From positions 1 to 32,168 of IMG/VR virus record IMGVR_UViG_3300006315_000090: a stretch of 32,168 nucleotides of DNA, one strand, 5' to 3'. Below, piece by piece: positions 1 to 32,168 of the stretch. The position numbers and the translations under genes are program-made. The notes under the pieces were generated by a model that was given only the letters and a program-made list of their open reading frames with translations, did not search any database and was not told the DNA's origin. The DNA is from a virus. Every line of letters begins with the position of its first letter. Position 1 is the first letter of the stretch.

Positions 1-143
1 CTTGCCAATTTCATCTTAAAAATAATTTCATCTCTTTTTGATCTTAAAATATTAAGTATTTCTGCGCTTAAGTCTTTATATGATATTAAACCTTGTTCAA
101 ATAGCTTGGCTAATTTATCAATTATAAATTTCGATTTTGACAT
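1..143 (-). CDS. ubiK: UbiK/BMFP-family accessory factor, N-terminal part (host gene, cut by window edge)
   Basis: The reading frame starts with ATG at 143-141 and runs off the left edge, leaving 47 codons. The visible protein begins MSKSKFIIDKLAKLF and continues with LRSKRDEIIFKMKLA, matching the BMFP coiled-coil family (UbiK/YqiC), whose members start with a short amphipathic segment and then a 'R(A/S)..RDE' coil. UbiK is an accessory factor of aerobic ubiquinone biosynthesis. In alphaproteobacteria this gene is commonly found next to and divergent from lgt, exactly as here, which supports the assignment and marks this end as bacterial chromosome. Only about half of a usual-length protein is visible. 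Confidence 0.7.
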   Translation of the reverse strand, partial: MSKSKFIIDKLAKLFEQGLISYKDLSAEILNILRSKRDEIIFKMKLA

Positions 144-191
144 ATATTCAAATTTTAAAATAATATACTCTATTATAATTATTTATTTAAT

Positions 192-491
192 ATGTTTATT
201 AACAATTTTGAACCTGTGGCAATTCAAATTTTTTCTCTAGAAATAAGATGGTATTCGTTAGCTTATATCTTTGGAATATTATTTGCTTGGATATATTGTA
301 AAAAAATACTTATTAAAAAACTTAAACCAAAATATAATGTTGGACATGATAAGGATGCAAGGTATAGAAAAGTATGGGTTAATAAAAAATGGTCAAAGAA
401 AAGAATAGAAGCATATAAAACATATAAATTAAAACACATTGATTCTGACTGTGAAAGAAAGCAGGGTCATTTTAGATTAATAAGGAGATAA
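192..491 (+). pseudogene. lgt: Prolipoprotein diacylglyceryl transferase (Lgt) N-terminus fused in frame to a phage-like tail
   Basis: Residues 1 to about 44 (MFINNFEPVAIQIFSLEIRW, then YSLAYIFGILFAWIYCKK) are the characteristic start of bacterial Lgt: periplasmic N-terminus, 'G..IRWYSLAYI.G' segment and first transmembrane helix. Lgt transfers diacylglycerol to the lipobox cysteine of prelipoproteins and normally has about 260-290 residues. After 'KKILIKKL' the protein changes to a Lys/Arg-rich, soluble sequence (KPKYNVGHDKDARYRK...) unlike any Lgt, and the frame ends at 491. The downstream part has no in-frame ATG of its own and resembles the basic small phage proteins that follow. The frame therefore looks like a host-phage junction product at about 310-330. 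Whether the chimera is real (prophage) or an assembly join cannot be decided here. A TATAAT box at 174-179 is a plausible lgt -10 element. Confidence 0.75.
305..335. other. Probable host-phage junction (candidate attL or chimeric join)
   Basis: Upstream sequence encodes Lgt and downstream sequence encodes phage-type small proteins in the same frame. The exact crossover cannot be fixed without the uninterrupted lgt. The last residues that look Lgt-like are around codons 40-44. No integrase gene, direct repeat or tRNA is visible next to this point, and the opposite phage end is outside the window. Confidence 0.5.
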
Positions 492-492
492 C

Positions 493-708
493 ATGAGTGA
501 TGAGTTATATTATAGTAAGAGTAAAGGTAAGTATATTAAGATAGCAGAGATGCCTGACTACCATGTTAGGAGAGCATTCATTAAGATGAATGCAGATATT
601 GGTTATGCAAAAAAATTTGAACATAAATTAGAATTATTAAGGGATGATGTGTGTAGTGCTATTGATGGAATATTGGAGGAGATAAATGAGAAAAAAGATA
701 AAGATTAA
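493..708 (+). CDS. Small phage protein of unknown function (71 aa)
   Basis: The gene begins at ATG 493 behind a strong Shine-Dalgarno (AAGGAGATAAC, 480-491) that overlaps the end of the lgt-fused frame. The product is charged, predicted soluble and helical (FIKMNADIGYAKKFEHKLEL), with a Lys/Asp-rich C-terminus. I recognise no family. It overlaps the next gene by 23 bases, so the two are probably translated together as the first clearly phage genes of the left arm. No promoter is evident between the lgt start and this gene, so in the arrangement seen here its transcription could come from the host lgt promoter. Confidence 0.75.
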   Translation: MSDELYYSKSKGKYIKIAEMPDYHVRRAFIKMNADIGYAKKFEHKLELLRDDVCSAIDGILEEINEKKDKD

Positions 709-988
709 GAAAGCTATTTATGGTAAGAAGCAGTTTAATTTACCTGAAGAATTAGATTATTATAAAAGATATAAGATGATAAATATACCAAACGATTTGG
801 TTGATGATATACATCAAGCAGTTGGTAGAGCAGAGGGTTTTATACCATGTAAGGATATAGCTGAAGAGTTAGATGCGTGGCAATTCCTAATAGATACAGG
901 GATTGTTTGGAAATTACATGGATGGATGGGCAGACAAGCACACTTTTTAATTGAGAATAAAATATTAAAAGAAAGGGTTGTGCATTAG
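686..988 (+). CDS. Conserved phage small protein of unknown function (100 aa)
   Basis: ATG 686 follows the good ribosome site GGAGGAGATAA inside the upstream gene. The protein has a basic N-terminus and then a compact segment with DLVDDIHQAVGRAEG, IPCKDIAEELDAW and LHGWMGRQAHFLIEN. This 'hydrophobic-W..GW.GR.A..LI' pattern recurs in small early proteins of marine podoviruses, and I think of the DUF7417-type group, but that is memory and not a search. No enzymatic motif is visible. It lies in the early operon upstream of the LexA-like gene. Confidence 0.75.
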   Translation: MRKKIKIKKAIYGKKQFNLPEELDYYKRYKMINIPNDLVDDIHQAVGRAEGFIPCKDIAEELDAWQFLIDTGIVWKLHGWMGRQAHFLIENKILKERVVH

Positions 989-1011
989 ATTTTAATGTGC
1001 TATAAGAACAT

Positions 1012-1152
1012 ATGTCATTAAGATTTAAAAAAATAATAGTTAGGTTGCGTATGTGGTATGCTAAATTTAGAGGACATAAAGGGCATAGATGGGATTACGA
1101 ACCATCTGAATGGTACATGGGTAGACATAACAAAAACAATAAGGAGAAATAA
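1012..1152 (+). CDS. Small basic peptide (46 aa), unknown
   Basis: A 46-codon frame starts at ATG 1012 (MSLRFKKIIVRLRMWYAKFR...) and stops one base before the next gene at 1153, filling the only gap in this part of the operon. The peptide is rich in Arg, Lys, His and Trp (GHKGHRWDYEPSEWYMGRH). Its own ribosome site is weak. The ribosome site of the following gene (AAGGAGAAATAA) lies within its last codons, which is normal in tightly packed phage operons. Function unknown. Confidence 0.55.
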   Translation: MSLRFKKIIVRLRMWYAKFRGHKGHRWDYEPSEWYMGRHNKNNKEK

Positions 1153-1371
1153 ATGTTTGGAAAAGTTAAAGAAGAAGATATTAAAAGATATATAGTAATG
1201 TCAAAAGGTAAGTTTGGTGAAAATTTTTATCAAGACAGAGCATTTAAAACAGTTGAAGATGCTGATGCGTATGCAAAGTTAATGCAGAAACAAGAAGATA
1301 AAGATGGACATCAATACTTTTTGTTTGAGCAAAGTAAACACTATGGGAATGGTGAGGAGAAGAATGGGTGA
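1153..1371 (+). CDS. Small phage protein of unknown function (72 aa)
   Basis: Starts at ATG 1153 directly after the strong site AAGGAGAAATAA. It encodes a soluble protein, MFGKVKEEDIKRYIVMSKGK, with FKTVEDADAYAKLM in the middle. That segment resembles the 'F.t.eeA..yA' half of small alpha-beta proteins that many phages carry, but I cannot name a family. It overlaps the next gene by 8 bases, and the Shine-Dalgarno of that gene lies in its last codons. Confidence 0.7.
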   Translation: MFGKVKEEDIKRYIVMSKGKFGENFYQDRAFKTVEDADAYAKLMQKQEDKDGHQYFLFEQSKHYGNGEEKNG

Positions 1372-1621
1372 AGATATTTATTTAACTTCTCTTAAAGAGA
1401 ATGCATATAAAAAAGAAATTACTACTCTAAGAGAGGAGATAAAAAATTTAAAAGCTGATGTTAAATATGAACGAGAGTTAAGAGTAAAAGGTACAGCTTA
1501 TCATCCAACTGATTATCATAGTAGATTAAGAGAGATGATTAGTAAAGTTAGAAAAGAAAAGAAACTAACTGACCTGTTTGATATAGTTGATGAAGCACAG
1601 AAGAGATTAAGAAATGAGTGA
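1364..1621 (+). CDS. Coiled-coil small phage protein (85 aa)
   Basis: The frame is open from 1304, but the ATG at 1364 is preferred because GAGGAGAAG lies just upstream at normal spacing and because the upstream part merely overlaps the previous gene. The protein has a coiled-coil segment (KKEITTLREEIKNLKADVKY) followed by ELRVKGTAYHPTDYHSRLRE. Function unknown. It overlaps the next coiled-coil gene by 8 bases, and the two may form a related pair. Confidence 0.65.
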   Translation: MGEDIYLTSLKENAYKKEITTLREEIKNLKADVKYERELRVKGTAYHPTDYHSRLREMISKVRKEKKLTDLFDIVDEAQKRLRNE

Positions 1622-1877
1622 TGATATAGAAGTTTGGAAACAACGAAATGAAATACTACACAAGAAAGTTGAGAGACTTATGGAAGAAGTAAGACAAGAA
1701 CATAAACTAAGACAAGAAGCGGAGGGTGAGTTAGCTATTATTAAAGCTACAACTATTTTTAACTCTCCTGAAATGAGAGATATAAGAAAAGAATTAAATG
1801 AAGTTAAAGAAGATAATAAAAAACTTGCTCTTCAAGTTAATGACCTAGAAGATAGAGTAAGAGATAGTAATTTTTAA
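1614..1877 (+). CDS. Coiled-coil protein (87 aa), unknown
   Basis: Nearly the whole protein is a predicted coiled coil: EILHKKVERLMEEVRQEHKL at the start and KELNEVKEDNKKLALQVNDL near the end, with a short Ala/Thr/Phe-containing break between. There are no membrane segments. The start codon lies within the end of the upstream gene, so translational coupling is likely, and it stops one base before the LexA-like gene. Function unknown. Confidence 0.65.
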   Translation: MSDDIEVWKQRNEILHKKVERLMEEVRQEHKLRQEAEGELAIIKATTIFNSPEMRDIRKELNEVKEDNKKLALQVNDLEDRVRDSNF

Positions 1878-1878
1878 T

Positions 1879-2091
1879 ATGTTGACAAAGCGACAGTTAA
1901 AGTTATATAAATTTTTACAGAATTACTTTAGAGAAAATGAAGTGATGCCGACATTTACTGATATGATGCAACACATGAACGTCAAATCAAAGAGTGTCAT
2001 ATGGAATATGCTTGGGTATATAGAATGGAAAGGGTATATAAAAAGGATACCTAATTATGCACGAGCAATTCAAATTATTAAACACAACTAA
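1879..2091 (+). CDS. LexA-type winged-helix DNA-binding protein lacking the autoprotease domain
   Basis: The 70-residue protein reads MLTKRQLKLYKFLQNYFREN, then EVMPTFTDMMQHMNVKSKSV and a YIEWKGYIKRIPNYARAIQII end. This follows the N-terminal DNA-binding domain of LexA position by position ('LT..Q...l.fi......pPtf.Em...l...Sks.i...l..Le.kG.I.r.pn.aRaI.i'): three helices with the recognition helix around KSKSVIWNML and a wing at KRIPNYARAI. Full LexA has about 200 residues, with a linker and an S24 Ser-Lys protease that allows RecA-stimulated self-cleavage. This protein ends where the linker would start, so it could not be inactivated that way. Its position just upstream of a strong promoter whose -10 box sits in a palindrome suggests a phage repressor. 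The domain call is good; the regulatory role is inference. Confidence 0.75.
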   Translation: MLTKRQLKLYKFLQNYFRENEVMPTFTDMMQHMNVKSKSVIWNMLGYIEWKGYIKRIPNYARAIQIIKHN

Positions 2092-2103
2092 AAGGAGAAT
2101 AGA

Positions 2104-2229
2104 TTGTCTAAACCATTGATTTTATTGAATAATATTTATTTTTTAAAGGCGTTGGCACGAGTGATAATGACCTCTATAATAGGAGGTACTGCCCTAAGTA
2201 TTAGGGTTAGTATTTCTTTTATTAAATAA
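2104..2229 (+). CDS. Possible hydrophobic 41-aa peptide with TTG start
   Basis: A TTG at 2104 sits six bases behind a strong AGGAG (2093-2097) and opens 41 codons encoding a hydrophobic, basic peptide (SKPLILLNNIYFLKALARVI, then MTSIIGGTALSIRVSISFIK). The same DNA contains the promoter at 2152-2180 and the hairpin at 2192-2206, so the open frame could be accidental. The good ribosome site is the main argument for translation. If made, it would be a small membrane-associated peptide between the LexA-like gene and the next operon. Confidence 0.3.
   Translation: MSKPLILLNNIYFLKALARVIMTSIIGGTALSIRVSISFIK
2152..2180 (+). promoter_or_regulatory. Strong sigma70-like promoter of the left early arm
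   Basis: TTGGCA (2152-2157) and TATAAT (2175-2180) are separated by exactly 17 bases, eleven of twelve consensus positions. Initiation is expected near 2187. It lies in the largest gap of the left arm, between the LexA-like gene and the gene starting near 2249, and would drive the genes from there onward. Confidence 0.75.
2170..2187. promoter_or_regulatory. Operator-like palindrome over the -10 box
   Basis: ACCTC (2170-2174) and GAGGT (2183-2187) form a perfect 5-base inverted repeat with an 8-base spacer that holds the -10 box. A protein bound here would block the promoter. The core CCT-N10-AGG recurs at the same place in the promoter at 13903-13931. Confidence 0.5.
2192..2206 (+). other. 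Leader hairpin
   Basis: CCCTAA and TTAGGG form a perfect 6-bp stem with a 3-base loop, starting about five bases after the expected transcription start. It is followed by a T-rich but interrupted stretch (GTTAGTATTTCTTTT), so it is at best a weak terminator. It could instead stabilise the 5' end of the early message. Confidence 0.5.
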
Positions 2230-2248
2230 TATTTTATTGGATAGAACT

Positions 2249-2512
2249 ATGGCGACAAAATTCTTTATGAAAAAATCTTGGGTGAATGTAGATATGTGTA
2301 TTGAAGACTATTACAATTCAGGTACTACTTTACAACAAGCATATGAAGAATTAAATTGGTCGCCTTATTCAAAAATCATTGGCAAAGAAGTAAAGTTTAA
2401 ACGCAATACTGTGGAGGAGATTGATGAAGAAACATACAAAAATAAAATCAAGAAATCCAATAGCACAGATGCTAATGAAAAAACAGTTTCAATCAAGGAT
2501 TGTAAAAAATAA
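2249..2512 (+). CDS. Unknown phage protein (87 aa)
   Basis: The frame is open from a TTG at 2237, but the ATG at 2249 is the more ordinary start; neither has a clear ribosome site. The product (MATKFFMKKSWVNVDMCIED, with YYNSGTTLQQAYEELNWSPY) is soluble and has a Lys/Asn/Thr-rich, probably disordered C-terminus. No family recognised. It is the first gene downstream of the promoter at 2152-2180. Confidence 0.5.
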   Translation: MATKFFMKKSWVNVDMCIEDYYNSGTTLQQAYEELNWSPYSKIIGKEVKFKRNTVEEIDEETYKNKIKKSNSTDANEKTVSIKDCKK

Positions 2513-2556
2513 AAAACCGAAACTGATAGAAAAGTATTTAGACAATAAAATTAAAT

Positions 2557-2907
2557 ATGATTCGTAACGGAAATACAACTCCCCTATGGAATGAGGGGCG
2601 AGGCGAAGGCAAGAAGATAACTCCACACATATTACTATGGAGGAGTGTTATTGTCCGAGCCATCATGGATGCCCTTGATGTAGATATTCATGCATGGGGT
2701 AAACATAGATTACAGATTGTTAAGAATGCTAATGCTTGGTTCAATCCAAAGGATGAAGCATTCTGTGAGGTCTGTGAGCATTCCGACTTTGACCCTTCCT
2801 TTATTACAAAAACTTTCCACAAATTAAAAATAGCAAATGCTAAAAAATTATTTGAGCATAAGAACTTAAATAAATTTCTAACGCATTATCTATGTAGCTT
2901 TCATTAA
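2557..2907 (+). CDS. Conserved phage protein of unknown function (116 aa)
   Basis: Starts at ATG 2557 without an obvious ribosome site. The protein has a basic N-terminal segment (NEGRGEGKKITPHILLWRSV), a helix (VIVRAIMDALDVDI) and then AWFNPKDEAFCEVCEHSDFD with PSFI. The arrangement of a helix followed by 'AW......F..VCE....DP..I' recurs in small phage and alphaproteobacterial proteins and looks like a helix-turn-helix-type fold, with the second part resembling the 'C..aG.dP..v' end of HTH domains. A DNA-binding role is a guess. Confidence 0.65.
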   Translation: MIRNGNTTPLWNEGRGEGKKITPHILLWRSVIVRAIMDALDVDIHAWGKHRLQIVKNANAWFNPKDEAFCEVCEHSDFDPSFITKTFHKLKIANAKKLFEHKNLNKFLTHYLCSFH

Positions 2908-2910
2908 GGT

Positions 2911-3306
2911 ATGGGTGATTTAAATAAGAACTCTAAATTTGATATTGATTTAAAGTATGGTCAAGTTAGAGAAAAAAGAGTTGATGACCTGCTTAAAGGT
3001 GGGGATGCTGAAGTTAAAACTGAACGAAGTTGGTGGAGAAAGTCAGGGAATATTGCTATTGAGTATGAGTTTAGAGGTAAGCCAAGTGGTATAGCAAAGA
3101 CCGAAGCTAAGTGGTGGTTTCATATTCTTGAATTAAAGAATAAAGAATATTGTATGTTATTATTTAGAGTGACAAGATTAAAAAAGATAGTGGAAAAATA
3201 TAAGAAGACACACACTAAAGAGATAGGAGATTACCGAGCATCTAAATGTGTAGTCATACCTCTTAAAGAAATCTTTAGTGAGGGTTGTTATAAATTGTTT
3301 GATTGA
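2911..3306 (+). CDS. Putative PD-(D/E)XK-fold nuclease-like protein (131 aa)
   Basis: The protein contains FDIDLKYGQVREKRVDDLL, then DAEVKTERSWWRKSGNIAIE with YEFRGKPSGIAKTEAKWW. The order of an acidic residue (D in VDDLL or GGDA), an E-x-K motif (EVK) and a following strand (NIAIEYE) fits a PD-(D/E)XK core such as those in phage resolvases and restriction-like enzymes. The conserved GKPSGIA.T.A..W motif is typical of a group of phage proteins annotated as endonuclease-like. T7 carries a Holliday-junction endonuclease (gp3) in its DNA-metabolism genes, so a resolvase role would fit, but the assignment rests on motif shape only. Confidence 0.5.
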   Translation: MGDLNKNSKFDIDLKYGQVREKRVDDLLKGGDAEVKTERSWWRKSGNIAIEYEFRGKPSGIAKTEAKWWFHILELKNKEYCMLLFRVTRLKKIVEKYKKTHTKEIGDYRASKCVVIPLKEIFSEGCYKLFD

Positions 3307-3307
3307 T

Positions 3308-3391
3308 ATGAAAGAAAAAATATATTTAATTTTATTTTATATCTTTTTATTTATTATTACTATGGTTCTATTAAGTTTTATAGGTAAGTAA
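3308..3391 (+). CDS. 27-aa single-pass membrane peptide
   Basis: ATG 3308 lies next to the stop of the upstream gene, and the frame ends one base before the next ATG at 3393. The peptide is MKEKIYLILFYIFLFIITMV plus LLSFIGK, a short charged N-terminus followed by one continuous transmembrane helix. It fits exactly between its neighbours, which supports it being real, but it has no strong ribosome site. Function unknown. Confidence 0.5.
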   Translation: MKEKIYLILFYIFLFIITMVLLSFIGK

Positions 3392-3392
3392 T

Positions 3393-3590
3393 ATGGGTAT
3401 GATGGATGGAGGAGATAACTTTAAAGACAAGTGTCATGCCTGTAATGGTACTGCTATGGGTGGTACAATGCTTAGAAGTATAGATGATAGAAATAAAAAG
3501 ATATGTAGTAATTGCCACAATAAATTAAGTGATGAAGATAAAAATAAATTTGTGACAGCAAGACAATTAAAGCAAGGATTATTTATATGA
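3393..3590 (+). CDS. Small zinc-ribbon protein (65 aa)
   Basis: Two Cys-x2-Cys knuckles, CHAC near residue 14 and CSNC near residue 37, make a treble-clef or zinc-ribbon type metal site in a 65-residue protein with a helical C-terminus (LSDEDKNKFVTARQLKQGLF). Such small zinc proteins in phages usually bind nucleic acid or host proteins; none can be named here. Its stop overlaps the next start as ATGA. Confidence 0.6.
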   Translation: MGMMDGGDNFKDKCHACNGTAMGGTMLRSIDDRNKKICSNCHNKLSDEDKNKFVTARQLKQGLFI

Positions 3591-4108
3591 AAAAAATAAT
3601 AGGATTAATAATTGGATTAATATTATTAACTGGATGTAGTAATATAGCTATTGTATCTAGTGGGTCTAGTCTAGCTTTAAGTAATAATGCTTATGCTAAA
3701 GCATATAGTGGTATAGATTTTGCAACTGCTATAACTACAAAGAAAGATATTAAAACTCATGCTTATGAGTACATAGTTAAAGCAAGAGAAGTTAAGGAAG
3801 TAATTGTTAGAACTATTTACCATGACTTTGATATACCTGAAACTGATTTAATAACGACAGCATCTTCAGTAGAAAGAGGTACAATCTTTCAACTAGATGA
3901 AAGTATTAAGTTAGCCAGTACTAAACATGAAAGAATTACAATAACAATAGATGCCTTTAAGCTTTGTTATCTATCCTTTTTCTTAGCAACTGCGATTACT
4001 ATACTGGTATTTGTTTTGTTATCCTTACTGATATATCTATCAGAGTGTATAAGAAAACCAATTAAAGTAGTAAAGAAAAGAAAATCTAAAAGAAGAAAAA
4101 GAAAATAA
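3587..4108 (+). CDS. Phage lipoprotein with C-terminal membrane anchor (173 aa)
   Basis: The N-terminus MKKIIGLIIGLILLTGCS is a classical lipoprotein signal peptide with lipobox LTGC (Cys 17). A second strong membrane helix lies at about residues 128-152 (LSFFLATAITILVFVLLSLL), followed by a very basic cytoplasmic tail (KKRKSKRRKRK). The middle ~110 residues would face the periplasm. Maturation would need host Lgt, the gene broken at the left end of this window. Possible roles include superinfection exclusion or envelope modification, since several phages use small lipoproteins that way, but no specific family is recognised. Start overlaps the upstream stop (ATGA), implying coupled translation. 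Confidence 0.65.
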   Translation: MKKIIGLIIGLILLTGCSNIAIVSSGSSLALSNNAYAKAYSGIDFATAITTKKDIKTHAYEYIVKAREVKEVIVRTIYHDFDIPETDLITTASSVERGTIFQLDESIKLASTKHERITITIDAFKLCYLSFFLATAITILVFVLLSLLIYLSECIRKPIKVVKKRKSKRRKRK

Positions 4109-4111
4109 TAT

Positions 4112-4444
4112 ATGAGTGAACGAGATTTAATTAGAGAATATAAAAATACTATATCAGATTTAACTAAAGAAAAAGATGATGCTATTAAATTAGTTTCTCA
4201 AAAAGATTCTAAAATAAAACAATTACTTATTCAAGTTGAACAAGCTACACAAGATGTACAAAATATGGGTAAAAAAATTGCAGAGTTAGAGTCTAAATTA
4301 AAAAAGAAACAAGAAATTAAAAGGGTGATAGATAAAAAGATTACAGAAATCCTTGAAAATACTGAAGAAAAGAAAGAAAAAAAAGATGCTTCAAGTGTTG
4401 ACAAGGGGGGTGCGGATATGCTAAAAGAGTTTTATGAAAAGTAA
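4112..4444 (+). CDS. Coiled-coil protein (110 aa), unknown
   Basis: Almost entirely Lys/Glu/Gln-rich heptads, for example LIREYKNTISDLTKEKDD and IQVEQATQDVQNMGKKIAEL, ending in an acidic/basic low-complexity tail. Predicted to be an extended coiled coil with no membrane segment. It sits between the lipoprotein and the ssDNA-binding protein. No function can be assigned. A short G-run at about 4405-4412 stands out against the AT-rich background but reads through as ordinary codons. Confidence 0.6.
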   Translation: MSERDLIREYKNTISDLTKEKDDAIKLVSQKDSKIKQLLIQVEQATQDVQNMGKKIAELESKLKKKQEIKRVIDKKITEILENTEEKKEKKDASSVDKGGADMLKEFYEK

Positions 4445-4471
4445 ATTAACAATAACAAAAAGGAAATACAT

Positions 4472-4921
4472 ATGGCAATAATTGAAGGCACAGCTTACTG
4501 GGCTTCTCTGACACGACCAAACGAAAAGTTTGAACCTATGTGGAGAATAGATTTAGCAGTTGATGATGCAATAGCACAAGATTTTAAATCACAAGGATTT
4601 AATATTGGTGAAACAAAAGCTGATGATAAAGTTGTAAAAAATATTATCAGATTTAAGCGTAAGGTTTCAAAAGCAAATGGTGATAAGAACCAACAACCAC
4701 AATTAGTGGATGCTGAAAAGAAACCTATTGAAAAGATAATCGGTAATGGCAGTAAGGTAAAGGTAATGTATAAATCTTATGACTGGAATTTCAAAGGAAA
4801 GAAGGGCAAAGGTTTAGACTTACAGGCTGTACAGGTACTGGATTTAGTGGAATACACACCGAGAGAAGACTTTGATGTAGAAAAATCTTCTAATGGTGTT
4901 GACATCAAGGAAGATTTTTAG
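4472..4921 (+). CDS. Single-stranded DNA-binding protein, T7 gp2.5-like
   Basis: The 149-residue protein has the OB-fold-like pattern of pelagiphage and T7-type ssDNA-binding proteins: MAIIEGTAYWASLTRPN at the start, WRIDLAVDD, IIRFKRKVSKANGDKNQQP and the strand VKVMYKSYDWNFKGKKGKGL leading to LQAVQVLDLVEY. It ends in an acidic tail with a terminal Phe (DIKEDF). T7 gp2.5 uses such a tail to contact polymerase and primase-helicase. A good ribosome site (AAAGGAAATACAT) precedes ATG 4472. It coats single strands during replication and recombination and lies directly upstream of the primase-helicase and polymerase genes. Its last codons contain the -35 box of the promoter at 4899-4927. Confidence 0.8.
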   Translation: MAIIEGTAYWASLTRPNEKFEPMWRIDLAVDDAIAQDFKSQGFNIGETKADDKVVKNIIRFKRKVSKANGDKNQQPQLVDAEKKPIEKIIGNGSKVKVMYKSYDWNFKGKKGKGLDLQAVQVLDLVEYTPREDFDVEKSSNGVDIKEDF

Positions 4922-4927
4922 TATAAC
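4899..4927 (+). promoter_or_regulatory. Near-consensus sigma70-like promoter ahead of the replication operon
   Basis: TTGACA (4899-4904), a 17-base spacer and TATAAC (4922-4927) match eleven of twelve consensus positions. The -35 box lies inside the end of the ssDNA-binding protein gene. Transcription would start near 4934 and meet the terminator at 4979-5019 after about 45 bases. Confidence 0.7.
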
Positions 4928-4940
4928 ACTCTTGGTTATT

Positions 4941-4961
4941 TAGTCATACATATTGTGACTA
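4941..4961 (+). other. Leader inverted repeat upstream of terminator
   Basis: TAGTCA (4941-4946) and TGACTA (4956-4961) form a perfect 6-bp stem with a 9-base loop in the short leader. Just downstream CTCC-TACT-GGAG (4971-4982) could pair in a way that competes with the 5' arm of the terminator. Confidence 0.45.
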
Positions 4962-4978
4962 CATTTTCTACTCCTACT

Positions 4979-5019
4979 GGAGAGTCGGCTTGTAATAGGG
5001 TCGGCTCTCCTTTTTTTTT
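4979..5019 (+). terminator. Strong intrinsic terminator or attenuator
   Basis: GGAGAG at 4979-4984 pairs with CTCTCC at 5005-5010, and the stem extends inward through TCGGC/GGTCGG with two G-T pairs, giving about eleven pairs. Nine T residues follow (5011-5019). This is the clearest terminator in the window. The ATG at 5020 begins in the very next base, so polymerase must read through for that start to be present on the message. Confidence 0.85.
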
Positions 5020-6678
5020 ATGAATGAATTTAACAGGGCGACAATGGAAACAAAGAAAACTGGATTTATAAAATATCATTTACCTTGTCCATTATGTGAG
5101 AGTACTGATGCAGTCTCTCTTAATGGAGATGGTTCAGCTTATTGTTTTTCATGTCAACAATATATAAAGGAATACGATATGGAAACAACACAAACAAATG
5201 GTAATGGTAAGCACGAATATGAAGTAAAAGATTTTGTAAAGTCTTCTGACTTTGCAGAAATTGTAGATAGAAACTTAACTGAACCTACTTGTAGAAAGTA
5301 TGGGGTTAGTGTTAAGATGGATAGTATGGGTAATATAACTAATCATTATTATCCTTATCACGATAAGCAGGGTGCAAAGATTGCAACTAAAACAAGATTT
5401 ACAAAGCTTAAAGAGTTTAATATTCAAGGGAATACAAAGAACTCAGGATTATTTGGAGAACATTTATTCTCTAAAAATAAATTTGTAATAGTAACTGAAG
5501 GTGAGATAGATTGTTTATCAGCTTATCAAATGTTTAAGACTGATAGATATGAAACACCAGTCGTTAGTATTAAGAATGGAATAACTTCTGCTGTTAAAGA
5601 TATTAAAGGAAGTTTAGAATGGTTAGAACAATTTGAAAATGTTATAATTAATTTTGACAATGACGAGCATGGTCGTGAAGGTGCATTAAAGGTAGCTGAA
5701 TTATTTAGCCCTGGGAAATGTAAGATAATGTATCTTCCTGCTGATTTAAAAGATGCGTCTGATTGTTTAACTAAAAATAAATTACAACTTTATCAAAAAG
5801 CATTTTGGAATGCAAAGGTGTATGCTCCTGATGGTATTATAAATGCTAATGTTTTATTTGATGAGATAAGTAAACCAACACTACAAAGCTTTGTTCAATA
5901 TCCTTTTGAAGGATTAAATAAAATTACATATGGATTAAGACCATCTGAACTGGTGACATTTACTTCAGGTAGTGGGTTGGGTAAGACTCAAGTAATGAGA
6001 GAATTGGTCCATCATTTAATAAAACAAACTAAAGATAATATAGGTTTGTTAATGTTAGAGGAGACCCCAGTTATAACATCTAAAGGTATAATGAGTATTG
6101 AAGCTAATCAAAGATTACATTTACCTGATGTTCATGTACCTAAAGAAGAATTAAGAACTTACTTTGATGCAACTGTAGGTACTGGTAGAGTATTTATGTT
6201 TGACCATTTTGGTTCTAACACTATTGATAATATAATTTCTAGAGTTAGATATTTAGCTAAAGGTTTAGACTGTAAGTATATTATTATAGACCACGTTAGT
6301 ATTATAGTATCAGACCAAAGTCATGGAGATGAACGTAGAGCATTAGATGAAATCATGACTAGACTTAGAACTCTCGTACAAGAAACAGGTATAGCTATGA
6401 TAGTGGTATCACATTTAAGAAGACCTGATGGTAAGGGACATGAAGAAGGTGCGGCTACATCTCTATCTCAGCTAAGAGGTTCGGCTTCTATAGGTCAGTT
6501 AAGTGACATGGTTATAGGGCTTGAGAGAGACGCACAGAATGATGACCCTGAAGTTAGGAGTACGACTAAGGTAAGGGTATTAAAGAATAGGTTTGCAGGT
6601 ATAACAGGTCCTTGTTGTGATTTAAGATATGATATGGATACTGGTAGATTGTCTGAGGTAAAGACAGATGACTTTTGA
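5020..6678 (+). CDS. T7 gp4-like DNA primase-helicase
   Basis: All modules of a bifunctional replicative primase-helicase are present. A zinc-binding domain has Cys 23, 26, 42 and 45 (CPLC...CFSC). A TOPRIM domain spans about residues 150-240 with TEGEIDCLSAYQM and NFDNDEHG carrying the metal-binding acidic residues. A DnaB/RecA-like helicase domain has Walker A GSGLGKTQ near residue 318, Walker B YIIIDHVSII near 420, and SHLRRP, QLRGSASIGQLSDMVIGLER and VLKNRFAG near the end. At 552 residues it matches T7 gp4 (566). It synthesises primers and unwinds DNA at the fork together with the polymerase encoded next. Two starts are possible: ATG 5020, immediately after a terminator T-run and without a ribosome site, or ATG 5044 (METKKTGF), which I consider equally likely. 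It overlaps the polymerase gene by 11 bases. Confidence 0.95.
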   Translation: MNEFNRATMETKKTGFIKYHLPCPLCESTDAVSLNGDGSAYCFSCQQYIKEYDMETTQTNGNGKHEYEVKDFVKSSDFAEIVDRNLTEPTCRKYGVSVKMDSMGNITNHYYPYHDKQGAKIATKTRFTKLKEFNIQGNTKNSGLFGEHLFSKNKFVIVTEGEIDCLSAYQMFKTDRYETPVVSIKNGITSAVKDIKGSLEWLEQFENVIINFDNDEHGREGALKVAELFSPGKCKIMYLPADLKDASDCLTKNKLQLYQKAFWNAKVYAPDGIINANVLFDEISKPTLQSFVQYPFEGLNKITYGLRPSELVTFTSGSGLGKTQVMRELVHHLIKQTKDNIGLLMLEETPVITSKGIMSIEANQRLHLPDVHVPKEELRTYFDATVGTGRVFMFDHFGSNTIDNIISRVRYLAKGLDCKYIIIDHVSIIVSDQSHGDERRALDEIMTRLRTLVQETGIAMIVVSHLRRPDGKGHEEGAATSLSQLRGSASIGQLSDMVIGLERDAQNDDPEVRSTTKVRVLKNRFAGITGPCCDLRYDMDTGRLSEVKTDDF

Positions 6679-8350
6679 TAAAGTAGTATTTGATATTGAA
6701 ACAACACTTACTGCTGATAAAATTTGGTGTATTATTTGTAAACATAATAATACTTACTACCAATTTAAAGAAGATAAGATACATAGGTTTGAAGAATTTT
6801 TAAAACAAACTAAAGAAGTTATTGGACATAACATTATTGGATTTGATATACCAGTATTGAATAAACATTTTGGATACAACATATTTAAAAATGTTAAGAT
6901 AACTGATACCTTAGTTTTGTCTAGACTTCTTAATCCTATGTTAGAAGGTGGACACTCATTAAAAAATTGGGGAGAAAAACTTTATAAAAAGAAAATAGAG
7001 TTTGATAACTTTGATTATTTTAGTGAAGAGATGTTAAAGTATTGTAGAAATGATGTTGATTTAACTGAGAAGTTATATAAATTTCTTTCTAAAAAGATGA
7101 CAGACTTTGGAGAGTCAATTGAATTAGAGCATAAGGTTGCAAAGATTATACAACGACAACATGAAAAAGGATTTATGATAGATGTTGTAGGTGCACATAT
7201 GCTACAAGCTAAGTTTAAAGAAGACATGAATAGCTTACAACTAATTGTAAGAAAAACTTTTCCTCCTTTAAAAATTGAAACAGAATTTATTCCTAAGTCT
7301 AATAATAAAACAAGAGGGTATGTTAAGGGAGTACCATTTACAAAAGTAAAATTTAAAGAATTTAATTTAGGTTCACGTCAACAAATCGCTGAACGATTAG
7401 TTATGTTAGGATGGAAACCTAAAAAGAAAACAGATAAAGGACATATAATAGTTGATGAAAAAGTTTTATCAGAGATTAAAAATATTCCTGAAGCTGAACT
7501 TATAAAAAAGTTTCTCACCCTTCAGAAAAGAATTGCTCAAGTCAGTTCTTGGATTGAAGCCACTAGAGAAGACGGAAGAGTACATGGCAAAGTAATTACT
7601 AATGGTACAGTTACAGGAAGAATGAGCCATCAGTCGCCCAATATGGCACAGGTTCCTGCTGTGTACTCACCCTATGGAAAAGAATGTAGAGAATTATGGA
7701 TAACAAATAAAGGTTATAAATTAGTAGGTGTTGATGCTTCAGGACTTGAGTTGAGGATGTTAGCACACTACATGAACGATAAGGAATATACAAATGAAAT
7801 CATTAATGGAGATATACACACAGCAAATAAAAATTCTGCTGGTTTGGGGTCAAGAGATGAGGCGAAGACTTTTATTTACGCATTCATCTATGGAGCAGGG
7901 GATAAAAAAATCGGAAGTATCCTCGGAAGGTCTGAAGCAGATGGAAGAAGAGTTAAAGAAAAATTTCTTAGACATACACCAAGTCTTAGAAGCTTACGAG
8001 AAAAAGTGGATGGAGTGGCTAAAAAAAGATGGCTCAGAGGACTTGACCAAAGAAAAATCCTCATAAGACACCCCCATGCGGCTTTAAATACCCTATTACA
8101 GGGTGCTGGTGCGTGTGTTATGAAGTATGCGTTGACATTACTAGAAGAATATGTTATAAAGAAACGAATCAAAGCTTATCCTGTAGTAAATGTACATGAT
8201 GAGTTTCAATATGAAGTTGAAGAAAGTAAAACAAAAGAGTTCGGAGAGTTGGCAGTACAGTCAATCATCCAAGCTGGAAAGGATTTAAAAATAAGGTGTC
8301 CATTAGATGGCGAATATAAAATCGGAAACAACTGGGCAGAAACGCATTGA
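6668..8350 (+). CDS. Family A DNA polymerase (T7 gp5-like) with 3'-5' exonuclease
   Basis: The N-terminal proofreading domain is intact: Exo I FDIETT (Asp 9, Glu 11), Exo II GHNIIGFDIPVL and Exo III YCRNDVDLTEKLY. The polymerase domain has VTGRMSHQSPNMAQVP, motif A GVDASGLELRMLAHYM, motif B RDEAKTFIYAFIYGAG (Arg 396, Lys 400, Tyr 404, Tyr 408) and motif C NVHDEFQYEVE. At 560 residues it is shorter than T7 gp5 (704), as is common in marine podoviruses. The residue equivalent to E. coli Pol I position 762 is Tyr 404, as in T7 (Tyr 526); surveys of viral Pol I link Tyr or Phe there mostly to virulent phages and Leu to temperate ones. It replicates the phage genome with the adjacent primase-helicase. 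The exonuclease gene begins inside its end, a 44-base overlap. Confidence 0.96.
   Translation: MTFDKVVFDIETTLTADKIWCIICKHNNTYYQFKEDKIHRFEEFLKQTKEVIGHNIIGFDIPVLNKHFGYNIFKNVKITDTLVLSRLLNPMLEGGHSLKNWGEKLYKKKIEFDNFDYFSEEMLKYCRNDVDLTEKLYKFLSKKMTDFGESIELEHKVAKIIQRQHEKGFMIDVVGAHMLQAKFKEDMNSLQLIVRKTFPPLKIETEFIPKSNNKTRGYVKGVPFTKVKFKEFNLGSRQQIAERLVMLGWKPKKKTDKGHIIVDEKVLSEIKNIPEAELIKKFLTLQKRIAQVSSWIEATREDGRVHGKVITNGTVTGRMSHQSPNMAQVPAVYSPYGKECRELWITNKGYKLVGVDASGLELRMLAHYMNDKEYTNEIINGDIHTANKNSAGLGSRDEAKTFIYAFIYGAGDKKIGSILGRSEADGRRVKEKFLRHTPSLRSLREKVDGVAKKRWLRGLDQRKILIRHPHAALNTLLQGAGACVMKYALTLLEEYVIKKRIKAYPVVNVHDEFQYEVEESKTKEFGELAVQSIIQAGKDLKIRCPLDGEYKIGNNWAETH
8132..8160 (+). promoter_or_regulatory. Possible intragenic sigma70-like promoter
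   Basis: TTGACA (8132-8137), 17 bases and TATAAA (8155-8160) match eleven of twelve consensus positions. The site lies within the polymerase gene about 145 bases before the exonuclease start and could give separate expression of the exonuclease and downstream accessory genes. Being inside coding sequence, it may also be chance. Confidence 0.45.
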
Positions 8351-9236
8351 TACAATAGCTACTGATATTAAAAATTTAGTAGCTGGAATATCTAATGGGA
8401 AACCTGCTAAGGTTACAGAAGAAAACATGGAGAGATTCCTTACTAATATTAAGGAAGCTTTTAATGCATGGAATAATCCTGTCAGAGAAAAGGATGGGAA
8501 GTTAAGAATGTCAGTACTAGGTAAACCACCTAGACAATTATGGTATGATAGATTTAGTCCAAAGAAAACTAAAGACTATGATGCTAGTTTAAATATTAAA
8601 TTTTTATATGGACATATCCTAGAACATTTATTATTATATCTAGCAGAATTAACTGGACATAAAATAGGAGACCAACAAAAGAAAGTAGAGATAGATAATA
8701 TTAAAGGACATATAGATGCGACAGTAGATGGTGAAGTGTGTGATGTTAAGTCAGCATCATCATTTAGTTTTAAGAAATTTAAAACAGGTGAGTTAGTTAA
8801 TGATGACCCATTTGGTTATCATGCCCAGCTATCAGGATATGAAACAGGTATGGGTACAAAGGCAGGTGGCTTCTTGGTTATGGATAAATCAAGTGGTGAT
8901 GTTTGTTTCTATAAACCTGATGAGTTAGCTAAACCTAATGTTACAACTTTAATTAAAACTTTACAAGATACATTAAAAAGAAATTCACCACCTGATAGAT
9001 GTTATCAGTTATCTGAAACTAAAGGTGGAAATAAATCTTTACCTATTGGTTGTCAGTTTTGTGCACATAAATGGGAATGTTATAAAGATGCTAATGGTGG
9101 TAAAGGATTAAGAGTATTTAAATATTCTAATAAGTTTGTTTATTTAGCTGAAGTAAATAGACAACCTAATGTTGAAGAGATAACTAAAAATTTTTCAGAA
9201 GAATTAAAAACATATGGTAAAAGAAAAGCTTCATAA
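8307..9236 (+). CDS. RecB/Cas4-like PD-(D/E)XK exonuclease
   Basis: The 309-residue protein has the core of phage RecB-type exonucleases: a helix with YGHILEHLLLYLAEL (the Glu helps bind metal), GHIDATVDGEVCDVKSASSF near residues 133-153 with the Asp and D-x-K catalytic pair, and a downstream Gln helix (YHAQLSGYETG). Near the C-terminus CQFCAHKWEC provides three cysteines, as in the Cas4/AddB-type iron-sulfur ends, though a fourth ligand is not clear. Such enzymes do the job of T7 gp6, degrading host DNA and resecting ends for recombination. Start ATG 8307 lies within the polymerase gene behind AAGGTG at suitable distance. The fold assignment is firm; the exact polarity is not known. Confidence 0.85.
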   Translation: MANIKSETTGQKRIDTIATDIKNLVAGISNGKPAKVTEENMERFLTNIKEAFNAWNNPVREKDGKLRMSVLGKPPRQLWYDRFSPKKTKDYDASLNIKFLYGHILEHLLLYLAELTGHKIGDQQKKVEIDNIKGHIDATVDGEVCDVKSASSFSFKKFKTGELVNDDPFGYHAQLSGYETGMGTKAGGFLVMDKSSGDVCFYKPDELAKPNVTTLIKTLQDTLKRNSPPDRCYQLSETKGGNKSLPIGCQFCAHKWECYKDANGGKGLRVFKYSNKFVYLAEVNRQPNVEEITKNFSEELKTYGKRKAS

Positions 9237-9408
9237 AAAAGATTATGAATCTATATATGATTGTATAGTATCAGACCAAGTATCACCTGATAGAATAAAT
9301 AATTATTTCCAAGATAAAAAATTTTATAAGTATTGGAAAAATAGAAGACAAGAAGATATGGAAATTAATTTATGGGCAAGACTTGGACATTGGAATGCAG
9401 GAAAATAA
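9214..9408 (+). CDS. Small unknown protein (64 aa)
   Basis: ATG 9214 overlaps the exonuclease gene by 23 bases. The product (MVKEKLHKKDYESIYDCIVS, ending MEINLWARLGHWNAGK) is charged, helical and soluble. Nothing in it points to a family. The SET-domain gene starts inside its last codons, so it is part of the same translationally linked run. Confidence 0.6.
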   Translation: MVKEKLHKKDYESIYDCIVSDQVSPDRINNYFQDKKFYKYWKNRRQEDMEINLWARLGHWNAGK

Positions 9409-9721
9409 AGAATTATACAAACCATTACCTGATGATGAATGTATTAAACTTACAATCGCTAAGAGTAAGATACAAGGCTTAGGATTATTTACAAAATTGT
9501 TTGCACCAAAGGGTGTTAATTTTGGTGTGAGTCATTATAAAATTAAAGATGAAATTATTCGTACACCTTTAGGAGGATTTATAAATCACTCGGATAATCC
9601 TAATTGTGAGAAAGTTAAATCATTCGATACAAATTATAGTAAATATAATTTAGTTGCTATACGAGATATAAAAGCATGGGAAGAATTAACTGTTAAATAT
9701 ACTTTTTATAATTTAAAATGA
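9395..9721 (+). CDS. Stand-alone SET-domain protein (putative protein-lysine methyltransferase)
   Basis: With the ATG at 9395 (a TTG at 9383 is the alternative) the protein has 108 residues and is little more than one SET domain. The SET-N motif is KSKIQGLGLFTK (residues 23-34), the SET-C signature is GFINHSDNPNC (61-71), matching the canonical NHS..PN(C) that shapes the methyl-donor pocket, and the end AIRDIKAWEELTVKYTFY (88-105) corresponds to 'Ai.dI.aGEElt.DY' with Tyr 102 in place of the catalytic tyrosine. Two deviations are visible: Trp for Gly before EEL, and Lys for Asp before Tyr 102. Most SET proteins methylate lysines using S-adenosylmethionine; compact viral examples exist. The target here is unknown. 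It lies in the post-replication accessory genes and its stop overlaps the next start (ATGA). Confidence 0.8.
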   Translation: MQENKELYKPLPDDECIKLTIAKSKIQGLGLFTKLFAPKGVNFGVSHYKIKDEIIRTPLGGFINHSDNPNCEKVKSFDTNYSKYNLVAIRDIKAWEELTVKYTFYNLK

Positions 9722-10029
9722 ATACAAAACAAATGAGTAAGATAAGGAATAAAGCTAAACATATTATGGTTGAATGGCTTAAGGGATTATTAAATCCTGA
9801 TGAACAAAAGAAAGTAAATGTAAAGAATGTGTTTAAATTATTACCTAATCAAACTCATTATTGGCAAGGTACAACATTACGTTTACAACCTTGGTCTTAT
9901 AAATGGATAGTTAAAAAATTAAAAAAGAATCCTCATTGGACTATAGATGATTTGAATGAAAGTTTAGAACCAAGTGAGAAAGATAAACGTAGACAAAAAT
10001 ATATGGAGAAAGGACCAATGGTTCTGTAA
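9718..10029 (+). CDS. Unknown basic protein (103 aa)
   Basis: The start overlaps the SET gene stop (ATGA) and the stop overlaps the next start (TAATG), so it is translated as part of a coupled run. The protein is basic, with NVKNVFKLLPNQTHYWQG followed by LRLQPWSYKWIVKKLKKNPH, a helix-rich segment with several tryptophans suggestive of a small nucleic-acid-binding fold. No named family is recognised. Being linked to the SET gene, it is one conceivable substrate or partner, but nothing in the sequence shows this. Confidence 0.65.
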   Translation: MNTKQMSKIRNKAKHIMVEWLKGLLNPDEQKKVNVKNVFKLLPNQTHYWQGTTLRLQPWSYKWIVKKLKKNPHWTIDDLNESLEPSEKDKRRQKYMEKGPMVL

Positions 10030-10268
10030 TGACAGATAAAAATATGTTTAAAGGAATGACATATGAATCGTTGAATAAGCAGGTAGATGGAAATCACTAT
10101 AGTAATATGAAGATTCAACCAGCAGAATTTATTAATGAAAATAACTTACTCTTTGCTGAGGGTAATGCTATTAAATATATATGTAGACATCAGAAAAAGG
10201 GTAAGAGAAAGGATATAGAAAAAGCCATACACTATTTAGAAATGATATTGGAAAGGGATTATGAATAG
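10029..10268 (+). CDS. DUF3310 family protein
   Basis: The 79-residue protein contains VDGNHYSNMKIQPAEFI, then LLFAEGNAIKYICRHQKKGK and DIEKAIHYLEMILE. This is the standard DUF3310 (SaV-like) pattern 'HY....iqPieFi....l.f.eGN.ikYi.R...K.g..Dl.KA..YLe.l'. The family is widespread in phages and is sometimes labelled a nucleotide kinase, although it has no P-loop and no established reaction. Complete length for the family. Its start overlaps the previous stop by one base. Confidence 0.88.
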   Translation: MTDKNMFKGMTYESLNKQVDGNHYSNMKIQPAEFINENNLLFAEGNAIKYICRHQKKGKRKDIEKAIHYLEMILERDYE

Positions 10269-10590
10269 CGAAGCACAAATAAGACAGTTAGAAAAAAGAG
10301 CAAGAGGTTTTCGTATACTAATTGCAGCATTAAATGACTTATCTATGTATGGAATTAATCCTGCTATAGATAAGATGTTGTTTGTTAGAATTGGTGAACT
10401 TAAAGAACACTTAAAGAAAAAGATAACAAGGAATAATGAAAAGTTAAATGAACATTATACTACAAGTGTTGATAGTTTAACTGATGATGACGGACAATCA
10501 GGAGTGTTGGGAGTTGAGAAAGAATATTTTAAAACTTCTTCAGATGCTGAAGATTTAAGTTACGAAAATGACATCCGAAAAGATATTTGA
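10261..10590 (+). CDS. Unknown phage protein (109 aa)
   Basis: ATG 10261 lies 8 bases inside the DUF3310 gene. The first half is helical with EAQIRQLEKRARGFRILIAA and a basic coil (KEHLKKKITRNNEKLNEHY); the second half is acidic and probably disordered. No family recognised. It overlaps the next gene by 23 bases. Confidence 0.6.
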   Translation: MNSEAQIRQLEKRARGFRILIAALNDLSMYGINPAIDKMLFVRIGELKEHLKKKITRNNEKLNEHYTTSVDSLTDDDGQSGVLGVEKEYFKTSSDAEDLSYENDIRKDI

Positions 10591-10900
10591 TTTAAAAGGT
10601 AATCCTATTAAAGGTAAGTCTGATGTATATCACATGAGATTATGTTTAGTTGGGATGGATGATATAGATATACAAAATGTACAAACATTTGGTATAGCTG
10701 ATGATGGATTCTTTATGGTTAAAACTTTAGATAATCCAAGACTACCTGTCTTTATGACTAATCCTATTAGAGTTAGAAGTGTAGAGATATATAAAGCTGG
10801 TACAAAACCCCTAACAAAGTTGAGAAAAAACAGAGATGATGATGAATTCTTTGTTGATTTATTAAGGAAAGCTAGTGCAACCCAACCGAAAATTAAATAA
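10568..10900 (+). CDS. Unknown phage protein (110 aa)
   Basis: Starts at ATG 10568 within the previous gene. The sequence alternates strands and turns (KSDVYHMRLCLVGMDDIDI, FGIADDGFFMVKTL, PIRVRSVEIYKAG), indicating a small beta-rich soluble fold, followed by a basic/acidic C-terminal helix. No family recognised. It overlaps the next gene by 26 bases. Confidence 0.6.
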   Translation: MTSEKIFDLKGNPIKGKSDVYHMRLCLVGMDDIDIQNVQTFGIADDGFFMVKTLDNPRLPVFMTNPIRVRSVEIYKAGTKPLTKLRKNRDDDEFFVDLLRKASATQPKIK

Positions 10901-11132
10901 AAAGAAACGAGTCAAGCGAAAAGAAGCTGACTTAATGGGCTTTAAATTAATTATTAATAATCAAGGTCAGTTTATTACTGAACTTAAATCATATCCTATG
11001 GAAAAAATTCCTTTACATTTTAAAAAAGAAAATGCAGGAGTTATTCTTGCTATGTTAAGGGAGTGTAAAACTAATTTTACAGACTTGCATGACGAGTTAG
11101 AGAAAGTTGCAAGAACTGTCTTTCATTCTTAA
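10875..11132 (+). CDS. Unknown phage protein, last gene of the + strand arm (85 aa)
   Basis: GTG 10875 is preferred because AAGGAAA lies just upstream at good spacing; an internal ATG at 10935 (MGFKLIINNQGQ) lacks one. The start is very basic (RKLNKKKRVKRKEA), then FKLIINNQGQFITELKSYPM forms a beta-hairpin-like segment and LLAMLRECK-type helices follow. Its stop codon shares two bases with the stop of the opposing gene, marking the point where the two arms converge. Confidence 0.6.
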   Translation: MQPNRKLNKKKRVKRKEADLMGFKLIINNQGQFITELKSYPMEKIPLHFKKENAGVILAMLRECKTNFTDLHDELEKVARTVFHS

Positions 11133-11389
11133 GTAGGTGTTTCTATTTTAGAAGGCTCGGCTTGTTCAAAAACTTTATCAGCAGGTAAACAATTATAAAG
11201 CATTCTTATTCGTTGGTTTTTAAATTCTTGTACCCCTATAGACTTCATAAAATTTTCAGCGACTTCAGCAATATGATAATAACCTTTGTACATACATTGT
11301 TCTTCTGTTTCAAAAGTCCAATCGTTATGTGATAATGGTGGCATACATCCCATCATTCCACATACTGTTATTACCAAAGCTATTTTCAT
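11129..11389 (-). CDS. Small secreted protein or lipoprotein (86 aa), distal end of the lysis arm
   Basis: The N-terminus MKIALVITVCGMMGCMPPLS is a signal peptide with a possible lipobox (MMGC). The mature part has two further cysteines (EEQC and YNCLPADK) that could form a disulfide, typical of small periplasmic phage proteins. It is the last gene of the leftward operon and meets the + strand arm tail to tail. Whether the Cys at position 15 is lipidated or the protein is simply exported is open. Confidence 0.6.
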   Translation of the reverse strand: MKIALVITVCGMMGCMPPLSHNDWTFETEEQCMYKGYYHIAEVAENFMKSIGVQEFKNQRIRMLYNCLPADKVFEQAEPSKIETPT

Positions 11390-11452
11390 TTTCTTTTTCT
11401 TCTTTTCTTTCTCTTATACCAGCGTCTTTTTTTAAGAAAGTAAGCATAAATT

Positions 11453-11656
11453 TTATTCGTCAGTATCTTCCTTCGGTCTAACTTTTCCAAAAATTATTTT
11501 ATAATTCATTTTAATATTTTGTTCCATGTCAGTACTTAAAGGTTTACCTGATACACCTATAGAGTGTCTGGTATTTTCACACCCTGATATTAAAAGGAAT
11601 AAAATACTAAAAAGGAATAGAGTTATATAGCGGACCCACGCATCAATTGTTTTCAT
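11453..11656 (-). CDS. Putative outer-membrane spanin-like lipoprotein (67 aa)
   Basis: The frame is open from 11710, but the Met at 11656 gives a normal export signal: MKTIDAWVRYITLFLFSILF followed by lipobox LISGC. The mature part is short (ENTRHSIGVSGKPLSTD...) and ends with a charged tail. It overlaps the upstream one-TM gene by 14 bases in another frame, the arrangement of Rz/Rz1-type spanin pairs, in which an inner-membrane coil and an outer-membrane lipoprotein bridge the envelope to disrupt the outer membrane at lysis. No sequence family supports this; it rests on topology, size and position near the holin. Confidence 0.5.
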   Translation of the reverse strand: MKTIDAWVRYITLFLFSILFLLISGCENTRHSIGVSGKPLSTDMEQNIKMNYKIIFGKVRPKEDTDE

Positions 11657-11840
11657 TTTTCTTCTTGCGTTTCTTTTTCTTCTTAACATCTTTAAAGTCC
11701 GATACTTCATTTTGAATAGTCGCCACCTTTTCCTTAATCAAAACCATATCTTTTGATATGCTATAAGTTTCCTTTAAATTCCAACCACCTAATGCTAATA
11801 GTATAGCAATCAGGATTGTTATAAGTTTATCATTAACCAT
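11643..11840 (-). CDS. One-TM, basic-tailed protein; candidate inner-membrane spanin
   Basis: The 65-residue product has one N-terminal membrane helix (LITILIAILLALGGW), a short coil (KDMVLIKEKVATIQNEVSDF) and a Lys-rich tail. The start VNDKLITILIAILLALGGWN closely resembles that of the protein at 12292-12549 (TDKIITLLVGVLIALGGWT), so the two are paralogues within one cassette. Overlap with the downstream lipoprotein gene makes a spanin pair possible, though the periplasmic part is short for an i-spanin. Confidence 0.55.
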   Translation of the reverse strand: MVNDKLITILIAILLALGGWNLKETYSISKDMVLIKEKVATIQNEVSDFKDVKKKKKRKKKNENN

Positions 11841-11847
11841 GAATTAA

Positions 11848-11913
11848 TTATCTTTTTTTCTTTTTATTTTTTTTGTTTTTCTTTTTGCCTTTTTTCTTTT
11901 TCTTTTTTGCCAT
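11848..11913 (-). CDS. 21-residue polylysine peptide
   Basis: ATG 11913 follows an excellent ribosome site on this strand (AAGGAGAAACA) and opens 21 codons reading M-A-K6-G-K3-N-K2-N-K4-R before TAA: fifteen lysines. The strong ribosome site and exact fit between the cysteine-rich gene and the next one argue for real translation. The near-pure AAA/AAG tract could also act as a slippery or pausing site. Similar Lys/Arg-rich runs end the proteins at 3587-4108 and 11643-11840. Function unknown. Confidence 0.5.
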   Translation of the reverse strand: MAKKKKKKGKKKNKKNKKKKR

Positions 11914-11925
11914 TGTTTCTCCTTC

Positions 11926-12078
11926 CTATTGACAGCTTAAGCATTCGTTTGAATCATCAACGACTACTTCTTTTTCTTTTTTACATTTACAATTTTCACA
12001 GGGACATACTCCATATAAATCAGAGTGTCCTTTAACATTACAATGACAATTGCAATTACAATCTTTACAGTTATCCAT
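11926..12078 (-). CDS. Metallothionein-like cysteine-rich peptide (50 aa)
   Basis: The product has eleven cysteines and two histidines in 50 residues. Cys are at 4, 7, 9, 11, 13, 25, 27, 30, 32, 46 and 49, His at 12 and 18. The pattern is CKDCNCNCHC, a spacer with HSDLYG, then CPCENCKC, an acidic linker and a terminal CLSC. Repeated C-x-C and C-x2-C with no aromatic core other than one Tyr is the hallmark of metallothioneins, which bind Zn, Cu or Cd in thiolate clusters in the cytoplasm. There is no signal peptide. The start lies one base after the stop of the upstream gene (TAATATG), so it is probably translated by coupling in the lysis/Hsp20 operon. A zinc-ribbon protein is the main alternative, but the cysteine density is far higher than needed. 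Confidence 0.7.
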   Translation of the reverse strand: MDNCKDCNCNCHCNVKGHSDLYGVCPCENCKCKKEKEVVVDDSNECLSCQ

Positions 12079-12079
12079 A

Positions 12080-12292
12080 TTATTTTTTTATAATTTTTAA
12101 AATTTTTTTCTGACCCATATAAATTTCAGTCTTAGCTTCAGTTTTAATACAACTGAATACTACTGAATCAGGATTTACTTCTCTCATAGCAACCCTCTTA
12201 CTTTTTAAACATTCGCTTAAAGATTTTTTATATGTGTGCTCTATTACTTGACCATTAAGTGAAAGTAGTAAAGCGAAAACAGTCTCAATCAT
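12080..12292 (-). CDS. Small exported protein (70 aa), unknown
   Basis: The N-terminus MIETVFALLLSLNGQVIEHT is a short hydrophobic export or membrane segment, followed by a basic region with two cysteines (SECLKSK, FSCIKTEAKTEI). Proteins of this form, starting with 'MIE.VFALLLSLNG..IEHT', are familiar from marine phages near holin genes, but no function is known to me. Its start overlaps the stop of the upstream gene by one base (TAATG), and it is immediately followed by the cysteine-rich peptide gene. Confidence 0.65.
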   Translation of the reverse strand: MIETVFALLLSLNGQVIEHTYKKSLSECLKSKRVAMREVNPDSVVFSCIKTEAKTEIYMGQKKILKIIKK

Positions 12293-12549
12293 TAGTAGTT
12301 ATAACTCCCTGTAGGTTTATCATCTTTTTGTAAAGCTTTAAATAAATCTTCATGTTGCTGCATAATTTCTTTATCTTTATCCATCATATCATCCATTTGG
12401 TCTTGTAGTTTTTCAACATATCTTTCTAACTTATTTACTTTATCATTATTTACTGCTTGATTTGTAGATAAATCAAAAGTTCTAGTGAGTGTCCACCCAC
12501 CTAAAGCTATCAATACACCTACTAATAAAGTTATTATTTTATCTGTCAT
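12292..12549 (-). CDS. One-TM coiled-coil protein (85 aa), lysis cassette
   Basis: Begins with a membrane helix (IITLLVGVLIALGGWTLTRT) and continues as a coiled coil (NKLERYVEKLQDQMDDMMDK). Its N-terminus is clearly related to that of 11643-11840. Such proteins next to holins may be accessory holins, pinholin or antiholin partners, or XhlA-like membrane proteins. Start and stop each overlap a neighbour by one base, showing tight translational coupling. Confidence 0.65.
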   Translation of the reverse strand: MTDKIITLLVGVLIALGGWTLTRTFDLSTNQAVNNDKVNKLERYVEKLQDQMDDMMDKDKEIMQQHEDLFKALQKDDKPTGSYNY

Positions 12550-12914
12550 TAATGATTTCCATTAGCAAATTGTCTTTGCTTATCTTTTAATTTTTCTACA
12601 TCAGACTGAAGTTTATTAACTGATTTTTCTAATGCTTGAATATTAATTTTATTATGCATCATGTCATCAACTCTTCCAATTAATTTTTCTTGAGAAGAAG
12701 CAATCATTTCCAACAACATGAATTGCTCTTGGTCTATGGGTTTTTGAGTACTTGCTTCAAGTAAATCTTGTTGCATTAATTGTTTAGAAGTTTCAAGAGA
12801 TGTGAGTCGGCTAGTAATATCAGCCCATGCCCACACACCTGCCGCTACTGCAGCTAAAATACCAATCATATTTTTAATTGGCATAGAAAGTGATGTGTCT
12901 TGTGATAGTTTCAT
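12549..12914 (-). CDS. One-TM coiled-coil protein (121 aa), lysis cassette
   Basis: After a polar start, residues about 14-30 form a membrane helix (KNMIGILAAVAAGVWAWADI), followed by two long coiled-coil stretches (SRLTSLETSKQLMQQDLLEA and ALEKSVNKLQSDVEKLKDKQ). Related in design to the protein encoded next. In the periplasm such coils could bridge towards the outer membrane or oligomerise with the holin. The start overlaps the stop of the 21-residue peptide gene (ATGA). Confidence 0.65.
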   Translation of the reverse strand: MKLSQDTSLSMPIKNMIGILAAVAAGVWAWADITSRLTSLETSKQLMQQDLLEASTQKPIDQEQFMLLEMIASSQEKLIGRVDDMMHNKINIQALEKSVNKLQSDVEKLKDKQRQFANGNH

Positions 12915-12976
12915 TTAGATAAGTCTTTGAATAACCATTCCAAATACTTGTTCCATAGTTTTTTCAACCACTTCAT
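12911..12976 (-). CDS. 21-residue cationic amphipathic peptide
   Basis: A strong ribosome site (GAGGAGTACTT) precedes ATG 12976 and the frame ends at 12911, overlapping the next start as ATGA. The peptide, MKWLKKLWNKYLEWLFKDLSK, alternates Lys with Trp, Leu, Tyr and Phe so that a helix would have one basic and one hydrophobic face, resembling membrane-active antimicrobial peptides. Directly downstream of the holin, it may help disrupt a membrane at lysis. A cationic 'disruptin' lysis protein is known in a coliphage, but there is no sequence link. Good evidence for translation, none for function. Confidence 0.6.
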   Translation of the reverse strand: MKWLKKLWNKYLEWLFKDLSK

Positions 12977-12990
12977 AAGTACTCCTCATT

Positions 12991-13356
12991 TTATTTTTTT
13001 CTATTTTTTAATAAACTTGTAACGGATATTCCATAGTTTCCACCGACTACTATAAACACTAAGTAAAGGTAGACTTCAGGAATTTCTTTTAATCTGTTAA
13101 AATAAAATTCAGTTCTATTTAATATTAGTTCATCACCGAAGTAAGAACCATAAGCTAGTATGCCTAATGGTGCTAGTATAAATGCACCTAATATTAAATC
13201 TAAGAATAAAGAACCATTTCGTTTAGCTCTTTCATTTCCAGTAGCCATCTCTTGCATAGCTATTGCGTGTGCTCTGTCAGACTTTTCTTTTCTTCTTGTC
13301 ATAAAAGTACCGACAGCTTTTGAACCAAGTTTAAATAATATATTGTATGGTATCAT
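12991..13356 (-). CDS. Holin of the three-TM gene-transfer-release type
   Basis: The protein starts with an amphipathic basic segment (KLGSKAVGTFMTRRKEKSDR, AHAIAMQEMA) and then has two clear membrane helices, LDLILGAFILAPLGILAYGS and EVYLYLVFIVVGGNYGISV, with a basic C-terminus. The order helix - TM - amphipathic 'NR..FYF.RL..IP' - TM with GG.YG is that of the holin family with three TMs named for gene-transfer-agent release (PF11351-like). It would form the inner-membrane lesion that times lysis. It sits between the Hsp20 gene and several one-TM proteins in one leftward operon. No separate endolysin gene is visible nearby. Confidence 0.75.
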   Translation of the reverse strand: MIPYNILFKLGSKAVGTFMTRRKEKSDRAHAIAMQEMATGNERAKRNGSLFLDLILGAFILAPLGILAYGSYFGDELILNRTEFYFNRLKEIPEVYLYLVFIVVGGNYGISVTSLLKNRKK

Positions 13357-13367
13357 AATAATTTTTC

Positions 13368-13403
13368 ATGGCGGCAGAGCAACTCACAGGTTGTTACCGC
13401 CAT
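13368..13403. repeat. Large inverted repeat between Hsp20 and holin genes
   Basis: ATGGCGG (13368-13374) pairs with CCGCCAT (13397-13403), and inside it CAAC (13380-13383) pairs with GTTG (13390-13393), giving a two-stage hairpin that is G+C-rich for this genome. On the leftward message it lies just before the holin start and is followed by an A-rich, not T-rich, sequence, so it is not a normal terminator. It might limit holin translation or act as an RNA processing site. Confidence 0.5.
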
Positions 13404-13418
13404 CACAGTAAAGACTAA

Positions 13419-13838
13419 TTACTTAATCTTTATTGTCTTAGGTTTTTTCTCTTCAGGTAAGTCTTGATAGAGTTTGATTTTAAGCATTCCATCTTTAAAA
13501 TCAGCATCTTCTACCTTCATATACTCCGAGAGAGTAAACTTCCTTAACACACTTCTAGAAGCAATCCCTTGATGAATCAAGTTATCACTATCCTTTTGTT
13601 CTTTCTTAGCTACAACTGTAAGTATGCCATCTTGCAACTCACACTTGATGTCAGACTTAGAGAACCCAGCTAATGCCATCTCTACCTGATACTTACCATC
13701 CTTTATCTTTCTGATATTATATGGTGGAAAGTTTGAAGTGTTTATCTTAGAGACCTCATTCAATGAATCAAACATTCTATCAAAACCGATAGAGAAGTTT
13801 TTAAATGGGTCAAAATTTATTAAATCGTAATGTGTCAT
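13419..13838 (-). CDS. Small heat-shock protein, Hsp20/alpha-crystallin family
   Basis: The 139-residue protein has the IbpA-type N-terminus (FDPFKNFSIGFDRMFDSL), the alpha-crystallin domain from about residue 38 (PPYNIRKIKDGKYQVEMALA, then GFSKSDIKCELQDGILTVVA) and the signature FTLSEYMKVEDADFKDGMLK with the conserved GML motif, ending in an I-x-I-like tail (KTIKIK). It is full length. Small heat-shock proteins hold unfolding proteins in the cytoplasm and occur in many marine T4-like phages, where they are thought to help capsid folding. A clear ribosome site (AAAGGATTAAT) precedes the start, and it is the first gene behind the perfect promoter at 13903-13931. Confidence 0.92.
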   Translation of the reverse strand: MTHYDLINFDPFKNFSIGFDRMFDSLNEVSKINTSNFPPYNIRKIKDGKYQVEMALAGFSKSDIKCELQDGILTVVAKKEQKDSDNLIHQGIASRSVLRKFTLSEYMKVEDADFKDGMLKIKLYQDLPEEKKPKTIKIK

Positions 13839-13868
13839 ATTAATCCTTTCGTTAAGCGATTTAAATTG

Positions 13869-13892
13869 AGTAACCTCACAATGAGCATTACT
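13869..13892 (-). other. Leader hairpin of the Hsp20/lysis transcript
   Basis: AGTAA and TTACT, with an inner CTCA/TGAG stem and a three-base loop, form an interrupted 9-bp hairpin starting a few bases after the expected transcription start. It has no T-run and so resembles a 5' stabilising hairpin more than a terminator. Confidence 0.45.
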
Positions 13893-13895
13893 TCA

Positions 13896-13915
13896 TTCCT
13901 ATATTATAGTAGGAA
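13896..13915. promoter_or_regulatory. Operator-like palindrome over the -10 box
   Basis: TTCCTA and TAGGAA form a perfect 6-base inverted repeat with an 8-base spacer holding the TATAAT box. It shares CCT-N10-AGG, centred on the -10, with the palindrome at 2170-2187, suggesting one common regulator for both promoters. Confidence 0.55.
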
Positions 13916-13931
13916 TTTCTTTACTTGTCAA
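13903..13931 (-). promoter_or_regulatory. Perfect-consensus sigma70 promoter for the Hsp20/lysis operon
   Basis: On the minus strand TTGACA (13931-13926) and TATAAT (13908-13903) are separated by 17 bases, a match at all twelve consensus positions. The -35 box covers the last codons of the upstream structural gene. Initiation is expected near 13896, about 58 bases before the Hsp20 start. Confidence 0.85.
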
Positions 13932-16900
13932 CAAACAAACCAGACATTAATGTGCTTAATTCTTTAGCTCTTTTAGGGGTCTGATTAGCCCATTCACTAT
14001 CAAGCATTTCCTTTGATGCAAGGTTATAGTTACCATCATTTATATGTTTTAAAGTTTTTTTAAAATTAGATAAATTAGTTCCACCCATTTGATATGCCAT
14101 TTCTACTAAAATATTATAAGCTTTAGGATTGACTTTACTTTTATTAACTAATTTATCTACAGCTTTGGATGCTATCTCAACATCTTGTTGAAAAAATTTC
14201 TCAATTTCTTCATCACTATATACATCTTTAGTTTTTTTATCTAATACATGACCATGACCAACAGTCCAAAAATCTTCTTTAACTTTTGTGCCATCTGCTT
14301 TTGTATATTCTAATTGATATGGTATATTCTTTTTACCTTCATGTTTTTTAATTCTCTCTTTAGTTTCTTCATCAACTATAATTGTAGCTTTTTCTTCTAC
14401 ATGAGGTAATGTATTATCATTTTTAATAGATTCTTTTGCAGCTAATATGACTGCATCTCCTTGATTAAATTTTTTTCTAAGAACTAAACCACCTAATTCA
14501 AAAGGCATAAGTTCCCCACCTATTGTACCTGAACCTTTTAATTTCAGAGGTTTTGGAATCTGAAATAAATCCCATAATCTTCTTCTCCAATTAGGAAGTG
14601 GTAATAATCTTTCATTAATAATTCTTATAGCTCTGTCGGTATTTCCATCCCATGCTTGTTTAATAGCTTGTCCAGGTGCTGATATAATTTGAAAAAAGGG
14701 AGCAAATAAGTACCATGGTTCTCTCGCACCTGGTCCAATAAATCTATTAGCAACTAATTCTGGTAAGAAACCAAACATACCTGAAAGTCTTGCACCCTCT
14801 GCCCACCATCTATTATTATTTGCATCATAATCAGTTACTACTTCACCATGTTTTGCTAATTCTCTTAATGATTGAATTCCACTATAAACTGGTAATACTG
14901 CTAAAGTTTTAACTAAAGTTTTTGCACTTCCATTTTCTATTCTTTGTAATATTTTATTTGTTTGTGCAGACTTTGCTTGTGCCCATGATAAAAACTGACC
15001 CATTAATCTAACCCATTGATTATTACTTTGAGTAAATAATAATCTATTAGATACTTGAGGAATCAATGCGTCTCTATTAGAAGTTATTACACCTGCTTGT
15101 TCTATAACTTTTTTATTAGCATTATTTAAAATAGCATCATCAAAATTTTTAGCTGCACCTATTTGTAAAGCTTGTCTATTATTTATTCCATAATTATTTT
15201 CTAAAAAATATTTAATTCGTTTTGCTCTACCACTATTATCTAATCCTTTTTTTGTTAATTGATTTAAAGTTTTGGATAAATAAAAAGCATCAGCATTTCC
15301 AACATTATAAGCAAATCTTCTAGCATAACCAGTCAACCATTCTAATCCTAAAAATTTAAACATTATATTATTAATTTTTTGATTTGGTGTTTGACCCATA
15401 AAACTATTACCCATTACTACGTTTTTACTTTCCATTCCAGCAGATTTAATTAGACCTTGTTGAATTTCATTACTAATATCATAGTTTAAATTTCTAGCTA
15501 AACCTGATTCTTTTTTTCCTCGTAAAGCAGTCTTTCTCCAACCTTGAACAATTGCTCTAAAGCTACTAGAATTTTGAAAAGGTTGAACTAAATCACCCAA
15601 AGATGTTATAGTAACTCTACCTAACATATTAGCATTACCTAATGTAGCAATAATACCTGCTGCTGATTTTGATGCACCTGTCATAGCTACACCATGTCTA
15701 TCAAAATATGCATCAATAGTATTAGCTACTAATTTCATTTCTTGATTTGCTGCACTTAAAGCTTTATCAGTTTCTAATCCTGATTTTAAATATTTATCTC
15801 GTATTTGTTTAAAGAAAGGTTGTAGTAATTCTCCATGAGTTCCAAACTGTCTAGCAAACGCAATAGATTTTACTGAATCATTTGCAATTCTACTTAATAT
15901 AAATCTAGCATCATTTACTAAGTATCCTTTTTTTTCTAATACTTCTTCTACTAATTTATATGGACCTTTTAAAGCTCTTTCTTTAGTAATATGTTCACTA
16001 ACTGGAGTGATAATAAATTTATTACCTTCTTTTGAAACACCTGATGTAGATTTTGCAAACATTTCTTTTAATACTAAAGCATTAAATACACTATCACCAG
16101 AAGTTTTATGTCCATTATAATAATTTAAAGCAGCTTTTTCTGGATTTTTATGTCCTAAACTTTTATAAATACCTTCAACAGTTTTTAAGAAAGCTTTTTC
16201 ATCTCTTTTAATTAAATCAAAATTTAAAACTCTAGGAAAATAATTATCTATTTCTTTTTTAGAAAAGAATCCTGCTGAATTATATAAATCTTTAAACTCA
16301 TCTAGATAAGTTTTAATATTTTTTGATAATTCCTCTACTCTTTTAGGAGTTTCTTTTGTTATTTGTTTTCCTCTAAGAAGTGAAATAGCTTCAGCTTGTT
16401 CAGCAGCAGTATAACCTTTAGTAAGATTATCAGCTTTTCTAAAGAAGTATCTTTGCATTTGTTCAGCAACAGCGATTGCAGATTTTTCTTGAACAGGTGA
16501 ATCAATTTCTCTTAATAAAAGTTTACTTATTTTTTCTGTAGCTCCACCATAAGAATTTAATTTAGAAGAACTTGTTGCTGACATTAAATCTCTAACTTTT
16601 TGTAAAGCTAATTGAGTTAGTTCTCTATCAATAACTCCTAATATTTTTCCTTTTTCTAATTGAGTTCCAAACTTAGAACTTCTTGCTATCATCTTTTGCA
16701 TTTGACCTGCAACAGCACCAGCAGTAGCCCAATACATTAAATCAGTTTCTTCATCACCAAATAAAATTCCACCAACAGTACCCATTCCAGCACCAACTAA
16801 TGGTCTTATTGTAGCAGATAATAAACCTCTAGCTGCCCAATCAATTCTTGTTTCATTTTTTCTTAATTGTTCTAAAATTTTTGTATTTCTATTTGCAACT

Positions 16901-18078
16901 AACTCAGACCATTTATCTAATTTTTTAGCTTGTTTATCTATTAATATTTTTTTAGCAGCTTCACTTGCTTTTTTTGCATCTATAATTTGATTTCTAATAT
17001 TAACAATTTGTTTACTAAGAGGTTCCTGTTTTAACATACCAGATAATTTTCCTGGTACTGGTTTCTTTTTTCCTTTTAATTTTCTAATGTTAATTAATAA
17101 ATTTCTTTTTTCTAATAATGTCTTTTCAAGAGCTTTAAACTTTCTAGTTTCTGCTGCCATTGGAGCAACAAAATTTCTAGTCCATTTTATTAATTCATTA
17201 TTTGCAGTTTTTACTTCTGCACTTGTAGAAACAGCTTGAATTTTTTTTAATTGAGAAGTGGAAAGATTATTATTTCTTGCAAGTTTTTTATCTATAAATT
17301 CAGCAACTAATTTAACTTCCGATTCAATCATTTTCGGAGCATATTTTTTAATTATTTTTGAACCAATAGGAATAACTGCTCCAATTGCTGCTGCAGTTGC
17401 TCCACTTACTTTAACTTTATTCCAATCTACTTCACCAGTTTTTGCTAAGTCATCTAATATAACATCACCTGATATTAACAAACCATTTAAAGTTGCTGAG
17501 CTAATTGGATTTGCCATAGCTCTGACACTAATTGGATTTAAATATCCAGCTAAATAATATGGGTCTAATAACATGGAAGCGATAGAACCAACTGTAGTTA
17601 AACCACCCTCATCTTCACGACCTTTAAATTTCCAATGTTCTTTATATAAATCTTCTATTCTTTTATTTTCATTTTCTAAAATATAATCTTTAAAAGTTTT
17701 ATCATCATCAAATACATCTTGAACATAAGCTTTTCCAATTCTAAACAGATTACCAAAAGCCATAGTTTCTTTATCCCAACCATATTCTAATCTATCCCAA
17801 TTTGTAGGTTCAGTATATGCTTCACCAGTTATAGCATTTTCGCCACCAACTAATTTGGATTTGTCTATTATAGAGTCTGTTGTGAAAGTTATTTGGGTAG
17901 GTTCTTCAACTTTTTCGCCACCAATTAATTTTGATTTATCAATTAATGTTTCTGAAATTACTTCTGTTTCTTTTTCTTTATTTTTTTCTTCTTCTTGAGA
18001 TTCAAGAATTTGTTCGTTGATGACTTCCCCACCAACTAATTTGGATTTGTCTATGATTGTTGAGATTTGTTCTGCCAT
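13921..18078 (-). CDS. Large internal virion protein with C-terminal GH24 lysozyme domain (1385 aa)
   Basis: The C-terminal ~148 residues (from about 1238) are a phage lysozyme of family GH24: IKKHEGKKNIPY with Glu 1247, DFWTVGHGHVL (canonical 'TiGyGH', Thr 1272), MAYQMGGTNLSNFKKTL and the signature SEWANQTPKRAKELSTLM. The Glu-Thr spacing is longer than in T4 lysozyme because of an insert, and the usual Asp between them is not obvious. The long middle is helical. Near residues 9-18, 46-55 and 71-80 the motif IDKSKL(V/I)GGE occurs three times, separated by acidic linkers. In T7-like phages the largest internal core protein (gp16) carries a peptidoglycan-cutting domain and is ejected to form a channel; this protein fits that role with the enzyme at the opposite end. 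It is the last gene of the structural operon. Confidence 0.85.
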   Translation of the reverse strand: MAEQISTIIDKSKLVGGEVINEQILESQEEEKNKEKETEVISETLIDKSKLIGGEKVEEPTQITFTTDSIIDKSKLVGGENAITGEAYTEPTNWDRLEYGWDKETMAFGNLFRIGKAYVQDVFDDDKTFKDYILENENKRIEDLYKEHWKFKGREDEGGLTTVGSIASMLLDPYYLAGYLNPISVRAMANPISSATLNGLLISGDVILDDLAKTGEVDWNKVKVSGATAAAIGAVIPIGSKIIKKYAPKMIESEVKLVAEFIDKKLARNNNLSTSQLKKIQAVSTSAEVKTANNELIKWTRNFVAPMAAETRKFKALEKTLLEKRNLLINIRKLKGKKKPVPGKLSGMLKQEPLSKQIVNIRNQIIDAKKASEAAKKILIDKQAKKLDKWSELVANRNTKILEQLRKNETRIDWAARGLLSATIRPLVGAGMGTVGGILFGDEETDLMYWATAGAVAGQMQKMIARSSKFGTQLEKGKILGVIDRELTQLALQKVRDLMSATSSSKLNSYGGATEKISKLLLREIDSPVQEKSAIAVAEQMQRYFFRKADNLTKGYTAAEQAEAISLLRGKQITKETPKRVEELSKNIKTYLDEFKDLYNSAGFFSKKEIDNYFPRVLNFDLIKRDEKAFLKTVEGIYKSLGHKNPEKAALNYYNGHKTSGDSVFNALVLKEMFAKSTSGVSKEGNKFIITPVSEHITKERALKGPYKLVEEVLEKKGYLVNDARFILSRIANDSVKSIAFARQFGTHGELLQPFFKQIRDKYLKSGLETDKALSAANQEMKLVANTIDAYFDRHGVAMTGASKSAAGIIATLGNANMLGRVTITSLGDLVQPFQNSSSFRAIVQGWRKTALRGKKESGLARNLNYDISNEIQQGLIKSAGMESKNVVMGNSFMGQTPNQKINNIMFKFLGLEWLTGYARRFAYNVGNADAFYLSKTLNQLTKKGLDNSGRAKRIKYFLENNYGINNRQALQIGAAKNFDDAILNNANKKVIEQAGVITSNRDALIPQVSNRLLFTQSNNQWVRLMGQFLSWAQAKSAQTNKILQRIENGSAKTLVKTLAVLPVYSGIQSLRELAKHGEVVTDYDANNNRWWAEGARLSGMFGFLPELVANRFIGPGAREPWYLFAPFFQIISAPGQAIKQAWDGNTDRAIRIINERLLPLPNWRRRLWDLFQIPKPLKLKGSGTIGGELMPFELGGLVLRKKFNQGDAVILAAKESIKNDNTLPHVEEKATIIVDEETKERIKKHEGKKNIPYQLEYTKADGTKVKEDFWTVGHGHVLDKKTKDVYSDEEIEKFFQQDVEIASKAVDKLVNKSKVNPKAYNILVEMAYQMGGTNLSNFKKTLKHINDGNYNLASKEMLDSEWANQTPKRAKELSTLMSGLFVDK

Positions 18079-18091
18079 AAGTCATAGCTCA

Positions 18092-19879
18092 CTATCTAAT
18101 TTTTCTTTTTGGAATCTTTGGTTTTACATTAGACTCTACTATAGCTTTGTTCATATCTTGTAATTTTTGCCATTCAGGATTAATAACTTTTCTTCTATTT
18201 TTTCCTCTGGTAATATATTTTCCATTCTCATCTTTTAAATATTTTTCTGGAACTCCAGCAATAGGTGCTTTCTTCATATCATTTTCAAATTTTAATGCTT
18301 CAGAAATTGATTTTTGTAAATCCGCATCATCTATTGATTTTAAATATTCTAGATTATCTTTAATTTTAAAAGCTTCACCATCTACTATTACTGCTGCACT
18401 ACCATCTTTAGTTGTACTAATTTTAAATTTTGTTTCAGATGCAGCTACCTTACCATCTGAAGTTGTTTCAACATTAGTTGTTTCTCCCTCAGTAGTTTTT
18501 GCTGTTTCATCTTTTTTCTTAGGACCATCATCAAATGCTTTTTTAATCTTTTCATCATTGTTGTATAAATAATTTTTAAATTTAACAACTGTATTTGCAT
18601 CACCATGATATAAATTTTTATATATTCTAGCACCAATGTCTTGTAATTCAACATCATCAATATCTTTATTAGCTAATAATGCTTCAGCTTTAATAAAATC
18701 TGACATATGATTAGCAACACTTTTCATTTGTTTGGCATCTGATAAATCAACTGCAACTTCACCCATCATCAAAATATTATCTTGATTTGCAATTGATATA
18801 GGAACAAATGTAGTTAATCTTAAATTCTTTAAAGGATTTCCTGCTCCTCTATTAATATTACTTCCTCTATCTTTTAATAGAGAACTCATTTCTTTATAAA
18901 CATTATCCGCATTAAAGTGTTTACCAATATTTCCCTTATTGGAATCAACTTCATTATAATGTTTCAGCATAGTATCCTTACTATTTTTAATGTCAGTAAA
19001 CATGGTTTCCATAGCTAAAAGATTTTCTATAGCAGGTCCATTCATACCTTCAATTTTACTATCTGTTTTATTATATTTATAACTTAATTCATCTCCACCA
19101 CCTAATCCAGCAGTTAAAGATAAAAATTTAAATGTGTTATTATTATTTTTACTTATATCAAATGTAATAGAATCTCGTTTACTAGACCATTCAGTTTGAA
19201 ATTCTTTTGGAGGTGTTTCATAATATGTTTTTTTACTTAATGTTATAGATGAACCATCTGTTTTATTCTTATTTTCTGCATCATCAATTTTAGTAACAAT
19301 CTCAGAAGCTTTAACATCTGCATTAATTGCTTCTTCTAAATCTTTTGTTGGAGTTTGATTAGTTGATTTACCTAAAATTTTATTAATTAAGAAGCTATCA
19401 TCCTTAGCATTTTTTAGTTCATTTGAATAATTTTTTAAAATAATATCTTCTTCTTTACTTTGTAATGCTGCTAATTTATCAGGGTCTTTTGTTTGTATTA
19501 CATAGTTATTACCAGAAGAACCAAAATTTTTAATCATTTTCTTTCTTTCAGTTTCTTCTAAATCTGCAAAACCATCAACAGTTGCTAATAAATATCTTGT
19601 TGCATATAAATCTTGGTCATAAGTTTTTCCTGAAGCTTTATTAGCTTCATTGAAAGATGCAGCTTCAGCATTTAAAGAATTAATTTTATCTAATTTATTT
19701 TTTTGTTTATAATAAGATTTAATTTCCATATCATATTTTTTATCTTTTCTTTTAATAAGAGAATCTCTTTTAGCTTTTAATTCATCAGCACGAATTAATA
19801 AATTTTCTTTAGTTACTTCTCTATCTCTTTCAATAGCACCTGTGGCAAAACTGCCTATATCCCAAAGATTAAATCCCAT
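18092..19879 (-). CDS. Putative internal virion protein (595 aa)
   Basis: No family is recognised. The N-terminus (MGFNLWDIGSFATGAIERDR) is followed by a long basic coiled coil (ADELKAKRDSLIKRKDKKYD), then a mixed alpha-beta region and a low-complexity Thr/Lys/Asp-rich linker near residues 465-490. No signal peptide. Its place directly upstream of the lysozyme-bearing core protein and downstream of small structural genes is that of T7 gp15, the second internal core protein, and its helical, Lys/Asn-rich make-up would suit it. Start overlaps the previous stop by one base (TAATG). Confidence 0.65.
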   Translation of the reverse strand: MGFNLWDIGSFATGAIERDREVTKENLLIRADELKAKRDSLIKRKDKKYDMEIKSYYKQKNKLDKINSLNAEAASFNEANKASGKTYDQDLYATRYLLATVDGFADLEETERKKMIKNFGSSGNNYVIQTKDPDKLAALQSKEEDIILKNYSNELKNAKDDSFLINKILGKSTNQTPTKDLEEAINADVKASEIVTKIDDAENKNKTDGSSITLSKKTYYETPPKEFQTEWSSKRDSITFDISKNNNNTFKFLSLTAGLGGGDELSYKYNKTDSKIEGMNGPAIENLLAMETMFTDIKNSKDTMLKHYNEVDSNKGNIGKHFNADNVYKEMSSLLKDRGSNINRGAGNPLKNLRLTTFVPISIANQDNILMMGEVAVDLSDAKQMKSVANHMSDFIKAEALLANKDIDDVELQDIGARIYKNLYHGDANTVVKFKNYLYNNDEKIKKAFDDGPKKKDETAKTTEGETTNVETTSDGKVAASETKFKISTTKDGSAAVIVDGEAFKIKDNLEYLKSIDDADLQKSISEALKFENDMKKAPIAGVPEKYLKDENGKYITRGKNRRKVINPEWQKLQDMNKAIVESNVKPKIPKRKIR

Positions 19880-20436
19880 TATTCTCTCTCCTTAATTTCT
19901 GCAACTTTAGCAGGTAATTCTGATTCAACTTTTGCTAAAAGACTTTCACCTAAACTTTCTTTTTTAGGTTGAGGTTTTTCTTCAACTACTTCATCTTCAT
20001 CCATATTAACAGGTTCAACATCATCTCCATGAATTTCAGCTTCAGGGTCTGTATCTTCACCTTCATATAAAATATAATCATTAATATCTGCATAATCAGC
20101 TATAGCAATTAATAAATATAAAGTTGGTTCAATTAATAATAACATTAAATCAGGATTAAATAATCCTTCAGTATAACCTTTATATAAAACAACTTGAGCT
20201 ATTTCATCTAAAGGAGTGCCATCATTAATTATATTTATTAATTTCTCAAGATTATCTGGAGAAGTTAATTCCATATATACAGCTTCCATAGCTTTATCTT
20301 GCTCTGTATATCTTCCTGGTTGTTCCCAAGGTTGTTGAGTAGCTGGAGATGCAGTCAAGGATTCTCCAGGCACAGGTGCGTTAAAAGGATTAACTCCTAC
20401 TTTATCAAATTGATTTTCTTTTACTCTTTCAGCCAT
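19879..20436 (-). CDS. Structural-operon protein of unknown function (185 aa)
   Basis: The protein starts with a Pro/Gln-rich segment (FNAPVPGESLTASPATQQPW, EQPGRYTEQDKAMEAVYMEL), has a hydrophobic helical middle (LFNPDLMLLLIEPTLYLLIA) that could be a membrane or oligomerisation segment, and ends in a strongly acidic stretch and a helix. By position it may be a virion or head-tail assembly component. No family recognised. It overlaps neighbours by single bases on both sides, so it is translated as part of a coupled block. Confidence 0.6.
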   Translation of the reverse strand: MAERVKENQFDKVGVNPFNAPVPGESLTASPATQQPWEQPGRYTEQDKAMEAVYMELTSPDNLEKLINIINDGTPLDEIAQVVLYKGYTEGLFNPDLMLLLIEPTLYLLIAIADYADINDYILYEGEDTDPEAEIHGDDVEPVNMDEDEVVEEKPQPKKESLGESLLAKVESELPAKVAEIKERE

Positions 20437-20600
20437 TATTTTTTCTTCTTAGATTTTTTAATTGGGGTTGCTATCATAATTGTAACACACCCACCTTTTT
20501 CATATTTAGTACGACTACTATACCTTTGAGTCCAATCTTTTGCAACTTTGGGTTCATTAGCCCATAAAAATTTACGTTGTTTCTCAGACTTAAAAGGCAT
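20436..20600 (-). CDS. Small conserved marine-phage protein (54 aa)
   Basis: ATG 20600 opens 54 codons: MPFKSEKQRKFLWANEPKVA, then KDWTQRYSSRTKYEKGGCVT and a Lys-rich end. The 'PFKSekQRk(F/Y)LWAneP.vA..W...Y' motif is a recurring small protein in the structural regions of marine phages. The function is not known to me, but its basic nature suggests DNA or RNA binding. The stop shares one base with the next start (TAATG). Confidence 0.6.
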   Translation of the reverse strand: MPFKSEKQRKFLWANEPKVAKDWTQRYSSRTKYEKGGCVTIMIATPIKKSKKKK

Positions 20601-20602
20601 TA

Positions 20603-20755
20603 TTATCTACCAAATCCGTAAGAACCTTTAGGTTTTCTTGTAGCTTTAGCTACTTTTCTTCGACCAGCCGCAGACATCTTTTTACCAGATTGTCTACCTC
20701 TTGTCATTCCTAATTGTTCGTCTTTTCTTGCGTTGTATCCTTGTTTTTTTACCAT
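20603..20755 (-). CDS. Small highly basic protein (50 aa)
   Basis: A good ribosome site (AAGGAAAAACA) precedes ATG 20755. The peptide MVKKQGYNARKDEQLGMTRG continues with RQSGKKMSAAGRRKVAKATR and a Gly/Arg end. The Arg/Lys content and lack of hydrophobic core suggest nucleic-acid binding or a disordered virion component. It and the previous small gene fill the 346-base gap between two larger structural genes. Confidence 0.6.
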   Translation of the reverse strand: MVKKQGYNARKDEQLGMTRGRQSGKKMSAAGRRKVAKATRKPKGSYGFGR

Positions 20756-20781
20756 TGTTTTTCCTTTATTATTAATTGTTA

Positions 20782-22044
20782 TTAGTGACTTCCTACAATA
20801 TTCATATTTTTGTAGAAATTCATAATTCTTTCTCTTTGATTATCATCAAATGCACCTTGTAATAAACTACCACCCCATGCACCTTCTATATTAGTACCAC
20901 CATAGCCACCAGTAGTTGTCTGAGTCATATCTGCAGTTGATGCATACATAACATCAGGTAATTTATATGCACTATCTTGACTTAATAAACTTTTTGCCAA
21001 AGTTCCTGCAGCATATTTTGCATTTTTTTTAAGATTACTTGCTTTCTTAATTGAAGATTTACCTATAGAATTATTATAAGTATCTCCACCAGTAAATTGA
21101 TATGTACCAGATTCAGTTGGATGCCCACTAGCTACATATTTATAATCTTTATTTTTACTTAAATCCATACTATAAGAAGTTGGTTCTGTAGAAAAATCTG
21201 TTGCAAAATTTCTACCTACACCTTGACTATTCATTGTTGCATCTAAAGGTGCTTCATAATTTACAAATGACCCCATAGCTTTTTGATGAGCAACATGGTC
21301 ATTAAAAACTCTTTTTGCAGTTCCATCTAACATATTAATTTGGTCTTTTAATCCATTATTAATTGTTTCAGTTACTAAATCATTAGCACTTATTTGTGCA
21401 GAAGTTTGTCCTTTAGTAAACCATCCAGCAGTTTCAGTTCCCAATGTTTGTCCACCTAATTGAGATGCATCTAATGTTCCTGCTATAATTCTTTTTTGTG
21501 CTTCTTCTGCTGACATAGTAAGAACTTCTCCCATATCACCATAGACTTGTACAGTTCCTGTTTTAGCTGCTCTAAATTTAGGTGTAAATTTTTTAACTGT
21601 ATTTCTTGCAGAGTTAAATAAATTTTTTGCACCTTGAGAAATTCTGCTCCAAATATTTCCTTGTCCTTTAAAGTTACCAGCAAATTTTTGAAAACCTTTT
21701 CCAATAGATTTAGTAATTGTACTCCAAGTTTTTCCAATAGCACCAGTTGCAGATTGATAACCTGTTCTAATAGCATTACCTACATTACCAATACTTCTTA
21801 AAAATGTATTAGATGAATTCATTAATCCTGTAGTTCCAGTACTTAATCCTGACATAGCATAAGGCATAGCAACAGATAAAGCAATCATACCTATAGGTCC
21901 TAATTTTTTATTTAATTTAGCAACACCTTTCATAACTGATTTTCCTACTTTAGCAATACCTCTTGCAATACCTTTAGTTATTTTACTAAGAGGTTTTTTA
22001 ACTACTTTTTTTGCTTTTTTAAATACTTTTGCTACACTTCCCAT
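20782..22044 (-). CDS. Putative internal virion/structural protein (420 aa)
   Basis: The first ~55 residues are repeated amphipathic basic helices (KKAKKVVKKPLSKITKGIAR, GIAKVGKSVMKGVAKLNKKL) leading to a short hydrophobic segment (GMIALSVAMPYAMSG), an architecture suited to membrane insertion during ejection. The rest is Ser/Thr/Gly-rich with several Trp. No enzyme motif. Its position in the structural operon would fit a T7 gp14-like internal protein that moves to the cell envelope. It starts one base after the acyltransferase-like gene ends. Confidence 0.6.
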   Translation of the reverse strand: MGSVAKVFKKAKKVVKKPLSKITKGIARGIAKVGKSVMKGVAKLNKKLGPIGMIALSVAMPYAMSGLSTGTTGLMNSSNTFLRSIGNVGNAIRTGYQSATGAIGKTWSTITKSIGKGFQKFAGNFKGQGNIWSRISQGAKNLFNSARNTVKKFTPKFRAAKTGTVQVYGDMGEVLTMSAEEAQKRIIAGTLDASQLGGQTLGTETAGWFTKGQTSAQISANDLVTETINNGLKDQINMLDGTAKRVFNDHVAHQKAMGSFVNYEAPLDATMNSQGVGRNFATDFSTEPTSYSMDLSKNKDYKYVASGHPTESGTYQFTGGDTYNNSIGKSSIKKASNLKKNAKYAAGTLAKSLLSQDSAYKLPDVMYASTADMTQTTTGGYGGTNIEGAWGGSLLQGAFDDNQRERIMNFYKNMNIVGSH

Positions 22045-22045
22045 A

Positions 22046-22498
22046 TTATTCCTTTAAAAATTTCCTTTTTCCATTTGATGCTTTTATTCTATTTATTCTT
22101 TTTACTTTTTGTCCTTCTTTATCTAATCTTAACCAATTAAAATATTCATCATCAGTTAAAATTTTTGAAAAATAACTTGCAGTCCAGTTATAAATTTCTG
22201 TTAATTTATTATAACCAGTATTAATTGTATCTATATGCCAACAATTTTTTCCAGTATTCCAATCAAACTTTTCTAATTGTCCTGTTGTTTTAAATCTTTC
22301 TTGTACTTCATTATTTAAAAATGCCCAGTTTGTAAAACCATAAGCAACACCAGTATTTTCATATCTAAAAACTTTATATTGATTTAAAGCTATAGAAGGT
22401 AAAATATGTTGAACAATATTATCTGTAGATAATTTTTTAAAAATATCTTGTTCTTTATATAAACGAATTGTATCTTTTATGTCTGTACTTTTATTCAT
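22046..22498 (-). CDS. HlyC-like lysine acyltransferase homologue (RTX toxin-activating family)
   Basis: The 150-residue protein shows the HlyC pattern: ILPSIALNQYKVFRYENTG against 'vLPAIraNQY.l.r......', VAYGFTNWAFLNNEVQERF against 'vAYcsWA.Ls.enE..y', and DWNTGKNCWHIDTINTGYNK against 'dW.sGd..WfIDwiaPfG'. HlyC uses acyl carrier protein to acylate lysines of haemolysin. Aligned by eye, the essential Asp 92 of HlyC corresponds to Asp 90 here, but His 23 corresponds to Phe 20; the nearest histidine is His 31. The enzyme may therefore be altered or non-catalytic. It lies between two virion-protein genes with 1-base spacing, so an internal virion protein is the likeliest partner. Family call good, activity uncertain. 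Confidence 0.78.
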   Translation of the reverse strand: MNKSTDIKDTIRLYKEQDIFKKLSTDNIVQHILPSIALNQYKVFRYENTGVAYGFTNWAFLNNEVQERFKTTGQLEKFDWNTGKNCWHIDTINTGYNKLTEIYNWTASYFSKILTDDEYFNWLRLDKEGQKVKRINRIKASNGKRKFLKE

Positions 22499-22499
22499 C

Positions 22500-24611
22500 T
22501 TAACCTGACTTTGCGTCTTTACCTCTCCAAATATCTAAAGCAAATCCACCTAAAGTTTTTAAAATATCTGCTTTACCTGCATCAGATGCAGCTTCATTTC
22601 CTAAAGCAGCGATTGTAAGATTAGCTTGTCTTTCTTCATAATTTTGTGCAGCTTCATATTCCCATTTAGCAGCATCTCTCATTTCTTGCCATAAGAAAGA
22701 TAAACCTTGATTACTCATATTAAATGAGTTCATAGCATTAGCTTGATTCACAGCATTTTGTCCTGCAGTATTTGCAGTATTTAATTGTCGTCTCCATTGA
22801 ACATTTGCTTGTTCAATTAAGTTTGAATTTTGTGTATTAAATTTATTTCTTTCATTATCTAATGATGCATTAAATTGAGATATTTGTGTATTCAAAGTAT
22901 TCTCTAATCTGTTAGCTTCTAAAGTATTATTCTGATTTAAAGCTGCAACTCTATCTGCTTCAGTTATATTAAACTGATTCATAGCATCATTTCTTGCAGC
23001 ATTCTGTGTATTAATTGTAGCTGCTAAATTATTTACAAATTGATTCATTTGATTAGTACTTGATGCATTAAATTGTGCTGCAGCATTTGTAGCACCTTGG
23101 TCAGATAACATAGCTTGTTGTCTATTCTGAGTATTAATAACTTCTAATTGTTGAGCATTACTAAGATTAGCCATATCCATTTGTAAGAATGCTTGAGCAT
23201 TAACTACAGCTTTTTGTTGAGCATTAGATAAATTTTGCATATCCATAGTAGCCATTTGTACAGCATTTTGCATAGTAGCTTGTTGAGTATTAGTTAAATT
23301 AGCTACTTCAAATGTTCTAAATAAATTTGAATTTGATATTGCAGTTTGTTGTGCATTATTTAAATTCAATACATCCATACCTGCAGTAGTTTGAGCATTA
23401 GCTAAAGCAGTTTGTTGATTTGCACTTAAGTTAGCTAAAGCCATTTGCTGAGTTAATTGACCTTGAGTTAAACCAGCTTGTTGTATGTTAGCTAAGTTTG
23501 CTAATTTTGTTTGTTGTTGTTGAGCAGCACCAGCTAATATAGCTTGTTGCTCATTCATAGTATTAAGCTTAACAACTTCTTGAGCAAATTGCCCAGTCAT
23601 CATTTTAGCTTTCATATCATTTTCAGCATTAGTTAGTTGTTGCTGAAACTGTTGTTGCTTAGTTAATACTTCAGCTTGTTGCTGATTATTTAATTGTTGT
23701 GCAGCTCTTTGTTGTAAGGCAGTTGCATTTGATTGTGCAATTGGTAATGCTGATTGTATAATTGCATTAACTAAAGCATCTCTACCTATTGTAGATTTAC
23801 TTAAACCTCTTTGAGCTAAATTCTTTTCTACATTATCTACAGCACCTCTTGCCCATGTAGGTATTGTACCTGTATCAATTCCATTTAATAAAGTTTCTAT
23901 TTGTGCAGAAACTAAAGTGTCTGCTGGTAATGCTGCAATCTGTGCTTGTACTGCAGTTGGTTGATTCATTACTGTTGCAGTTACTGTTGCAGGATTATTT
24001 GCTACTGCCTGAGTTATTGCTCCAGGTAAAGTTGCAGTTTGTCCAGCTACTGTTGCTGCAGTTCCACTTATAATTGAAGCTAAAGCACCAGAAGATAATT
24101 GTCCTTGTTGTGCTGCAGCTACTGCAGAACTTGTTGGATTTGCTGAAGCTCCAGTTGCAGTACCAGATAAAGTTCCAGTTACTGTTCCAATTTGAGATTG
24201 AGTTCCAACTGTCCCAGCTTGAGCAGTTCCAGTTTGAGCAGTTCCTGTAGCACCAGTCATTGTTGATGTTGTTGGAGCTGTAGGAGTTGCTGCTTGAGCT
24301 GCTGTTAAAGCAGTTGGTGTAGCAATTGTTTGTCCAGTTATTGTAGTTGTACCAACAGCAGTTGGAGCTGCTTGTGTAGCACCAGTTAATAATTCATCTG
24401 ATTGAACAGCTTGTTGAGTATAAGATTGTTTTGCAGCATCAGCTAATTCAGGAGCTTTAATTTGAGATGTTGCATACTTATCTAAGTATTCTTGTCTTGT
24501 TCCTAATTTTTGCTGTTGAGGTTGAGAAGCTGTAGGAATATTTTCAAACTTCCTAGCTTCATCACCGACTGCATATTTTTTTCTTTTAACTCTTTTTACT
24601 TTTGTCAACAT
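22500..24611 (-). CDS. Ala/Gln/Asn/Thr-rich repeat virion protein (703 aa)
   Basis: Residues about 75-230 are low-complexity Ala/Thr/Gly (GTAQTGTAQAGTVGTQ and similar). Residues about 370-500 contain at least five consecutive 22-residue repeats with the core (A/L/Q)NL(S/T/N)NAQQ, for example MANLSNAQQLEVINTQNRQQ. Such Ala/Gln heptad-like repeats build long helical rods. The first residues are basic (LTKVKRVKRKK). There is no signal peptide. In size and style it resembles the internal or tail-needle proteins found next to receptor-binding genes in marine podoviruses, but no named family is recognised. It is followed directly by the HlyC-like gene. Confidence 0.7.
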   Translation of the reverse strand: MLTKVKRVKRKKYAVGDEARKFENIPTASQPQQQKLGTRQEYLDKYATSQIKAPELADAAKQSYTQQAVQSDELLTGATQAAPTAVGTTTITGQTIATPTALTAAQAATPTAPTTSTMTGATGTAQTGTAQAGTVGTQSQIGTVTGTLSGTATGASANPTSSAVAAAQQGQLSSGALASIISGTAATVAGQTATLPGAITQAVANNPATVTATVMNQPTAVQAQIAALPADTLVSAQIETLLNGIDTGTIPTWARGAVDNVEKNLAQRGLSKSTIGRDALVNAIIQSALPIAQSNATALQQRAAQQLNNQQQAEVLTKQQQFQQQLTNAENDMKAKMMTGQFAQEVVKLNTMNEQQAILAGAAQQQQTKLANLANIQQAGLTQGQLTQQMALANLSANQQTALANAQTTAGMDVLNLNNAQQTAISNSNLFRTFEVANLTNTQQATMQNAVQMATMDMQNLSNAQQKAVVNAQAFLQMDMANLSNAQQLEVINTQNRQQAMLSDQGATNAAAQFNASSTNQMNQFVNNLAATINTQNAARNDAMNQFNITEADRVAALNQNNTLEANRLENTLNTQISQFNASLDNERNKFNTQNSNLIEQANVQWRRQLNTANTAGQNAVNQANAMNSFNMSNQGLSFLWQEMRDAAKWEYEAAQNYEERQANLTIAALGNEAASDAGKADILKTLGGFALDIWRGKDAKSG

Positions 24612-24613
24612 AA

Positions 24614-24817
24614 TTAACCTAACATACTAAACATATGAATTATATTTGCTATAACTCCTGCAAATACTACCCATAAAATTCTTTGAATTTGTGTAATCTT
24701 ATAATCTAAATGTTTCAAGTGATTTGTTTTAATATTTCTAATATCAAACTTAATAAGTTTTATCTCAGTAATAAGTTTCTGAATCTGTGTACTATTTTTT
24801 TGAGATTGTGTTGTCAT
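24614..24817 (-). CDS. Coiled coil plus C-terminal TM protein, XhlA-like (67 aa)
   Basis: A polar Gln/Lys/Ile coil (QIQKLITEIKLIKFDIRNIK) is followed by one C-terminal membrane helix (RILWVVFAGVIANIIHMFSM). This N-terminal coil, 'W' and single C-terminal TM order is that of XhlA-type haemolysin/holin partners. It could be a second lysis protein placed among the structural genes, or a virion membrane anchor. The start shares one base with the upstream stop (TAATG). Confidence 0.55.
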   Translation of the reverse strand: MTTQSQKNSTQIQKLITEIKLIKFDIRNIKTNHLKHLDYKITQIQRILWVVFAGVIANIIHMFSMLG

Positions 24818-24960
24818 TATTTACCTTGTCCACGATATTTTTTAAAACTTCTTTTTTTCGCTTTGTTCATTGAAGATGTTATAGGTCTTCTCCCAATACT
24901 TGTTCCTTTGTATGTAGGGACATGGGCGACCTTGTTGAAGAAACTTTTAATTTTTGCCAT
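24817..24960 (-). CDS. Small basic protein (47 aa)
   Basis: ATG 24960 opens 47 codons: MAKIKSFFNKVAHVPTYKGT, then SIGRRPITSSMNKAKKRSFK and a basic end. It fills the gap between the first receptor-binding gene and the XhlA-like gene. The ribosome site is poor. Basic and probably disordered; function unknown. Confidence 0.5.
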   Translation of the reverse strand: MAKIKSFFNKVAHVPTYKGTSIGRRPITSSMNKAKKRSFKKYRGQGK

Positions 24961-24971
24961 CTTAACATAAA

Positions 24972-26042
24972 TTATCTTGCTGTTCCTGCTTTAGAATTAC
25001 TAGATACAATTGGAAATTCTGCAAAAGCTGAATAAATTATCTTATTACCACTCCCATTAAGACCAGAATCACTATTTCTTATTTTAAAACCATTTGAAAG
25101 AAAATCTACTTCATTATCTGTTTGTTGTGCGGCAGTCGTATTTGGATACAATGAATTATTATCTACATTATAACCTAATCTTTTTCTATCCCACATATAA
25201 TGATTAGTTGAACCATTCTCTGAATTTTTTACTACTACCCAAGCAGGTCTAAAACCTGTATAGACAAATGGTCCATTAGCATTTCCATTTCCTATAAAAC
25301 TAGACATTTTACTAAATCCTTTGATAGAAGTAAAACAATAATTAATAAATTTATTACCTGCTTCATTTGTTTGGTCGGCTGAACCAACAACAAAAAGAGT
25401 CGTATTTGGGTCAGTACTATTCCATGCTGTTGTAACACTTGAAGAAGCATTAGCAGTATTTAAATTACTTGCATAATTTGCAGAAGTTATATCTGACCGC
25501 CAATCATACCAATCACCAGTTCTTCCTACAATAACTTTAAAAAGTTGCCAATCAGGTTTTTTACCTAATCCATGTCCCATCCAACAATTAGCACCACCAC
25601 CGCCTGTTCCTGAATATTTTATAATTGAAATTCCTGCTGAAGCATTTGCGGAAACAGTAGAATCTTCTGCATTTCCATCAGGATTACCAGAACCATCATA
25701 ATTATCTTCTGATACTACACCTCCACCTTTCCAACAGTAAGCTATATATTCTTCACCACTCGTATTCCCACTATCTGTTCCAGTAAGTGAAAATCCATCA
25801 GAATCAAGAGATACCATTACAGTTGTACTAACTGTATTACCATTCGTTATATATTGTGCTTTATTTGTATCACTCATTCTATTAACATCAAATAATATAT
25901 GTTCCGAAGTACCATTAGTACGTTTTAACCAAACTAAATCAGGCTGAAAGCCAAGACCAGTAAGAGATTGTGCAGCACCTGTTCCTGTATAGCTGATTAC
26001 ATTAAAATTATCTTTTGGTTGTATAGAAATATATGCTGCCAT
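24972..26042 (-). CDS. DUF7483-like receptor-binding protein, copy 1 (356 aa)
   Basis: The frame is open from 26096, but ATG 26042 (MAAYISIQPKDNFNVISYTG) is chosen because it overlaps the upstream stop as TAATG and matches the start of the paralogue at 29520. The protein has the repeated pattern FQPDLVWLKRTNG, SLDSDGFSLTG, YIAYCWKGGG, GLGKKPDWQLFKV, GPFVYTGFRPAWVVVKN and DFLSNGFKIRN, characteristic of a domain I recall as DUF7483, common in marine phage tail proteins. It ends SSNSKAGTAR, identical to copy 2. Likely a distal tail-fibre or receptor-binding component; the binding target is unknown. Confidence 0.75.
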   Translation of the reverse strand: MAAYISIQPKDNFNVISYTGTGAAQSLTGLGFQPDLVWLKRTNGTSEHILFDVNRMSDTNKAQYITNGNTVSTTVMVSLDSDGFSLTGTDSGNTSGEEYIAYCWKGGGVVSEDNYDGSGNPDGNAEDSTVSANASAGISIIKYSGTGGGGANCWMGHGLGKKPDWQLFKVIVGRTGDWYDWRSDITSANYASNLNTANASSSVTTAWNSTDPNTTLFVVGSADQTNEAGNKFINYCFTSIKGFSKMSSFIGNGNANGPFVYTGFRPAWVVVKNSENGSTNHYMWDRKRLGYNVDNNSLYPNTTAAQQTDNEVDFLSNGFKIRNSDSGLNGSGNKIIYSAFAEFPIVSSNSKAGTAR

Positions 26043-27385
26043 TATGAATAACTCCCTAAATTTTTTGTGTTTAATCCGTAAAATCCAGTAGGGCAATCAT
26101 ATTCCCAAACTGAAGTGTCACCAGAACTTGATGTTCCTGCACTTGATACTGCTGTAGTTCCGAAATATCCATTACCCCAGTTAGCTTGTTGTGTACTACT
26201 ATTTCCTGAACAACCCATAAACCAAATATCTGCTAAAGCATAATCACCCACGTCTAAAGTTTGTGCTCCTACAGCCGCATCAAAAGTTGTGCTATCCCAC
26301 GCACCTGAACCTGTTGCCCATTCTCCATTTTTATGCCAATAGGCTTTGCGATTATCCATATCTAAAGCAAGACCTATAATGTCTCCTGTGGATTGACCTC
26401 CACTAAAACTTGAACCTGGACCTGATGTATTGACATAAATATTTCCACTTTGATGTAATCCTATTGAAGGATTTCCATAGTTAGAACCGAAACCATAATC
26501 TCCTGCTGTTTGTTGATTAATTTTATAATCTCCACAGACTCCCACATGAGAATTAGTTCCAGCACTTAACTTAAATTCCGCATACCATTTTCCTGAATCA
26601 ACTCCTAAGGTTGATGCCAGAGTAAACCAATTACCTGCTCCCACAATAGTATTGTTTCCATTAGAAAAAGTACCTCCCACCATATTATATACAGAATTTC
26701 CTGTCGCATAATTATTATGAGGAGTATCTTTTAAATTTGTTAAAGTTCCTGAAACAGTCATATTATTTCCTTCACCTGAACTGTCTGTTCCTGAAGCTCC
26801 TGAAGCGAATTTTAAAAAGTAGCCATTCGTTCCATAAGTTACTGAAGGTGAAGTCTTTGCAACCCATATCCCTGAAGTAGAATCTGTTTCTCCGAAATCA
26901 CTAGCCGCATATGTTTGACCATCACAGAAATGAACGTGAGACATTGAACCATTCCAATAAAGTCCGTTACCTCTTTGACCTACATAACAAGTATTTCCAC
27001 TAACATTTGCTGAACTATCTAAATTTTGAGTTGGAGCATTATCTACAGCAAAAGCTGTTACTTCTTCTCCATTAACATAAATTCTCATTCTGTCTCCTGA
27101 AGTAGCATTTCCGCTATCCCATACAAAAACTAAATGATACCAAGAACCAGGGTCTCTGAACAAAGCACTTGTAACTTGTTGTCCTGCGGCTCCTCCACCT
27201 GAACGATTGTAAAAGTGTAAGCTCTCATCAGTATCAAAATACATTCCTGTATAATTACTAGCATCCGCCCAGCCTGAAAATATAAACTGAGCAACCCCAT
27301 CAGGACATCTTTTCACCCAAGCAGAAAAAGTCCATTTGTCTGTGTTACCTGCTGTAAATGTTCTTGATAAATATGTAGTAGCCAT
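26042..27385 (-). CDS. LamG + SPRY-type tail protein, copy 1 (447 aa)
   Basis: The N-terminal half is a concanavalin-A-like LamG domain: KWTFSAWVKRCPDGVAQFIF, GSWYHLVFVWDSGNATSGDR and IYVNGEEVTAF. From about residue 260 a SPRY-like domain follows (KWYAEFKLSAGTNSHVGVCG, GDIIGLALDMDNRKAYWHKN), and the end carries ANWGNGYFGTTAVSS. Both folds bind glycans or proteins and are typical of host-recognition proteins. It is clearly paralogous to the gene at 29527-30894. Start and stop overlap neighbours by one base, consistent with fixed stoichiometry within the cassette. Confidence 0.82.
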   Translation of the reverse strand: MATTYLSRTFTAGNTDKWTFSAWVKRCPDGVAQFIFSGWADASNYTGMYFDTDESLHFYNRSGGGAAGQQVTSALFRDPGSWYHLVFVWDSGNATSGDRMRIYVNGEEVTAFAVDNAPTQNLDSSANVSGNTCYVGQRGNGLYWNGSMSHVHFCDGQTYAASDFGETDSTSGIWVAKTSPSVTYGTNGYFLKFASGASGTDSSGEGNNMTVSGTLTNLKDTPHNNYATGNSVYNMVGGTFSNGNNTIVGAGNWFTLASTLGVDSGKWYAEFKLSAGTNSHVGVCGDYKINQQTAGDYGFGSNYGNPSIGLHQSGNIYVNTSGPGSSFSGGQSTGDIIGLALDMDNRKAYWHKNGEWATGSGAWDSTTFDAAVGAQTLDVGDYALADIWFMGCSGNSSTQQANWGNGYFGTTAVSSAGTSSSGDTSVWEYDCPTGFYGLNTKNLGSYS

Positions 27386-28476
27386 TAATTAAATCCTCCT
27401 GAACCTTCTATATCAAAACTCCATGTAATTGAAAAAGCTCTATCTGAAGTTTGTCCTTCAGCATCTGTAGCTCTAATTGTAAAACTGTCTGTTGCTGCAG
27501 AAGTATGAGCTGTTTGTGTACCTGTTATTGTAGCACTTCCTGAACCACTTGTCAATGTTAAACCTGCTGTTAATGTTCCACTTTGTACAGCAAATGAAGT
27601 CGCATCAGTACAAGTTAAAGTTATTGTTGAAATTGCTTGTCCTCCATCCAATGTTCCTAAAGAACCAGCAGCAGTTACCCATGCAGGTACATCTGAAACT
27701 GTAAGTATTGCTGAAGAACTTCTTACTGCATTACCATCTGGATTCTCAACTCTTAAGTAATATGTTCCATCAACTGGTAAAGTAAATGTAGCACTAACAG
27801 ATGTTGCTGAAGTATAAGTAACACTATCAGCTACAACAATTGCTCCTGAAGAATTAATTGCATCTACATAAGGAACACTTGTAAAATCTGTACCTGTTAT
27901 AACAACTGCTGTTGCAGCGTTTGTTATAACACTTGGAGATATTGAAGTTATAGTTGGTTTAGTTTCTGCTGGTAAATTTGTTAAAGCTGCTCCACTAATT
28001 GCTGGTAAAGCACCAGTTAATTTTGAAGAAGATAAACCTGTAATTTTAGCATCTGTAATTGAACCTGCTAGTTGTGCATTAGTAACAGAAGTATTTGGTA
28101 ATGTAACTGTTTTACCACTAACATCAAATGTTGCATTAATGTCAGCTCCTGTTATTGCACCATCAACAATTTTTGCAGAAGTAATTGTATTATCTGCAGG
28201 AGTTGTAATTAATCCAGTTCCAAAATGAATCATTGAATTCATTGTAGAACCTGAAGACATTGAGACTCCAAAAGTTATTGTCGAACCATTTATAGTATAA
28301 CTAGAAGGAGCTTGAATAATTCCATCTACTTCAATTAATAAACTATTAATTGTAGAAGGAACAAATGCAACAGCACCTTTAAGAATATTATAAGGTCCTG
28401 CAGAGTTAGTAAAAGTTATATTATCTAAAACTTCTATCTGACTAAAATTTTCTATTCCTCTTCCTATATAAGCCAT
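27385..28476 (-). CDS. TIG/IPT and Ig-like tail-fibre protein, copy 1 (363 aa)
   Basis: The N-terminal ~95 residues (MAYIGRGIENFSQIEVLDNI, ILKGAVAFVPSTINSLLIEV) look like the attachment domain of podoviral tail fibres, followed by a repetitive 'NTITSAKIVDGAITGADI' stretch. From about residue 175 there is a TIG/IPT domain (KPTITSISPSVITNAATAVV, ITGTDF, GTYYLRVENPDGNAV) and then an Ig-like domain resembling putative-Ig (TDSFTIRATDAEGQTSDRAF). It is the largest TIG copy and has the only visible fibre-attachment head. Paralogous to 30894-31631. Confidence 0.78.
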   Translation of the reverse strand: MAYIGRGIENFSQIEVLDNITFTNSAGPYNILKGAVAFVPSTINSLLIEVDGIIQAPSSYTINGSTITFGVSMSSGSTMNSMIHFGTGLITTPADNTITSAKIVDGAITGADINATFDVSGKTVTLPNTSVTNAQLAGSITDAKITGLSSSKLTGALPAISGAALTNLPAETKPTITSISPSVITNAATAVVITGTDFTSVPYVDAINSSGAIVVADSVTYTSATSVSATFTLPVDGTYYLRVENPDGNAVRSSSAILTVSDVPAWVTAAGSLGTLDGGQAISTITLTCTDATSFAVQSGTLTAGLTLTSGSGSATITGTQTAHTSAATDSFTIRATDAEGQTSDRAFSITWSFDIEGSGGFN

Positions 28477-28482
28477 GTGTTT

Positions 28483-29520
28483 TTACCTTGCTGTTCCTGC
28501 TTTAGAGTTACTGGATACCATCGGAAATTCTGCAAATGCCATGTAGTTATAAGTATCACTAGCACCATTTAAATCATGACCTGCACCAGAACTTCTTGGT
28601 TTAAATCCGTTTGAAAGAATATCACATTTATTGGCTGCACCTTGTGATGCTGAAGTTGCATTAGCTTTGAAATAATTATTATCTGGATTATACCCAACTC
28701 TTTTATCATCCATGATTAACCAATCTCCTACATCATTTGATTGTTTTACCATTAAAAAAGCTGGTCTAAATCCTGTATAAATAAAAGGACCATCATCATT
28801 ATTATTCCCATAATATTTTCCAAAGGATGAAAATCCCTTAACAGGTGCAAAAGCATACATGATATAAGTAGGTGAACCAGAAGAACTATTAGTATTTCCA
28901 GCAGTTCCTAAATGAATTAAAGTATCCGTTGGAGCACTATCATTCCAAGCTGCTGAGTTAGTTACTGGTGCAGCAGTAGTATCTAAAACCATATATTTTC
29001 CAGCACCAGTACCTTGATGATACACCCACCAAGCATCTGCTGCACTTACTTTTTTAACTATTACACATTCAGGTGCTGTTCCCAAACCATGAGCAATGGT
29101 ACCATTAGAACTTGTACCAGCATATTGATATATTCCAACTCCTGATGTAGTATTAATTGAATAAGCTGAAGGTGTTATGGTTCCACCAGAAAGTCCTGAA
29201 GTTGTTCCTGCTTTCCAATTCCAAGCTGAATAATCGTCTGTATTAGTATTAACCCCTGTTTCAGTTCCAACAGCGAAACCATCTGCGTTCCAAGATGTTA
29301 ATGAATTTGCATTAGTTCCTTCTCCAAGATTGGCATTAGGATAAATTTCTTTAGTAGCTCCTCTAACACTATCATAAGCTCTATGATATTCAGAATTATC
29401 TCCTTTAATCCAAGTAAAATCAGGTTGAAATCCTGCTCCTGAAATAGTTTGAGTAGAACCATTTCCAGTATAGAGTAAGGGTTTAAAAAAATCTGAAGGT
29501 TGAAAAGAAATAAAAGCCAT
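28483..29520 (-). CDS. DUF7483-like receptor-binding protein, copy 2 (345 aa)
   Basis: MAFISFQPSDFFKPLLYTGN, GAGFQPDFTWIKGDNSEYHR, WNADGFAVGTET, YSAWNWKAGT, HGLGTAPECVIVKKV and GPFIYTGFRPAFLMVKQS repeat the pattern of copy 1, with the same SSNSKAGTAR end. The DNA is also alike at the 3' end (24976 onward against 28489 onward), indicating a fairly recent duplication there, whereas the interior has diverged. Likely a distal tail receptor-binding component. Confidence 0.78.
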   Translation of the reverse strand: MAFISFQPSDFFKPLLYTGNGSTQTISGAGFQPDFTWIKGDNSEYHRAYDSVRGATKEIYPNANLGEGTNANSLTSWNADGFAVGTETGVNTNTDDYSAWNWKAGTTSGLSGGTITPSAYSINTTSGVGIYQYAGTSSNGTIAHGLGTAPECVIVKKVSAADAWWVYHQGTGAGKYMVLDTTAAPVTNSAAWNDSAPTDTLIHLGTAGNTNSSSGSPTYIMYAFAPVKGFSSFGKYYGNNNDDGPFIYTGFRPAFLMVKQSNDVGDWLIMDDKRVGYNPDNNYFKANATSASQGAANKCDILSNGFKPRSSGAGHDLNGASDTYNYMAFAEFPMVSSNSKAGTAR

Positions 29521-29526
29521 AATTAA

Positions 29527-30894
29527 TTATCCATAAGTTGCTATATTGTTTGTACATAAAGCTCTAAAATCTTTACTAGAGCCATCAAAAGTTCCTGCAC
29601 TTGGGTCGTATTCAAATTGTCCTTCGCCTCCAGCATCAGCTACCGCAGAACTTACAGCAGTAGTTCCGAAATATCCATTACCAAAATTCATATCTCCCCC
29701 TGCGGCTGCACTTTGTGCACCATCAGCAGCAGCAAAATAATAACTATCATTAGTAATATCTATTCCAGTTCCACTATTTAAAACTGTACCATTTTTTGCA
29801 TAGTAAAGTTTGTTTGCGTCAAGGTCTAAATAAATTCCTATAATATCGTTTTGTGCAGTTGTTCCTGAAATATCACTTTGACCTGTTGAGCCAGAATTTT
29901 GGTAGTAGACAATTCCATCAGCAAAACTTAATCCATAACCATTTCCTGCCGCCATATAAGAGCTTGAAAAAATCTTACTGGTATTTTGTGAACTATTAGC
30001 TGTACTTGGAGAAGCAATCCCAGCTAAAATATTTGCATCTGAAGTAGTTAATTTAAATTCTGCGTACCATTTTCCTTTTCCATGAGCCGCTAATGTAGAA
30101 AATAAAGTATTATAAGTATTAGTACTAGAGGAACCTACTAAAGTATTATTTCCATTGATTAAAGGATTTGACCAAGAAGTTCCCCCAAAATATAGAGGAT
30201 TACCAGTTGCAAAATTATTATCAGGAGTATCTTTAGTTTGTGTCATTGTTCCTGAAAGTGTAAAATCATTTGTATTACCACTACTATCATCTCCAAAAGC
30301 AGAATTGTCTTGGAATTTTAAAAAATATCCATTAGTTCCATAAGAAACTGAAGGAGAAGTTTTTGCTATCCAAATTCCTGAAGTGGAATCTGTTTCTCCA
30401 AAGTCGGAAGCTGCATAAGCATAACCATCACAGAAATGAACATGAGCCATAAGTCCATTAAAGAAAGTAGTAGTCCCAAGTGCTCTTGCTCCTATTTCTT
30501 GTGGAGCTGTACTATTCATAGTTGAGTTAAGACTTGAGCTGGGGTCTGTAGTAGCACTAAAAGCAGTTTGTTCTACTCCATTAATATAAACTTTCATTCT
30601 GTCTCCTGCAGTAGCATTAGCACTATCCCACACTACAACGATATGATACCAAGCTGAAGGGTCTCTTTGATATGCCGAAGTAGTTCTTCTTGCATCTACT
30701 CCGCCACCTGTAACATTATAATAATCTATTTGATTACTTCCTGCGTCTAATTCTGTGTAATTATTCACATCAGTAAAAGCACAAAATAAGCATCCTGATG
30801 CAGCATTGGTAGATTTTTTAATCCAACCACTCCAAGTCCATTTAACTTGGTTGCTTGATGAGCTTGGTGTTCTATGTAGTCTTGTACTAGCCAT
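29527..30894 (-). CDS. LamG + SPRY-type tail protein, copy 2 (455 aa)
   Basis: LamG half: QVKWTWSGWIKKSTNAASGC, SAWYHIVVVWDSANATAGDR and VYINGVEQTAF. SPRY-like half: KWYAEFKLTTSDANILAGIA and NDIIGIYLDLDANKLYYAKN. The linker GIWIAKTSPSVSYGTNGYFL is nearly identical to that in copy 1 (GIWVAKTSPSVTYGTNGYFL). It is paralogous along its full length to 26042-27385, the most variable parts being the loops. Start overlaps the upstream stop by one base. Confidence 0.82.
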   Translation of the reverse strand: MASTRLHRTPSSSSNQVKWTWSGWIKKSTNAASGCLFCAFTDVNNYTELDAGSNQIDYYNVTGGGVDARRTTSAYQRDPSAWYHIVVVWDSANATAGDRMKVYINGVEQTAFSATTDPSSSLNSTMNSTAPQEIGARALGTTTFFNGLMAHVHFCDGYAYAASDFGETDSTSGIWIAKTSPSVSYGTNGYFLKFQDNSAFGDDSSGNTNDFTLSGTMTQTKDTPDNNFATGNPLYFGGTSWSNPLINGNNTLVGSSSTNTYNTLFSTLAAHGKGKWYAEFKLTTSDANILAGIASPSTANSSQNTSKIFSSSYMAAGNGYGLSFADGIVYYQNSGSTGQSDISGTTAQNDIIGIYLDLDANKLYYAKNGTVLNSGTGIDITNDSYYFAAADGAQSAAAGGDMNFGNGYFGTTAVSSAVADAGGEGQFEYDPSAGTFDGSSKDFRALCTNNIATYG

Positions 30895-31631
30895 TAATTA
30901 AACTGTCCTCCTTGTCCTATTGAAAAACTCCAAGTCATACTAAAAGCTCTAACTGAAGTTTGACCCTCTGCATCGGTTGCAGTAACTGTAAAATTATCAG
31001 TCGCTGCTGAAGAATGTTGAGTTTGAGTTCCAGTAATTGTACAACTACCTGACCCAGATGTAAATGTTAAACCAGTTGCAATAGCTCCACTTGTTATAGC
31101 AAAAGATGTTGCATCAGTACAAGTTAATGTTTGTGTACTAATAGCAGCTCCTCCTGCAAAAGTTCCTAAACTTCCTGCTGCTGTAACCCATACTGGTTCA
31201 TCAGAAACAGTTAGTAAAGCAGTTGAACTTCTAACAGCATTACCATCATTGTTTTCTACTCTTAAATAATATGTGCCATCTGTTGGTAATGTAAAGGTTG
31301 CACTTATTGAAGTTGCACTTGTGTAAGTTATACTATCTGCATTTACAATAGCTCCAGTAGAATTAATCGCCTGAACTTGAGGAACACTTATAAAATTAGT
31401 TCCAGTTATTGTAACTGCAGTTGCAGCATTTGTAATTACACTTGGTGATATAGAAGTTATTGTAGGTTTTGTTTCTCCTACAGTAACACTACCACCTAAG
31501 CTAACAGGTGAACTATTAATTGTAATAGAACTATTAGCTAATTTTGCATTTGTAATTGCACTATCAGGTATCTTTGCAACTGTTACTGCACTATCTGCTA
31601 TTCCACCTGAAGTTACTTTTGTTTGTGCCAT
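30894..31631 (-). CDS. TIG/IPT and Ig-like tail protein, copy 2 (245 aa)
   Basis: Shorter than copy 1: it lacks the fibre-head segment and starts with the repetitive stretch (GGIADSAVTVAKIPDSAITN), followed by the TIG domain (KPTITSISPSVITNAATAVT, GTYYLRVENNDGNAV) and the Ig-like domain (TDNFTVTATDAEGQTSVRAF). The TIG region is nearly identical in protein sequence to copy 1. Lacking the attachment head, it probably assembles onto another fibre component rather than directly on the tail. Confidence 0.78.
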   Translation of the reverse strand: MAQTKVTSGGIADSAVTVAKIPDSAITNAKLANSSITINSSPVSLGGSVTVGETKPTITSISPSVITNAATAVTITGTNFISVPQVQAINSTGAIVNADSITYTSATSISATFTLPTDGTYYLRVENNDGNAVRSSTALLTVSDEPVWVTAAGSLGTFAGGAAISTQTLTCTDATSFAITSGAIATGLTFTSGSGSCTITGTQTQHSSAATDNFTVTATDAEGQTSVRAFSMTWSFSIGQGGQFN

Positions 31632-31632
31632 A

Positions 31633-32168
31633 TTATCTCGCTGTTCTTATTACATTTGTACTTCCAACAATAGGTTGTCCTATTGCAAGAAAATTATAAA
31701 TTCCACCATCTGCATTAATATAAGTACTTGTTGTTCTTAATTTAAAACCTGTTGAATAAAAATCTATTGGTGCTCCACCTGCTCCTGGTAAAGTATGAAC
31801 ATCAGGTAAATAGAAATCATAAGTAGGATTATATCTTCCATTAGAACCAGTAATTGCATCTCCTGCTACTGAAGTTTGTAAAGTCCAATTCTCAGAACTA
31901 TCTGCTCTTTTTGTCATAACAAAAGTTGGTTTAAAACCACAAGCTATATAACTTCCTATTGCTTGACCATTACCCATATAATTAGCTGCTAATTGATAAC
32001 CAGGTACATCAGCCCAAGCATAACAAATAAAAGTTTTACCTGAACCATTTGTTTGTCCATCAGAACCAAAAGAAATTAGAGTATCAGTTGGTGATGTTGA
32101 ATTCCACATATTACTAGCACCTGTTCCTTTAGCTGCACTATCATTTAAAACTAAAGAAGTACAAAAAT
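31633..32168 (-). CDS. DUF7483-like receptor-binding protein, copy 3 (partial at window edge)
   Basis: The frame is open through the right edge; upstream of the internal Met at 32109 it continues as FCTSLVLNDSAAKGTGASN, which aligns with copy 2 (YMVLDTTAAPVTNSAAWNDS), so the gene starts outside the window. The visible part has WNSTSPTDTLISFGSDGQTN, GSYIACGFKPTFVMTKRADS and DFYSTGFKLRT, ending GSTNVIRTAR. It is the most diverged of the three copies and implies a further LamG/TIG pair or other fibre genes to the right. Confidence 0.72.
   Translation of the reverse strand, partial: FCTSLVLNDSAAKGTGASNMWNSTSPTDTLISFGSDGQTNGSGKTFICYAWADVPGYQLAANYMGNGQAIGSYIACGFKPTFVMTKRADSSENWTLQTSVAGDAITGSNGRYNPTYDFYLPDVHTLPGAGGAPIDFYSTGFKLRTTSTYINADGGIYNFLAIGQPIVGSTNVIRTAR

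Follow-up and report, generated by a model that had tools for sequence, protein, structure and literature searches.

The cyanobacterial metallothionein SmtA holds four Zn(II) ions. Bacterial metallothioneins, including SmtA and PflQ2MT, commonly mix histidine with cysteine ligands and bind three to four Zn(II) (PMC10612145), and copper-binding metallothioneins, such as a mycobacterial one, also occur in bacteria (cited in PMC10612145). Nothing relevant to a phage, viral, cyanophage or prophage metallothionein was found in the literature, as represented by open-access papers. The gene described here, termed P0001, lies in a 32,168-nucleotide stretch of viral DNA that was analysed as a whole (IMG/VR record IMGVR_UViG_3300006315_000090; hereafter 'the window'), in which a metallothionein-like peptide had been predicted from the letters of the DNA.

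The nearest described counterparts of this peptide are the SmtA/BmtA proteins (PF02069; PDB 1jjd), which are chromosomal, whereas the family of P0001 is phage-borne. Both consist of approximately 50-56 residues, employ mixed Cys and His ligands and have the same spacing of CxC, CxxC and CxCxxCxC; however, the phage family lacks the SmtA zinc-finger segment (YCSxxC...GHxxxxxGCGHxGC), and its order of ligands differs, with CxxCxCxCHC placed first and CxCxxCxC second. Comparison with PF02069 gave neither an HMM match nor profile homology across the zinc-finger core, the hhalign alignment (probability 5.6%) spanning 13 columns that correspond only to CxCxxCxC. Because that motif is all that SmtA shares, membership in PF02069 fails, and the likeness is probably convergent rather than homologous. 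The Pseudomonas metallothioneins (PDB 6gv6, 6gv7 and 6grv; PflQ2MT, with three to four Zn) are also small, histidine-containing and bacterial, but unlike the phage family they group with SmtA by sequence.

More broadly, searches of Pfam, NCBIfam, PHROGs and the PDB returned no convincing match to the family: none of the curated metallothionein models in Pfam and NCBIfam matched at E values up to 1, and no PDB chain was matched by family profiles A1, A3 and A4. AlphaFold2, which is uninformative for metal-folded peptides, produced coil-like models of low confidence (pLDDT 73 and 63; pTM 0.42 and 0.37), for which Foldseek matches were either meaningless or absent. The peptide is nonetheless small and Cys-rich, with the CxC and CxxC arrays of metallothioneins in the broad sense, and the original prediction is partly supported: a metallothionein-type phage peptide rich in metal ligands stands, whereas no known metallothionein family is matched.

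The gene and its relatives

P0001 extends from 12078 to 11926 on the minus strand, a strand that the prediction had left unspecified, and encodes 50 residues (MDNCKDCNCNCHCNVKGHSDLYGVCPCENCKCKKEKEVVVDDSNECLSCQ) between an ATG start and a TAA stop. Its translation bears out the predicted composition of 11 cysteines (positions 4, 7, 9, 11, 13, 25, 27, 30, 32, 46 and 49) and two histidines (12 and 18), with the motifs CxxCxCxCxC, CxCxxCxC and CxxC exactly as claimed. The predicted one-base displacement of its frame is likewise found: the stop of the upstream gene (12292..12080) is followed by a single base and then by the start codon (TAA-T-ATG). Cysteine density is by itself no proof of a gene, because non-coding frames of the same AT-rich window contain up to 8-11 Cys per 30-50 codons. 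P0001 is a real, conserved gene, as established by its many relatives, their intact frames, silent exchanges between TGT and TGC at invariant-Cys codons, and a dN/dS of 0.16-0.34 that corresponds to purifying selection (the latter two from 125 distinct core sequences of the family).

When the exact peptide was used as a query, 54 relatives were found in IMG/VR; a profile built from those 54 found 126, and a broader profile, which took in distant members from named phages, found at least 298 viral contigs. The search for homologues in pelagiphages and marine viral contigs that had been proposed is thereby answered, since named Pelagibacter phages also match. These include Eyrgjafa EXVC018P (QLF88175.1) and Gjalp EXVC020P (QLF88234.1), where the gene is annotated as hypothetical, while further members are unannotated reading frames in HTVC041P and in the uncultured phage uvDeep1-GF2-KM23-C739. 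The expectation that so short a gene is easily missed fits its lack of annotation in KT997847 and HTVC041P. The Eyrgjafa, Gjalp, HTVC041P and Deep1 members have the common pattern CxxCx[C/H]xCHC....H[SA]DxYGxCxCxxCxC and differ from P0001 in their setting, directly upstream of a capsid gene. The Pelagibacter isolates differ from P0001 additionally by His at position 9 and by a C-terminal DFWK-type tail in place of CxxCQ; the Deep1 member has Cys9 and CxxCQ. A tblastn search of phage records found no match with P0001 as the query but did with a relative, and low-complexity masking probably hides further tblastn matches. The family, present in hundreds of marine viruses, is previously uncatalogued.

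The segments of the peptide, as they map onto the window, are the following:

12040..12069, minus strand: N-terminal ligand motif C4xxC7x[C/H]9xC11H12C13 (164 distinct sequences)
12010..12027, minus strand: H18-[SA]-D20-x-Y-G23 segment, with H18 a probable ligand and D20 and G23 nearly invariant non-ligands
11983..12006, minus strand: second ligand motif C25xC27xxC30xC32, spaced as the CxCxxCxC of SmtA
11932..11943, minus strand: C-terminal CxxC(Q) extension, found in 77/164 (about half of the family)

Ligand patterns were counted across 164 distinct relatives, from scans that select in part for the motif, since each match needed only one of two patterns; the scan pattern H[SA]D..G.C.C places no constraint on positions 4-13. 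Within a 29-residue core, eleven ligand positions (C4 C7 [C/H]9 C11 H12 C13 H18 C25 C27 C30 C32) are occupied solely by Cys or His, bar one gap each at 30 and 32, an array conserved as ligands with the same partial selection in the scans. No variation occurs at positions 4, 7, 11, 12, 13, 25 and 27, each a Cys or a His; position 9 is divided between Cys (76) and His (88); position 18 is His in all but one sequence, which has Cys (163/164); and position 32 is Cys, with His in two. Loss of the Cys pattern among related phages and disruption of the frame had been named beforehand as possible grounds for rejecting the prediction; the pattern proved to be conserved, and no disruption was seen, though the scans favour intact copies. 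The smallest members, of 32-36 residues, contain 8 Cys and 3-4 His, an example being the 32-residue core member L263 (MKCKKCNHDCHCVEDLHADEYGVCTCDKCECK). An amphipathic, Trp/Lys-rich N-terminal extension (MKKFWNKFVKWLFSWK...) precedes the core in L237, L238, L250 and L257 and suggests membrane attachment of those members.

Changes within the family were counted on a rough core tree from which codon 9 was excluded (84 bases per sequence), and which indicated: (i) at least four switches between Cys9 and His9; (ii) at least six gains or losses of the C-terminal CxxC arm; and (iii) at least 11 changes of operon context.

Operon and genomic settings

The original prediction placed the gene in a lysis/Hsp20 operon. 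The corresponding features of the window are as follows:

13903..13931, minus strand: perfect sigma-70 consensus-like promoter before Hsp20 (TTGACA-17-TATAAT, 12/12; consensus match only)
13419..13838, minus strand: Hsp20 small heat-shock protein (PF00011, 9e-17; phrog_432, 2.1e-39)
12991..13356, minus strand: probable membrane protein of the phrog_2524 family (E 3.7e-6)
12549..12914, minus strand: small membrane protein of the same cassette, phrog_20984 (E 3.9e-37)
12292..12549, minus strand: small membrane protein with a weak Rz-like spanin match, phrog_739 (E 1.3e-4)
12080..12292, minus strand: upstream neighbour, phrog_24646, ending one base before the ATG of P0001
11643..11840, minus strand: downstream gene, Rz-like inner spanin candidate, with an N-terminal membrane anchor and charged tail (no firm family match)
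11453..11710, minus strand: overlapping lipoprotein-like gene, outer spanin candidate, with an LLISGC lipobox (Rz-like matches at E 0.17)

On the minus strand, the order of genes is thus Hsp20, phrog_2524, phrog_20984, the Rz-like gene, phrog_24646, P0001 and the spanin-like pair. The sigma-70-like site at 13931..13903 is a candidate promoter for the P0001 operon, and no terminator-like site was found between it and P0001. The two genes at 11453-11840 overlap out of frame, as an Rz/Rz1-like spanin candidate lacking a firm family match. Elsewhere in the window, a SET-domain protein is encoded at 9383-9721 (PF00856, 1.1e-9), with a similar reading frame in L190. The predicted operon holds for the window, in that Hsp20 is recognised and lysis genes are plausible (the phrog_739 match, and a C-terminal Phage_lysozyme domain in a 1385-residue protein), but it is not general, many relatives being situated behind a DNA polymerase or before a capsid gene.

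At least three kinds of operon are in fact represented: lysis/Hsp20 (as in the window), downstream of DNA polymerase, and upstream of a capsid gene. A simple sorting rule applied to 174 loci, near-identical contigs included, assigned 88 to the position behind DNA polymerase, 45 to the lysis type, 14 to the capsid type and 27 to others. In 158 of 171 loci the upstream neighbour is read in the same direction, and it often overlaps or abuts the family gene; in 68 loci the immediate upstream neighbour is a PurM-like gene of 216 residues (phrog_3704). A link to ferredoxin was considered and rejected: the upstream gene matches phrog_3704 'ferredoxin', but it lacks a Pfam match and other records label it PurM, so no argument was based on the name. 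One 216-residue relative (L190:7358-8008), which has no Pfam match, bears the name 'ferredoxin' in RefSeq and PHROGs but 'PurM' in GenBank, and both names look unreliable. In HTVC027P, the slot directly behind the PurM-like gene is filled by gp12 (CxxCGH...HHVH...CAHCDC; L278:5641-5799), a tiny CxxC/His/CxxCxC protein that is five residues shorter between its motifs and has no detectable homology to the family (hhalign 0.7%), so that its identification as a degenerate member is not supported.

The marine phage setting that had been proposed agrees with the kinship of the window phage to Pelagibacter phages HTVC103P and HTVC104P. These nearest named phages possess Hsp20 and a similarly ordered set of the small-gene families of the window, but lack the metallothionein-like gene; the phrog_24646-like gene of HTVC103P directly adjoins the one that follows it downstream. 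Of the 78 loci for which phrog_24646 served as the anchor, only 7 contain a family member (in fetched flanks, some of them short), and the gene is therefore accessory.

Two further observations concern its neighbours and termini. In 16 loci (L037, L044-L046, L048, L053-L055, L154, L155, L161, L165, L170, L173, L182 and L190), another small gene rich in thiols (C[CN]xxHxKEKxxxGTCCQ...) lies directly downstream and overlaps the metallothionein-like gene; its L190 copy matched no family, and the two together look like a Cys-rich cassette. Separately, the motif [ML][ST]YEN[ED] recurs at the termini of several small phage proteins that are otherwise unrelated (in 22 of the 2252 neighbour proteins, compared with 2 when shuffled), including the C-terminus of the protein at 10261-10590 of the window (DAEDLSYENDIRKDI), the tails of 30 metallothionein-like members and the N-terminus of HTVC033P gp29 (DUF3310), and is possibly a shared docking tag.

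Metal binding and candidate functions

Repeated exchange between Cys and His is what zinc ligands would be expected to show; it speaks for metal coordination, probably of Zn(II) rather than Cu(I), and against disulfides. The family very probably binds metal, of the zinc type, and P0001 itself is read, with somewhat better than even confidence, as a metallothionein-like buffer or carrier peptide. It would be a cytoplasmic peptide, built from the 29-residue core with an added C46xxC49 arm, that may wrap approximately three to four Zn(II) via thiolates and imidazoles much as SmtA does. During infection, SAR11-type hosts without a known metallothionein would thereby acquire a new zinc pool of high affinity. 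Its most probable use would be to store and redistribute the zinc set free when host proteins are degraded or inactivated, and to supply or protect phage zinc proteins, such as that with the primase zinc domain CPLC...CFSC (window 5020..6678). Two features speak against a buffer: the minimal members of 32-36 residues have enough cysteine for only two or three ions, and D20 and G23, which a simple buffer would not need, are conserved to the same degree as the ligands.

Those features fit a second, less probable though still tenable reading, in which the peptide is a compact structural adaptor with two or three zinc ions, whose H-[SA]-D-x-Y-G surface would bind a partner in, for example, the polymerase, the membrane or capsid assembly. 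The conservation of G23 (164/164) and D20 (162/164), with Y22 common, exceeds what a pure metal sponge requires, and therefore keeps such an adaptor a live rival. The small size of the minimal members is in its favour, as are the N-terminal extension of L237, L250 and L257, which appears as if membrane-targeted, and the presence in HTVC027P of another small protein, of the form CxxC...CxxCxC, directly behind the same PurM-like gene. On the other hand, the 11 Cys and 2 His of P0001 exceed the needs of two structural sites, no zinc-finger family matches, and the repeated gain and loss of the CxxC arm is more readily explained by a variable capacity than by a fixed interface; in addition, because operon context has changed so often on the rough tree, no single partner gene accompanies the family.

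A metallothionein that sequesters Cu(I) or a toxic metal is improbable. Its thiol density would be suitable, and the bacterial copper metallothioneins provide a precedent; invariant His12, nearly invariant His18 and the exchange at position 9 nevertheless appear to favour Zn(II), and among the annotated neighbours none was recognised as a copper or efflux gene. A thiol redox protein, acting as reductant or disulfide carrier in lysis or capsid maturation, is more doubtful again: CxxC motifs are present, and spanin-like lipoproteins (in the window) or capsid genes (in Autographiviridae) lie nearby, but repeated replacement of Cys by His is incompatible with a redox pair at position 9, no redoxin HMM matched, and a signal peptide is not evident in most members. 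A chance Cys-rich reading frame, conceivable given the cysteine content of the non-coding frames, is ruled out by conserved relatives, low dN/dS and recurrent operon positions.

Origin and biological meaning

The presumed host of the window phage follows from its kinship to HTVC103P. Among 297 genomes of that host order, the only one matching the family was a single Pelagibacteraceae assembly, on a phage contig, and among 399 genomes of the host phylum the same assembly was again the only match. Because that contig is full of phage genes, an origin in the host was rejected; no cellular relative of this phage-born family was found in either set. In the 297 host-order genomes, no protein scored above the cut-off for PF02069, with Synechococcus elongatus serving as the positive control. 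The occurrence of the family in hundreds of marine viruses, and not in the bacterial hosts searched, suggests that these phages introduce a zinc-handling peptide of their own into the cell.

Standard protein libraries lack the family, yet at least 298 viral contigs carry it, as do cultured Pelagibacter phages. SAR11-type hosts live in zinc-poor water. It may be proposed, tentatively and at less than even confidence, that a phage-born metallothionein family is common to marine phages, many of which probably infect SAR11, and that they use it to take over the zinc pool of the host during infection. Should several Zn(II) be bound, the peptide would be a viral auxiliary protein for trace metals, in hosts for which no metallothionein is known. 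If the proposal is true, viruses would encode metal buffering for cells that themselves lack a metallothionein, and lysis would be a possible route by which peptide-bound zinc is released to seawater.
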